From assembly GCA_007182875.1 (NCBI GenBank), contig AP019514.1:2046001-2110000 (forward strand): DNA of 64,000 nt, read 5' to 3'. Positions 1 to 64,000 of this stretch are shown here, one piece after another (position 1 is the stretch's first letter; each line of letters opens with the position of its first letter). Made by a program: the position numbers and the translations under genes. A model generated the notes under the pieces. The model was not told where the DNA came from and searched no databases. It saw nothing but the letters and a program-made list of their open reading frames with translations. The DNA comes from Vreelandella sulfidaeris. GTDB taxonomy: Bacteria; Pseudomonadota; Gammaproteobacteria; Pseudomonadales; Halomonadaceae.

Positions 1-2
1 AT

Positions 3-347
3 GAAGAAGGCGAGGTCGTTGGTTTTGTGTCTGGCTACGTTAAGGACAATGCGCCAGATACCTACTTCCTATGGCAGGTGGCGGTAGGCGAGAAGGCCCG
101 CGGTACAGGGCTAGCGCGCCGGTTGGTCGAGGCGATCATGTCTCGTCCAGAACTTGACGATGTGCATCACCTAGAAACCACCATTACGCCTGACAATCTA
201 GCCTCATGGGGCTTATTTCGTCGCTTGGCTGCACGCTGGCATGCACCGCTCAATAGCCGCGAATACTTTTCTACCGAACAGCTGGGTGGAGAGCATGACC
301 CGGAAAACCTAGTTCGTATTGGTCCGTTCCAAACTGACCGTATCTAA
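3..347 (+). CDS. ectA: L-2,4-diaminobutyric acid acetyltransferase (3' part)
   Basis: Acetylates L-2,4-diaminobutyrate with acetyl-CoA, the second step of ectoine synthesis. The reading frame is already open at the left edge of the window, so the N-terminus is missing. What remains (about 114 residues) shows the GNAT core: the acetyl-CoA loop reads VAVGEKARGTGLARRLV, followed by the EctA-typical ETTITPDN segment and a C-terminal FRRLAARWHAP stretch. It is followed after 104 bp by ectB and then ectC, the standard ectABC order. No indel is seen in the visible part. The assignment rests on motif plus operon context and is firm. Confidence 0.93.
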   Translation, partial: EEGEVVGFVSGYVKDNAPDTYFLWQVAVGEKARGTGLARRLVEAIMSRPELDDVHHLETTITPDNLASWGLFRRLAARWHAPLNSREYFSTEQLGGEHDPENLVRIGPFQTDRI

Positions 348-421
348 TGCGCTGATTTTTGAGTACGCGCTTTGAACGTACTGTTTTCCCGCTCATGTTG
401 CTCCCGGCTAGCAACGCTTAA

Positions 422-1715
<1,294 letters not shown>

Positions 1716-1807
1716 TTTGAGGCTAGGATAAAGGGTAAGCCCTTAATGTTTTAAATTAGGGATACAGCGGCTGGTAGTCGCCAGCCGCTCTGATACGGAG
1801 TACTTCT

Positions 1808-2197
1808 ATGATCGTTCGTAATCTTGAAGAAGCGCGCAAAACAGAACGTCTCGTTACCGCTGAAAATGGTAACTGGGACAGCACGCGCCTGGTGTTGGCC
1901 AACGACGGTGGACAGTTTTCTTTCCATATCACTCGAATTTTCGAAGGCACTGAGACACATATTCATTACAAACATCACTATGAGTCTGTGTACTGCATTG
2001 AAGGCGAAGGCGAGGTAGAAACACTCGCTGATGGCAAGATTTGGCCTATCAAACCGGGTGATATCTATATCCTCGACCAGCATGATGAACATCTGCTGCG
2101 TGCGCATAAAACCATGCACCTAGCATGTGTGTTTACACCGCCGATTACCGGTAACGAAGTTCACCAGGAAGATGGCTCCTACGCAGCTTCAGAATAA
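1808..2197 (+). CDS. ectC: L-ectoine synthase
   Basis: Cupin-fold enzyme that cyclises N-gamma-acetyl-diaminobutyrate to ectoine in the cytoplasm. The ORF is intact, 129 residues, the usual length. It opens [16 protein letters not shown] and carries the cupin signatures [19 protein letters not shown] and [14 protein letters not shown], whose Glu, Tyr and His residues bind the metal in this family. A GGAG ribosome site lies a few bases before the ATG. It is the last gene of ectABC, and a strong hairpin terminator follows. No ask gene follows directly. Confidence 0.97.
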
Positions 2198-2230
2198 TAA
2201 AGCATTTAAAACTCGACAGCTTGACATGGG

Positions 2231-2261
2231 AAAGCAGCCTGAAAACAGAGGCTGCTTTTTT
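2231..2261 (+). terminator. Rho-independent terminator of ectABC
   Basis: An 8-bp perfect stem AGCAGCCT / AGGCTGCT (2233-2240 with 2249-2256) with an 8-base loop is followed by a T-rich tract. It lies 34 bp after the ectC stop codon, so it should end the ectoine operon transcript. Confidence 0.85.
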
Positions 2262-2905
2262 ATAGCTGAACGAATTCAGGCTGGAGGCCTAGATGACCAC
2301 TCAAAAGAATGATTATCGCACAACGTATATCAATATCTTACAGTCGCAAGTTCACACAAAGTACTTAATTAATTCAAAAGACTTTCATCGAGGGCTCCCA
2401 CTGAATTACCCACGCAAAATACTTAATTCGGCATATAGCAATACGCTTAAATAGATGCAGGCGTAGTTAGGGTTATAGGGCTGGAAACAGGATAACCGTA
2501 AAACGACATAAAGAATTCACTCTAAAGCGAGTCACAGATCGTTAGTATCCTAAATGAGATTGTTGAGCTAATTGACTGATCTAATAAGTGTTATTGGTGA
2601 AGCACCATGAAACCCAGCCGCCGTCTATTATGTAGTGTTGCACTCAGAGACAGCACCCACCTTGCAGTTTGTTACTTTTGTACCATGTTTTAGGCAGCAT
2701 ATTCAGTCTACATTCAGGTTTGATATCTACGCTCGTATAAATGTGCTGGTCAAGCCTACTACGTTGTAATTTACGGCAAGGATTTGCTGGCCAATGAGGC
2801 GAGGGATTCGCATGAAGCTGTTGACTCTGCTTTTGTTTTATTACTGAGCCTAGGTGCCGGCCTGCTAATCAAGCTAACCGGAGTAAAACTTGGAGGGAGT
2901 CAGCT
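2262..2905. other. 644-bp AT-rich intergenic stretch before egtB
   Basis: No convincing gene. Short open stretches exist: a 53-codon ORF from the ATG at 2293, and an ATG-less frame of about 65 codons running to about 2929 with a hydrophobic middle. Neither has a good ribosome site plus start. The stretch contains a 14-bp sequence (2356-2369) that recurs at 6209-6222, and a degenerate copy near 2415. The promoter of egtBD probably lies in its right half. The egtB ribosome site (GGAGGGAG) lies about 10 bases before its ATG. Confidence 0.5.
2356..2369. repeat. 14-bp direct repeat, left copy
   Basis: The sequence ACAAAGTACTTAAT occurs here and again at 6209-6222 in the same orientation. The two copies flank the egtB-egtD-ZIP block. 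A degenerate third copy (AAAATACTTAATTC) is near 2416. Its meaning is unknown; it could be a boundary remnant or a shared regulatory element. Confidence 0.5.
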
Positions 2906-4216
2906 ATGTCAGGTATTCAAGATTTAACTATCGAAACAACCGATAGCATTCATACCAAGGAGTGGCTGCGTGCGTACCAGCGGGTTCGTGCCGCCACCGA
3001 CGCAATATGTGAACCTCTGCATAAAGAAGATTACATGGTGCAGAGCATGCCGGACGTCAGTCCCCCAAAATGGCACATTGCTCATGTCAGTTGGTTCTTC
3101 GAAGCCTTCATCCTCAAGCCGTTTCACCCCAGCTACCAGACCCTCGACCCCGCATACGATTACCTTTTCAACTCTTACTATGAGACCCACGGTACGCCGT
3201 TTCCCTCGTCCTGAACGCGGCATGATTTCGCGCCCCACAGTGGATGACGTCTATCGCTATCGCGCGCATATTGACCGGGCTATCGAAGAGTTGCTCAACG
3301 ACCCTCCGCAAGAACACCTGCAGGAGATCCTACATCGTCTGCAACTGGGGTTGCCTCACGAGCAGCAACATCAGGAACTGCTATTCATGGATATAAAGCA
3401 TATCCTGGCCCAGAACCCGCTCTGCCCAGTCTATCGAGGGTGATCTTGTGTCGGCACCCGCCCATGAGGTCGGTGAACTCGGTTGGCACGCTTATCCAGC
3501 CGGCGTGCGGCAGATAGGTCATGACGCCGCCGATAGCAATTTTGCCTACGACAACGAAATGGGGCGTCATCGTCAATTCATTGAGGCTTTCCAGATCGCT
3601 GACCGTCCGGTTACCAATGGTGAATTTCTCACGTTCATGCAGGCGGGGGGATACGACAAACCTGACTATTGGCTGTCGGATGGCTGGGCCACGGTCAAGG
3701 CGGAAGGCTGGAAGGCGCCACTTTACTGGGTCGAGCGGGACGGCGTCTGGCATCACTATACGTTAAGCGGGCTGGTGCCAGTGGACGTGAATGCGCCGGT
3801 TTGCCATGTCAGCTTCTACGAGGCCGATGCCTATGCCCAATGGGCCGGCGCACGCCTACCTACCGAGGCCGAGTGGGAGGCGGTGGCTCGACAAGTCCCC
3901 CCTGCATGGCAACTTCGTCGAACAAGGCCATCTTCAGCCGGTCGCGGCTGCCCCGGTCGGATCCAGCGAGGGGCCGAGACAGATGTTCGGTGATGTTTGG
4001 GAGTGGACCGGCAGCGCCTATCGGCCCTATCCAGGATTTCGCAAGTTGCCGGGCAGCTTAGGTGAATACAACGGCAAGTTTATGTCGGGGCAGATGGTGC
4101 TTCGAGGTGGCTGTTGTGCCACCCCGGAAGATCACATCCGCGCGACCTATCGTAATTTTTTCCCACCTCATGCCCGTTGGGCATTTTCCGGATTTCGTCT
4201 TGCTAAGGAGAGCTGA
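2906..4216 (+). CDS. egtB: Ergothioneine biosynthesis sulfoxide synthase EgtB, frameshifted
   Basis: Non-haem iron enzyme that joins hercynine to a thiol donor (gamma-glutamylcysteine or cysteine) with O2 on the path to ergothioneine. The restored protein is about 436 residues, as expected. Its N-terminal DinB-like half shows the iron-binding histidines in [12 protein letters not shown] and [11 protein letters not shown]. The C-terminal formylglycine-generating-enzyme-like (FGE-sulfatase) half shows [31 protein letters not shown] and VLRGGCCAT. Frames break near 3196, 3438 and 3890, and no piece is missing. The ATG at 2906 has a GGAGGGAG ribosome site. egtD follows after 2 bp, so the two are surely co-transcribed. 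Confidence 0.92.
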
Positions 4217-4218
4217 TC

Positions 4219-5183
4219 ATGAGCCTGGCCGTACAATTCCACGACTTGCACCCGTCCCCAGCCTCAACATCGCTTCGCGATGAGATACTGACGGGATTCA
4301 GAGCCGATCAAAAGTTCGCCTCGCCAAAAGTTCTTTTATGATCAGCGTGGTTCTGAGTTATTTGATCGCATTTGTGAGCAACCGGAGTACTACCCGACAC
4401 GGACCGAGGAGACGATACTCGCGGAGGCCGCCGATGAGATAGCGACGATAGCCGGGCATGAAGCGACGTTGATCGAGCTTGGCAGCGGGGCGAGCCGTAA
4501 GGTACGACTTCTACTGGAAGCCATGCGTCCTAGCAGTTACCTGGGAATCGACATCTCGCGGGATTTTCTGCTCGACAGTACACGACGACTGGCTGCTGAC
4601 TACCCATGGCTTGAAGTGCATGCCGCCTGTGCCGATTTCTCCTACAACATGGAGTTACCGGACGGGCTATGCTGCGAAAGACCGGTCGGCTTCTTTCCTG
4701 GTTCCAGTATCGGCAACTTCGACCCACAAGCCGCTGAAGATTTTCCTGCGCGGACTGCATTCTTTGTTGCCCACCGGCAGTGGATTGTTGGTAGGAGTCG
4801 ACCTGGTCAAAGACAAGGCGACTCTTGAAGCCGCCTACAACGATGCAGCGGGTGTGACGGCAGCATTCAACCTGAATCTACTGGAAAGGTGCGGCATGAG
4901 CTGCACGCTAAAATAGATCCCGCCAATTTTGCCCATCAGGCGTTCTTCAACGAAGAGCATTCCCGTATCGAGATGCATCTGGTCAGTCAGTTGCCTCAAG
5001 TCGTCACTATTGAAGGGGGAGCGCTTCAGTTTTCTGGAAGGGGAGACGGTTCACACTGAAAACTCGTACAAATACACGGTCGAGGGGTTTCAGGCGTTGG
5101 CGGGTCGTGCGGGATTTGAGGCGCTCTCGTCCTGGACCGATGCGAATAGCTTGTTTAGCGTCCACTACCTGACGCGTGCCTAG
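4219..5183 (+). CDS. egtD: L-histidine N(alpha)-methyltransferase EgtD, frameshifted
   Basis: SAM-dependent enzyme that trimethylates histidine to hercynine, the first ergothioneine step. The restored length is about 321 residues, the family norm. Key segments are [11 protein letters not shown], the SAM loop [57 protein letters not shown] (substrate-binding Asn/Tyr region) and [13 protein letters not shown] near the C-terminus. Four one-base indels lie near 4332, 4746, 4888 and 5030. The start follows egtB by 2 bp. Together with EgtB this gives the two core enzymes; an EgtE-type lyase is not encoded next to them. Confidence 0.92.
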
Positions 5184-5188
5184 GGGAC

Positions 5189-5395
5189 ACTGATAGCGCG
5201 GCCACTACAACTCCGCATCAAGCGCTGATAGGGAAGGCCGAGGACAGGCCAATCCCGCTACACATAAGGGGCACGCCAGCTCGCGGTGTCACTTCGGCGC
5301 TGGGAGCAGCCGTTGGGCTTGTAATACTTGTTCTGATATCACTCCTTGTCGTCGTTTGGAGTGACGACGATCTGGTGATGACCTGGAGAGGCTGA
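5189..5395 (+). CDS. Possible small single-span membrane protein upstream of the ZIP transporter
   Basis: A frame of about 68 codons runs from just after egtD to a TGA at 5393-5395 that overlaps the ATG of the ZIP transporter. The C-terminal half is coding-like: a polar stretch with two Arg-rich patches, then GAAVGLVILVLISLLVVVW, a clear membrane helix, and an acidic SDDDLVMTW tail. No ATG, GTG or TTG with a ribosome site is seen, so either the start is non-standard or an indel hides it. The stop/start overlap suggests coupling to the transporter. Family unknown. Confidence 0.4.
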   Translation, partial: TDSAATTTPHQALIGKAEDRPIPLHIRGTPARGVTSALGAAVGLVILVLISLLVVVWSDDDLVMTWRG

Positions 5396-6135
5396 TGCAA
5401 GAAATATGGACAGTGCTCGGCCTGGCGTTACTCCCTGCGGTAGGGAACCTAGCCGGCGGTCTAATAGCAGAATTTACCGGGACGCCAAAGGCTCGACTAA
5501 ACAAAGCATTACATGCTGCATCCGGAATAGTCCTCGCGGTTGTTTCCATTGAAATCATGCCGGGGGCCCTGTCTGTTCTCTCAGGTTGGGCCGTAGGAGT
5601 GGCGTTTGGGCTGGGTGGGATCGCGTATATCGTTATCGAAGCAGCCGTGGACAGAGTGCAACAATCTCAAGGCCAGACGAGCAATGCCAGCCGAGGCATA
5701 TGGATGATCTATATCGCAGTGTCCATCGACCTGTTCAGTGACGGTCTGTTGATAGGTACTGGTTCAGCGGTTGCTTTGTCGATGGCAGTTGTGCTCGCGT
5801 TGGGGCAAGTTCTGGCAGATGCCCCGGAAGGATACGCGACCATTGCGAATATGAAAGAAAAGGGGGTTCCGCGGACGCAGCGGATGATGCTCTCGGCTCT
5901 GTTCTTCATCCCCGTGCTTAGTGCAGCGATAGTTGCTTATTATCTCCTTCGGAATCAGAGCGAAGCATTACAAATGACGGGGCTTGTCTTTGCGGCAGGC
6001 CTACTCACTGTTGCCGCCGTAGAAGACATGCTTAATGAAGCGCACGAGACCGCGGGCGACACACATGGATCCATCGTGGCGTTTATTGGTGGGTTCGTAC
6101 TGTTCACTTTCGTCTCAGCGGGCTTGGGAAGTTAG
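5395..6135 (+). CDS. ZIP-family divalent metal transporter (divergent)
   Basis: Intact ORF of 246 residues with about eight predicted membrane helices, the size of bacterial ZupT-like ZIP proteins. Recognisable ZIP segments are SIDLFSDGLLIGTG (helix 4) and ADAPEGYATIANMKEKG (helix 5). In well-studied ZIP proteins these carry His-rich metal ligands (HN..DG and HEIPEG); here the histidines are replaced by Asp/Ala. Only one other candidate ligand group is seen, EDMLNEAHE near residue 205. It may carry a different ion or have a modified binuclear site. It lies directly after the egtBD block and the small membrane ORF. Family assignment is good; substrate unknown. Confidence 0.75.
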   Translation: MQEIWTVLGLALLPAVGNLAGGLIAEFTGTPKARLNKALHAASGIVLAVVSIEIMPGALSVLSGWAVGVAFGLGGIAYIVIEAAVDRVQQSQGQTSNASRGIWMIYIAVSIDLFSDGLLIGTGSAVALSMAVVLALGQVLADAPEGYATIANMKEKGVPRTQRMMLSALFFIPVLSAAIVAYYLLRNQSEALQMTGLVFAAGLLTVAAVEDMLNEAHETAGDTHGSIVAFIGGFVLFTFVSAGLGS

Positions 6136-6481
6136 GTTTACGAATAAACTTGGGCTAAAGCCAATCCAAGACGGCACTTGTTTTAGCATTTCATAAATGT
6201 AGGACCATACAAAGTACTTAATCACATAAAATTTAGAACCTTAGGTGGCAATACGCCTGTTAAGTAGTTTTTGTGGAAATTAAGCGCTTTGTGTGGAAGC
6301 ACACAGGCTCGATACCTTCGCTGTTTCGGATTCCCTGGGTTCGCTTAATATATATTATGTTAAATAAGATAATAATTAAACTATGTGATTGTAATTGTTC
6401 AACGAAAATCTGTGATGGCGTTGGACACTAGTCTCCCTTCTCCTTATCATTCCCCACCTATTTCCAAGGATATCTCTCGTT
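6136..6481. other. Intergenic spacer before the lipoprotein/7TM/ligase operon
   Basis: 346 bp, AT-rich, no gene seen. It holds the right copy of the 14-bp repeat (6209-6222) and a pair of short GTGGAA repeats near 6272-6298. The promoter of the downstream operon is expected here; TATATATTATGTTAAAT around 6350 is a rich candidate for a -10 region but I cannot fix it. Confidence 0.4.
6209..6222. repeat. 14-bp direct repeat, right copy
   Basis: Identical to 2356-2369 (ACAAAGTACTTAAT), same orientation. Downstream of both copies there is also a similar GGC(A..)GCAATACGC motif (about 2430-2445 and 6247-6257), so the similarity may extend beyond the exact 14 bases. Confidence 0.5.
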
Positions 6482-7316
6482 ATGCGCCCAGGTGTTTTGT
6501 GGCTAATAGCTGGCTTGTCGCTTTCAATCGCAGGTTGCGCAGCAACCAGCCGAAACTAATCAACCGCCACCTCTCAGCGAAGCCTCATTCAACTCCCGTA
6601 TCCTAGAGCTAGAAAGCCAGCTAGCGCATCAATGCACTGTTCATTCTGATCAGCAGGCACGCCAGCTTGATCAACAACAAGTACTCACTGCGGACATACG
6701 TGAGGTCGGCAGTTTATTGCGCTCACTACGCCAAAATGTCCAGCAGTTAGAAGCCCGTGGTGCAGAACCTGTCATCATTCGTGAAGAGTGTGAAGTTGAT
6801 GAAACGCTAAGCACCAAAACACTCCTTGGTCGTAGTGAATGGGTAGGCCTGCCGAGTTTGGGGACTTATCTAAAAGCGCGCGTCGATTCCGGGGCTAATA
6901 CGTCATCACTGTCAGCCGCCGAAATCACCCGCTTTGAACGTGATGGTGAAGACTGGGTGCGTTTTAAGCTAGCCCTCAATGATGACGATGTGGCCGTTGA
7001 GTCGCAGCGTGATGAATGGGTTGAGGCGCCTATTGTGCGCAGAGTTCGCATTCTTCAGGCCTCCGGTGAGGAATCGCGCCCAGTAATTTCGCTATTAATG
7101 ACGTTAGGCCCCATCCGTGAAAACGTCGAGTTCACTCTTAATGACCGCTCACATTTAGAGTACCCGGTTTTACTTGGGCGGCGCTTCTTAATGGATATCG
7201 CGGTCATTGACGTTGCAGACACCTATTTACATGACCGCCCCGAGTTTCCTGGTGGCGAGCCAGCCGATCAAGCTGCTGAAGATGAAGCAGTAGACGAAGA
7301 CGATACTGAAGAATAA
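6482..7316 (+). CDS. Lipoprotein with coiled coil and retropepsin-like 'ATP-dependent zinc protease' domain, frameshifted
   Basis: From the ATG at 6482 the product begins with a signal peptide ending in SIAGC, a lipobox that predicts lipid attachment at about residue 19. One extra base near 6553 breaks the frame; beyond it a Gln-rich coiled coil (about residues 35-90) leads into a conserved domain of the family often named putative ATP-dependent zinc protease (COG4067). That domain shows KARVDSGANTSSLSA, the D-[ST]-G-A pattern of retropepsin-like aspartyl proteases, and YPVLLGRRFLMDIAVID. The tail is very acidic. It is the first gene of a three-gene operon with the 7TM protein and the ATP-grasp ligase, known from comparative genomics of amidoligase systems. 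Substrate unknown. Confidence 0.8.
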
Positions 7317-7353
7317 CTGCTCTCCCTGGCGCTTTACGCAGAAAGGAATCTCC

Positions 7354-8874
7354 ATGTCACGGTTAATGTTTTATATTATTGTCGGCCTTTTGATGGTTGC
7401 CGGTATTGCTACCAGCGTTCATCGCCATGTGCAGTTTGAAATTCCTTGGCTGCCCGGTGAGCAGCGCCAAGTATGGGAGATTGAAGCGGGCATTACTTTT
7501 AATGCCCAGGATGGCCCTGTTCAGGTCGATCTGGCGCTGCCTTCTCATCAGGCAGGCTACCGTGTATTAACTGAAAATACAGCATCATCAGGGTATGGTC
7601 TTGCCTACCAGGCGGATGAATTCGGCCGTACCGCACAGTGGACTATTCGCGAGGCGGCAGGCAGCCAAACGCTTTACTATTCCGTACAAATGCTGGTATC
7701 ACAAGATGCCCGTTCTCCTGCTCAAACGCCGCCTGAGATGCCTCCCTCAACACCTTGGGAAAGCCCCTACGATACAGCGGCTAGCCAACTCATTGAACAA
7801 GCCTGGGCGCGCAGCGCGAATAACGCTACCTTCGCCCGAGAGCTGATCCGAGATATCAATGGCGAGGGCAATCTGAGAACGCCCGCCTACTTCTATCTCA
7901 AGAGAATCCTGCCGCTCTGGTAGTACGCTTGCTAAATCAAGCCGGCGTACTAGCGCGTGAAGTAAGCGGTCTATTATTGGAAGATGGCCGTCGTCGCCAA
8001 ACACTGAGTAGCTGGATTCAGGTGTTTGACGAGTCTGGCGAGCAGTGGTCAATTTTCCATCCATTGACTGGCGAACAAGGCAAACCAGATAACTTGTTGT
8101 TGTGGGAAACAGGCGGTCGAGCCGTTCTAGAAGTCCAAGGGGTACTAATTCCCGTGTGACTTTCTCGATGATGACTCATGAACAGCCAGCATCGGCGGCC
8201 GTGCGCAATCACTACTCTGAAGATACGCTGTTGAATTTCTCGATTCACAGCCTGCCTTTGGAAGAGCAAGCACTGTTCCAAACCATCCTGCTGATTCCGA
8301 TTGGTGCGTTAATGGTGGTGTTTTTGCGCGTACTGGTGGGTATTAAAACGTCCGGTACCTTTATGCCGGTATTGATCGCCCTCGCCTTCATTCAAACCAC
8401 TCTACCTACCGGCTTGATTGGCTTTCTGCTTATCGTCGCTATCGGTTTGATTATTCGGAACTACCTCTCTTATTTGAACTTGCTACTGGTCGCCAGGGTC
8501 TCGGCGGTAATCATAACGGTGATTGCCATTATCTCGATTTTACGGTTTTAGCCTACCGTATGGGGCTAAGTGCCGGTTTAACGATCACGTTCTTCCCGAT
8601 GATTATTCTTGCCTGGACGATTGAAAGGATGTCGATCCTGTGGGAGGAAGAGGGTCCGAAGCAGGTATTAATACAAGGTGGTGGCAGCTTGATCACCGCT
8701 GTACTTGCTTACCTGGCGATGAATAACCCGTGGGTGCGCCATATCACGTTCAACTTCCTAGGCGTTCAGTTGATACTAATGGCGTTGATATTGCTATTAG
8801 GTAATTACACCGGCTACCGCTTATTGGAACTGCGTCGTTTCAAGCCCATTACTGATGATGAGAAACTCTCATGA
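7354..8874 (+). CDS. Inactive transglutaminase fused to seven membrane helices, frameshifted
   Basis: Restored protein of about 506 residues. An N-terminal membrane anchor is followed by a periplasmic region resembling the inactive transglutaminase fused to 7TM family, then from about residue 300 a cluster of hydrophobic helices (for example LIPIGALMVVFLRVLVGI, GLIGFLLIVAIGLIIRNYL). The signature KTSGTFMPVLIALAF is typical of the 7TM part. Frames break near 7918, 8155 and 8548. The ATG of the ATP-grasp ligase overlaps its TGA (ATGA). It probably forms a membrane complex with the adjacent lipoprotein and ligase; a catalytic triad is not expected in this family. Confidence 0.82.
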
Positions 8875-9867
8875 GCTGGTTGAAAAACTGGACCTGGCCA
8901 ACGCGCTTGCGCGATAAGGGCATCATCGGCATGAACCGGCGTAATATTCGCTATATTGGACGCTATAATAAACGCCGCCTTTACCCTTTAGTGGATGACA
9001 AACTTAAAACCAAGCTGCTGGCCCAGCAGTATGGGATAACGTCGCCAGAATTGATCGGCACCGTGACAACGCAGTTCGGGGTTAAACACATTGGGGCAAT
9101 GCTCACTGGCCACGCGGGTTTTGTGATTAAGCCTGCCAAGGGGAGCGGTGGTAAGGGCATTTTGGTGATTGAAAAGGTGGAAGATAATGCCTTTATCAAG
9201 CCCAGTGGCGCCAAGCTAACGCTTCCCGATATTGAGCGACACGTATCGAATATCCTTTCGGGCCTCTATTCGTTGGGCGGCTCGCCCGATGTCGCAGTGA
9301 TTGAAACGCTGATTAATTTCGATGAAAGCCTGATGGATTACACCTATGAAGGGGTTCCTGATATTCGGGTTATCGTCTTCAAAGGGTATCCCGTCATGGC
9401 CATGATGCGTCTTTCCACCGCTGCCTCTGACGGCAAGGCCAACTTGCACCAAGGCGCGGTAGGTGGGCTTAAACATTGCGACAGGTGCTGCGCTGCGCGC
9501 CGTTCAGTTTGACCGGCCCTGCTTTAGCCACCCTGATACCGGACACGACCTAGCAAGCCTGGTAGTGCCGCAGTGGGAAACGCTGCTCAACTTGGCTGCG
9601 GGCTGTTACGAGATGACTGGCCTGGGTTATCTCGGTACCGATATGGTGTTGGATCGCAAGTATGGTCCGATGCTGCTTGAGCTCAACGCACGCCCAGGCC
9701 TCGCCATTCAAATGACCAATGGTGAAGGCCTCCGTCGGCGCCTTGACCTCATTGAACGACAGCCAGATGGCGTACCGCCAAAACAGCGTGTCGCTTTCGC
9801 CCAGCACCATTTTGCTCGGCAAAGTGAGTTGGTAGAAAACCCTGACACCACCTCTGCCAACGCGTAG
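8871..9867 (+). CDS. Alpha-L-glutamate ligase-like ATP-grasp protein, frameshifted
   Basis: ATP-grasp enzyme of the RimK-like/sugar-transfer-associated family, about 331 residues. The start overlaps the stop of the 7TM gene. ATP-grasp landmarks are GFVIKPAKGSGGKGILVI (glycine-rich loop with the nucleotide Lys), FRVIVF-like IRVIVFKGYPVMAMMRLS, and GTDMVLDRKYGPMLLELNARPGLAIQ (metal-binding Glu/Asn). A net two-base loss near 9467 breaks the GAVGVG motif. It presumably ligates an amino acid to an unknown acceptor, in concert with the membrane protein and the protease-like lipoprotein. Confidence 0.85.
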
Positions 9868-9920
9868 ACTGATGTTTGCAAAAACGAGAGCCCAGGCTAA
9901 CAACGTTCAACGAGTTGCCC

Positions 9921-10360
9921 ATGACCCAAGCGAATACCCTCTTGCAGCAGGCGGAGTCTCAGTGTCACATCCGCGGCGTTCGTTTTACCCCCATTCGCCG
10001 ACGCGTGTTAGAGCTGATTGCCGAAAATGGTGGCGGGCTGAAGGCGTATGATCTGCTGGATAAGCTGTCGACCGAACACGCAGCCGCTCGGCCCCCGACG
10101 GTTTATCGAGCACTCGAATTCTTAATCGATCAAGGCTTGGTACATCGTATTGAGTCGCAGAACTCCTATGTAGCCTGTGCTTGTCCTGAGCATGCGCATG
10201 GTTTTCAGCTGCTTATTTGCCGTCATTGCGGTTATGTAGAAGAGCTGCATTTGGATGAGATCAGTGATCAGTTGGCGGCACTGGCAAAAGCCAAGGGTTT
10301 AACGTTGAACGCCAAACCATCGAGCTTCAAGGCCTTTGCCAGGATTGTCGAGCAGGCTAA
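9921..10360 (+). CDS. zur: Fur-family zinc uptake regulator Zur, C-terminal frameshift
   Basis: Zinc-responsive repressor. The start MTQANTLLQQAES at 9921 is preferred over an upstream in-frame codon because Zur proteins begin there. The winged helix spans about residues 18-85 (TPIRRRVLELIAE, PPTVYRALEFLIDQGLVHRIES). The regulatory part has CACPEHAHGFQLLICRHCGYVEE with a first CxxC zinc pair. As written the frame runs to a stop at 10376, but adding one A to the AAA run near 10317 restores KTIELQGLCQDCRAG and a stop at 10360, giving the second structural CxxC. I therefore call the shorter, restored end. It lies just after the ATP-grasp operon and before hisI. Confidence 0.85.
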
Positions 10361-10388
10361 ATTGCCAACCAGCTAGCGAGTAAATTGT

Positions 10389-10865
10389 ATGTCCCGGTTT
10401 GACCAAGTAGCTCCAGACGCCCTATTTAAGCAGCTTGAACGTGCCACCCCGGAAGATAACCTGCCTAATGTCGCAACCCTGCTTGCGGCCGTACGTTTTA
10501 ATGCCGATGGCTTGATCCCTGCGATTGCCCAGCAGCACGATTCAAAAGAAGTGTTGATGATGGCGTGGATGAATCGTCAAGCGCTGGATGAAACGTTAGC
10601 CACGCAGCGTGTTTGTTACTACTCACGTTCGCGGGGAAAGCTATGGCGTAAAGGCGAGTCATCGGGTCAGCAGCAGCAACTCGTTTCCGCCGCGCTTGAT
10701 TGCGATGGCGACACGTTACTGCTGCAAGTCGAACAAACGGGCCCCGCTTGTCACACCGGGCGTCGTAGCTGTTTTTATATTGGTGTGGATCAAGAGCAGG
10801 CATCAATTACCAGTACGCCGCTGATCGATCCCGATGAACTCTACGGCAACAAAGCCTCGTCCTAG
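10389..10865 (+). CDS. hisI: Phosphoribosyl-AMP cyclohydrolase
   Basis: Opens the purine ring of phosphoribosyl-AMP in histidine synthesis; cytoplasmic, Zn/Mg dependent. Intact, 158 residues. Signature segments are VLMMAWMNRQALDETL, YYSRSRGKLWRKGESSG, DCDGDTLLLQVEQTGPACHTG and RRSCFY, including the metal-binding DxDxD-like and Cys residues. The N-terminal 35 residues extend beyond the shortest family members. No HisE domain follows, so this is a stand-alone enzyme. It lies away from other his genes, between zur and yidD. Confidence 0.93.
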   Translation: MSRFDQVAPDALFKQLERATPEDNLPNVATLLAAVRFNADGLIPAIAQQHDSKEVLMMAWMNRQALDETLATQRVCYYSRSRGKLWRKGESSGQQQQLVSAALDCDGDTLLLQVEQTGPACHTGRRSCFYIGVDQEQASITSTPLIDPDELYGNKASS

Positions 10866-10866
10866 C

Positions 10867-11255
10867 ATGAAACGCTTAAGCATGCGGCGCTGGCTATCAA
10901 TACTGCAAGCCCGCTCGCGATGGGTACTAACGAAAGTGATGATCGGCGGCGTAAAAATCTATCAATATACGCTCAGCCCACTGTTAGGCCCGCGCTGTCG
11001 TTTCTGGCCCAGCTGTTCGTCTTACACCATTGAAGCGATCCAGGTGCATGGACCGCTAAAGGTGGCTGGATGGCGGCGAAGCGCATCGTCAAATGCCACC
11101 CGGGCAACCCAGGTGGTATGGACCCGGTACCCGGCGGTCGAAGCGAGCAGCTTTGCCGCGAAGACGAGGATCTCCCCATCGCCCTGTTGTCGCGATCACC
11201 ATTCCCGCTAGTGTTGTTGAGCAACCTGATAAATCTTCTCAAGCATGGCATGTAA
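10867..11255 (+). CDS. yidD: Membrane protein insertion efficiency factor YidD, frameshifted
   Basis: Small amphipathic inner-membrane-associated protein that helps YidC-dependent insertion. The core [30 protein letters not shown] is interrupted by nothing, giving the diagnostic Cys-containing CRFWPSCS motif. A missing G near 11060 breaks the frame; restored, it reads [24 protein letters not shown], the usual end of the family. Beyond this the restored frame runs to 11255, overlapping the 3' end of the convergent sufE by 48 bp, whereas the unshifted frame stops at 11211. The true end is therefore uncertain. The ATG at 10867 starts right after hisI. Confidence 0.82.
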
Positions 11256-11624
11256 GCCATTGCTGCGCGTCGGCGAGAGGTGCTTGTCTAATCCCAAATC
11301 AGCCAGAAAGTGCGGTTCGGTGGCAAGGATTTCACCTGCCGTGCGGTCACTGTAGATACGCAGCAATATGGCAATCAGGCCGGACACGATAGCGGCATCG
11401 GACGTTGCTTTAAAAACCAGCTTATCGCCCTCCTCTTCACACTGCATCCAAACGTTTGACTGGCAGCCCTGAATTTTGAGCTCTTCGGTTTTCCATGCAT
11501 CGGGGAAATCAGGCAGCTGTTTGCCCATATCGATAATGTATTGATAACGGTCCATCCAGTTATCGAATATCTCAAAATCTTCGATTAGCTCTTGCTGGGC
11601 CTGTTCGGCGCCGGAAGTGCTCAT
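11208..11624 (-). CDS. sufE: SufE-like cysteine desulfuration protein
   Basis: Accepts persulfide sulfur from a cysteine desulfurase (SufS/CsdA) for Fe-S cluster or other sulfur pathways. Intact, 138 residues, family length. The catalytic cysteine is in [11 protein letters not shown] (about residue 54). Other conserved parts are [19 protein letters not shown] and [15 protein letters not shown]. No sufS, sufB or sufC gene is adjacent, so it could serve CsdA (CsdE role) instead. Convergent with yidD. Confidence 0.9.
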
Positions 11625-11684
11625 GCTATTTCCTTCTCAATTGAAATTGGCTTGTACTGGCGACTGACATTTTGAGTCATAGGA

Positions 11685-12864
11685 TTATTCACTATGCCCA
11701 TTATAACGGTTCGAAGGAGTCTTGAGGGAAGTTGCGTAGGAAACAGTCAATCGGTGGCGCTGCTGCTCGCGATGCCACTCATCGTCTTCGCTATGGAGAT
11801 AGCGTGAGGTGGTGTCGAGGCGCGCGTGTCGAGCGCTTTCGGCCAGATGGCGTAAACTAATACCTGATTGAGCCTGGTGGGTAATCGATGTATGCCGTAA
11901 CCAATGTGGTGTTGCCAATTTAAGTGCGGTCACATATTCCGGTGCGCCGTCGCTATCTTCAAGTGCTTGCGCAGCCTGCAGAAACGTAGCGCGAATAAGT
12001 CGATAAAGCTGGTTATGGCCCAGACCACGCTGACCATCCAGCGCGCGAAGCACCGGTGCTTCAGCGTCAAACTGACCAGGATATTCAGGCAATTCCAACG
12101 CATGGCGCCACTGTCGCAGACAATCAAGCATATCGTCAGGCAGCGGAATGCGTGCCGTCTTGCTGCCCTTGCCTACTACGCTCCACCACCAGCGCCCTTC
12201 GCTGCGCTGGAAATCTCCCATACGCGCATCGGCCATCTCGCTAATGCGCGGTGCCAGCAAATAGGCAAAACCAAAGATAAAGCGTCGTCGAGCATGTTCA
12301 AAACAAGCACGACTGCCCTTCCCGGGCTCTAACGGGCTATTCAACCACTCCCACAGCCACGCCCACAAATCACTTTCTAAATAGCGCTCAACGCGCGGCG
12401 TTTGATTATTTAAGCGCCGAGATTTGTCGCGCATCAAGCGAAACGGATTATGGCTAACCCACCCTGCTTCCACCAGCCAGGCAAACATACCCTGCAGGAT
12501 CACCAAGCTCTGGCGTCGGCTAGCGGGCGATAAGGGCCCACGAAACGGCCGCCATTCCGGATGTGCACGTGGCTTTGGATGGCCCCACCCATTGGTCACT
12601 GGGGTTAGGATCGGAAAGAAATAGCTCAAACCGACGCAGTGTTTCTCGATTTATATTCCTCAGCGTAAGCCCTTGGCTAGTCAGCCAGAGCAGCAGTCGC
12701 TCCGACTCGCGACGGTAGGCTTTCCAGGTTTGTGGGCTATCCACGTACTCTTCAAGCCACGCGGTCACTGCCTGGGCATCGCTTTGGGCGCTAATAAGCC
12801 CACCTCTCGGCGACTCTTGCAATATTAGTAGTTGATCAATAGGTGTAATAACTTCGTTCGCCAT
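11685..12864 (-). CDS. Tyrosine recombinase / site-specific integrase, frameshifted
   Basis: Restored protein of about 392 residues, larger than XerC/XerD (about 300). An N-terminal SAM-like core-binding domain (AWLEEYVDSPQTWKAYRRESERLLLW) is followed by the catalytic domain. All catalytic positions are visible: Arg in LAPRISEMADARMGDF, Lys in VVGKGSKTARIPLP, HxxR in PHWLRHTSITHQ, the second His in SARHARLDTT and the nucleophile Tyr in SRYLHSEDDE. One indel near 12580 joins the two frames. It is divergent from the KfrA_N gene across 267 bp that carry an inverted repeat (12951-12986). No phage genes, tRNA or relaxase are near, so it is not an obvious prophage integrase. Confidence 0.88.
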
Positions 12865-12950
12865 GCTCGCCCGTCCCTGCTCTCTTTTTTTAGCAGTCTT
12901 CTTTTAGCAGTTTGTACATTACCTGGCCTTAAGTGTGCCTTTATAGCTGT

Positions 12951-12986
12951 ATAAATTCAAGATAAGACGAGTAATCTTGAATTTAT
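12951..12986. promoter_or_regulatory. Perfect 13-bp inverted repeat with 10-bp core (possible recombination site or operator)
   Basis: Arms ATAAATTCAAGAT (12951-12963) and ATCTTGAATTTAT (12974-12986) are exact reverse complements around the core AAGACGAGTA. There is no T-run, so it is not a terminator, and it lies in the divergent promoter region between the tyrosine recombinase and the KfrA_N gene. The architecture (two 13-bp arms, short asymmetric core) resembles lox and FRT sites, whose cores are 8 bp. It could equally be an operator for the neighbouring DNA-binding protein. The match is seen; the role is inferred. Confidence 0.6.
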
Positions 12987-13009
12987 CACCGGTAGGATAA
13001 ATATAATTA

Positions 13010-13030
13010 CGTAATATGTAATACGTAATA
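13010..13030. repeat. Three tandem heptamers, YGTAATA
   Basis: CGTAATA, TGTAATA and CGTAATA follow one another without spacing at 13010-13016, 13017-13023 and 13024-13030. They lie about 100 bp before the KfrA_N start, close to the inverted repeat. Iterated short sites like this are typical operators or iterons of plasmid-type DNA-binding proteins; binding by this protein is only inferred. Confidence 0.55.
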
Positions 13031-13131
13031 ATTGCCTTTTATAGCTTAACTACCCACAATGGTGGCTTTAAAAGGGTTGCTCAAGCGCAGCAGTACAACT
13101 CGCTAGTAAGAACACAAGGAAGGAAGGCAAC

Positions 13132-14208
13132 ATGGCCCGCAGCGGCATCCAATACAGTGATGTTCAACACGCCATAGATGCGCTCTTGGAGCGTGGTGAT
13201 ACACCCAGCGTGCAGCGTATTCGTGACGTGCTGGGCACAGGCAGCTTCACGACGATTAGCGACCACTTCCGCTTATGGCGCAGCGAGCGTGAGCAAAATC
13301 GTGATGTGCCGCCGCCAAAGGGGGGTGCCCGAAGCGGTGGTGTCAATGGCCAGCGAGCTGTGGCGCGAGGCTCAGGAGGTAGCAAATCAAGCGCTGCTCC
13401 ATTATCGCGAAGATGCCAATCGCCAAGTGGAAAACGCTCAGCAGCTCGCAGAAGACGCTAAACAGCAGGCGGCAAATGCCGAGCAGCGTGAAAGCGCCCT
13501 CGCTGAGCACTTGCGTCATATGGAGCAGCGCATGGAGGCGTTAAATCGAGAATTGGCCGCTAGCCAAACCAGCGAACATCACTGGCATCAAAAAAGCCGA
13601 AGCAGCGCAAGAAGAAGTAACTCAATTGAAGCAGGTACAACAGCAGTTAGAAAGCCAGGCAGGCGAACAGCGCAAGGCACATAGCAACGCCCTCAGCGAG
13701 CAACAGGTAGCGTGGGAGCAGCGTTTAGCCCAAGAGGAGCAGCGCCATGAAGCAGCTGAAGGAAGGCTGATGGCGATGCTGGATAGCACCTCAGCAGGCA
13801 CGCGCCCAGGAAGAGAAGAATTTCCAAAAACGTCTGCAGCAGTCTGAGCAGCGTATTGAGACATTGAGTCAGGAGCTAAAGGCAAAGCAGCAGGCCCTGC
13901 ATCAACTACAGCTTGAAGCCAGTGAACGCGAGCAACAGCTAAGTGAGCAGAAGCAGCATATGACGGTATTGGAGACGCATGAGAAAGCGCTGACCCAGCA
14001 GCTAAATGAGGCTGAAGCCGCGCTAAACAGCCAAGCCCAGCAGCATGCCGAGCGCGAAGCTGCGCTACAGCAAGCGTGGCAAGAGAAGCTTTGGAGCCGC
14101 ATGGAAGCGCTGCAAACACAGCTAACGGCACTCCCCGATGCGCTTTCAAAAAGAACAGTGAGCCAGGCCAGTAATCAACCTGGAGACGAAAAAAAGCCCA
14201 GCGATTGA
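13132..14208 (+). CDS. KfrA_N-domain DNA-binding protein with long coiled coil, frameshifted
   Basis: Restored length about 358 residues. The first 60 residues match the KfrA N-terminal (plasmid replication region DNA-binding) type: GIQYSDVQHAIDALLERGDTP, SVQRIRDVLGTGSFTTISDHFRLW. The rest is an Ala/Gln/Glu-rich coiled coil with many QQL, AEQRE and QELKAKQQAL heptads, as in plasmid KfrA. Frames break near 13318, 13600 and 13805, the first in a GGGG run. Start ATG has AAGGAAGG upstream. In plasmids KfrA autoregulates and supports stability; here it is chromosomal and divergent from a tyrosine recombinase. It may control or assist that enzyme. Confidence 0.82.
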
Positions 14209-14220
14209 AGCTGGGCTTTT
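14192..14220. terminator. Bidirectional terminator between KfrA_N gene and nfuA
   Basis: AAAAGCCCAGC and GCTGGGCTTTT form a perfect 11-bp stem with a short loop (GATTGAA), with A-run on the left and T-run on the right. It overlaps the last codons of the KfrA_N gene and lies just before the nfuA stop, so it can serve both convergent transcripts. Confidence 0.85.
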
Positions 14221-14237
14221 GCCTTACCCTCGCTAAT

Positions 14238-14854
14238 TTAGCGGTAGTAGGCGTTAGTGGTATCGCTGTGATCGGTAACGTCGCGAATACCGGCAAGCTC
14301 TGGAATGCGCTCCATCAGGGTTTTCTCAACGCCATCTTTCAGGGTTAAATCAACCGCCGCGCAGCCTTGGCAACCTCCGCCAAAAGCTAAGACAGCGTAT
14401 TGCTGCTCAGTTAGCTCAACCAGTTTAATTTCGCCGCCGTGGGCCGCCAGCCCAGGATTGATCTCGCTGTAGAGCACGTAGTTAATGCGGTCCTCAAGCG
14501 GGCTATTAGCGTTTACCTTCGGCATCTTAGCGTTAGGTGCTTTGATCGTCAGTTGACCGCCCATCCGGTCTGCATTGAAGTCGACTACCGCTTCTTCCAA
14601 AAAGGCCAAACTGTTTTTGTCGAGATAGACGTTGATCTTCTCAAGTTCCAACAGCACATCCGTCGGCTCGCCGGGGCGGCAATAGGCTAGGCAAGTCTCT
14701 GCGTAAGGTGTGCCCGGCTGGGTAATAAAGATACGCACGGCGATGCCTTCAACGTTCTGCTTTTCCAGCAATTCCGCGAGGTACGCTTGGGCACTATCGG
14801 TAATATCAATACCTTGAGTATCGACATTGGTGTCTTTTCGCTAATCGTGGTCAT
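14238..14854 (-). CDS. nfuA: Fe-S biogenesis protein NfuA, frameshifted near the start
   Basis: Carrier that binds and delivers 4Fe-4S clusters. The N-terminal half is a degenerate A-type domain ([21 protein letters not shown]); the C-terminal Nfu domain has [21 protein letters not shown] with the CxxC cluster ligands. I place the start at the ATG at 14854: the first residues MTTISEK join, after removal of one base near 14830, to [20 protein letters not shown], the family's usual N-terminus. Restored length is about 205 residues. The gene is divergent from metH, a plausible common cofactor theme but not proof of joint control. Confidence 0.92.
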
Positions 14855-15147
14855 GAGGGCTGTCTTCCTCCCGTGGTAGTGGCTCGGCCACTTCACATGT
14901 CGTTTGACACCATGGTAAGCAAAACGGCGCGCTGACACAATCCCGACTGTTTTAGTCGGCTATTTTTATCATAACTTATCAAGAATACGTGTTGATTGTC
15001 TTTCTATATGCATCGTATAGCGACCTGCAGGGGCGCCTTTTGCTGTCCCTTTGTTATCATTGTGCGCCTCTTTACGACAGATGCTGCTTTTCCGACGATA
15101 ACAACATCCCCTTTGACGACTGTGACGCTGGAGAACTCCCCCCTGCC

Positions 15148-18100
15148 ATGGCTGATAGTGCTTTGACCGCAACCCTCACCCAACGCCTCGCTGACCGTAT
15201 CTTGATTCTGGATGGCGGCATGGGAACCATGCTGCAGAATGCCCAGTTGAGCGAAGAGGATTTTCGTGGCGAACGATTCAGCGACTGGCCGTCGGATCTC
15301 AAAGGCAACAACGACCTGCTTGCGCTCACCTGCCCTGATTTAGTTGCGCGTATACACCGCGACTATTTAGAGGCCGGCGCAGATATCATCGAGACCAACA
15401 CCTTTAATAGCACCCAGCTGTCGCAGTCTGATTATGGTATGGAAACGCTGGTAGTCGAACTCAACCGTGAGTCAGCGCGTCTTGCCCGTGAAGTGTGCGA
15501 TGCCGTCGCCGCCGAAACCGGCGTGCCACGCTATGTTGCTGGCGTGTTAGGCCCCACGTCGCGCACTGCTTCGCTGTCGCCGGATGTCAATGATCCCGCC
15601 AAGCGTAACGTCACCTTTGATGAGCTGCGTGAGAACTACTATGAAGCCGCCGAAGCGCTAATCGCTGGCGGCGCCGATTTGATCATGATCGAAACGATCT
15701 TCGATACGCTCAACGCCAAGGCGGCGATTTACGCCCTTGAAGAGCTGTTCGACGATCGCGGCGAGCGCTTGCCGGTCATGATCTCTGGCACGATCACCGA
15801 TGCATCGGGGCGTACGCTCTCTGGCCAAACCACCGAGGCCTTCTGGAACTCGGTGCGCCACGCTCAGCCGCTATCCGTCGGCTTGAACTGTGCCTTGGGC
15901 GCCGAAGAGCTACGCCCTTACCTCGAAGAGCTCTCCACCAAGGCCGACACCTTCGTCTCTGCGCACCCCAACGCGGGGTTACCCAACGAATTCGGTGAGT
16001 ACGACCAAACACCCGAAGAGATGTCCGACATCGTCAGCGAGTTCGCTTCAAGCGGCTTGGTCAACATTATCGGCGGTTGCTGCGGCTCCACGCCTGAGCA
16101 CATTCGCGCCATTGCCGATTCCGTGCGTGATATGGCACCGCGGGTTATTCCTGAGCGCAGCCGCGCCTGCCGCTTATCCGGGTTAGAGCCGTTCAACATT
16201 GAGGCGGATTCGCTCTTCGTTAACGTCGGTGAGCGTACCAACGTTACCGGTTCGGCGCGTTTCAAGCGCTTGATCGTAGAAGAGGACTTCACCACGGCGC
16301 TGGAAGTCGCCCTTGAGCAAGTGGAGAACGGTGCCCAGGTCATCGACATTAATATGGACGAGGGGATGCTCGAGTCCAAGGAAGCCATGGAGCGCTTTCT
16401 TAACCTGATTGCCGGTGAACCCGATATTGCGCGCGTTCCGATCATGATCGACTCCTCCAAATGGGAGATCATCGAAGCGGGGCTAAAGTGCGTTCAAGGC
16501 AAAGCGGTAGTGAACTCCATTTCACTCAAAGAAGGTGAAGCCGCCTTCCGTGAGCAGGCGACCAAATGCCGCCGCTTTGGTGCTGCCATTGTCGTCATGG
16601 CCTTTGATGAAGAAGGTCAGGCAGACACCTTCGCGCGTAAAACCGAGATTTGCCAGCGCGCCTACCGCTTGCTTGTCGATGAAATCGGCTTCCCTGCCGA
16701 AGACATCATCTTTGACCCGAATATTTTGCCATCGCCACGGGGATCGAAGAGCACAACAATTACGCGGTCGACTTTATCGAGGCGACCCAGTGGATTCGCG
16801 ACAACCTGCCCCACGCCATGGTATCTGGCGGTGTTTCCAACGTGTCGTTCTCGTTCCGTGGCAACAACCCGGTGCGCGAAGCGATTCACTCGGCGTTTCT
16901 TTATCACGCCATTCGCGCGGGCCTTACCATGGGCATCGTCAACGCGGGCCAACTCGCGGTTTATGACGATCTTCCCGCCGAGCTGCGCGAAGCCGTCGAA
17001 GACGTGGTGCTCAACCGCCGCAGCGATGGCACCGAACGATTGCTGGATATTGCCGATAAATATAAAGGCGATGGCAGCGGCGCGGCCAAGAAAGAAGACC
17101 TTGAGTGGCGCAGCTGGCCGGTCAATAAGCGTATCGAGCATGCGCTGGTGAAAGGCATTACCGCCTATATCGAAGATGATACCGAACAGGCCCGTGCCCA
17201 GGCGGAGCGCCCTATCGAAGTGATCGAAGGCCCGCTAATGGATGGCATGAACGTGGTCGGCGATCTGTTTGGTGACGGCAAGATGTTCCTGCCTCAGGTC
17301 GTCAAATCGGCGCGAGTGATGAAGCAAGCCGTTGCTTATCTCATTCCTTATATCGAAGCAGAAAAGAGCGAAGAGACCAAGGCCAAGGGCAAAATCGTCA
17401 TGGCGACGGTAAAGGCGATGTTCACGATATCGGTAAAAATATCGTGGGCGTCGTGCTGCAGTGTAATAACTACGAAGTGATCGACCTTGGTGTCATGGTC
17501 GCGGCAGATAAAATCCTGCAAGCCGCCAAAGAGCATAACGCCGATATTATCGGACTTTCCGGGCTGATCACCCCGTCGCTGGATGAAATGGTGCACGTGG
17601 CCAAAGAGATGCAGCGCCGGGGTATGGACCTCCCTTGTTAATCGGTGGTGCAACCACCTCTAAAGCGCATACTGCAGTGAAAATCGAGCCTCAGTACGAG
17701 CACCCGGTGATCTACGTTACCGATGCCTCTCGCGCGGTTGGTGTAGCGGGTAAATTACTCACGCCTGCTTTAAAAACACCCTACGTGACCGAGATCCGAG
17801 AAGAGTACGAAAAGTTCGTGAGCGTAATGCCAAGCGCCGCCCCAAAGCAGCGGATCTGGACTACACCCAAGCTCGCAAGCGTCGCTTCCGTACCGACTGG
17901 AACGCCCATACCCCAGCCGAGCCCAATATGCTGGGGCTAAAAACGTTCGATGACTACGACCTCGAAGAGTTGATCGAGCGCATCGACTGGACGCCCTTCT
18001 TTATGAGTTGGCAGCTAGCGGGCAAGTACCCCAAGATTCTTGAAGATAAGGTGGTAGGTGAAGCTGCCCGCAATCTGTTTGAAGACGCCAAGGTTATGCT

Positions 18101-18838
18101 GCGCAAATTGGTTGATGAGAAACGTGTTCAAGCGCGTGGCGTTATTGGCCTATGGCCCGCCAACAGCGTCGATGATGATGTGATTGAAGTGTATGCCGAC
18201 GAGTCGCGCAGCGAAGTGATAGAGCGGCTACACCACATTCGCCAGCAGACTACGAAAGGCCGCGATGGCATTTGCTACAGCCTGGCCGATTTCATTGCGC
18301 CCAAAGAGAGCGGCAAAGCCGACTGGATCGGCGGTTTCGCAGTCACTACTGGCCACGGTGTCGATGAGCTCTCCAAAGCGTACGAGGCGGCCGGTGATGA
18401 CTACAATGCAATCATGGTGCAGGCATTAACGGATCGCCTGGCGGAAGCCTTTGCCGAACGTATGCACGAACGCGTGCGCAAAGAGTTCTGGGGCTATGTG
18501 CCGGATGAAACGTTGGACAACGATGCTCTGATTGCCGAGAAATATCAGGGCATCCGCCCTGCCCCTGGCTACCCCGCCTGTCCGGATCATACCGAAAAGC
18601 GACGCTCTTCCGGCTGCTCGATGCCACCGAAAATACCGGTTTGGCATTGACTGAAAACTTCGCCATGTGGCCAGCGGCCGCCGTTTCTGGATGGTACTTT
18701 GCGCATCCGCAGTCGAAGTACTTCTCGACGGGCAAAATCACGCGGGATCAAGTCGAAGCTATCGCCGCGCGTAAACAGATGCCCCTGGAGGAAATGGAGC
18801 GCTGGCTCTCACCGGTGCTCTCTTACGACCCGAGCTGA
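15148..18838 (+). CDS. metH: Cobalamin-dependent methionine synthase, frameshifted
   Basis: Transfers a methyl group from 5-methyltetrahydrofolate via cobalamin to homocysteine. Restored length about 1230 residues, as expected. Domains in order: homocysteine-binding ([32 protein letters not shown] with zinc cysteines), pterin-binding ([25 protein letters not shown]), cobalamin-binding with GDVHDIGKN whose His coordinates cobalt, and the SAM-dependent reactivation domain at the C-terminus ([15 protein letters not shown]). Frames break near 16735, 17412, 17637, 17825 and 18565-18640. The ATG at 15148 has GGAG 12 bases upstream; no cobalamin or SAM riboswitch pattern is evident in its leader. 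MATE follows after 3 bp. Confidence 0.95.
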
Positions 18839-18841
18839 CCA

Positions 18842-20169
18842 ATGCTGTTTGTCGCTCGCCGTCATGGCAAGGTTATTCGCCTTGCCTTGCCTATCATGCT
18901 GGGCATGCTCTCGCAAAGCATGCTCAACTTGATCGATGCCGCCCTGGTGGGGCATTTAGGCGAAGTGGCTCTTGCCGGGGTAGGCGTGGGCGGTTACGCC
19001 ATGTTTATGCTTAGCGCAATTGTGTTTGGCCTCTCTTCCAGCGTGCAGTCACAAACTGCTCAGCGCATGGGGGCTGCCCATACGGAGATAGCCCATCCAC
19101 TTAACTCGGGGCTGGTGATCGGGTTTGGTGTTGCTTTGCCGCTGTCACTCTTGGCTTGGTGGCAAGCGCCACTGCTGATTGGCTTGATTAGCCAAGCTGA
19201 TGATGTCCAAAGCGTCGCTGTGGACTACTTTCGTTGGCGGGTGTTGTCACTAGTGGCCATCGCACTTACGCTCTGCTTTCGTGGCTACTGGAATGGTCGC
19301 CAGCAAACGCATCTCTACTTGCGTATCATCGTGGCGGTTCACTTGATTAATGTGGTGGTCAGCGCGGGGTTAATCTATGGATTTGCCGGGCTCCCCAAAA
19401 TGGGCGCAAGCGGTGCAGGTGCGGGGACTACACTGTCGCTGTTTATTGGCTTGCTTGTTTGGTGTTGGGTGAGTATTAAAAGCCCTGCTATTCAACATTT
19501 GTTACCCCGTACACCTTGCTTAGCCAGCCTAAGTACGACCCTGCTACTTGCTGCCCCCATTCTTTGCAGCAGCTTTTATTTGCAGCGGGTTATGCGGTAC
19601 TTATTTGGTTACTTAGCCAATTGGGTACGGCCAGTGTCGCGGTTGGCCATGTGTTGATTAATCTTTCATTGCTGCTTATTTTGCCGGGGTGGGCATTGGC
19701 GTTGCTGTAATGAGTTTAGTGGGTGAGGCATTAGGCCGAGATGCTCAACACGAAGCCCACCGCTGGGGCTGGATGCACTCCGTGTCGCCTGGCTGGTACT
19801 GTTGGTGCTGGCGCTACCCATGCTGATAGTGCCCGAGCAAGTACTCACCATCTTTTTTACTAACAGTGAGCTAGTGGCGCTGGGTAAACTTCCACCGCAA
19901 CTGACCGGCGTGATGATTGTGCTGGATGCGGCCGCTTTAGTACTCGCCCAGGCTTTAATGGGCGCGGGCGCTCAACGCACGGTGATGATGCTAACCCTAA
20001 GCATGCAATGGCTACTTTTCCCTTGGCTTGGTGGGTAGGGATCGGTTTAGACCAGGGCTTATTAGGCATCTGGCTTATGCAACTACTCTACCGATTGATA
20101 AACTCGGCCGGATTTTTTATGGGTGTGGCAGCGCCGCTGGCTAGCCCCAGCCTTCTAACTGGCTGCTAA
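18842..20169 (+). CDS. MATE-family efflux transporter, frameshifted
   Basis: Restored protein of about 442 residues with 12 predicted membrane helices in two MatE repeats, the standard design of cation-coupled multidrug exporters. The first repeat is intact (MLGMLSQSMLNLIDAALVGHLG, FGLSSSVQSQTAQRMGA). The second is split by indels between about 19540 and 20035; readable pieces are GTASVAVGHVLINLSLLLI, VMSLVGEALGRDAQHEA and ALVLAQALMGAGAQRTVM. It starts 3 bp after metH and is likely co-transcribed. A NorM-like role is possible; the substrate cannot be told. Confidence 0.85.
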
Positions 20170-20314
20170 ACTCATACTGTGGTTTCTAAATAGCTTTTAG
20201 AGATAAAAGATAATTATATATTCTTTTGTAGAATATGACGCCCGCGTTAAGGTGACGCTACATTAACGTCCGTCTCAACGTGACCATTTCGCTTTTTTAG
20301 CAGGATCGTGCCAC

Positions 20315-21966
20315 ATGTACCGTTATGATATTCACGACCAAACACTGGTTGATGAGCGTGTCGCTCAGTTCCGCGACCAAATGGAACGCTACCGCGCTGG
20401 GCGTTTGGGTGAAGAAGAGTTCCGCCCACTAAGGTTGCAGAACGGCCTCTATATTCAACGCCATGCGCCTATGCTGCGTATTGCGATACCCTACGGCATG
20501 CTGGCGGGTAACCAGCTGCGTGCGCTGGCTGAGATTACCCGTCGCTACGACCGTGGCTATGGCCACTTTACGACACGGCAGAATTTACAGCTGAACTGGC
20601 CTGCGCTTGAAGACGTGCCGGATATTCTGGCCGATTTAGCCAAGGTGCAGATGCACGCGATTCAGACTAGCGGTAACTGCATCAGGAATACGACCAGCGA
20701 CCAGTTTGCAGGCATCGCCAACGATGAAGTAGAAGACCCGCGCCCCTGGTGCGAACTAATTCGCCAGTGGTCTACCCTGCACCCTGAGTTTGCCTATCTG
20801 CCGCGTAAGTTCAAAATCGCGGTTAGCGGTGCAGCCCAAGATCGTGCCGCGATTCAGGTCCACGATATTGGTCTGCGTCTCTGGTATAACGCCGATGGCG
20901 AGCTGCGCGTCAAAGTGTTAGCCGGAGGTGGCCTGGGCCGCACCCCATGATTGCGGATGTCGTGCGCGAAGATCTGCCTTGGCAGCATCTGCTGACCTAT
21001 CTGGAAGCCTGTGTGAGGGTTTATAACCAGTTCGGCCGTCGTGACAACAAGTTCAAGGCGCGGATTAAAATTCTTGTTAAAGCGTTAGGCATTGATGAAT
21101 TCCGCCGCCGCGTCGATGAAGAGTGGGCGCACTTGAAAGACGGCCCGCAAACACTCAACCAAGCCGCGGTCGATGCCGCAAAAGGCCACTTCCCAGAGCC
21201 GGATCGCCGCCCGGTGGCAGAAAACGCCACTGAAGTGTTTGATCAGCTGCGCGCTGAAAACCGTAGCTTTGCGCGCTTTGTAACCAATAACGTTACTGAT
21301 CACAAAGTGCCTGGATACAAAGCAGTGACGCTTTCCCTGAAACGTCGTGAACATGCCCCTGGCGATGTGACCGCCGATCAGATGGAGGCCGTTGCTGATC
21401 TGGCCGATCGCTACAGCTTTGGTGAAGTGCGGGTTACCCACGAGCAGAACCTGGTACTTTCAGACGTGCCGGTCGATGAGTTGGAAGCGCTGTGGCAAGA
21501 GCTCGAATCGCTGGGCATGGCCAATCCGACGGTGGGTACGCTCAACGATATTATCTGCTGCCCTGGCGGCGATTACTGCAGCTTGGCTAATGCGGTGTCT
21601 ATTCCCATTGCCCAGGCGCTGCAGGAGCGCTTTGAAGACCTGGATTTCCTTTACGACTTGGGGCCGCTGGATTTGAACATTTCCGGCTGCATGAATGCCT
21701 GTGGCCACCACCATGTCGGCCATATCGGTATCCTGGGTGTCGATAAAAAAGGCGAAGAGTTCTACCAGATCTCCATTGGCGGTAACTCCACCGATGATGC
21801 GTCTCTGGGTAAAATTCTCGGCCCCTCATTTTTCCGCTCTGACGTGCCGGATGTGGTCGAAAAAGTGTTGGAAGTCTATGTGGCGCAGCGCCATGAAGAC
21901 GAGCGCTTCCTGGACACTTACCGCCGTATTGGCTTAAAACCCTTCAAGGAGCGTGTTTATGCCTAA
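20315..21966 (+). CDS. cysI: Nitrite/sulfite reductase haemoprotein (CysI-type), frameshifted
   Basis: Sirohaem and 4Fe-4S enzyme reducing sulfite to sulfide for assimilation. Restored length about 550 residues. It has the two-fold ferredoxin-like half domains (RIAIPYGMLAGNQLRALAEI, GHFTTRQNLQLNW, TSGNCIRNTTSDQF) and the cluster/sirohaem motif ICCPGGDYCSLA ... ISGCMNACGHHHVGHIG with the four ligand cysteines. One C missing from a C-run near 20943 breaks the frame. It is followed by and overlaps a DUF934 gene, the usual partner in proteobacteria lacking cysJ, which supports sulfite rather than nitrite as substrate. Confidence 0.9.
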
Positions 21967-22507
21967 TAAAACAGATGAGACGCAAACTGAAGCAGTTGAG
22001 CAGACACCAGTGCATGTTGATCATCTGATTGCTAACGGTGAGCTAGCGGCAGAGAACGCTTGGTGCGTCTCCTACGATGAAGATGCGCTACCCGAGCAAC
22101 GTCCGGCGTTTGTGCCGTTGGCGCTGTGGCAAGATAATCAAGATGACGAAGAGCTATCGCCGTTGCTCACCAGTGATACCGAACTGACGCCAGAATTGGC
22201 GCAGCAAATTGGTAAAGCTGCAGCGATCGCCGTCGATTTCCCGGCCTTTACCGATGGCCGTGGCTACACCTTGGCCCGCTTATTGCGCGAGCGTTACGGT
22301 TACGCAGGTGAAGTTCGTGCGGTGGGTGATGTTCTGGTAGATCAATTGGACTACATGCGCCGTTGTGGGTTTTCTTCCATGGCACTGCGCGATGATCAAG
22401 ATCCGGAGGACGCCCTACGCGCACTGAGCTTTATCAGCGTGCGTTACCAGCCTGATGTAGAAGAGCGGCAGGCGCTGTTTGAGCGTCGCTTAGCCGCGAG
22501 TAAGTAG
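21959..22507 (+). CDS. DUF934 family protein, sulfite reduction partner
   Basis: Intact, 182 residues from the ATG at 21959, which is preceded by CAAGGAG and overlaps the last codons of cysI by 8 bp, implying coupled translation. The DUF934 hallmarks are IAVDFPAFTDGRGYTLARLLRERYGYAGEVRAVGDVL and DQLDYMRRCGFSSMALRD. Members of this family are found with CysI-type sulfite reductases and are thought to act in sulfite reduction; the biochemical role is not settled. A terminator follows directly. Confidence 0.9.
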   Translation: MPNKTDETQTEAVEQTPVHVDHLIANGELAAENAWCVSYDEDALPEQRPAFVPLALWQDNQDDEELSPLLTSDTELTPELAQQIGKAAAIAVDFPAFTDGRGYTLARLLRERYGYAGEVRAVGDVLVDQLDYMRRCGFSSMALRDDQDPEDALRALSFISVRYQPDVEERQALFERRLAASK

Positions 22508-22524
22508 TGTAATAAACAGGCATC

Positions 22525-22549
22525 AAAGGGCAGCTTCGGCTGCCCTTTT
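22525..22549 (+). terminator. Rho-independent terminator after cysI-DUF934
   Basis: AAAGGGCAGC and GCTGCCCTTT form a 10-bp perfect stem with a TTCG tetraloop followed by TTC. It lies 18 bp after the DUF934 stop and, with A-run on the other side, can also serve the convergent smr gene. Confidence 0.9.
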
Positions 22550-22567
22550 CATGATCAAGCGGGCAGA

Positions 22568-23158
22568 TTAACCTCGCCGCTTCTGCTGTCGTTCACGGTT
22601 ATTGGCTTTAGCGCGGTCGCTCTTACGCAGCATCACCCAAGTGGCCCCCAGCCCCCCTTCCGAGGGTTGCGCGGATACGTAGGCTTGAACTTCCTCAAAT
22701 TGACTCAGCCATTTGGCAAGATAAGAACGCAGCACATTGGCAGGACTATCTATTTCACGCCCGCGGCCGTGCACGATGAGTACCGAGCGTAAATCGTGGG
22801 CGTAAGCTTCCTGAATAAAGGGAAATAGCATCCGACGGCACTCACTCAGCGGGCGCCGAAGCAGGTGGAGTTGGGATTGAACGCTATAGCCACCGTGTTT
22901 TAATTTATCGACCACGCCTTGCTGAATGCCCTCCCGGCGATACTCCATCGGGTCGAACGGCGGCAGGAGATCGACAAAGTCATCGGACAGAAAATTGCGA
23001 GCGCCCATCTCTTCCTCTGCCCATTCACGCCGGGCCAGCTGCGCCTCAGAAGGGCTTTTCCGGTTAGCGCCTGGGTCTGCACGATTATTGGGCGGAAGTG
23101 GCTCTACATCGCCTATGAGAGCACCAAAATCCATATCATCACGAAGTGGCTGATTCAT
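22568..23158 (-). CDS. Smr-domain protein
   Basis: Intact, 196 residues from the ATG at 23158; this start is chosen over a longer frame because AGCCGGAGGAG stands just upstream. The C-terminal Smr domain (about residues 95-180) has LHLLRRPLSECRRMLFPFIQEA, the signature VLIVHGRGR and a final ATWVMLRK, matching small MutS-related Smr proteins with proposed nicking endonuclease activity on DNA or RNA. The N-terminal segment is acidic and includes LLPPFDPMEYRREGI typical of the YdaL/SmrA type. Its canonical LDLHG motif is here LHLLR. Confidence 0.88.
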   Translation of the reverse strand: MNQPLRDDMDFGALIGDVEPLPPNNRADPGANRKSPSEAQLARREWAEEEMGARNFLSDDFVDLLPPFDPMEYRREGIQQGVVDKLKHGGYSVQSQLHLLRRPLSECRRMLFPFIQEAYAHDLRSVLIVHGRGREIDSPANVLRSYLAKWLSQFEEVQAYVSAQPSEGGLGATWVMLRKSDRAKANNRERQQKRRG

Positions 23159-23232
23159 TGCAAGCTCCTCCGGCTGGGTCTTATGACCACCTATTTTACA
23201 TACATAACCTAGCAAACCCGTGTGCTTTGCAT

Positions 23233-23258
23233 AAGTACTTTGCTCAAGTACTTTGCTT
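23233..23258. repeat. 13-bp tandem duplication upstream of smr
   Basis: AAGTACTTTGCTC and AAGTACTTTGCTT stand in tandem (12 of 13 identical), followed by AAG. They lie about 75 bp upstream of the smr start. Possibly an operator, possibly a chance duplication. Confidence 0.4.
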
Positions 23259-23367
23259 AAGCTGCTTAGATAAATCGATAACATAAGCTTGTCATTGCCA
23301 ATTTGGCCAGCCAAGCTAAGCAGCCATTCGTTGTTCCCTCAGCAAGAGGCGCCTTGGTTTGGCTAAA

Positions 23368-23837
23368 ATGGTTTGGTTTAAACGCCTTGTTATCATCAGC
23401 GCAGCGGGGTTGCTCGGTATAGCCGGGTGGATATGGTTAACGATGCTCAGCCCATGGTTTTATGAACGCCCCGATGATTTAGCCGATATCGAACAGCGCA
23501 CCCATCAGGTCTTCGTTTACGGCACGCTACGCTACGCCCCAGTGCGCTTGGTTGTCATGGGCAGCTTTGGCAATCCTGAAAAGCGGTGCTTGAGGGCTAC
23601 CAGCGCAATGGTCTCGACCTTTCACCCCAGCCAGGGAGTAAGGTGGAAGGCCTGCTGTTACGCGTGGATGCCGATGAGCTGGCCCGCCTTGACCGCTATG
23701 AACGACTCGGTGTCCGCTATGAACGGGTGGAGATAACGCTAGAGGATGGCTCACGCGCCTGGGTCTACTTGCGTCTGTCGAAATTGCAAAATGCGTTTGC
23801 CCGGAACCCAGGCTTACCGATAGCTCTGGTACCATAG
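23368..23837 (+). CDS. Gamma-glutamylcyclotransferase-fold membrane-anchored protein, frameshifted
   Basis: From the ATG at 23368 the product starts with one membrane helix (LVIISAAGLLGIAGWIWLTM), then a gamma-glutamylcyclotransferase (AIG2-like) domain. The substrate loop reads VFVYGTLRYAPVR and the second half VEGLLLRVDADELARLDRYER, where the Glu is the usual catalytic acid position. One or two indels near 23575 join the halves. Restored length about 156 residues. The membrane anchor is unusual for enzymes of glutathione turnover but occurs in some proteobacterial members. Substrate unknown. Confidence 0.75.
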
Positions 23838-24907
<1,070 letters not shown>

Positions 24908-24930
24908 TAGCTAGGCCTATAAAGACCAGC

Positions 24931-25621
24931 TCAATAAAACCAAAGCCATAGCGCTACGCCAGCGGCAATAAGTAAAGTACCTAACGCACGTAAACGCAGC
25001 GTAGCCGCGTTTAACGGCTCGTTACGAGCATCGACAGGCAGCTGGCGGAAATGCTTGGTACCCGCCAACATTGCCGCCACCAAAGGCTCACCATTAGCCG
25101 ATGGACGACCAGTCCGACCAAGTGCAGCCCGATAAGAATGATCAAAAGATCACTATTTAACTGATGCATGCTTCTCAGTTGGCTGCTTACCCCATCGCCA
25201 AATAAGCCATAAAGCGGTGCCTGAAAAAGATGTCGTCACTCAAGAAAAGGCCACTGACCGCTTGGAAACTAAGCGAAAGCAGCATAACCAACGTCATCCA
25301 GCCACCCAAAGGATTATGGCTGGCATAAGTGCTGGGCTGCCGCTTTAAAAGTGCCTTGGAATAAGCGATCGTTTCACCGGGTGGGTATAAAAACGTCTTG
25401 AAACGCGCATACACGCTACCCATCACACCCCATAACCAACGAAAGACGAGCAACCCTAGCAATAGATAGCCTGCCTGTGCGTGCACTTCAATGGGAAATA
25501 GAAAAGGCGCTCCACGGGTCTTGGTGGTATAAAATGAAAGCAGTATTACCGCCACTAAACCCCAATGAAAAACACGAATCCATTTATCCCATACATCTAT
25601 TGTTACACTGGTCTTGCGCAT
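24931..25621 (-). CDS. Cytochrome b561-family membrane protein, frameshifted
   Basis: Four-helix di-haem b-type cytochrome, about 230 residues when restored. Haem-ligand histidines are seen in IRVFHWGLVAVILLSF, IEVHAQAGYLLLGLLVFRWLWG and ILIGLHLVGLVVHRLM, the pattern of the cytochrome b561/Ni-hydrogenase b family. Indels lie near 25190 and 25100; after them the reading is GEPLVAAMLAGTKHFRQLPV and a last helix ending LWLWFY. Stop at 24931, 24 bp from the convergent DUF2069 end. The redox partner is unknown; no c-type cytochrome gene is adjacent. Confidence 0.8.
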
Positions 25622-25863
25622 AACTTTTTACTCTCTTAGCAAGGGTGACCCAGCAGTGGTGAGCTAATAGCAGTTGATGACCCCGTATTGGTGAGGCACC
25701 TTCGCATGTATGCTGGCTTTCTCATAGATTGTGGGACAGCTGGTCGCAGCACTGGCTAAAATGACAGCAATAAGAGAAGGCGTTAGGCATTCATTGATAG
25801 CGGTCACTTGAGCTTTAAAGATAGACCAGCGAACATGGGTGAAATTCAAGGGAGAAGCACTTA

Positions 25864-26507
25864 ATGACACGTAATATAGCCGATATCAGGCGTGATTATG
25901 AAGGCGGTAGGCTAGACGAGTCCCAGGCATCCGATGATCCATTCGTGCTATTCAATGAGTGGTTTACCCTTGCGTTGGAAAAGAGGGGAAAGATGGTAAT
26001 GCCATGACACTCTCCAGCGTTGACAGCCAGGGCAGACCCCATGCCCGCGTCGTGCTGCTAAAGGGATTCGATGAGCGCGGTATGGTCTTTTTACTAACTA
26101 TCATAGCCATAAGGGTAGCGAGTTGAGCAATGTGCCCTATGCAGCCATGACCTTTTGGTGGCCTTCCCTCTCCCGTCAGGTGCGTATTGAAGGCCCGGTT
26201 GAGCAAGTATCTGCCGATGAGTCGGATGAGTACTTTGCCAGCCGCCCTCGTGGCAGCCAGTTAGGTGCGTGGATTGCCACCCAGAGCGTTGTGATTCCTA
26301 ATCGTAACTGGATCGAGGAGCGTCAAAAGCGATTTGAAAAAAGCCTACGATGGTCAGGACATCCCCCGTCCGATTCACTGGGGTGGGTATCGTCTCGCGC
26401 CGGAAATGATTGAATTCTGGCAGGGTCAGCCCAGCCGCCTACATGATCGGCTACGCTTTGAACGGCGCGACGGAGGTGAGTGGAGCCGCTTCCGCTTGGC
26501 ACCGTAA
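25864..26507 (+). CDS. pdxH: Pyridoxamine/pyridoxine 5'-phosphate oxidase, frameshifted
   Basis: FMN enzyme making pyridoxal phosphate, the last step of B6 synthesis and salvage. Restored length about 214 residues, identical to the family norm. Segments: [79 protein letters not shown] and the C-terminal [17 protein letters not shown]...RLHDRLRF...RLAP motif. Indels lie near 25990, 26095 and 26345. It stands alone with its own promoter region. Confidence 0.93.
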
Positions 26508-26542
26508 CTGTATGTGTAATATACTCTGCGCCTGTGTACTTG

Positions 26543-26568
26543 AAGGCCTGCTGAGAGTAGCAGGCCTT
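26543..26568. terminator. Hairpin between convergent pdxH and the Pat-like gene
   Basis: AAGGCCTGCT (26543-26552) pairs perfectly with AGCAGGCCTT (26559-26568) across a six-base loop. It sits between two converging genes. There is no long T-run on either side, so efficiency is uncertain. Confidence 0.6.
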
Positions 26569-26580
26569 GTCGCTAACTCG

Positions 26581-29329
26581 CTAGTCTGGCAGGCTTTCAA
26601 GGCGATGCCGTTGCCACTCACTTTCGGGTTCGTTGAGACGCAACACAGCATCAATGACCTGTTCTTCCATGTTGTAACGACTTTTAAATCCTAAGTGTTT
26701 CATTAGTGCCCGCATCGGGTGGTTATCGACCATGATTTTACCAATCATTTCCAGCGTGCCGATGTTGGTACAGTAATCGATCATCTTCTTCATCAGCAGA
26801 CTGCCAATACCTAACCCCCTGCAGGTCATCACGGATGATGACTGAAAACTCGGTGCGAATATTGTCTGGGTCGTTCCACACCCGCACGACCCCAAGCATC
26901 TCTTTACCGCCATCTTCGCTTAAATGTTCAGCAATGAAGGCCATTTGGCGATCATAATTGATATGTGAAAGAATCGATAAATCGCGCTGGGTTAAGTTAG
27001 ATTTATTATGGAAGTAGCGGAAACGAATACTCTCTTCCGACAGCTGACGATGGAAAGGAGTAATCAGGTGAGCATCTTCAGCTCGAATAGGCCTTACTTC
27101 CACCTGCCAGCCGTTTTTAAGTGTCACCAATTCTCGCAGCTCTTCCGGATACGGCATGATGGCAAAGCGTGACGGGGTGCCGAGATCCATTGCAAAGTCG
27201 ACAGCGACCATGCCGTCTCGATTAAGTAACAGTGGGTTTACTTCCAGCCCGCGCAAGTCGCCTAAATCAGACGCCATTTGCGATAGCTTAACCAGCATTT
27301 GGCACAGGTGCTGTACGTCACGTTCAGGGTCGGCTGAATGCTCACGAATTAACGATGCGGCATGGGTTCTGCCCACCACGTCGGCGGCTAGGCTCATGTT
27401 GAGGTGGAGGCAGGGCTACCTGGCGGTCAGCCAGTACGTTGACCTTGTAACCGCCAATGCCGAATACAATCAGTGGCCCAAAGACTGGATCACGGGTTAT
27501 GCCCGCGCAAATCTGCATCGAGTGTTTGCCGCGCTGCATGGGTTGCAGGCAGTATTCGCGAATTGCGTACTCCGGGAATTTTTCTGCCACTTTTTCGCCT
27601 AGCTGACGAACGCCCTCAGCTACTTGTTCGGGTGTTTCCAAATCCTGAAGCAACCCCGCTGAAATCTTATGAGGGTGCTTACGGTAACGATAAGGGCGGC
27701 AGTTGCCTTCATGAACAACTTTGAGTGCCTTAGTGCCGGGGAATTTCCATCGCACGGGCAAGTGCTTCATCAGGATTGGTCAAATACACGCTCGGCGCCG
27801 TTGGAATACCATACGCTTCCAGTACCTGAGCGGTTTCAGAATGGGTTAAGGTTTGTCTGCCCCGCTCTTTAGCCTGTTTAATCAACGTGCGGCACTGGGC
27901 ACGTATCTCTGGACTGGTGGAAAACGGCAGGCTGGGTGGGATCTCTTGCAGTAGCGCTTGAACCCGCTGGTAAATCACCATATGCATAAAGGCCTTAACG
28001 GCTTTTTCTGGCGAAATATAGGTCGGAATCCCAGCTAAATTGCAGGCGTGACGGGCATTAAGCGCCTCTTTTAAGCCCATCCAACTGGTCAGCAGATTGC
28101 GGCGAAATTTCTTACGGTTATCGATCAAGGCCTGGGCTGTCACCAAAGAAGGGGCCATTCGTGTGGGGCGTGGACAACCAATACGGCATCTACATTCGTG
28201 TCCGCAGCGACGATTTCCAGTGCTTGGACAAACCGTTCCGGCGAGGCGTTGCCGCCCAGATCGACCGGGTTCTCGCCCGGCTTACTCATATCGACCTCGC
28301 TACGGTGTAGCGCCGCCTGGGTTTCGGCGCTAAATTCGGCCAATTTGCCACCTGCACTAATTAATTTATCGATGGCCAGCATGGCAGGCCCCAACCCATT
28401 CGAAACGATGGCCAGACGGTCCCCCCTTAAGAGGTTTCATCCGAGACAGGGTTTCCAACGCATCGAGCAGTTCATCGGAGTCATCAACTCGTACAACCCC
28501 TGCCCGGGCAAACGCGGCATCAAATACCACATCGCGGTTGGCAATACCGGGTGTCGGTGCCATGCCGGAAATATCTGACTCGGGCGTACGACCGCTTTTA
28601 ATAGCCAGTACCAGGCGATTGCGTGATGCGTCACGTACAGCGGTCATAAAATGCTGAGCATCGCTAATCCGCTCCAGATGTAACAAAATGGCCTGCGCGG
28701 GCGAGAACTGATTAACGTAATCAATCAGGTCCGGCAACAGCACGTCGACGCTGTCACCAACGGTAATAAGATGCGAAAAACCAACATCACGTCCCGCCGC
28801 CCAATCGATCATTGCATTGGCAAGCATGCCGGACTGCCCAAGGTAAGCGACGCGGCCAGCTTTCACCGGCTGGCTGGCATAAGAAACGTTGAGCTTTTAC
28901 CCGGCACAATCAATCCCATGCACTCCGGGCCAAGTACACGAATACCCGAAACACGAGCCGCACTCAGCATACGTTCGCGAATTGAACCTTTGTCGCCTTT
29001 ATCGCGGTCCAGATAAGCACCACCAGACAATACCAGGGCTGCTTTCACCCCGTGCTGCCCAAGTTTTTAATGAGACTCGGCACGCCTTCAATAGGCGTGC
29101 AGACCACTACCAAATCAGGGACTTCAGGGAGCTCACTCACCTTGCTCACACACGGTACGCCGAAGACCTGGGAATAACTTTTAAGGTTGACAGCCCAAAC
29201 CGGTCCCTTAAAGCCACCCTCTTGAATATTTCTCAGCACTAAACCGCCCAGCGATGCGGGCTTTTCAGAGGCGCCAAACACCGCTAGTGTACGAGGTTCG
29301 AAAAAATGGTGTAAAAAGCGCGTGCTCAC
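26581..29329 (-). CDS. Pat-like protein: inactive acyl-CoA ligase (ADP-forming) fused to GNAT acetyltransferase, frameshifted
   Basis: Restored length about 915 residues. In order: CoA-binding domain (PRTLAVFGASEKPASLGGLV), ligase-CoA domain (GRVAYLGQSGMLANAMIDWA), an ATP-grasp domain (HSETAQVLEAYGIPTAP, IREYCLQPMQRGKHSMQIC) and a C-terminal GNAT domain (VRPIRAEDAHLI, RFRYFH, GIGSLLMKKMIDYC). This is the architecture of the lysine acetyltransferase Pat/PatZ that acetylates and silences acetyl-CoA synthetase. The phospho-histidine expected in active ADP-forming ligases seems absent (region TPGIANRDVVFDAAF), as in Pat. Start GTG at 29329 is chosen for its GAGGAG. At least seven indels. It is divergent from an HDAC-family gene. 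Confidence 0.87.
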
Positions 29330-29433
29330 AAATGAGTCTCCTCTGAAATAAATAGCGGCTGTACGACTTATTGACACTGTCGCGTAGGGCCTGGAGGCGA
29401 TTAAGGTGGCATCAATAATAATGGAGCGTTTGA

Positions 29434-30370
29434 ATGATTACCGCCTACCTTACCCACCCAGACTGCTCATTGCACCATATGGGGCCAGAGCACCCTGAAT
29501 GTCCTCAACGTCTGGAGGCTATTCGCGCTCGCCTATCGCTTGCTGGCTTATTACAGCAAACCATGCAGGCAGATGCCAAAGAAGCCTGTGAAGAGGCATT
29601 AGCCAGGGTACACCCTTACGCCATCTACGCGCCCTTGAAAAGTGCTTGCCCAAAGAAGGTATTATCACACTGGATAGCGACACCATGATGAATCCTGACA
29701 GCCTGCAAGCCGCACGGATGGCTGCAGGAGCGGTGATTCGCGGGGTGGACCAGGTGTTTAGGCGCCAAGCAGATAATGTTTTTGCGCGGTGAGACCGCCT
29801 GGCCACCACGCTGAAGCCTCTGATGCCATGGGGTTCTGTTTTACAACAATATCGCCGTTGGCGCAGCGCATGCTCGGGCTAAATATGGCGCTAGGCGTAT
29901 CGCCATATTAGATTTTGATGTGCATCAGTGTAATGGCACCATCGATATCTTCAAAATGATCCCGAAATCTTGATCTGTACAAGTTTCCAGTACCCCTTCT
30001 ACCCATGGCGCTACTTGCGCAGTGAGTGGCAAAATGTAGTCAACACGCCACTAGAAGTAGGTACCGACGGGCCCGAGTTTCGCCGTATTGTCGAAAATCA
30101 TTGGCTTCCTGCTCTGCACGCTTTCAAACCTGATTTGGTGATGATATCCGCTGGCTTTGATGCTCATCGTGAAGACCCTATGGGGATATCTGTCTGGAAG
30201 ATGAAGACTTCTACTGGGTCACCCACCTGGCGATGGAGATTGCCACACTCTATGCAGATAACCGCGTTGTTTCGGTGCTTGAGGGTGGCTATAACCCCAA
30301 GTCACTGGCCAGTGGTGCAGAGGCGCATCTTAAAGCGCTTTTGGGATTACCCTTTGCGGAAGTGCCTTAG
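29434..30370 (+). CDS. Histone deacetylase-family (AcuC-like) protein, frameshifted
   Basis: Zinc-dependent deacetylase fold, about 311 residues restored, the usual bacterial size. Motifs: HPDCSLHHMGPEHPECPQRL at the N-terminus, RPPGHHAEASDAMGFCFYNN with the catalytic His pair, LDFDVHQCNGT with zinc ligands Asp and His (the residue after His is Gln rather than the common His), ISAGFDAHREDPMG with the third zinc ligand, and VLEGGYN near the end. Indels lie near 29650, 29782, 29955 and 30185. It is divergent from the Pat-like acetyltransferase across 104 bp, so the two could act on the same acetyl-lysine substrates. Acetylpolyamine amidohydrolase is the alternative. Confidence 0.87.
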
Positions 30371-30490
30371 TGAGAGATAGTTGCTTGTTTCTTCTCCTCA
30401 ATTGTCACTCTTAGCAAGTTGTGGGCTGTGCTATAATGCGCGTTTTTACACCAGCCCCAACCTAAGCTAACGCAGCCAACGTGACGATCT

Positions 30491-31122
30491 ATGACCGCTA
30501 CTTCTGAAGAGCATGCCGCGCTGCGTATCGCATCGGGAAGTAAACCGTTTGTCGAGCCGTTGCGCCTCGGCGAGCGGCTCAAGCAAATTCGCCTTGCTAA
30601 TCAGTGGACACTGGAAGACGTTAGCCAGCGTACCGGGCTTGCCCGCTCGACGCTTTCCAAAATCGAAAATGACCAGGTGTCCCCTACTTTCAGCGTGGTA
30701 CAAAAGCTGACCACCGGTCTTAACATTGACCTTCCCCAACTACTTACGCCCCTAAGCGGGAGCGTTATACCATGGGGCGGCGCGATTTAACCCGTAAGGG
30801 CAAAGGGCAACTGCACCCCACACCTACCTACGAACATGAGCTGCTGGGACACCAGCTAGCGCAAAAGCGCATGATCCCATTCAAAACCATCGTACGAGCA
30901 CGGAGTTTTGATGAGTATCACCAATGGGTGCGCCACGATGGCGAAGAGTTTTTAATGGTGTTGCATGGCGATGTTATGCTTTATACCGAATTCTACGCAC
31001 CGCTTGTGCTAGAAGAAGGTGACAGCATCTATTTTGATAGCGACATGGGCCATGCGCTCGTTTCCACCAGTCAGGACGATGCGATTGTGCTGTCGGTGTG
31101 TACTCGCGGTGACGTTGCCTAG
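30491..31122 (+). CDS. XRE-family regulator with C-terminal cupin domain, frameshifted
   Basis: About 210 residues restored. An HTH_XRE domain (GERLKQIRLANQWTLEDVSQRTGLARSTLSKIENDQVSPTF split across residues 24-66) is followed by a cupin sensor (DEYHQWVRHDGEEFLMVLHG, LVLEEGDSIYFDSDMGHAL). One extra G near 30755 breaks the linker. Regulators of this class sense a small molecule through the cupin and often control amino acid, polyamine or betaine genes; no obvious target lies next to it. A candidate promoter is seen upstream (TTGTGGGC...TATAATGCG, about 30418-30440). Confidence 0.85.
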
Positions 31123-31141
31123 TCGTTGCCCATTTCGCTTG

Positions 31142-31490
31142 TTACAGACAGTTAGTAGGCTTGGGTAGTCCGGCTAGGCGAGCAATTCGCTTTGCCGGGC
31201 TGCCGGGAAACAGTTGCATCAGATAAATCGAGCGCCCCTTCTCTTCGCCCAATGCGTTTTTCGTTGCCTTAACAAGAGGCCGCATGGCCGGTGCCATTTC
31301 GTAGCGCTGGTAAAATGCCCTTACGACATCAATGATTTCCCAGTGGGCTTGAGTAAGCGTTAAGCCCTCTTCTTCAGCCATCAGCTGAGCGATGGTTTCG
31401 CTCCACTCAGCTTGGTTAACTAAATATCCTTCAGGATCTAGTTCCCATTGTTTTCTGAATCAAGATAACGGTATATTTTTGAATCGACAT
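31142..31490 (-). CDS. tusE: Sulfur carrier TusE (DsrC-like), frameshifted
   Basis: Last sulfur carrier of the Tus relay, passing persulfide to MnmA for 2-thiouridine in tRNA. Restored length about 115 residues. The intact C-terminal part has TQAHWEIIDVVRAFYQRY and ends GLPKPTNCL with the catalytic penultimate cysteine. Upstream of a frame break near 31430-31445 the N-terminus reads MSIQKYRYLDSENNGELDP. A second conserved DsrC-type Cys is not expected in TusE. It is the last gene of tusDCBE. Confidence 0.88.
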
Positions 31491-31492
31491 GA

Positions 31493-31785
31493 TTAATACC
31501 AGGTAACTGTTTTATCGTACTGCTCGGTAAGTACTACAAAACCTTCCATCTCTAGCGTGGGTAGTACATTATCAATGGCAATGTGGCAAAGCCCACGCGC
31601 GGCTAAATCTTCTGACAGCAAGTAAATACGCGATTGAAATTGCTGCCAGGCTGCCCATGTTGGGTCAAGCGCAGCGCTGACTCCTCTTCAATCAATAACA
31701 CGGCGTCCTGTTCTCCTACCGCTTGCTGCATTTGAATGGATGCGGTGCTTTTAGGCGCTTTGGTGAGGATGTGTAGAATCATCAT
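31493..31785 (-). CDS. tusB: Sulfurtransferase complex subunit TusB (DsrH), frameshifted
   Basis: Small DsrH-fold subunit of the hexameric TusBCD complex. It starts MMILHILTKAPKSTASIQM, the typical TusB beginning, and after one indel near 31640 continues RIYLLSEDLAARGL...EGFVVLTEQYDKTVTWY, the conserved end with terminal Trp-Tyr. About 97 residues. tusE begins 2 bp beyond its stop. The DsrH cysteine/glutamate active position is not clear from this text. Confidence 0.85.
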
Positions 31786-31792
31786 TACCTCA

Positions 31793-32156
31793 CTAAAAGT
31801 TGAGTATGTTGGCGTGTTGCTGCAATAGCCCAGGAACTTGTTGGGCCGCTATCAGGGTGACTCCCGCCACTAATGAATCGGCGCTTAAATGCATGCTTTG
31901 CAGCGACTCTTTCGCAACCCAAAGCTGATCAATATCGTACATTTCAAGCATATCGATGGTGGGAGGGTCGCTTTTGGCCCGGCGCGCCACTGCCCTGCTC
32001 TTTAACTAGCGCCATTATACCCTGCCCCATAAACAATAAATGCACAGGCTGGCCGAAAGCCGCAGCGACCAAAGCAGCATCCAGCCCTTCACGTAGCCAG
32101 TTTGAACTGTGCGGTGCGTGGCGAATAATAACTAATAGCGCCTCTGGTGCCGCCAT
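31793..32156 (-). CDS. tusC: Sulfurtransferase complex subunit TusC (DsrF), frameshifted
   Basis: DsrF-fold subunit of TusBCD, about 121 residues restored. N-terminal half LVIIRHAPHSSNWLREGLDAALVAAAFGQPVHLLFMG matches the DsrE/F sandwich fold in two pieces; the second half reads LEMYDIDQLWVAKESLQ and ends GLLQQHANILNF. One base error near 31980 splits it. The ATG at 32156 is preferred over an upstream one for family length. It lies between tusD and tusB with short spacing. Confidence 0.85.
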
Positions 32157-32167
32157 GGGCCCTCCTT

Positions 32168-32558
32168 TCAAGCAAAGGTAATGAATCGATCGGAGCGCTG
32201 CTGTAACTCAAGCAATTGACCAAGACCGGTTAATTCAAAGGGAGGCGTGATATTAAAAGCCTGCTTTCCATGTCGCTGCGCTTCGGTCTCACTCATCAAA
32301 CCGCGCCGCAGTGCTGCGGCGATACAGACATCTAATTGCATCCCATGCTGTTGATGCAGCTCTACCCAGGCGTCATGTAGATTGAGCTCATCCTGAGGAG
32401 GCGCCATCAACGAAGAGGCATTGTGAACGCCGTCGTGGTAGAAAAACACCCCGCTATTTGATGGCCACGCGCTATAACGGCATGGGCAAAACGCAATGCA
32501 GAGTGCGGTGCCGGGCTGCTATATGGCGCCCCATCACTAATAAACCGTACTGCATCAT
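32168..32558 (-). CDS. tusD: Sulfurtransferase complex subunit TusD (DsrE), frameshifted
   Basis: Catalytic DsrE-fold subunit of TusBCD that receives sulfur from TusA. Restored about 130 residues: MQYGLLVMGAPYSSPAP at the start, ALRFAHAVIARGHQI, VFFYHDGVHNASSLM and DVCIAAALRRGL. The Cys in LDVCIAAALRRG is at the active-site position. Breaks lie near 32521 and 32455. First gene of tusDCBE, 85 bp downstream of yccA on the same strand but separated from it by a terminator. Confidence 0.87.
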
Positions 32559-32583
32559 TTTAATACCTAGTGACGGTTACCCT

Positions 32584-32616
32584 AAAAAAAGACAGACCCT
32601 AAAAATAGGGCCTGTC
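32584..32616 (-). terminator. Terminator of yccA
   Basis: On the minus strand GACAGGCCCTA pairs with TAGGGTCTGTC (one mismatch) around a short T loop and is followed by seven T. It ends transcription after yccA and separates it from tusDCBE. Confidence 0.85.
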
Positions 32617-32642
32617 ATATTATCGTCTAGCGCTGCCTGATA

Positions 32643-33323
32643 TCAGTCGTTGCTCATAATACCCAGAATCGACAACAGGCTAACAAACAAGTTGTAGATG
32701 GATACGTAGAGCGTCACGGTGGCGAGAATGTAGTTAGTTTCGCCAGCCCGGTGAATAATTTCACTGGTCTGATACAGGATGGCGGCTGAAGCAAACAGCA
32801 CAAAGCCAGCTGACACCATCAGTGATAGCGCAGGGATGTTAAAGAAGATTCCTGCCACCATCGCCAGAATCAGCACGATGGCACCTGCCATCAAGAAGTT
32901 GCTTAGAAAGCTAAAATCTTTCTTGGTGGTTAGCGCAATGGCTGATAGGCCAACGAACGTCAAACCTGTCATAGCCAGTGCATTCATGATCAACGCACCG
33001 CCATTAGGCAGGGTCAGGTAGGCAGAAAGAATCGGCCCTAACGTAAAGCCCATAAAGCCCGTAAACGCAAACGTTGCCAACAAGCCAGCCGCAGAGTTCG
33101 CTGTTTTATGAACCAGGAACATTAGGCCATAGGCGCCAATAAAGAACACGAAGATGTTCATTTGTTGGATGCCAAGAGCGACAGCGGCGCCTGCAGTGAC
33201 TGCTGAGAACAGCAGCGTCATTGCCAGTAGCGCATAAGTGTTTCGCAACACCTTGTTAGTACTGACACTGTTGGCAACGCCGCCCGACTCGGGACGTGCC
33301 ATACGTGAATCATTGTAAGCCAT
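32643..33323 (-). CDS. yccA: Bax inhibitor-1/YccA family membrane protein
   Basis: Intact, about 226 residues from MAYNDSRMARPESGG (start 33323, with AGGGAG upstream). Seven predicted membrane helices, for example TYALLAMTLLFSAVTAGAAVAL and the family signature GFTLGPILSAY. BI-1 proteins are pH-sensitive calcium-leak channels; E. coli YccA binds and modulates the FtsH protease. Its position upstream of tusDCBE matches gammaproteobacterial gene order. Confidence 0.92.
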   Translation of the reverse strand: MAYNDSRMARPESGGVANSVSTNKVLRNTYALLAMTLLFSAVTAGAAVALGIQQMNIFVFFIGAYGLMFLVHKTANSAAGLLATFAFTGFMGFTLGPILSAYLTLPNGGALIMNALAMTGLTFVGLSAIALTTKKDFSFLSNFLMAGAIVLILAMVAGIFFNIPALSLMVSAGFVLFASAAILYQTSEIIHRAGETNYILATVTLYVSIYNLFVSLLSILGIMSND

Positions 33324-33496
33324 GTGTTCATGCTCCCTAATGGTATTTCCAACAACTGACAAGAATGCCGTTGCTAAGTTCCAGACGCAAGTCTTTGTCT
33401 ATCTTACACAGTCTACCGAATAAATGGTTATTCAACGTTGAACCAGTTCAATCAGCATCGGCTATGCTTCATCAACACTCGATTGGACATAAAAAC

Positions 33497-34253
33497 ATGA
33501 AAAAATTCTACTCCCAGGCAGCGCTTTAACGCTCTTTTTTTTAGCGCTGCCGGCTTTAGCATTCTCCCCGTGGGGAAGATATTGCTTACAACGTCAACGG
33601 TGAAGACTTTCTGGGCTATTTCATTACTGGCGGTGAAAACGCAAAGGGCAGCGTGCTTATTATCCATGACTGGGATGGGCTGGATGATTATGAGCGGCAA
33701 CGAGCAGACATGCTGGCCAGTGAAGGCTACGACGTGTTTGCTGTCGATCTTTACGGTGAAGGTAATCGCCCCCAGGCTATGGAGGAGAAACGAGCCGCCA
33801 CGAATCGACTGTACCAAGATAGAGAGCGTATGCGCGCGCTAACGCTGGGTGGTTTAGCGCAAGCACGAGAACAAGGCGCGGCCGAACAAACAGTGATTAT
33901 GGGCTACTGTTTTGGCGGCGCAGTAGCGTTGGAAATTGCTCGTTCGGGTGAGGGCAGACAGCATTGCCGCTTATACCAGCTTCCATGGTGGACTAACGAC
34001 ACCTGACGGTCAGAGCTATTCAAGTGAAACAGCGCCAATATTCATCGCCCATGGCGGCGCTGACAGCTCCGTGAGCTTAGATGATGTAGCCACCCTGGCC
34101 GAGGAGCTGGAAACCTCAGGGGTGACCTATGAGATTGGCATTTATTCGGGTGCACCGCATGCCTTTAGCGTATTTGGCAGCGATGCTTACCACGAACGCG
34201 CCGATCAGCGCTCATGGGATACCTTTAACGTCTGGCTGGAGGAGATGCTTTAA
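33497..34253 (+). CDS. Secreted dienelactone hydrolase-family protein, frameshifted
   Basis: Alpha/beta hydrolase, about 251 residues restored. From ATG 33497 a signal peptide (MKKFYSQAAL, then after an indel near 33528 a hydrophobic run ending ALPALAF) predicts export. Core: GSVLIIHDWDGLDDYERQRADMLA, the nucleophile cysteine in MGYCFGGAVAL (Cys in place of Ser is the DLH hallmark), IFIAHGGADSSVSLDD with the acid, and SGAPHAFSVF with the catalytic His. A second indel is near 33950. Natural substrate unknown; a terminator follows. Confidence 0.87.
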
Positions 34254-34264
34254 ATGGCTAACGT

Positions 34265-34294
34265 CCTAGCAGCGTGATCCGCTGCTAGGTTTTA
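34265..34294 (+). terminator. Terminator after the dienelactone hydrolase gene
   Basis: CCTAGCAGCG and CGCTGCTAGG form a 10-bp perfect stem around TGATC, followed by TTTTATT. It lies 11 bp after the stop codon. Confidence 0.9.
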
Positions 34295-34354
34295 TTCATC
34301 ATGGTTTTATTCGTCATGCGGTTATCATTCACCGCATTTACAAAAAGCCTCTGT

Positions 34355-34519
34355 TTAACTTTTTAGGTCTTTGTCGTCTTCATCTTTATGCGGGGTAACG
34401 GTTGTCACCGCCGTGTTACGGGCATCTTGTGGTGAATTATAGAGACGAACGTCTATCACATGCAGCACCGCCAATTGCGCAAACAAAACCGCAAAACAGA
34501 CGAGCAAACCTTTCAACAT
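34355..34519 (-). CDS. Small membrane-anchored or secreted protein, 54 residues
   Basis: An ORF of 54 codons from the ATG at 34519. It begins MLKGLLVCFAVLFAQLAVLHVIDV, split here as a Lys followed by a 17-residue hydrophobic helix, and ends with a very polar tail (HKDEDDKDLKS). This is an uncleaved anchor or signal-peptide shape. Upstream ATATGCCGCC holds no strong Shine-Dalgarno, but an AGGGTGAG-like minus-strand sequence is not seen, so initiation is uncertain. No family recognised. It lies in a 440-bp gap otherwise without genes. Confidence 0.45.
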   Translation of the reverse strand: MLKGLLVCFAVLFAQLAVLHVIDVRLYNSPQDARNTAVTTVTPHKDEDDKDLKS

Positions 34520-34737
34520 GGCGGCATATCCAGAGGGTGAGTATTAAACGCATAGTAGTCGATAGCTAGCCAAACACAATCTATTTATGCGCTAGAAAAC
34601 TCTCTATTTGAGGGACTTGAACAGTGCATTAAGTAACCACTTAATTGCGCAAGAAACGACATTTGTAAGAGCGCCGTTCGTCGCCCTTCTCACAGATGGT
34701 CTACAGTGAAAGATGTTCCAAAACCAAGGAGAGGAAG

Positions 34738-34926
34738 ATGTCGACATTTATCGTCTACAGAGCAGTCAAGGAAGGTGCCGAAATCGATTCACAGCCCGAA
34801 TGGTGGGTAGTAGATACCCGTGATGAGAGTGACAGGGATGGGGAACTTGTTAGACATCGCTGCGCAACAAAACCCGAGGCTGACCAAGAAGTGCAACAGC
34901 TTAATGAACAGTACGATGCTGGCTGA
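34738..34926 (+). CDS. Hypothetical protein, 62 residues
   Basis: Intact short gene with a strong ribosome site (AAGGAGAGG) just before its ATG and a terminator downstream, so it is very likely translated. The product MSTFIVYRAVKEGAEIDS... is acidic, soluble, with no membrane helix and a WWVVDT core. Only one cysteine. I do not recognise a family; size and composition suggest a small halophile cytoplasmic protein. Confidence 0.65.
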   Translation: MSTFIVYRAVKEGAEIDSQPEWWVVDTRDESDRDGELVRHRCATKPEADQEVQQLNEQYDAG

Positions 34927-35000
34927 GCGTGAATAAAGCGCCAGTTCTTTGAAATATCATCTGTTTAGGCCTTACTTATTTAGTCATTTTCTAACTTACA

Positions 35001-35026
35001 GAAGGGAGGCGCAGGCCTCCCTTTTA
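35001..35026 (+). terminator. Terminator after the 62-residue protein
   Basis: AAGGGAGGC and GCCTCCCTT pair perfectly around a GCAG loop, followed by TTAATAA. It lies 75 bp after the stop codon at 34926. Confidence 0.85.
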
Positions 35027-35127
35027 ATAACTCGTAATAACTCGCCGTTGTAATATAAATGAGCGATGCGTTGGGGAAGATGGCAGTCATTCATCTTTAG
35101 AAGAGACTGTTCGCAAATCCTCAACCG

Positions 35128-35271
35128 TCACCCCTCTGGCAAATCCGACTCATCTGCGGGGAGCCATACCGGTGAAAGGTCACTATCTTCTCTGCCGTCC
35201 TCGAACTGATGACCAGGGATTCGATAAACCACTTGATTGTGATGATGATCCCATGCAAATACACGATCCAT
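35128..35271 (-). CDS. Hypothetical protein, 47 residues
   Basis: Minus-strand ORF from the ATG at 35271 (AGGAATA upstream). The product, MDRVFAWDHHHNQVVYRIPG then an acidic tail ending LPADESDLPEG, has the acid-rich composition of halophile proteins, which argues for real coding; a longer in-frame start at 35322 exists. No family recognised. The other overlapping minus-strand frame looks like a shadow. Confidence 0.45.
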   Translation of the reverse strand: MDRVFAWDHHHNQVVYRIPGHQFEDGREDSDLSPVWLPADESDLPEG

Positions 35272-35385
35272 ATGCTTATTCCTAAGAAAGAAACCCTCGA
35301 ATATGACCGCGACTTTCCACACAATGTTCCGTATCAGCTACGCTACCTATCTTCCTTTTTGCTATGTTGATGAGAGGAGCCTGCC

Positions 35386-35712
35386 TTGAAGGAAACTCAC
35401 CATAAGAAAGGACGACGGGACGCCCTGCGCGCCAGGTTTAAGAAGAGCCTGGAAGAACGTAGAGCTTCCGCGCCCCGCCGTAGAATTGGTGCGCGAGCAA
35501 CGCGACAGCAGTTCTTGGAAGCGACTCGAAACGTGGGCGTTATTGTGGTAGCAACCTGTTTTACAGCAGGCTGGGTAGTCACCAATCCTAGCCTAAATAC
35601 CGATAATGTTTGGCTAGGCGTGGGGCTAGGTATACTCTTGATCTTTGTAGGGTCTTTCGGCTATGGTTATGTAGAGCGAGACAAAACCTCAGATGAGGAA
35701 AATAAGCCATGA
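35386..35712 (+). CDS. Hypothetical membrane protein with basic N-terminus, 108 residues
   Basis: Intact ORF starting at a TTG (35386) preceded by GAGGAG with good spacing. The first 50 residues are strongly basic (KKGRRDALRARFKKSLEERR, APRRRIGARATRQQF), followed by two membrane helices, VGVIVVATCFTAGWVV and VWLGVGLGILLIFVGSFGYGY, and an acidic tail. The shape suggests a small inner-membrane protein whose N-terminus may contact nucleic acid or acidic lipids. The next small gene overlaps its stop by ATGA, so the two form an operon. Family unknown. Confidence 0.6.
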   Translation: MKETHHKKGRRDALRARFKKSLEERRASAPRRRIGARATRQQFLEATRNVGVIVVATCFTAGWVVTNPSLNTDNVWLGVGLGILLIFVGSFGYGYVERDKTSDEENKP

Positions 35713-35870
35713 ATGAATTAATTCTTGCCGGGATGTTGATGAGCCTTGCGGTTGTGTCAGGCGGCATGGTTTGGAGTCAGCATAGAGAGCACCACGGTAA
35801 AAATCGTTATCCGACAGTGCGTTTTCTTGGATCGCTAAGCGTTTCGCTTAAACAAGGTCAGCGTTCATAA
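35709..35870 (+). CDS. Small membrane protein, 53 residues
   Basis: ORF from ATG 35709, overlapping the TGA of the preceding gene, which is the main evidence for translation. It has one helix (LILAGMLMSLAVVSGGMVW) and then a basic tail (QHREHHGKNRYP...SLKQGQRS). Ends at 35870, with a terminator 15 bp later. Probably works with the 108-residue membrane protein upstream. Not recognised as a known family. Confidence 0.55.
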   Translation: MNELILAGMLMSLAVVSGGMVWSQHREHHGKNRYPTVRFLGSLSVSLKQGQRS

Positions 35871-35885
35871 TGCTGCTCAAAATAT

Positions 35886-35914
35886 AAAAGGGTCGCCAAT
35901 AGCGGCCCTTTTGT
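35886..35914 (+). terminator. Terminator after the two-gene small membrane operon
   Basis: AAAAGGGTCGC and GCGGCCCTTTT pair over 11 positions (one G-U) around CAATA and are followed by TTGTTTATTT. Confidence 0.85.
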
Positions 35915-36052
35915 TTATTTAAAGCCCGCAGACAGCGTACGAAGTCCACGTGCGAAAACAACGTACGAAAATAACGTACTATGCATACATAGTGCCCCTC
36001 GGTGCCTGCGCCAGTCAAATTAGGCTCCAAAACATCACAGTAAGTGAGCGAT

Positions 36053-37111
36053 ATGCCCGTTATTCAGCGATTACTCCGCGTACTTAAAGCGTCTACGCTT
36101 CAAATCTCGTGGTCTTTTCTTCTACTTGTTGTGCTCGCGCATATGGGTTCCTCCTGGGCACTTTTGCAATGGTTGGCGAAAAGATGGCCAACACCTTTAC
36201 CGATTGGCTCTATTTTTACGTTGTCGTATCAAGCACCGTGGGCTTCGGTGATTTCAGCCCTCAAACAGTCGCTGGCAAATGGATCGCTACCCTCTTTCTC
36301 ATTCCAGGCGGTATTGCGTTATTTGCAGCATTGATCGGTAAAGCCACTGTCACAATTTCAAATTTTGGAGAATTCAAATGCAAGGGAAAGGCGATTTTCG
36401 TCATCTATCCGGCCATACCCTCGTCATTGGCTGGCATGGCGAAACCACAGAACGCATATTGGATATTCTCAAGGCCGATAAAGGCCTGCCTGATGAAGTA
36501 GTGCTTTGCGTGACCAAAGAAATGAGCAATCCGCGCCCGGCCGATTTGAAATTCATTAAAGGCGAGAGTTTTCCAATGCCGAGCTTCTCAAGCGGGCAGG
36601 TATTGAAAGCGCCAGCCGCATCATCATATACGACACAAGCGATGATCGCGTTGCCACGGTCGCACTGAGTGCCTATAGCCTTAAAGGGAAAAATGCTCAT
36701 ATCGTTGCGCACTGCGCTAATCCTGATACGGCAGCGATGTTACGGAGAACCTTGCCGGGTATCGAATGCACTCAAGCACTCGCACTAGAAATGTTGGTTC
36801 GATCCGCTTCAGATGCAGGAATATCTCGAGTAGTCAACGAACTGCTGGCCGTCGATCGCGGTGCTACACAGTACCAAACCAGATTAAGTCACCCGCCTGC
36901 TGGCGCCACCTTTGGCGATCTATTTATACAAGCGAAAAATGTCTGCAACGCTACTGTACTAGGACTTGCCAGCAGCCAGGACGATGTCGACGGAAGCATG
37001 TTAAATCCCGCCACAGATCGCCCGTTACAGGATGGAGACATCGTTTATTACATGGCCAACACGCGGCTTTCGCAGCACCAGCTAGGTGAACTGCTCAGCG
37101 AGGCTCGCTAG
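36053..37111 (+). CDS. Two-helix potassium channel with cytoplasmic RCK/TrkA-like domain, frameshifted
   Basis: About 352 residues restored. A first membrane helix (ISWSFLLLVVLAHMGSSW), a pore with the selectivity filter VVVSSTVGFGDFSP, and a second helix (ATLFLIPGGIALFAALIG) make a Kcs-type pore. A Rossmann-like RCK segment follows (LSGHTLVIGWHGETTERIL, ASRIIIYDTSDDRVATVAL, IECTQALALEML) and a TrkA_C-like end. Indels lie near 36150, 36368 and 36580. Potassium channels of this type respond to ligands or turgor, fitting a halophile. ATG 36053 or GTG 36044 could start it. Confidence 0.85.
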
Positions 37112-37180
37112 TTAGACGCCGTACCCAAACGATGGATACGCCGCCTACAGAGATCCCATTCCGGCAAATCACATATAGCG

Positions 37181-37791
37181 TCAGCTTTCTTGATTAGGGT
37201 AAGGCGTTTGCTTCAATAGCTTTGCAAGGTGAACGCAATTGCGCGCAAGCCCAGCCGTAGCGGTTTGAATCATCTCAGGCGTCTGGTTCAAATCCTTGAA
37301 GTCAGTTGACTGCATTGCTTCGCCCACCCAGTAGGTAGAAGCATTCGCTGGAATGGTGAACCCACATCATTCAAGCCCTGGAACAGCTCGGCAATAATGT
37401 GATGGGCGCCATCTTCATTACCCACCACGACCACTCCCGCTACGGTGCCATATGATACGAGCCGGCCTTGGTCGTCTGTCTCACCAAGAAAGGCATCAAG
37501 CCGTTCTAGGACACGCTGACAAAGACTGGAATGGTGCCCTAACCACACGGGACTGCCGAGAATGAAGATATCAGCATCAAGAATTTTCTGACGAAGCTGA
37601 GGCCAGTCATCCCCTTCACCCTCGTCTGAGGTCACACCGGGCTTGATATTATAATCAACAGCACGAACCTGCTCACCGGTAACACCGTGTCGTTCAAGCT
37701 CTGCTAGTGTTTCGGCTATAAGCCGCTCACAAGACGACTCGTCAGGTGAAGGTGTAAGAGTGCAGTTAATTGCGAATGCCGTAAGTGCCAT
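37181..37791 (-). CDS. Flavodoxin-like NAD(P)H-dependent FMN reductase family protein, frameshifted
   Basis: About 203 residues restored. The flavodoxin-fold N-terminus LTAFAINCTLTPSPDESSC, DADIFILGSPVWLGHHSSLCQRVLERLDAFL (flavin-binding loop) and GVVVVGNEDGAHHIIAELFQGLNDVG mark it as an NADPH-dependent FMN reductase/flavodoxin family member. An indel near 37355 hides the C-terminus, which restored reads FTIPANASTYWVGEAM and ends near TPYPNQES, stop at 37181. It lies 48 bp downstream of an MBL hydrolase on the same strand; a shared operon is possible. Start ATG has a GGAGG. Confidence 0.8.
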
Positions 37792-37839
37792 GTTCTACCT
37801 CCATGAAAAACACTTCAATTGCTATTTCAATTACTATCT

Positions 37840-38674
37840 CTACTTAACGCTCTTACCGTGCGAGGGCCGAGCAATGTGGTCAAAATCCCGAGCTAGCGTC
37901 TCTAAATCATGATTCAAAGCCTCACCTGCCATCGGCCGCCCATGACCGGTTAACACCACGCTAGGCTTCAGCGCCGCCAGACGTTGCACTGAGTCGCGCG
38001 CCGCGTCCCAATCAGGAGTGAAATAACGCGGTGGTCCGCTAAGCTCTTCATGCTGAGTCAGCACTTGATAGAGTTCATCTTGTCGGACGGTAACGAAAGC
38101 GTCACCGACGATCATGGCGCGATCCGAGTCACGAAAAAGAGACATGCCCTTGAGTATGGCCGGGTGTTGCTATCCAACGCCAACCCGGCATGCCGGGCAC
38201 GCTACCGTCTTCAGGCAAGGTCTGGATGCGTGGCCGCAGGTCCACCGGTGTGTTGGGAAAGAGGCTTGATAGCTTGGCAATGATGCCGCCCTCCACCTGA
38301 GTATCCGGATAAGGATAATCCTTCTCACCCGTCAGGTAGGGCATCTCTAAGGCGTGGGCGTAAACCGGCACATCCCAATGTTCGGCCAGCTCAACAACCG
38401 AACCAACGTGATCGAAGTGGCCATGGGTGAGTATGATGGCTTTAGGACGAGAACTCTCACCAAAGCGTGATGCCGCTGCTTCTGCTATCAAGTTCTTGCT
38501 TTTGGGCATGCCGGCATCAACCAACACCCAGTCGCCGCTCTTAGGTAGGCCAACGAAACAGACGTTGACGATCTTAACCGTTAGCCCAACCACATCGGGC
38601 AGTACCTCGAAGAGGTCACCGCTCTTCATTGATGTCATGGGCATCGCTTTGTGGTGATGCGGGTTATGAGGCAT
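37840..38674 (-). CDS. MBL-fold metallo-hydrolase, frameshifted
   Basis: About 277 residues restored. The metallo-beta-lactamase signature ILTHGHFDHVGSV supplies the HxHxDH zinc motif; further ligands are the His in TPGHTQGHVSF, the Asp in MIVGDAF and the His in VVLTGHGRPM. An indel near 38135 sits between the last two. Glyoxalase II-like or quorum/thiol-related hydrolases share this fold, so the substrate is open. The sequence upstream of its ATG contains three 19-bp tandem repeats. The flavodoxin-like gene follows. Confidence 0.85.
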
Positions 38675-38710
38675 AGAGGTCCCTCTCTATTGGCGGCTAG
38701 TGCTATCTAT

Positions 38711-38767
38711 TTGCAATTAATGCTACGTATTGCAATTAAAGCTACGTATTGCAATTAAAGCTACATA
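38711..38767. repeat. Three 19-bp tandem repeats upstream of the MBL gene
   Basis: Unit TTGCAATTAAAGCTACGTA occurs three times without spacing (38711-38729, 38730-38748, 38749-38767); the first has AATG for AAAG and the third CATA for CGTA. They lie 37-93 bp upstream of the MBL start, in the position of promoter or operator DNA. A related AATTGAAATAGCAATTGAA pattern precedes the downstream flavodoxin-like gene (about 37811-37830). Confidence 0.75.
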
Positions 38768-38868
38768 GTTGGCGTGACGCCAAGCGAATCCCTCGCTTTG
38801 CTACGTTTGCAGAGTATTGATTAAAGCTAGCAACCAACACGAGAAATGGCAATCGACGTATCCTGCGA

Positions 38869-39064
38869 TCACTTCTTCTTACGCATGAAAGGAAATACCT
38901 TCGCCATGCTATCCGCCATCACTTGATCGAGCGGTTTGTGATCCAGGCTAATAGCCGCCCTGGCGGCGGTATACGTTCCTTATATTCCTTTGCTATCTCA
39001 CTATCAGTCATGCTGTCGGGTAGCTGCTCTTTGCACGGATAGCATCGATGACGTCCTTGTTCAT
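38869..39064 (-). CDS. Small hypothetical protein, frameshifted
   Basis: From the ATG at 39064, which has AAGGAGAAGGG upstream, the product starts MNKDVIDAIRAK and, through two frame breaks (near 39030 and 38970), continues LPDSMTDSEIAKEYKER and ends DQVMADSMAKVFPFMRKKK, stop at 38869. About 65 residues. The strong ribosome site and coding-like ends argue for a real small gene damaged by indels. No family recognised. Confidence 0.4.
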
Positions 39065-39162
39065 GCCCTTCTCCTTTTCGCATCAGTACAAGTCAGCATA
39101 GTGATTAGTCAGCGTAGCTCATCGCTGCGCGTTGTGATGTGGCCAGAGGAAATCAATGAGCG

Positions 39163-41398
39163 TTAGGCACTCTGCAACATGCTCTGGAAAGCCTCTGTTT
39201 CAAGGGGATAAGCGAGCAGAAACCCCTGGATACGATTGCAGCCGTGTGCTTGCAGCCAAGCCAGCTGTGACTGCGTCTCTACCCCTCGGCTACCGTCCTT
39301 AGCCCGAATGCCTGGGCCATGGAGAGAGTAGCCCGGGCAATGGCCTCGTCGTGCTCGTTTTTACCCAGGCCGTCGACAAAAGTTTTATCAATTTTGAGTT
39401 CGGCCAGAGGTAGCCGCTTTAGGTTGACCAAGCATGAATAGCCGGTCCCGAAATCATCGATAGCCAGTTCAATGCCGCCTTCATGAAGCTCACGGATTTC
39501 TTGGTAGACAGTATCGGAGTGTTCGGTGAGCGTGCCCTCGGTGAACTCCACCTGGAGCTGGCCCGGTGATATCCCGTATCGCGCCATGATTTCGCGTAAA
39601 CGAGAAGCAAATTTGCCTTCACGAAAGGTTTTAGGGCTCACATTGAAGGAAATGACCGGTGGTTTGAGCCCTGCCGATTGCCACTCATGAATATCTTTGC
39701 ACATTAACTCTTGCACCTGCCAACCCAGCTCTGTGATCAAGTCAGACCTTTCCGCGATGGGAATGAAACGCTCTGGGCTGATGGGTCCCTTCTCGCGGTT
39801 ATCCCAGCGCAGCAAAGCCTCGGCGCCCAAGAGCCGTTTAGGGTCGCTCGCGTCAAATTGCGGATGATACAGGAGGCGTAACTCCCCATTGGAAAGCGCG
39901 CGGCGCAAGGCCTCCTCAAGCGCACTATCATCAAGCAGTTGCTGGTGCAGTTCCGATTTATAAAGCCGCAGCCGGTTGCGCCCCTCCTCCTTGGCTCGGT
40001 ACATAGCCATGTCAGCCGCCTGGGATAAGCTATCCACGTCCTCGCCGTCTTGAGGATATAAAGCCAACCCGGCGCTGGCCGTGACACGCAGGTTACGACC
40101 ACGAACCTTGAAGGTTCCCGCGAGTCTCGTTATCAGGCGCTGTGCGATGAAACCAGCCTCCTCGGCATCGCATACGTTCAGCACTATTGTGAATTCGTCA
40201 CCGCCAATCCGTGCGACCGTATCCAACTCCCGCACCGACTCCCTAAGTTGGCCGGCCACCCTCACCAGCAGCTCGTCCCCCATCTCATGGCCAAGCGTGT
40301 CATTGACATCTTTAAAATGGTCCAAATCCAGGAACAAAAGGGCCACATGCCCACCGTTGTTCTGAGCCTGAGCGATGGCCTGTTGAACCCGGTCCCGAAA
40401 CAGGCTGCGGTTAGGTAGCCCCGTCAGCGCGTCGTGGCTAGCCAGGTACTCAATCTTGCGCTGCGATTCCTTGATCTGGCTGATATCGGAAAATACGGCC
40501 ACTAAATTGCGAGGCTGCCCCTCATCGTCATTGATGCGATTAATAGTGAGCCATTCCGGGAAGATTTCTCCATTCTTGCGACGGTCCCATATCTCCCCCC
40601 TGCCAGCAGCCTCGCTTGTTAAGGCTTTCCCATAATTTTTGTAAAACCTGTCCCTGGCGTTCAGATTTGACTAAACCGCTCATGGTAACGCCCAAAGCGT
40701 CGCTCTCTGTATAGCCGGTAATAGCGGTGAAAGCGTTATTGATAGATTGGATGCAGCCGGAGGGATCCATCACTACGATGGCTTCACCGATTTCCTCATA
40801 TACCCTGGCAGCAATGCGCAGTTTATCCTCTGTACGCCGTCGCTCCGTTATGTCTATCAGAGCGCAACGAAACCGAGCAGTGGCTGAGTCAGCGGAAGAC
40901 TCAACCACGCTTTCCATACGCACCGTGCGCATGGCCTCTGCGTCCACAGCTAGCGTCAAATCGACGGCTTTTGGCGTCTCGTAGAGGCAAGTGAACGCCA
41001 GTGGAGGTGTAACGCATCTTGTGACTCGGCAGCTACGAAGCTAGATAATAAACAGCCAGCCAGGTTGGTGCCCGAGTCAAGCAGTTGGACAGCGGCTCGG
41101 TTGGCCTCCTGGATGCGTCCTTTGGCGTCCAGGGTAGAATCCCCATCGGCGCCAACTCGAAGAGGTCACGGTAGGATTTCTGGGCCATTTCCCGCGCGTT
41201 ATCGAGCCGGTCCCGCGTCTGCAATAGCTCCTCATTCTGGATGCGAAGCTCTTCCTGATGCAGCTCCAACTCAGAGACCAGGGATTGAATATCCTCCCCG
41301 GTCCAGTTGGAGACGTCAGTGAGTTCATGACATAGGCTATCGCGAGCCGCTTTCCTTAGTGCCTCCGGTGAGAGTGGCTGAGGATATTTCTGATCCAT
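39163..41398 (-). CDS. PAS-PAS-GGDEF-EAL c-di-GMP turnover protein, frameshifted
   Basis: About 745 residues restored. An N-terminal coiled coil (LVSELELHQEELRIQNEELLQ) and two PAS domains (LFELAPMGIL; ARVYEEIGEAIVVMD, NAFTAITGYTESDALG) precede a GGDEF domain (HDALTGLPNRSLFRDRV, ARIGGDEFTIV) and an EAL domain (LLGAEALLRWDN, AIDDFGTGYSCLVNL, KIDKTFVDGL). Both catalytic motifs are intact, and RELD five residues before GGDEF matches the inhibitory I-site, so both synthesis and hydrolysis are possible. Breaks near 39285, 40505-40600, 40985 and 41135. It starts about 40 bp after the CheB-CheR-PAS gene with AAGGAA upstream; the two are probably one operon. Confidence 0.88.
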
Positions 41399-41437
41399 GA
41401 CTGGGATTCCTTCCGATACTTTCCGAAGGCTTGGACG

Positions 41438-44383
41438 TTAGCCTGTGAATACCAATAGAGAGCAAAATCATCGCTGAATCTGCTTCCAATTCTAGGCGGC
41501 GCCCGTTCATGCGCAAGCAAGTCGGTACCGCATCGCCAAGATCCATGCTTAATTCAAAGTCATAAAAGCCTGTCGCTGCGGCAGTACTTCTGCTAATAAG
41601 GCTCTCAATTCCGGATGATCCCATTGCCCGGCCTCTAGGCTAAATAGGCTTTTGCCTTCCACTTCTTCTGGAGTACGGGGAAAATACGATAGAAGCCATC
41701 ATTAACGGAGACCACTCGAAAAGCAGCGTCGAGCACTAACAGAGGCTCGGGGACGGTGTCGACGACTGCTCTAAAAAAAGCCTCGTTCCGTATCACTCCC
41801 TGGGCGATCTGGATGTCCTGAAAGGTGCAAACCACGCCGCGGATGACATTCCGTGTGCTGCGATAAGGCTGGATGCGTAGTAGGTACCAGTGGCCTGTCG
41901 TTGTTTGTACTTTTATCTCTTTGGTAACCAGGTTATCCAATACAGCGTCGGCATCTTCCAGTAACCCGTTATAACGCAGTTTAGTGGTCAGCTCGCTCAG
42001 AGGTCGGCCTATATCGGAAGAGCGCACTGCGATCAGTTTTTGTACAGGGGTAGTGAAGCGTTTGATATTAAGGGCTTCGTCGAGAAATAGAGTGGCGAGG
42101 TGTGTGCTGTCTAAAAGATTTTTAGGTCATCGTTGACCTCGGTAAGGTCGTCGACGCGTATATTGAGTTCGGCATTGACGCTGCGCAGCTCTTGATTGAG
42201 GGATTCCACTTCCTCTTTGGCGGCTTCTAGTTCTTCGTTGCTGCTCTGGAGCTCCTCGTTCATTGACTGGAGCTCCTCATTCAAGGACTGTAACTCCTGG
42301 TTGGCGGCCTGCATCTCCTTGACCGCAATCTGCTTTTCTTGCCGGAGGGCCTCGAGCTTCTCAATAAGGTGAGCTTCGGCTTCAGTGCCACCGTTACTTG
42401 TGCGGTGGGGTCGGTTTTGGGCCAATAGTCTCACTTGCGGTCTTAGCTGCCTCTGACATTGGCTCATGATGTAAGGCCACCAAGCGAAACCCCGCCAGCG
42501 CCTTTGGTGTCCGGATCAGTTGCACTTCCAACCGGGCCCCCTCGGTACTGCCATGGGCCAGAACTTGTACCTGCCGACTTACTAGATCTGTATCACCGTT
42601 GGCCACCTTCTGCAGCGCCTGATTAAGCGGCTCCCGCAGGCCAGGACGTGCCATTTCCAGCAACTGATTGCGGGCGGGGCCGCTGGCTGGCTCCAGAAAG
42701 AGGCCGGTTCGACCATGGACGTACACAACCTCTCCACGGTCGTTGACGATCACCGATGGTGGGGCGAACTGCAAAGCAAGTAGACATTCTACATTGCGAG
42801 TAAGGTTATCGTTGGTCCCCACTGCCGGGTTTCTATCGGCTTCTTGATAGGGTGGTGAGCGTCGGCGGCGGCTAGGCCCAGGCATCTCCAGCAGGCGCGG
42901 TGGTAAGGATCCTTCGGCAACCTGATAGATTCGGCTTTCCTTGTCCACCACCGAGAAAGCCTCGCTCTGATGATCCAAACTTTCCGAAGGTCCTAATAAC
43001 AAAGCCCCTGGCTACGCAAAGCATAGCGGAACAGTGCCAGGAGCCGCTCCCTGACGGTCGCGTTCCAAATAAATCATAAGATTGCGGCAGGTAATAAGGT
43101 CCAAGTTGGTAAACGGCGGGTCTTGAAGGACGTTGTGTTCGGCAAATACCACAATATCGCGAACCTCACGACCAATTCTCACGGTGTCGTTTTCTGCTGA
43201 GAAATATCGCCGCATGAACGTTTCGCTCATAAATTGGCTGATGCTTCTTGGATAACGCCCCACCCGGGCTTTCTCAATAGCCGTTTGATCCACATCAGTG
43301 GCGAATATTCTTACCGCAGGAGGCTGCTCCCAGTCCGCTATGCATTCTTGGATGAGAATGGCCAATGTGTAAGCCTCCTCGCCGGTAGCACACCCCGGCA
43401 CCCAGGCGCGGAACTCCTGCCCTGTTTGGGCCGCTTGCTTTAGCAGCGCCGGTAGTTGCTCGCTCAGCGAGAGCCAGGCGTGGGGATCCCGAAAGAAATT
43501 GGTGACGCTGATAATGAACTCTTGGAACAGCAGGTCAATCTCCTCGGGATGATCCTGCAAATAGACCAAGTACGCCTGGGGTTCGTGGATACGTTGCAAG
43601 TCCATGCGGCGTTCCAGGCGGCGATTAATCGTGCTGATTTTGTAGCCTGAGAAATCGTGACCGGTACGGTTTCTCACCTGTTGCAATATCTTTTAAGCAG
43701 CCCTTGCGAAATCGCGGTCTCGTTGCTTTTCAGGGCCGCCTGACGGTGGTTTTGGGATGCCAGATAGCTGGCCAAGGTGGCCGGCATTTCAGTGGGGTCA
43801 GCACATAGTCCACTTGGCCAGTGGCAATAGCGTTCGCCGGCATATCACCAAACTCGGCAGTATCCGGGTCTTCGACCATGACCATGCCGGCTTGGTATTT
43901 AATAGCCTGAACGCCAAGGGTACCGTCACTGCCTGTTCCAGCAAGAACAACCGCGAGAGCTCGGTGTCCCGCCTCCTCCGCCAGCGAGTAAAACAACGTA
44001 TCGATCGGATGAGGAGGGCCAGCTCGACGATCCACTTCCGTCGATGAGCTTGCCTCCGAGCGTTTGTTGGTTCCGCCGGAGCGAACTAGCTGTCCTCGAC
44101 TAAGGATCCAACCCTCGTCCGGCAATGCCACATAAACCCTGTTCGGTGCTAGGGCTTCGCCCTCCTCGACCATTTGTACGGGCAGCGACGCATGTGGCCC
44201 CAAAATTTCAGGTAGCAGGCTGCGCTCGCCTTTGGGATGGTGGGTAACAATCACGTATACCGCGCCGGTATCGGCAGGCAGATTGGCCAGGAAGGATTTA
44301 AGAGAACGGAGTGATCCCACCGATCCTCCGATGCCTACAATAGGCAGGGCGTCCATAGCGTGTTGATCGTGCGGTGGGGACAT
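41438..44383 (-). CDS. CheB-CheR-PAS hybrid chemotaxis-type sensor, frameshifted
   Basis: About 980 residues restored. CheB methylesterase domain with catalytic Ser (GIGGSVGSLRSL), His (VTHHPKGERSLL) and Asp (LAGTGSDGTLG); CheR methyltransferase domain (RTGHDFSGYKISTINRRLERRM, VPGCATGEEAYTLAI, DLITCRNLMIYL); a long coiled coil of LQSLNEELQSMNEELQSSNE type; then two PAS-like domains (RAVVDTVPEPLLVLDAAFRVVSV). No receiver or kinase domain is seen. About six indels, so the exact end is uncertain (41438 in the restored frame). Such hybrids are thought to sense and signal outside flagellar chemotaxis; the adjacent GGDEF-EAL protein is the likely partner. Confidence 0.87.
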
Positions 44384-44555
44384 GCGTTAATCTCGTACGG
44401 ATAATATTGAGTATTCCTATGTCCTCATAATATATGTTTTTATCAACGCTGGGGCCTGCTTTTCTATACTCAAGCCCGCAACGTTAGATCGGGATGGGGG
44501 CTATGATCCCCCTTGCCCCGTTTCTGATGCACTGATGTCGTGTTCAGCGGCGTCT

Positions 44556-45689
44556 TCAGCCCTCCTCTACCATTTCCTGTGCTTCCTCCTCTTCTTCCGC
44601 TGACGCTTCGGGCTTCGCTTGGTCTTTTCGATCAACGGCTAACGTTGTAAAAATGCCAAAATGATCAGACCCAAGCACTTCTACCCGATCAAGATCAACT
44701 AGGTGGAAGCCGTCGGAGACGAACAGGTGATCGATTGGGTATCGCCACAAAGGATACTCCGCATGATAGGTGCTCAGTAAGCGTCGGCCACGGCGTGGAT
44801 CTTTAAATCACTCAAGTCGGCGAAAAGTCGAGTGGTGTCTGACCATCCGACGTCATTAAAGTCGCCTGTGACGATCCAGCGATTGTCCGGGTCCTCTTGT
44901 ACATGACGGGCAATTAGCATGAGCTCTGCATCGCGTTCCCGACTGTCACGTCGTTCTTCCGTATCGCCTTTACTAGCGTTTCTTTCGTGCAATCCTGGCG
45001 GAACAGGATGGGCGCCAACGAACCGCACTGGACCGATTTCGGGAACATCAAGGGTCGCGAAGATCGAAGGCCGACGCTCCGAAACCAAGTGCTTAACCTC
45101 TTTCTCCAACAACGGAATCCGTGACCACAGCACTATACCAAGCCCTTCGTCGCGAACCTCTCCAACGCGATAAGCGTAATCATCATCAAGCGATGCTAAC
45201 CCCTCAGCCAAATTATGGTCGACTTCGATCAGCAGCACTAAATCAGGGTCCTCACGACGTACCATCGCCAATATCTCGTCGAAACGATCATTCTTGAAGG
45301 TAACATTCGCCGTCAGCACGCTTAAGTGCGTTTGTGTTTCGCCCGACTGAACCTCAGCAGTGGGCACTTCGGTTGGCCAAACGGAAGTGAACGGCAGGAT
45401 GTGATACAGGTGCCACCCGCTATCGCGAGGATCACCGCTATCCACGCTGCGTGCTCTTTTGTGGCCGTTTTAGCCATGCGTGCAACCCCAACATAAGTAC
45501 CGGCACGCCCAGTAACCCAGTCAACTGCAGGCGTGGGAAATCCCATAACCTGACCCACCACTGACCGCTGGGTATTAATGGCAATATGCTCACAACGAGC
45601 ATTACGAGCATAATTAATCTGATGATCCAAAGAAGGAAATTTAACAGCATAGAAAACCTAAACTTATGTTTAAAAGATTTCAGGACCAT
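44556..45689 (-). CDS. Membrane-anchored endonuclease/exonuclease/phosphatase-family protein, frameshifted
   Basis: About 377 residues restored. Two or three N-terminal membrane helices (LLNFLLWIIRLIMLVMLVVSIL; LLGVPVLMLGLHAWL; WIAVILAIAGG) precede an EEP domain: LSVLTANVTFKN, LVLLIEVDH with the catalytic Glu, FVGAHPVPPG, IVTGDFNDVGWSD and GSDHFGIFTTL with the conserved Asp-His. The tail is Glu-rich. Indels lie near 45445, 45380 and 44775. Substrate could be a phosphodiester lipid head group or nucleic acid outside the membrane. Start chosen at 45689; 45701 is also possible. Confidence 0.8.
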
Positions 45690-45701
45690 AATATCTCTCA
45701 A

Positions 45702-46010
45702 GTTTGTTAATTGTGAACCTCAGCTCTTTGAGGTGGGCATTACCCATAATGCCAGGGTGGGCTATTGATATGACGGTGTAATCGGTGATTACATCCTATT
45801 ATGAAACGAAACCAAGCTGCCCAAAACTGACAGTAGATTTACAGTCCCTTTTTAGAGGGGAATTTTCGATTTTAAATTCGACTTTATAGCAGTAAACCCT
45901 AATCAATATTATCTAGGAAATTCCTCTTTTCCTCTCCCCAATGCCTGTCATAATCTCTTGATCTATAAAAGAATTATTTGTAAACGAGACGATCTCATAA
46001 AGGAGAGGCA
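45702..46010. other. Divergent intergenic region between the EEP gene and the Crp/Fnr regulator
   Basis: 309 bp, AT-rich in its right half; no gene supported. A TTTTCGATTTTAAATTCGAC stretch (about 45864) contains a short direct repeat TTCGA. No perfect Fnr box (TTGAT-N4-ATCAA) is visible; a half site TTGATC lies at 45958. Promoters of both divergent genes should be here. Confidence 0.4.
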
Positions 46011-46724
46011 ATGATTACCCTTGTTTAGTAAATTGAGCTACTACATGACTCTCTCTCAAGATGAAAAGCAGTTACTGGAAGCAGCAGGTAACCGAAGTAT
46101 TCTTGTAGAGAAAGGCGACATTATTATCAATGAAGGCGAGCGGCCTGAACACGTCTACCCTCATAGAAAAGGGGTGGGCGTGTCGCTATAAACTTCTGGA
46201 AAATGGTGATAACCACATTATGGCCTTCCTGATTCCAGGCGACCTATGTGATGTCCATATCACGATCCTCAAAAATGGATCACTCGATACGTGCGCTTAC
46301 CCCGGTGACATTGCGCAAGTTTCCAGCGGATGAGATACGCAATATCATGGAAAATCATCCTCGTCTGGCGCGAGCGCTTTTCTGGTCAACACTGGTGGAT
46401 GAAGCCGTTTTACGAGAGTGGCTGGTGAATATGGGCACCCGGCCGGCCGACGCGCGTTTGGCACATGTTTTTGTGAGATGCTAATACGGACCCGGATGGC
46501 CGGCTGTGCAGAAGATGATGATATCGAATTTCCACTGACCCAGGCGGAGATCAGTGAGTCGATGGGGCTGACACAAGTGCATACCAACCGCGTTCTTCAG
46601 AAGCTACGACACGATGGCCTAGTGAAACTGGAAAAAGCGCTTGGCGATACTTGACTGGGATCGGTTAAAGCAACTTTCTCAATTCGACCCGGCCTACCTG
46701 CATTGTCAGAACGTACCTGGATAG
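46011..46724 (+). CDS. Crp/Fnr-family transcriptional regulator, frameshifted
   Basis: About 237 residues restored. A cyclic-nucleotide-binding-like sensor (VEKGDIIINEGERPEHVY, MAFLIPGDLCDVH) and a winged helix (FPLTQAEISESMGLTQVHTNRVLQKLRHDGLV) define the family. No N-terminal cysteine cluster is visible, so it is not an oxygen-sensing FNR proper. It starts at the ATG 46011 with AAAGGAGAGG; breaks lie near 46026, 46165, 46275, 46480 and 46645. The C-terminus reads LDWDRLKQLSQFDPAYLHC. The target could be the nearby stress or oxidase genes, but no site was found. Confidence 0.82.
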
Positions 46725-46789
46725 CTTGCCTGGATCATCCAATCAAGAAGGCTCTACCGCTTCTCGATAGGCCCTTATATGCGTAATCA

Positions 46790-47434
46790 ATGCCCGTAAT
46801 TTCGGGGTTGGTTACGTCGACTGGGAAAATAGAGATAGTTGCAGATATCAACGCTACTGGTGGCAAGGCAATCGGACAAGCGGTTGATGTAACTAACCGC
46901 GAGGACTTGCAGGCCTTCGCCGATCACGCGCTAGAAAAGTTCGGCCGCATCGACGTCATCGTTAATAACGCTGGCGTAATGCCTCTATCACCGGTCGCGG
47001 CTCTCAAGGTCGATGAGTGGGATCGCATGATTGATGTCAATATTCGCGGCGTGCTGCACGGAATCGCCGCAGTGCTGCCCACCATGCAGCACCAAGGTAG
47101 CGGGAATGTGATCAGTATTTCTTCGATCGGCGGCCTATATGTCGTCCCCACCGGTGCCGTCTATTGCGCGACCAAGTATGCCGTACGCGCGATTTCGGAC
47201 GGACTGCGCCAGGAACACAGCGATATTCGTGTGACCTGTGTTTACCCCGGCGTGGTCGAATCTGAACTAGCTGACACGATTACCGATGCGTCAGCGGCAG
47301 AAGCCATGCGACATTTCCGCCAAATTGCACTCAAGCCCGAGGCGATCGCTAACGCTATCGCTCATGCCGTTGGGCAGCCAGCGGACGTCGACACCACCGA
47401 TATTGTTGTGCGCCCTGTCGCCAGTGCGGCGTAA
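46790..47434 (+). pseudogene. Short-chain dehydrogenase/reductase lacking its N-terminus
   Basis: 214 residues of an SDR: NNAGVMPLSPV, the catalytic Tyr-Lys in VYCATKYAVRA with Ser in ISISSIGG, and VYPGVVESELADTI. What is missing is the first 40 or so residues with the TGxxxGIG cofactor motif; upstream sequence (46725-46790) does not encode it in any frame. The beginning MPVISGLVTSTGKIEIVADI corresponds only to the tail of the first Rossmann unit. Either a deletion in the assembly or a decayed gene. No ribosome site is near 46790. Confidence 0.6.
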
Positions 47435-47473
47435 TCCAAAGAAGACAGGACTAACACCGATGTAGTGCGTTAT

Positions 47474-47507
47474 GTCGGGCGGGCTTAACGCCCTAAGCCC
47501 GCCCGAC
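47474..47507. terminator. GC-rich palindrome between convergent SDR and ATP-grasp genes
   Basis: GTCGGGCGGGCTTA pairs perfectly with TAAGCCCGCCCGAC (14-bp stem, 6-base loop). No T-run follows on either side, but it sits between two convergent 3' ends 4 bp from the ATP-grasp stop, so a bidirectional terminator is most likely. Confidence 0.7.
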
Positions 47508-47510
47508 CCG

Positions 47511-48800
47511 TTACACGTAATCGAATTCGAAATGCAGCGTATCCAAGCAGGCTTGATACCGCTGTCGCAACTCCTCGTGAGTATCTGCGCCAAGGTAAAT
47601 GGTACCAATGTGGTAAGAGAAGCTGTCCTGGTTAGCCAAGTCACTCAGCCGCATGCCCGGCTCAATATCCAGCCTGACCAAGGTTCCCGGAAATCGCTCT
47701 CTCAGCTCAGCTAGCTCCTGCTGGCTAGGGATGCGCTTAACAATGGCATCTTCTCGCTTTTGAGGAATAAGGCATTTAGCGGCCACGGGGAACTGACCTT
47801 GCCGATTGGCCATCGAAGGTCGCTCACCCAGGGCAATATCGATGGCCACCTCGTGGTTGGACATGCCATCGACCATGATGAACATTTCGCTGTGCGATTG
47901 TGAGATACGTGTATTGAACTCAACCAACCACAGCTGATCGCTTTCCTCGTCCCACATAAACTCGGCATTGAAGCAGCCGTTATCAAAACCGATATGCTCT
48001 AGGAAGCGCTTACTCGCATCAATCATACGTCGCTGAACCCGCTCCGGCATGCTAGATGGATATTCCAACCGGTCAAACAGCATCGCACCTTCATCCACGG
48101 GCTGATCGAACACCCCATGAACATTGAACTCACCTTTAAACATGGTGCCCTCAGGCGCACCTTGCATGCCCGAAATAATTTGTTCGGCAATACAGGTATT
48201 GCCGTTGGCTTCTTTATCTCTGCAGGTAAGTCGACATACTCTAGCGCTTCGTTGAAGGGTTCGCCGAATTGACGAATCGCCTCACGCGTCTCTTTATAGC
48301 GGCGTGAAATTGCTCCTCATTCTCGATCTTAAAGCCAAGTTGAGAAGAAAACGCCTTGACCGGCTTGAGCCAGAACGGATATTCGAGGGTCACCTGTGCT
48401 AAAGGGTCCGAAGCGAAAGGATCGATAGAGCAAAAATCAGGCACAAGCTCGGGAATCACTTTCTTTTGTTCTAACCGGCTCCAGTATTTATGCTCACACT
48501 TCAGCACGCTCTCAAGAGGCGGCGCCGGAAGGTTATTCTCCTTGCATAGAATCGGAACCATGACACTGGTCGGGAAATCCCAATGAGCAATGATGGCATC
48601 GACGGAGCCGACAGAATCGACAGTTTGCTTTAGTTCCTGACGCGCTTTATCCAAAAGGTCGTTGAATGAAAAGGACTCAGCCTCAACCAGTGTTTTAACA
48701 TCCAACAGACTGTGAAAGAAAATTCTTCAGCATTACGAACGGTTTCGAGTTCAGTACGCTGTTGCTCTTCCAATGCGGGGATAAATATATTCCGTTTCAT
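47511..48800 (-). CDS. ATP-grasp domain protein (carboxylate-amine ligase type), frameshifted
   Basis: About 429 residues restored. A pre-ATP-grasp domain (MKRNIFIPALEEQQRTELET; AIIAHWDFPTSVMVPILCKE) is followed by the ATP-grasp fold: WLKPVKAFSSQLGFKI (nucleotide Lys), FKGEFNVHGVFDQPV, and GCFNAEFMWDEESDQLWLVEFNTRISQSH with the metal-binding Glu-Phe-Asn. Three indels (near 48712, 48300, 48195). The family forms amide or peptide bonds on unknown substrates, like carbamoyl-phosphate or dapdiamide-type ligases. It is alone, with no partner biosynthetic genes, so the product cannot be deduced. Confidence 0.78.
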
Positions 48801-49268
48801 TCTACTGCCTCCATGCGTTCTCCAAGCGCCTAGCTGCGCTAACTTGCTTCCTTGTTGCCATTTCTACTTACCATTTGCGGTGAATGCTAGAGCCATAGAG
48901 GATAATTTGATTAAAGTTAAAAGAATGACATGCCATTATGTATATAACATCTTTAGCAAAGTAGTTAATAAAGCTTGAATCAACCCAGGGTTCCTAGGCA
49001 CCCCTTGTCGGGCTACATTCGCATTCAAAATAACCGCTGGCGCCACAACTCCGCGTCTCTGGCGCTAGCAGGCCTCGCGGTGATGGGCCATAGTTAATTA
49101 AAAGAATTTTTATTAAATGTTTAACTATACTCGTACATAGCGATTGAATATTAAGAAGGTTCGACACACTGTGTACAGGATTCATCCAGGGTAGTACAGA
49201 TATTAAGCGCAGACAGGTATTAAGAGCAGATAGGAACTTGCCATTTTAATCGTAGTTAAGGAGTTAGT
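48801..49268. other. Intergenic region between ATP-grasp and FAD-Rieske genes
   Basis: 468 bp without a supported gene. It contains an imperfect inverted repeat, GCTGGCGCCA (49036-49045) and TGGCGCTAGC (49060-49069), nine of ten pairing around 14 bases, in an otherwise AT-rich area. A ribosome site AAGGAG lies just before the ATG at 49269. Confidence 0.45.
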
Positions 49269-50785
49269 ATGGACGCTATCTGGAAGATAGGCTGCAATAA
49301 AGCAGATCATTATCCAACCTTAAACCGTCCTATTGATGCGGACGTTGCCATCATTGGTGGAGGTATTACCGGGCTTACCACCGCGGAGCGGTTAGCCGAC
49401 ACCGGACTGCGTGTGGTTGTGATCGAAGCGCTCACCGTCGGTAATGGTTGCACAGGCGGGTCGACGGGTAACCTTTATAGTATCATGGCCACAGGATTAG
49501 CGCCCTTCGTAAGAAATGGGGCGACGATATGGTTCGAAAAGTAGTCACATCACGTGCCCAGGCAATCGACTACATAGAAGAGGCCGTGGAGCGCTTCGGT
49601 ATTGATTGTCAGTTTCATCGTCGCCCCTTGTATCGAATCGCAACAACCCAAGACAAGAAAACCATCAAGACACTTGATGCCGAACATGAAGCCATGGTCG
49701 TCGCAGGATTAAAGGTAGACACCATTGAGAACTCTCCGCTGCCTTTCTCAATGGAGCAAGGGATTAAAAATAGAAGGACAAGCTCAGTTTAACCCGTTGA
49801 GTTATGTTCATGGGCTCGCTAAGGCGATTAGCCAACGGGGTGTTGAAATTTATGAACATAGTCCTGTACGAAACATAGATTACGATCAAGGGGCTTATCG
49901 GAGACGGATACAGCGCACGTTAGTGCAAAGCATATTGTTCATGCGACGCATACACCCAAGGGAATTAGCCTACTGCAGACGATGTTACTGCCCTCTCGCG
50001 AATACGGTGTAAGCGCTAAAATCAACAGCGATGCATACCCTAACGGCATATTTTTCGTGCACGACCCCTTTCACTCGATACGCAGCTACCAGCATGAAAA
50101 TGAACAATACGTGATGGTAATCGGTGAACAGCACAAGACAGGAGAAGGCGATTCAAACAACGCCCATTTTAACAATCTGCGTGATTATATGGGCAGCCAT
50201 TTTGAGGTGACAGACTACTGCCATCAATGGTCCAACCAACAGTACAGCCCTGCCGATAGCTTGCCCTATATTGGGAAACTTCATGGCCAAGACCGTGCCT
50301 ATCTCGCTACCGGGTTTTCCGGCGATGGTTTAGTGTGGGGAACACTCGCGGGACACATCATTGGCGATCTTATCATCGGGCGTGAGAATCCCTGGCATGA
50401 ACCCTTCGATGCGCGACGTTTCACCCCGGCGAAATCGGCCATGAAATGGGTTGAAGAAAACGCCTCCGTTAGCAAGAGCTTCTTCAAGGATTATCTCGGC
50501 ACTGAAAAACTGAAGGAAATTGAAGAGATTGGGCTAGGTCAAGGCAAGGTGGTGACCGCTGAGGGTGAAAAGCTTGCTATCCACCGCGACGAAACCGGTA
50601 AGCTCTCCGTCCTCTCTGCCGTCTGTCCGCATATGAAGTGTCTGGTGCATTGGAACGGGGCTGAAGCGAGCTGGGATTGTCCCTGTCATGGAAGTCGCTT
50701 TGATTTAGAAGGCGAAGTGATTGAAGGGCCTTCTTTTCATCCCTTTGGCAAAAACGCGATCAGCCCTCTTAAGAAGACCACTTGA
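49269..50785 (+). CDS. FAD-dependent oxidoreductase with C-terminal Rieske domain, frameshifted
   Basis: About 505 residues restored. DAO-type N-terminus: ADVAIIGGGITGLTTAERLADTG (dinucleotide-binding GxGxxG) and GNGCTGGSTGNL. The FAD domain ends near YLATGFSGDGLVWGTLAG. From about residue 430 a Rieske domain carries VCPHMKCLVHWN and CPCHGSRFDLEGEV, the two Cys and two His ligands of a 2Fe-2S centre. Layout as in YhfW-like proteins of bacilli. Breaks near 49537, 49770, 49890 and 49965. Physiological role unknown; could oxidise an amine with electrons leaving via the Rieske cluster. Confidence 0.85.
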
Positions 50786-51142
50786 GGCTCATGTTAGTTT
50801 GCACATAATGCCTTCTTATCAGGAGAAAGGTTGGTAAAAGCTTGCGCGTTAATGGCTTACACATTAGCTATTAAAACGTATAAGGTTTGTTTACCTGTTT
50901 GCTATTAAACGTTGATTAAGCTAGTAACTTTTAGCCAATCACACAGACCGCCATAGGGTAGTTAATAAACATTAAAAAAACTTTCTCCACCTTGTGTAGA
51001 CCATCATTCAACCCTATGTTGAATGCACCAGCGCAGGATTGCTGAGTTCACTGGATCAGCCAGTGAAGGATAAGGAATGAGTACACTAGGCAACTTCGCC
51101 AAGGTATACATTTCTTTGGTAATTGACTGAAAGGAGAATGTA
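50786..51142. other. Intergenic region upstream of the KGG stress protein
   Basis: 357 bp without a supported gene. AT-rich, with several ATTAAACG/AAACGT-like words around 50860-50920. A ribosome site (AAAGGAG, about 51129-51135) precedes the KGG gene. A stress promoter would be expected here but I cannot identify one. Confidence 0.35.
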
Positions 51143-51473
51143 ATGGCTGATAACGATAAAATGTCACGCAGTGAAGCGGGTAAAAAGGCGGTGATACCAC
51201 TGCTAAAACCCACGATAAAGAATTCTACGAAGATATTGGTCATAAAGGTGGCCAGAACAGCAGCGGCAACTTCGCCAATGACCCGGAGAGCCGCTGAAGC
51301 CGGTCATAAAGGTGGCCAAAACAGCGGCGGTAACTTCGCCAACGACCCTGAGAAGGCCTCGGAAGCTGGCCAGAAAGGAGGCCACAACAGCGGTGGCAAC
51401 TTCGCCAATGATCCAGAAAAAGCATCCGAGGCTGGAAAAAGGCGGACAGAATAGCCATAGCGGCGGCCGCTAA
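51143..51473 (+). CDS. KGG-repeat general stress protein (GsiB/Con-10-like), frameshifted
   Basis: About 109 residues restored, almost all repeats: GHKGGQNSGGNFANDPEKASEA and variants, 22 residues each, about four copies (DNA repeat 66 bp, about 51239-51440). The product is very hydrophilic and Gly/Asn-rich, like LEA-type hydrophilins induced by stress or desiccation in bacteria (GsiB, YciG) and fungi (Con-10). Ends NSHSGGR, stop 51473. Breaks near 51190, 51288 and 51440. Start ATG 51143 with AAAGGAG. A terminator follows. Confidence 0.85.
51239..51440 (+). repeat. 66-bp coding tandem repeats in the KGG gene
   Basis: About three and a half copies of a 66-bp unit beginning GGTCATAAAGGTGGCCA(A/G)AAC. 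The copies are diverged at third positions but identical in most codons, as expected for repeat-built hydrophilins. Confidence 0.8.
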
Positions 51474-51521
51474 GTCTTGAAAGTTCTTCCCGAGAAGGGA
51501 AAGAACAAAGCAAGGAAGTTT

Positions 51522-51564
51522 AAACGCTACTAGTGATTTCCCCTTTCGCTAGTAGCGTTTTATT
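51522..51564 (+). terminator. Terminator after the KGG gene
   Basis: AAACGCTACTAG and CTAGTAGCGTTT pair perfectly (12 bp) around 15 bases, followed by TATTTG. The CTAC/GTAG stem is AT/GC balanced. It lies about 50 bp after the stop codon. Confidence 0.8.
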
Positions 51565-51769
51565 TGCACCCAAAATTATTTTAAAATTTGTTATAAACCA
51601 CTTCTGCTTTCAAGGTTTAAGCAACTTTAATCGTTTCCCTGGCTAAACGTTTACCCTGGCTAAGCTCACTAATCTCTATAACTCACCGCTAGCCTATATA
51701 ACTGTTCTACTAGGGGCTCGGTTCAGCCTCGTCATCTTCGTTTCATGTTCGGACAAGGAGAGTCCAGCC

Positions 51770-53178
51770 ATGCTGGGGTTAGATACCGTTGACTTGGCCC
51801 GTCTTCAGTTTGCTACCACCGTGATGTACCACATCATTTTTCTGGCGCTGAGTATCGGTTTGGCCACCTATCTGGCCTTTCTCGAAGGGATGTGGCTAAA
51901 GACGGGTAATCGCATCTACTTGGGTATCTACCATTATTGGCTGCCTCATTTCGCCGTGAATTACGCTGCGGGCGTAGTGTCCGGAGTCATTATGGCCTTC
52001 GAGTTCGGCACCAACTGGAGTGTGTTCTCATCAAAAGCGGGCGGCATTAGTGGCGTGCTGCTGACTTATGAAGTAGTGACGGCTTTTTCCTGGAGGCTGG
52101 GTTCTTTGGCATCATGATGTTTGGTGAAGGGCGTGTTAGCCGAAAGGTTCACTACTTCGCCACTTGCATGGTCGCGCTTGGCGCCTATATCTCGACATTC
52201 TGGATACTCGCCTCGAACAGCTGGATGCAAACACCGGCAGGTTATGCCTTCGAGAATGGCCGAATCATTCCCGAAGACTGGTGGGAAGTCATCTTTAATC
52301 CCTCCCAGCCCTTTCGTTTTGTGCATATGTCGTTGGCTGCCCTTATCGCGACGGCCTTTGTGGTAGCTGGCGTTGCCGCTTGGCATTTGTATCGTAACCA
52401 CCAAGATGCGGTCGCCAGAAGAATGTTCTCAATGGCACTCTGGATGCTGACCTTCGTCGTCCCGTTGCAGATCGTTGCGGGAGACGTGCATGGCCTGAAT
52501 ACCCTCGAACATCAGCCCGCCAAAGTGGCCGCCATGGAAGCCTATTGGAAGAACGAGCCTGAGCGTGAAGGAATGCCCATGGTCGTACTTGCCTGGCCTG
52601 ATCCCCATCTGGAGAAAAACCTGTTTAGTTTGGAAATCCCCGGCTAAGCAGTCTCTATTTAACCCATTCATTGACAGGCAAAAATCCAGGGGTTGGAGCA
52701 ATGGGCAGAAGACGAGCGACCTTACGTGCCACTGGTATTTTACGCTTTCAGGCTGATGGTTTATCTGGGCTTCACCATGCTCGGTCTTGTCGCATTGTCA
52801 CTATGGATGCGCAAGCGGAAGCAGCTTTATGAGTCACGCTGGTTCTTAATTCTGATGATGCTGGCAACGCCCATAGGCGTAGTCGCCATCGAAGCCGGTT
52901 GGGTCACCACTGAAGCAGGAAGGCAGCCCTGGATTATTTATGGCTTATTGCGCACTGCCGATGGCGTTTCGCCGTTTAGTGTAGCCACCTTGGTCACCAG
53001 CTTGGTAGGACTATGGGGAATCTATACCTTGATTTTCTTTATAGGTGCCTACTTTTTCGTCAAATTGGTGCGTCCCACACCCGAAAGTATATTGTCAGAT
53101 AAAGAAGATTATGACGAAGCTCGTGAGCAAAACCTCCCTAGGCACCCGTTCAGCCGACGCTCTCATCGCAACCCATGA
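51770..53178 (+). CDS. cioA: Cyanide-insensitive bd-type quinol oxidase subunit I, frameshifted
   Basis: Quinol:O2 oxidoreductase subunit I with haems b and d. About 469 residues restored, with helices and the motifs DLARLQFATTVMYHIIF (haem His), VVSGVIMAFEFGTNW, FRFVHMSLAALIA (second His), FVVPLQIVAGDVHGLNTLEHQPAK and GWVTTEAGRQPWIIYGLLRT. The quinol loop after QPAK is short, as in the CIO/CioA branch rather than E. coli CydA. Frame breaks near 52095 and 52645-52690. ATG 51770 has ACAAGGAGAG upstream. First gene of cioAB-cydDC. Confidence 0.9.
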
Positions 53179-53230
53179 GCTTGCCTGTAGGGATACATCC
53201 TCGCATGAGCCAATGAAATAGGAAGCCTCT

Positions 53231-54225
53231 ATGGATAATGAACTCTTCCCCATCATCTGGTTCGGGTTAATCGGGTTTGCACTGGTTATTTATGTCATTC
53301 TAGATGGCTATAGTCTGGGTATAGGCATCCTGTTTCCCTTTATCAAAGGCGCTGAACAACGCGGTATTATGCTGACGACCGCTTCGCCATTTTGGGATGG
53401 CAACCAGACCTGGCTCGTTCTCAGCGTCGCAGGCCTTTATGGCACGTTCCCCCTGGTCTATTCCTCATTACTGCCTGCCATGTACTTGCCATTGATTTTA
53501 ATGTTGATGTGTCTGTTCTTTCGCGGCATGACGTTTGAATTTCGCTCCAAAGCAAGCTCGCGTAGGAGTTTCGATATCGGCTTCTGCATCGTGACGACTG
53601 CCGTCGCCTTTCTTCAAGGCATGATTGTGGGTAGCGTGATTGCCGGGCTGGGCACCGATGACGGCAACTTCGCCGAAAATGTATTGAGTGCCTTCTCTTG
53701 GTTTGGATTATGCACTGGCATCGCCCTGGTAATCGGCTACGCGCTGCTGGGGGCTGCCTGGCTAGTTATCAAAACCGAGGGCCAGCTGCAAAAAGTTTTA
53801 CCGACTGATCCGGCCACTGATGATTCTTTTTTCCTCGCCATGCTAGCCGTGGTAGCCATCACCCCTTGGTTAATGAAATGATTGCCGTGCGCTGGGCTAA
53901 GTGGCCCAACCTGCTGTGGCTAGGGATAACCGCGGTAATAATGATGATCTTAGCCATTATGACTGTTCGCAGCGCCACTCGCCGCCACGAGAAACGTATT
54001 TTCATACAAATTGGGGTCATGTTCGTGCTGGGCCTGGTCGGTTTGGTTGCTAGTCTTTACCCCGTGATGCTGCCACCGGATATCACGCTCTGGGATGCGG
54101 CATCAAGCCGTTCTAGCCAGCAATTCCTACTAGTGGGTTACGCTGCCCTGCTACCTATTACCCTCGGTTACACCGCCTACAGCTATTGGTTGTTCCGTGG
54201 CAAGGTACGCGAGAGCGAAGAATGA
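53231..54225 (+). CDS. cioB: Cyanide-insensitive bd-type quinol oxidase subunit II, frameshifted
   Basis: Subunit II, about 331 residues with eight predicted helices. Signature DNELFPIIWFGLIGFALVIYVILDGYSLGIGILFPF and WDGNQTWLVLSVAGLYGTFP are diagnostic of CydB/CioB. One indel near 53870 joins ITPWLMK to MVNEMIAVRWAKWPNLLWLG. Ends LFRGKVRESEE. The cydD start (ATGA) overlaps its stop codon, so the oxidase and the ABC exporter are translationally coupled. Confidence 0.9.
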
Positions 54226-56027
54226 CACAGGATAAACTGGCGTTGCGGCGATGGTTGGCAAGCCAAGCCCGGCATGGTGGTTGCTGGCCCTACATTACCG
54301 TCGTATCAGGCAGCGCCTCCACGCTATTGCTCTTCGTGCAGGCTTGGGCGATTGCCAGCATTACCCAGCGCATGGTAATTGATAAGACGGCATTCGACGA
54401 TTTGACTGTTCCCCTGTTGATACTACCCTTGGCCTTTTGTGGTCGTGGTGCACTGGCTTGGGTGAAGACCGAAGCCGCCACTCGCGGCTCAGTGCAAGTT
54501 CGTCAGGCCATCCGCAGCCAACTTTTCCATCGCATAGGCGAACTCGGCCCGCTATGGGCACGCCGACAACACAGTGCAACCCTGGGTAATCGGGTGTGGG
54601 ATCAGGTCGATTCACTTCACGGTTATTATGCTGACTACCGCCCTCAGCGAGTGCTTTGCCTGATCACACCCTTGCTCATTCTGATCGCCGTGTTCCCATT
54701 GAACTGGGCTGCGGGACTGATCCTGCTGGTCACTGCGCCCTTTATACCGCTCAACATGGCCATGGTCGGCATTGGTGCCAAGCAGCGGCATCAGGCACAG
54801 TTTCAGGAAATGACACGCATGAGCCGCCATTTTCTGGAGGCGTTGCGTGGCCTGCCGACACTTAAGCTGTTTGGGGTCAGCCGTGCCCAAACCGAGGTCG
54901 TGTATGAAGTTTCTGAAAATTTTCGTGCACGCTCCATGCGTACTACGGCTGGCATTCCTATCCTCTACTCTGCTGGAGTTTTTAGCTCGCTCTCGATTGC
55001 GCTACTAGCTATTTATATTGGCTTTATTTACCTAGGCCACTTCGAGTTCGGCGTTTGGGGACGTGAGCTAACGCTGTTCGCGGGTATGTTTATCCTGATA
55101 CTTGCCCCTGATTTTTATCAACCTTTGCGTGACCTTGGAACGCATTACCATGCCAAAGCCGAAGCGGAGGCCGCAGCGGAAGAGTTGATACCCTTACTTG
55201 CCCCGCCGGTGCCTGACGCAACGCATAACCACGATTGGCGAGTGCCCGAGCGATTGGGAGTTACCCTTGAGAATGTCACCTGCCGCTACGCCGATCAGCA
55301 CTCTCCTGCCCTCGACAAGGTCAGCCTTACCATTCGCCCAGGTGAGACGTTAGCCGTCATCGGCCCGAGCGGCGCAGGCAAATCGACCTTGCTCAATCTA
55401 CTGATGGGCTTTTGCCGCCTGTGTCAGGGGCGCTGACAACGCACGACGGAATAGAGGTCGATTCACTGGCGCCAGCTGCATGGCAACGTGCCATTGGCTG
55501 GCTGGGACAGCGACCTACGATTCTCACCGGCACCCTGGCCGATAACCTGCGGTTGGCCGACGCTGATGCTGACAATGAGTCCCTTCGCCAAGCACTTCGC
55601 GAGGTCGATCTGATCGACTGGGTTGACTCATTGCCCCAAGGGTTGGAAACATTATTGGGTGACGGAGGCCAGCCGGTAGCCGGCGGTCAGGCGAGGCGTA
55701 TTGCCCTGGCTCGCGTTTTTGCGCCGCTCGCCGCTGCTGTTGCTTGATGAACCCACCGCCAGCCTGGACCGCGCTAGCGAAGCACACGTTATCGATGCGC
55801 TTGCCAAGCTCAAGCAGGCCCGCACCCTAGTGATATTGACGCACCGTCTCGACCTCTTGGCGTTAGCCGACCGCATTCTGGTGCTCGAACACGGCCAGGT
55901 TCGTGCCATGGGTACCCTCGATGAGCTGCGCGCAACCCACCCGGCGTTATTCAACGCTTCTTCCCGGTTCTCGGAGGGTAAGGTTTTAAACAGGGCTGAG
56001 GACACAGCGGAGGATAAGTATGTCTGA
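54222..56027 (+). CDS. cydD: Thiol reductant ABC exporter subunit CydD, frameshifted
   Basis: Half of the CydDC heterodimeric ABC transporter that exports glutathione/cysteine to the periplasm for assembly of bd oxidase. About 601 residues restored. Six membrane helices, then the ATPase with Walker A IGPSGAGKSTLLNLLMG, the ABC signature VAGGQARRIALARVF and Walker B LLLLDEPTASLD. Indels lie near 55420 and 55735. Start ATG 54222 overlaps the cioB stop; the end overlaps cydC by 8 bp. Genes for CydDC next to CIO-type cioAB are less usual than next to cydAB. Confidence 0.9.
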
Positions 56028-57789
56028 TCATACGAAGCAGACACCTTCTGCCAGCCTACTTTGGCCCTACCTTAAAGAGATGCTGCCGTTCTCCCTCTGG
56101 CTGAGCTTTGGCATGTTGTTTAGTCTGGTTACCTTGCTTTCCAGCATCGGCATGATCGCGCTATCGGGTTGGTTCTTAAGCGCCTCTGCGCTGGCCGGAC
56201 TCGCGGCCACCTCGGCGGCAACGTTTAATTATTTTCTACCTTCGGCGGGCATTCGTCTGTTTGTGCTCACTCGCACGGCCGGTCGTTACGGTGAACGTGT
56301 CGCCTCCCATGAAGGAACGTTACGCCTTTTATCGCAGCTTCGCAGAAAAGTCTACGACGCCATCGAGCCGCTATCGCCTACTGCTCTGCAACGCTACGGT
56401 AGTGGCGAGCTGTTGAGCCGACTGACAGCCGATATCGATGCCCTGGATAGCCTTTATTTGCGGGTCGTGGCGCCGTCGATCGTCGCCCTGCTGGCCATTA
56501 TCGGCTGTGGAATTATCATTGGCGTGTTCTCTCCGGTATCGGCTTGTTTGCCGCCTTAGCCCCTACTCTTTTCAGGCACCCTCGGCCCTTGGCTTGCCTG
56601 GCGTTTGAGCCATTACCCTACGTCGCAATGGCAAGCTCTCAATAGCCGCCTGCGCGCGCAGTTAATCGAAAGGCTGGATGCTCTACCTGAACTACTGCTT
56701 TACGGCCGTTGGCACGCTGAGACCGCGACACTCACCAAAGCGCAACGTCAGCGCGATGCTGCCGAATGCCACACAGCAAGGGTATGGGGATTATCGCAGT
56801 GGTTGTCCCAAACGTTACTGGGCCTGACGCTGGCTATCACGCTGGCCCTGGCCGCTTGGCTAACCAGTCTAGGGTCACTCGATTCGACCCTGATTGCCCT
56901 GATGGGCCTGACGGTGCTTGCTGGCTTCGAGGCCATCTCACTACTGCCCCAGGCCTGGCAAACGCTAGGCAGGGTGCTTCACGCGGCTAGGCGACTTGAG
57001 GCAGTCCGTACTCATGTACCGTCAGTGGTTTATCCTCTTAATGATCATGCTCAACCCCGCGATGCCAGCCTCAATATTGAGAATCTTCACGTTGGCTTTA
57101 CCGATGGTACTCAGGCGCTAACTGACGTTTCGCTAACTATCAACGCAGGCGAACACATTGCACTGTTGGGGCCTTCCGGAAGTGGTAAGACCACGCTACT
57201 CAATGCGCTGGTACGCTTCGTCGAGCCACAAAGAGGCAGCTTGTCGTTGGGTCAAGTCGCGCTACACGACCTAAGCGAGCAAACCCTACGGGAAGCATTC
57301 ACCGTCGCACCGCAGGACATTCACCTGTTCGTGGCGAGCTACCGCGAGAATCTACAACTGGCCAATCCAGAGACCAGTGATGACGAAATGATCGAGCTAC
57401 TAGAGGCATTAGGCCTGGGGCATTGGCTGGCCGAGCAACCCGCCGGGCTCGATAGTTACCCGGATGAAGGCGGCAGCTCGCTGTCAGGCGGGCAACTTCG
57501 CCGCTTTGGGGTTGCCCGCGCCCTGCTATCTTCAGCGCCGATCGTGCTGCTTGATGAACCCACCGAAGGGCTTGATGAAACCACGGCGCTTCAAGTGCTG
57601 GACGAGATAAGGCAACGCTGCCAAGGACGGACACTGTTACTGGTGACTCATCGTCCTATAGGCCTTGTTCGACTGGACCGGATTGCCGTCCTCGATGCTG
57701 GGCGTCTCCAGGAAATGGGGACGCCACAGGCGCTATTGGCCAAGCCCGACAGTTATTTTTCCGCACTCAACCGGCGGATTGCGCTGTAA
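56020..57789 (+). CDS. cydC: Thiol reductant ABC exporter subunit CydC, frameshifted
   Basis: Second half of the CydDC transporter, about 589 residues. An N-terminal membrane domain (LALSGWFLSASALAGLAAT-type helix, FLPSAGIRLFVLTRTAGRYGER, GSGELLSRLTADIDALDSLYL) and an ATPase with GPSGSGKTTLLNALVRF (Walker A), SLSGGQLRRFGVARALL (signature) and IVLLDEPTEGLDE (Walker B). Two compensating indels near 56550-56580 restore VSGLFAALALLFSGTLGPWLAW. The start overlaps the end of cydD. Last gene of the cluster; a terminator follows. Confidence 0.9.
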
Positions 57790-57848
57790 TACTCAGCATT
57801 TGCCTACATCGTCAGCCTGCACCAAAGAAGCAAATAAGACATGACGGT

Positions 57849-57883
57849 ACGGCTAGCAAGCAGTTTTTACTAGCCGTTTTCTC
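57849..57883. terminator. Terminator between cydC and the convergent DUF1641 gene
   Basis: CGGCTAG and CTAGCCG form a 7-bp stem around a T-rich loop, flanked by TTTTC on the right and CGTC(A) on the left. It is positioned between the two convergent 3' ends. Confidence 0.6.
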
Positions 57884-57891
57884 TCGACCAA

Positions 57892-58387
57892 TCATGGCCC
57901 GCTGGTGGGTTTTCCCGTGTAATCCGACACGGGTTTATCAACGGGTGTATCAAGGCGTTCAGCGAAGGCTTTAAGCCCGTCAACGATAGGCAGGATAGCG
58001 TGCCAGAGCTGGTCATCATGAAGCATCTTATAAGCACCGGTCACCCTGGTGCATCGTGTCCTTCCTTGTCTCCGTCCTTCCCTGGTTGATGCTGACTGAT
58101 CGTTTCCATTGCATCGCGCAGGGCAAAGGTAACTCGGTAGAAGTCGCTGGGCTCGATACGAGACAACATCATTCCTAGGATTGAAATGTTCTGAATAGCA
58201 TTGAGTGTACCCGGCTTACCAAGCCCATTGACCAGCACCTGGGCAACCTCCGTATTGGCGCCGACCAAGTCGTTGGCAAGCGCAGCACGCCGTGCTCGTG
58301 CAAAGTTTGCAGCAACCGCTCCAGCTCTTCGTGCGCATCCGGCCCGATGTTAGGCGGCGTGACGGTATGTGATATTCGTTCTGCCAT
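57892..58387 (-). CDS. DUF1641 protein, partner of the formate-dehydrogenase-like enzyme, frameshifted
   Basis: About 165 residues restored. Text: MAERISHTVTPPNIGPDAHEE, LQTLHEHGVLRLANDLVGA, VLVNGLGKPGTLNAIQNISILG and ALRDAMETIS, all typical of DUF1641 (YjgD-like). Frame breaks lie near 58270 and 58040; the restored end reads DYTGKPTSGP. It follows the large molybdoenzyme gene by 110 bp on the same strand, exactly as yjgC-yjgD in bacilli. Role probably in electron transfer or maturation of that enzyme. Confidence 0.82.
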
Positions 58388-58497
58388 TACATTTTCCTCG
58401 GGTTGGATAGCTGAGCAGGCGGTAACTCGTAATCGCTTCTGTCCCACTTAACCTCGACCTCAACACCTTTTTAGGAGTGCGATGGCCAAACCGGAAG

Positions 58498-61341
58498 TTA
58501 TTGCTCCTCAATGGCGGCGCGCCTTTTCTCGAGGTAATACTTCGAGATTGACTGCCGTTTCCTTATAGGCAGGCGTATCAACATCGGGGTCGTGGTGCTC
58601 GCCGGTAAGCCCGTTAACCCCAGGTTTGCCCTGATGTATCGGCAGGAACAACGTGTGCCCGCTAACACGATCGGTGACCAACGCTCGGACTTCGATACTG
58701 TCACGACGCGATGTGAGCTTCACCCAGGTACCGTCTTCAATGCCATATTCGTCGGCCAGCTCCGGGCTAACTTCGACAAACCAGCCGGGTGCTTCGTACC
58801 AAACACGTGGTCCGCGTCCGGTCTGATTCGTCGCTTGGAAGTGTTCGAGCATTCGCCGTTATCCATCGAGAATGGATATTCTGCATCCGGAGCTTCTGCT
58901 GGCTCCTTCCACTCCAGCGGATACAGATTGGCTTTACCATCCTCGTTGGGAAACCCTCGGTATGAGAAGGGGTATCAGTGCCATCCGCGTTGACCGGCCA
59001 CTGGAGAGATTTCCAACCGGCGAGGCGTTCGTAGGTCACGCCAGCAAACATTGGTGAAATACTGGCGCATTCTTCCATGATCTGCGAGGGATGCGTGTAG
59101 CCCCAATCGTGTCCCATACGTGCCGCCAGGTCGGTAAGAATTCGCCAGTCTGGCCGGCAATCGCCAAGGGCGGTAGTACTTCGTAAAACGCTGGATACGC
59201 CGTTCAGTATTGACGAAGGTCCCTCTTTCTCGACGCTGGGCGCCCCGGAAGCACCACATCGGCGAATTCGGCGGTGCGGCTCAAGAAGATATCCTGCACG
59301 ACTAGAAAATCCAGGTCAGTAAACGCCGAGTGCACATTGTGCGAGTCGGCGTCGGAAAAGCAGTTTCCTCGCCGATCACGTACATGGCCTTGAGTTTATT
59401 CTCAGAGGCCGCCTGAACCATCAAGAAGTTACCTTCGCCGACCTTGTCGGAAAGTTGCTCCTTAGGAACGCCCCACCCTTCGCCCAGCGTTCGCGCGCCG
59501 AGTCGTCTGAGACCTTCTCATAACCTGGATACATATTACGCAGACAGCCAAAATCACTGGCTCCCTGAACATTGTTATGCCCACGCATCGGGTAGCCGCC
59601 TGTGCCTGGCTTGCCATAATTACCCGTCACTACCAATAGGTTGGAAAGCGCCGTGCTGGTATCCGAGCCATGGCTATGCTGCGTAATCCCCATAGCCCAC
59701 AGCAGGCAAACACTGCTCGCCTTACCAATCATCTCCGCCGCTTCAACCAACTCTTGCTTGGAGACGCCGGTTTTGCTCGGCAAACTCCAGCGTAAACGGC
59801 TCCAGCGAGGCACGGTATTCATCGACATTGTTGACCCATTTATCGAGAAATTCCTGATCCGCATAGCCGTGGTCGAACATATAGCGCGACAATGCCGACG
59901 CCAATATCAGATCGGTGCTGGCGTTAGTGCGCAAGAACAGATCAGCACGCTCGGCCATTTCATGTTTGCGCGGATCAATGACGATGACTTTTGCCCGTGC
60001 AGTTTCTGTGCTGCTTTAATACGCGAAGCAATCACCGGATGGTTCTCGGCGGTATTGCTACCCACGATAACCACCACCTCAGCTTTCTCGATATCTTCGA
60101 TGGATCCCGCATCACCACCGTAACCAACGGTGCGGAACAGGCCTTTGGTGGCCGGGTTTTGGCAGTAACGTGAGGAGTTATCGACACTGTTGGTACCGAT
60201 GATCAAGCGGGCAATTTTTGCGTCAGGTAGGCTTCTTCATTACTCGCCTTGCTCGAACCAATGAACCCTAAGCTATCCGCGCCGTAACGGTCGCGCGCCT
60301 CAATCAAGCGGCGGGCAACCAGGTCAAGCGCCTCGTCCCAGCTGGCTTCGCGAAAACGACCGTTGTCACGAATCAGCGGCGTGGTCAGGCGCTTTCGCTA
60401 TTAACGAAGTCCCAGGCGAACTTACCTTTGATACATGTCGAGATCCCATTGGCCGGTGCGTCAACCACAGGCTGCACCTTCAAGATATGCCGATCCCGGG
60501 TCCACATCTCGAAGGAACAACCCACGCCGCAGTAGGTGCATACTGTTTTGGTGCGCTTGATTTCGGGCTGGCGCCAATGCATATCCATTTTGGACAGGCC
60601 GGTAACAGCTGTCGCGCCTGTGGTGGTCTCGACAGTTTTGATAATGTCGATCATTGGCCGCTTTAGCGACTGCGGCATTGAGGTGAAAGGCCCGCATCGG
60701 GCTGCATGGTTTGCTCCATCAGCGCGTTACAAGGACAAACAGTGACACAATGGCCGCACTGCACACAGCTAGACTCGTCGATCTTTTGCCGCCGTCCCAC
60801 AGCACACGCGGGTTTTCCATCGAATAGTCAATGCTTAGCGTTTCGTTAACTTCGACGTTCTGGCAGGCTTCTACACAGCGTCCACATAGAATGCATTGGT
60901 CGGGGTCGTACGTATAAAACGGACTTGAGGTATCTTTTCGTAGGGCTTGCGCTGGAACTCGTAGCGCTGGATGGGAATATCCATCTCTGCCATGGTGTTA
61001 TGTAAAGTGCAGTCACCGGTATTGTTTTCACACACGGTGCAATAGAGCTCGTGCTTGCTGAGTAGGCGATCCATGCCCTCATGGCGTGCAGCCACAGCAA
61101 ATTCGTTCTGGCTGGTAATCGTCAATCCTTCTTGGGCTTTCAGCGTACAACCACGCTTTAACTCACCCTCTACTTCCACCCAACAAGAATCGCAAGTCTC
61201 TAGCGGACCCAGCGAGGGGTGATAACAAACATGTGGCAAGTCGATACTATTAAGTTCAAGAAAGTCGATCAGCGGCATGCCCGCCCTACCCGACAACTGT
61301 TTCCCATCATAGACAATTGTGCAGTCATTCTCCTTGTCCAT
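58498..61341 (-). CDS. Formate dehydrogenase-family molybdoenzyme alpha subunit (YjgC-like), frameshifted
   Basis: About 945 residues restored. In order: 2Fe-2S domain ([21 protein letters not shown]), His/Cys 4Fe-4S motif ([19 protein letters not shown]), two ferredoxin clusters ([31 protein letters not shown]), a 4Fe-4S Mo-domain motif ([13 protein letters not shown]), then the bis-MGD domains with [24 protein letters not shown] and [22 protein letters not shown]. The Mo-binding site reads [13 protein letters not shown]: a cysteine ligand, with Gln where formate dehydrogenases have His. No in-frame TGA there, so no selenocysteine. About nine indels; the 3' end (58498-58508) is uncertain. 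Formate as substrate is not proven. Confidence 0.85.
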
Positions 61342-61720
61342 AAGACGCCCTCTATCCCTGTTGGAATCGTGATTCTACTAACCGTAGTAAACGCCTTTAG
61401 TATTGTCGAGACGTTAGAAGAGCCACTGAGAGGGATAACTTTATATTAACCAAAAAAAACCAAACTTAATGGTTACAAGGCAGCATAACGGGCCAATAGT
61501 TTGATCTTTATTAATAATTTATAAGCCTTAACCATATTAAAAGTTAAATTTAAAAAACGATAAAGCTTTGTCCTTAAGTTTCGTCATCTAACCTACGCCA
61601 TATAAATAAAGCCTTCTAAATTTCTTCTCGCTTTTCGATACACCAGCATAAATGCTCAAGCAGCGTATAAAGTTAGTGCTTTAAAGCCATCTAAGTGCGT
61701 GAAGGCAGGAGGTCATAAGC
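61342..61720. other. Divergent promoter region between the molybdoenzyme and XpaC-TelA genes
   Basis: 379 bp, strongly AT-rich (61440-61680), no gene supported. The right end has AGGAGGT (61708-61714), the ribosome site of the next gene. No hairpin or repeat of note was found. Confidence 0.4.
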
Positions 61721-62779
61721 GTGGCGAGGGAGGTCAGGCATCGTTGCCAGATCGTAGCTGACCAATGGTGCTTAGCGCCCTATCTCAGTTACTCTACACT
61801 TGGTGTTTGCGATTCACGAATGAAGGATGGTCGAATCAATGTTGGGATTCCTACAGGGATTTTCCTATGGTCTTTTATGACCTGCCTGCCCTGGCTCTTG
61901 GTTGGCCTTTTCAACCCTGGCTTGGCGCATCCGGCGTTGGCGCCTAGCCGACTGCAGGTGATATTGCGCTATTGCTTGGTGGTTCCCTCCCTCAGTGTGC
62001 TGCTATGGCTAACCTCCCTGTGGGGTGGTTTCAGCCCCAGCCTGTTTGGTTGGTTGGCGGGTCTCGTTGCTATTCCTGTGGCGTTGCCAATCGAACGAAC
62101 ACTGCGTGGCTGGCTGGCCCGCAGACGTGAACGTCGCGCGGAGGCGCAAAGAGTGGCCAAAGCACATAAACAACGTGTTCAGGAGGAGCACAAGGCCTAT
62201 GAAGCGGGCGTGTCAGTGCTCGACCCGGCACGACCGCCCGAAGGAGCAGATGAACTGGTGCTCGCCATGTGCCGGGCTAAGCAGCACCTGCTAGACGTAC
62301 ATCGCCCCGATCTGGCAATTCAGGCGGACCGGCTATATAGCCGTTATCGTCATTTGCTAGATGTCCTGGGTAGCCGTTTCCACACTGGCGAGCTGGCTTT
62401 CGAGCGTTCGCGCGGTTTGGTGACTCAGGTCTGTCTCGGCGCAGTGGATACGCTGACCACAATGGCGTCCCAGGCCCGCGGGGTGGTCAGTGTGGACGGC
62501 AATTACGTGCGCCATCGCCTTTCTCAGAAGGGTAGGCAATTAAGCGAGGAAGAGCGCGCCGCTCTGGTTCGACGTCTGGATCTGTTGGTGGAAACGGAAC
62601 ACCGGCTGAATGGGCTTACCGCACGCATCGAGTCTGCCCTGACCGTGCTCGATGATACCGCTGTTTCCATGGCGCGCATCGAAACGGCTCGCCCTCAGGC
62701 TTCAGTCACCACAGAGAAGGCACTGGAGGACCTGCGCCGTTTTGTCGAAGGCGCAGATCGTTATGCCCGCAAAGAGTAA
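61721..62779 (+). CDS. XpaC-like membrane protein upstream of telA
   Basis: Intact, 352 residues. A GTG start at 61721 is supported by a perfect AGGAGGT seven bases upstream; a later ATG (61820) has none. Two or three membrane helices lie between residues 48 and 130 (IFLWSFMTCLPWLLVGLF; VILRYCLVVPSLSVLLWLTS; LAGLVAIPVALPIE), then a basic and helical cytoplasmic part (RRERRAEAQRVAKAHKQRVQEE) with coiled coil. Position before telA resembles xpaC-telA (yceG/yceH-like) pairs of bacilli; similarity to XpaC is weak and by context. May help TelA in stress from toxic anions or antibiotics. Confidence 0.65.
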   Translation: MAREVRHRCQIVADQWCLAPYLSYSTLGVCDSRMKDGRINVGIPTGIFLWSFMTCLPWLLVGLFNPGLAHPALAPSRLQVILRYCLVVPSLSVLLWLTSLWGGFSPSLFGWLAGLVAIPVALPIERTLRGWLARRRERRAEAQRVAKAHKQRVQEEHKAYEAGVSVLDPARPPEGADELVLAMCRAKQHLLDVHRPDLAIQADRLYSRYRHLLDVLGSRFHTGELAFERSRGLVTQVCLGAVDTLTTMASQARGVVSVDGNYVRHRLSQKGRQLSEEERAALVRRLDLLVETEHRLNGLTARIESALTVLDDTAVSMARIETARPQASVTTEKALEDLRRFVEGADRYARKE

Positions 62780-62792
62780 TCAGGAGATTTAC

Positions 62793-63964
62793 ATGACGCA
62801 GCCATCCGGTGATAAACCTCTCGCCCTCCCCGGTAGACGACATCGCTAGCCAACTGGGCAATGGCCAGGCTAACTCATCCGACGCCGAGCTAGAAGCAAA
62901 GGCCGACCGCTTTATCGAGGATATCCTCGCTGAGGGTGAAGACGTATCAAGGGGGCGCCAGCGCCGAGCCGTCGATGAGATGGGGCTTGAACTACAGCAG
63001 CAAGCCGCCCACCGTAGTGCAATGTTACAGACGCCGCTACGCCAGTTGGCCCACCAGAGCGACGAAGGCGGTCCGGTAGCCAAGGCACTGACCGATCTGC
63101 GTGGGCGTATGGAAGGGCTTGACCCGCTCGTCACCGCTTGGCACCGAATGCCCTGGACCGCATTCTGACGATCATTCCCGGCATTGACAGCCGCCTGCAG
63201 CGCTATTTCCAAAAAGTTCGAAAATGCCCAGCAGGCACTGGACGCCATCATCGATGATTTAACAGGCGGTCGCGATATGCTGTATCGCGACAACCTTACC
63301 CTGAGCGATGACCAGCAGGCGTTAAATAAAATTCTTGCCGAGTTGGACCGCCAAATTGCGCTGGGCCGTTTGATCGACCACCGCCTGCAAGAGGAGATCG
63401 CCGCTCGCGATCCCGATGACCCAAGGCGTCACTTCCTTGAAGAAGAGCTGCTTTTTCCTCTACGCCAACGCATTGTCGACCTTCAGCAGCAGCTGGCGGT
63501 GAGTCAACAAGGCGTGTTGGCGCTAGAGGTCATTATCCGCAACAACCGAGAATTGATGCGCGGCGTTGACAGGGCCATTAATGTCACCGTCTCGGCCCTT
63601 ACCGTTGCGGTGACCGTGGCCATGGCGATGGCCAATCAGCGCTTGGTGCTGGACCGTATCGAAGCGCTCAATACGACCACTTCGCAGATGATTGGCGGGA
63701 CCGCGAAAGCTCTGCGCCAGCAAGGTGTGGACATCCAAAAACGGGCCTCCCTCTGCGATGCTCGACATGCAAGTGCTTGAGGAGGCCTTCAGCGAGGTGA
63801 TGGGCGCAATCAATGATCTCTCGACCTATCGTCAGGATGCCCTGCCCCGGTTAGATGAGCAGATCGACCGCTTGGCGGCTTTATCGCAGCAGGGAAAAGC
63901 GTCTATCGAACGTCTCCAAGAGGGTAGCGAGTCACAGCCAAAGGATGACCGCACCTCAAGCTGA
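62793..63964 (+). CDS. telA: Toxic anion resistance protein TelA, frameshifted
   Basis: About 390 residues restored. TelA/KlaA family, linked to tellurite and other stress resistance. Conserved stretches: FEDILAEG-like ADRFIEDILAEGEDVSRGRQ, LDAIIDDLTGGRDMLYRDN, LGRLIDHRLQEEI, VIIRNNRELMRGVDRAINVTVSALTVAV and ALNTTTSQMIGGTAKALRQQG. Breaks near 62830, 63125-63160, 63213 and 63743. ATG 62793 has CAGGAG. It lies 13 bp after the XpaC-like gene, and the ORF ends 36 bp before the window edge. Confidence 0.85.
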
Positions 63965-64000
63965 TGTCTCAAGTTCCTTCTTAAATTAGTCATCCGGTGC

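Follow-up and report, generated by a model that had tools for sequence, protein, structure and literature searches.

A conserved dif-like site beside a tyrosine recombinase and a KfrA_N gene: a likely second resolution module at the replication terminus of Halomonadaceae

Introduction

Among the closest described systems to the locus analysed here is XerL/dif of the Legionellales, which, in the available portion of its published description, comprises a single tyrosine recombinase of about 390–400 amino acids and a site with long symmetric arms (PMC9765430). According to the same portion, XerL replaces XerCD, neither XerC nor XerD was found in XerL hosts, and in L. pneumophila the gene and the site lie more than 400 kb apart (PMC9765430). 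Dimer separation in proteobacteria lacking dif/Xer (among them Legionellales, Saccharophagus and Colwellia) had been left open by a 2009 survey, as far as its excerpted text goes (PMC2731167), and XerL resolved the Legionellales case in 2022 (PMC9765430, same portion). In XerH/difH and XerS/difSL, as outlined in the accessible sections of a review, a single recombinase replaces XerCD and its gene adjoins the site (PMC5357621). In Tn4651, excerpts of two papers give the layout as tnpS-rst-tnpT (PMC4619425, PMC7157771).

Here we describe a locus within a 64,000-nucleotide stretch of the Vreelandella sulfidaeris genome (contig AP019514.1, positions 2,046,001 to 2,110,000; ‘the window’), for which an initial annotation had proposed a lox-like inverted repeat beside an orphan tyrosine recombinase. 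Among open-licence papers we found none on a second dif site, an accessory Xer system or this module.

Results

The inverted repeat (12951–12986, plus strand) consists of two 13-nt arms (12951–12963 and 12974–12986) that are 100% complementary and spaced 10 nt apart, exactly as first annotated. It sits between the start of the recombinase gene (PF00589; 11685–12864, minus strand) on its left and the start of a gene for a KfrA_N coiled-coil DNA-binding protein (PF11740; 13132–14208, plus strand) on its right, the two being transcribed divergently. Both genes are open in relatives and frame-split in this assembly, the recombinase into ORFs 12520–12864 and 11685–12629 and the KfrA_N gene over several frames; metH-like ORFs from about position 14989 are likewise spread over several frames, with open genes in relatives. 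The assembly's low completeness score (74.6%) makes base errors likely, and the frame splits of the window's genes are probably such errors. From the ORFs of the window and of relatives, we take the next genes to be sufE, hisI, a Fur-type regulator, nfuA and the metH-like gene. By recombinase identity (90%), V. titanicae, V. glaciei and V. sedimenti rank as the closest named relatives, and gene order around the module is constant across the named relatives. A sigma-70 promoter scan gave no match.

The recombinase has the full tyrosine-recombinase residue set and belongs to a family apart from XerC/XerD; residues R206, K232, H320, R323, H346 and Y355 are identical in all 16 family enzymes aligned. 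At E <= 1e-20 a homologue was present in 243 of 275 Halomonadaceae genomes (in 236 as a single copy) and no match was found in the other 32. Together with its closeness to a canonical dif (see below), this distribution does not sustain the description of the enzyme as an orphan.

We compared the intergenic region among relatives that carry both genes. Of 100 loci scanned, 97 gave recombinase/kfrA regions (no kfrA match was found at L059, L072 and L085), leaving 96 once a duplicate of the window was removed and 77 that were distinct. With the best-scoring window in each region taken as the site (lowest score 32 bits), a site was found in all 77 of these Halomonadaceae regions. Information averaged 1.76 bits at arm positions, against 1.16 within the core and 0.46 in the flanks, and the strongly conserved unit is TTCAAGATAA-N6-TAATCTTGAA (12956–12981), with arms of 10–11 bp around a 6-bp core; the outermost bases of the repeat arms are more variable. 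The repeat is therefore better read as a dif-like site of 11 + 6 + 11 bp, ATTCAAGATAA GACGAG TAATCTTGAAT (12955–12982, plus strand; core 12966–12971), than as the lox-like site first proposed, and outgroup sites share its geometry. At arm position 1 the two sides covary, pairing in 68 of 77 regions against a shuffle maximum of 57, although this and the other shuffle tests and cross-counts reported here overstate certainty, since members of a single family are not independent samples. The inner arm positions are mostly near-invariant and thus uninformative on pairing. Adjoining the core, an asymmetry is fixed across the 77 regions (inner AA on one side, TA opposite), a feature more in keeping with a directional recombination site than with a symmetric operator. 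At a separate locus (L139, 1321–1348) one TTCATGAT arm is combined with one TTCAAGAT-type arm, perhaps an intermediate between two arm classes.

A second palindrome, ATTACGTA-ATATGTAA-TACGTAAT (13006–13029, plus strand), of the form TTACGTA...TACGTAA, lies between the dif-like site and kfrA, and is a candidate accessory site of the KfrA_N/TnpT type. In 65 of the 77 regions its start lies 25 nt from the site and in 10 the spacing is 24 nt, while its distance to the kfrA start varies from 107 to 202. Its motif words number 250, where single-base shuffles gave 30 at most, and in 50 of the 77 regions they form a palindrome whose arms measure 7 bp or more. Similar words (TTACATA/TATGTAA) lie between two genes of pWW0, and at L137 and L138 they occur with a comparable spacing. 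The pWW0 record labels these genes as a DNA-binding protein and a site-specific integrase, and we read the pair as TnpT and TnpS; PF11740 is matched by the pWW0 partner (E = 2.6e-26) and by the Halomonadaceae family protein (E = 1.8e-25). This palindrome is thus a likelier KfrA_N operator than the inverted repeat, to which that role had been assigned as the main alternative. No KfrA_N match was found near the recombinase in G321 and G855 (contig C8). In G342 a KfrA_N-like gene (C3:36441–37619), whose start carries a TTCAAGATAA-type dyad, is separated from the recombinase by about 8 kb instead of adjoining it.

The canonical XerCD dif, GGTTCGCTTAA TATATA TTATGTTAAAT, is present in the window at 6338–6365 (plus strand), 6.6 kb from the dif-like site, which places the window at the replication terminus. 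GC skew in the genome, per 20 kb, is about zero from 1.85 to 1.97 Mb, +0.046 at 2.03–2.05 Mb, +0.018 at 2.05–2.07 Mb (the stretch with the site) and -0.015 at 2.07–2.09 Mb, remaining negative on to 2.25 Mb; the change of sign falls where the dif-like site lies. Canonical dif was present in 80 of 82 genomes of the genus and in 79 of 80 from the rest of the family. Of the 72 genus genomes tabulated, 68 have the site and dif on one contig, at a median distance of 6,586 bp (61 within 6–7.1 kb, 67 below 15 kb, largest 33.9 kb), and for 69 genomes of other genera the gene-to-dif distance has a median of 6,506 bp (67 below 15 kb, largest 54.1 kb), so that the module lies within 15 kb of canonical dif in 134 of 137 genomes. 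The one genome of the 68 that disagrees in the table of site versus dif, G195, was entered there on the other strand; for this and three further near-palindromic chromosomal sites (G194, G210, G235) the cores are written on the dif strand. Outside the family, the module of G972 is located at the skew sign change, that of G330 has a dif-like match about 14 kb away in each direction, and in G768 the gene-to-dif distance is about 95 kb. The two G330 matches (C1:158085 and 187405) flank the module in opposite orientation, 29 kb apart.

The window held no further match to the arm pair with up to 3 mismatches (nor did 100 shuffles), and the genome itself holds one perfect copy when cores of 6–14 nt are allowed. 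Further copies exist in relatives: 13 of the 71 listed carry extra copies of the site, mostly on small plasmid-like contigs. Among the matches listed, 12 of these relatives have them on contigs of 4 to 86 kb and one (G204, C32:444780–444805) has its copy on a 593-kb contig, possibly chromosomal. Two named Halomonas plasmids, pH149-1 and pHAL40, carry the site outside their listed genes. Five of 14 contigs read, IMG/VR ones included, have terminal repeats, as circles do, and ten proteins scanned gave Rep3 (four), Replicase (one), KfrA_N (two), AAA_25 (one) or no domain (two). KfrA_N genes lie close to the plasmid copies at L125 (2849–3843) and L127 (2527–3865). Most relatives listed show no extra copy, yet keep the module, and no genome listed has a second copy on the contig of the first, which gives no support to the chromosomal inversion or excision module initially suggested. 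Of the 17 loci matched by the pattern in IMG/VR, most look like chance hits on contigs that are AT-rich or unrelated and were discarded on visual inspection; L102, L104, L108, L114 and L115 appear closer to the Halomonas site.

Among the matches listed, an extra core equals the core of the host chromosome in 5 of 13 genomes (G203, G217, G229, G231, G239), among them two cores that each occur in a single chromosome, and differs from it in the other 8. Agreement in 5 of 13 was reached once in 200,000 draws from all 72 chromosomal cores and 8 times in 200,000 shuffles among the 13. This comparison covers matches listed through G264, with the extra matches of G264, G269 and G270 left aside; a weak G201 match was dropped, the two copies in G239 were counted as one (the contig overlaps itself) and a repeated end copy in G203 was counted once. 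Core matching would follow from plasmid–chromosome exchange within the core or from selection for equal cores, and the eight genomes with unlike cores would fit resolution within the plasmid only. All 72 tabulated chromosomal cores end in G and many extra cores (L118–L132) end in A, a difference that might keep plasmids from recombining with the chromosome.

Close relatives of the recombinase (E <= 1e-45) were found in 25 of 369 genomes of a class-level draw, 3 of them Halomonadaceae, and in 32 of 390 of an order-level draw (G641–G1010 and 20 more), 17 of them Halomonadaceae; outside the family their spread is patchy. Defining XerD-less genomes as those without a TIGR02225 match at E <= 1e-60, an XerD-type gene was absent from 113 of the 390, and among the 15 order genomes that hold a close relative and are not Halomonadaceae, 13 were XerD-less. 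With a broader query alignment (A3, built in part from genomes of the kind compared), the recombinase family was found in 77 of 80 XerD-less order genomes (the first 80 of the 113 by handle number) versus 12 of 80 XerD-bearing ones (drawn in handle order from 259 outside the family, omitting 14, mostly of low completeness). XerD-type genes were present in all 14 Halomonadaceae tested, 12 of which also have this recombinase. Dyads of the same kind with other arms (TTCATGATTA, TTCCGATAA and TTTCCTGTAA, for example) occur at 13 of 38 loci scanned, the remainder having none or unlike palindromes, and the TTCATGAT form was found at six more loci beside related enzymes. Beside the recombinases of G300 and G321 there was no dyad of this type.

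In a tree whose rows include no XerL sequence, 70 family members separate from XerC/XerD (support 97/98), and 12 Halomonadaceae enzymes form one clade (100/100) near those of G855, G956, G972, G768, G330 and others; TnpS is a very long branch of unsure position. A role for this clade as the sole Xer enzyme is not supported: in G972 (C1:2087570–2091365) and G956 (C7:72778–76563) the clade's gene and a second family member lie within about 3 kb, in G956 with the two flanking a site and a KfrA_N-like gene, and in G855 the two are on different contigs. Since these three genomes hold two members, the clade looks like a second enzyme living beside whichever main system a lineage uses.

The fold model of the recombinase (mean pLDDT 87.3) matched the XerH–difH complex first and Cre–lox complexes next, at TM scores of about 0.5. 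A sequence search of the PDB returned 15 matches at E <= 0.001, mostly XerD, XerA, XerH and integrases; the top-ranked chain carries a ribosome-factor label.

Discussion

The repeat is very probably the recombinase's own recombination site, as the initial annotation had supposed, given its conservation in every distinct region and the plasmid copies away from both genes. We further consider it likely that site, recombinase and KfrA_N protein constitute a second resolution module at the terminus, beside XerCD/dif, that is also used by plasmids. What the sequence shows is the site, its conservation, the paired arm changes, the place at the terminus, the plasmid copies and the core matching; the mechanism we propose would build on these. 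One recombinase protomer would bind each 11-bp arm, and two sites, on sister chromosomes or plasmid copies, would synapse and exchange strands within the 6-bp core. The KfrA_N protein would bind the TTACGTA palindrome 24–25 nt away, control both genes and act as helper to the recombinase, the part that TnpT plays for TnpS in Tn4651. This would yield monomeric replicons: plasmids that bear the site and, probably, sister chromosomes. Of the two activities, the resolution of plasmid multimers is somewhat favoured, and for an additional action on the chromosome we judge the case evenly balanced. XerCD and dif are present in Halomonadaceae, so that a chromosomal role is not needed.

That chromosomal question bears on an alternative we regard as possible and less probable, namely that the module serves plasmids alone as a host-encoded multimer resolution system, its chromosomal copy being regulatory or a reservoir and its proximity to dif an inherited linkage. 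Small contigs that carry Rep3 or replicase genes along with an extra copy, in hosts already provided with XerCD/dif, would fit this, while the recurrence of the terminus position beyond the family (with a dif-like match about 14 kb away in G330, and at the skew change in G972) and the retention of the module by most listed relatives that have no extra copy argue against it. A purely regulatory repeat, through which the KfrA_N protein or the recombinase controls divergent promoters without recombination, is unlikely. Its position between two divergent genes is what an operator would have, and KfrA-type proteins are known autoregulators in the available part of one report (PMC7821693); against this, a different palindrome at fixed spacing, with counterparts near pWW0 TnpT and at L137/L138, fits the KfrA_N protein better, the site also occurs on plasmids away from both genes, its asymmetry is conserved, and among the matches listed extra cores equal host cores in 5 of 13 genomes.

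The same agreement of cores is what integration and excision would give if the repeat were an attachment site or the remnant of an integrated element, for example one exploiting Xer-type sites. This is improbable, since no integrated element bounded by two copies was seen among the genomes listed and gene order is constant in the named relatives; a phage att site was rejected because no integrated element was seen. Least probable of all is a diverged dif at which XerC and XerD themselves act: the 11 + 6 + 11 geometry is shared and XerCD are present in Halomonadaceae, but the arms differ from the XerC and XerD arms of dif, and family members in G855, G972 and G369 have such dyads next to them, in genomes where neither an XerD-type gene nor canonical dif (up to 3 mismatches) was found.

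The counts suggest that related enzymes take the place of XerCD in many families within a single order, with one branch persisting beside XerCD/dif in Halomonadaceae. Only tentatively would we go further, to two independent dimer-resolution systems side by side at the terminus in this family: one would be XerCD/dif, and the other an XerL-like recombinase that has a dif of its own and is steered by a KfrA/TnpT-type coiled-coil helper instead of FtsK. This second system would be shared with plasmids, whose cores would be exchanged with the chromosome by reversible integration. Halomonadaceae are used as laboratory and industrial hosts. The module is common to most of the family and its site is also present on some small plasmids; these sites may be a natural resolution element for Halomonas plasmids, and one cell could serve to ask why two systems share one terminus.

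Compared with known systems, the locus has features of several. The lox site of a phage plasmid has a 13 + 8 + 13 geometry; symmetric arms and the fold matches to Cre recall it, and we rejected membership on geometry, the conserved unit here being 11 + 6 + 11 and chromosomal. XerCD/dif and the plasmid cer-type sites compared with it share the 28-bp geometry, the terminus position and plasmid copies that would use the host enzyme, whereas here the arms are near-symmetric and of other sequence and the canonical dif is separate. As with XerH/difH (the first fold match) and XerS/difSL, the site adjoins the recombinase gene; in the sections of their description available, those systems occur in other bacterial groups, without XerCD. 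Like Tn4651, the locus pairs a tyrosine recombinase with a divergent KfrA_N partner, and the space separating the two genes contains both a core palindrome and an accessory one. Its recombinase lies far from TnpS in the tree, where the placement of TnpS is unsure; a profile comparison of the two gave a weak, uninformative match, and no transposase was recognised by eye beside the module among ORFs of the window from 9000 to 18000 and of five relatives. The likeness to XerL/dif, drawn from the published description in the portion available rather than from an XerL sequence, comprises a single recombinase of about 390 amino acids, long symmetric arms and an intergenic site near the skew change. 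The Halomonadaceae site is, as in the XerL system, dyad-symmetric and near the replication terminus; it differs in that its gene adjoins it, a KfrA_N partner is present, and XerCD is accompanied rather than replaced, with XerD-type genes in 14 of 14 genomes and canonical dif in 80 of 82 genus genomes.
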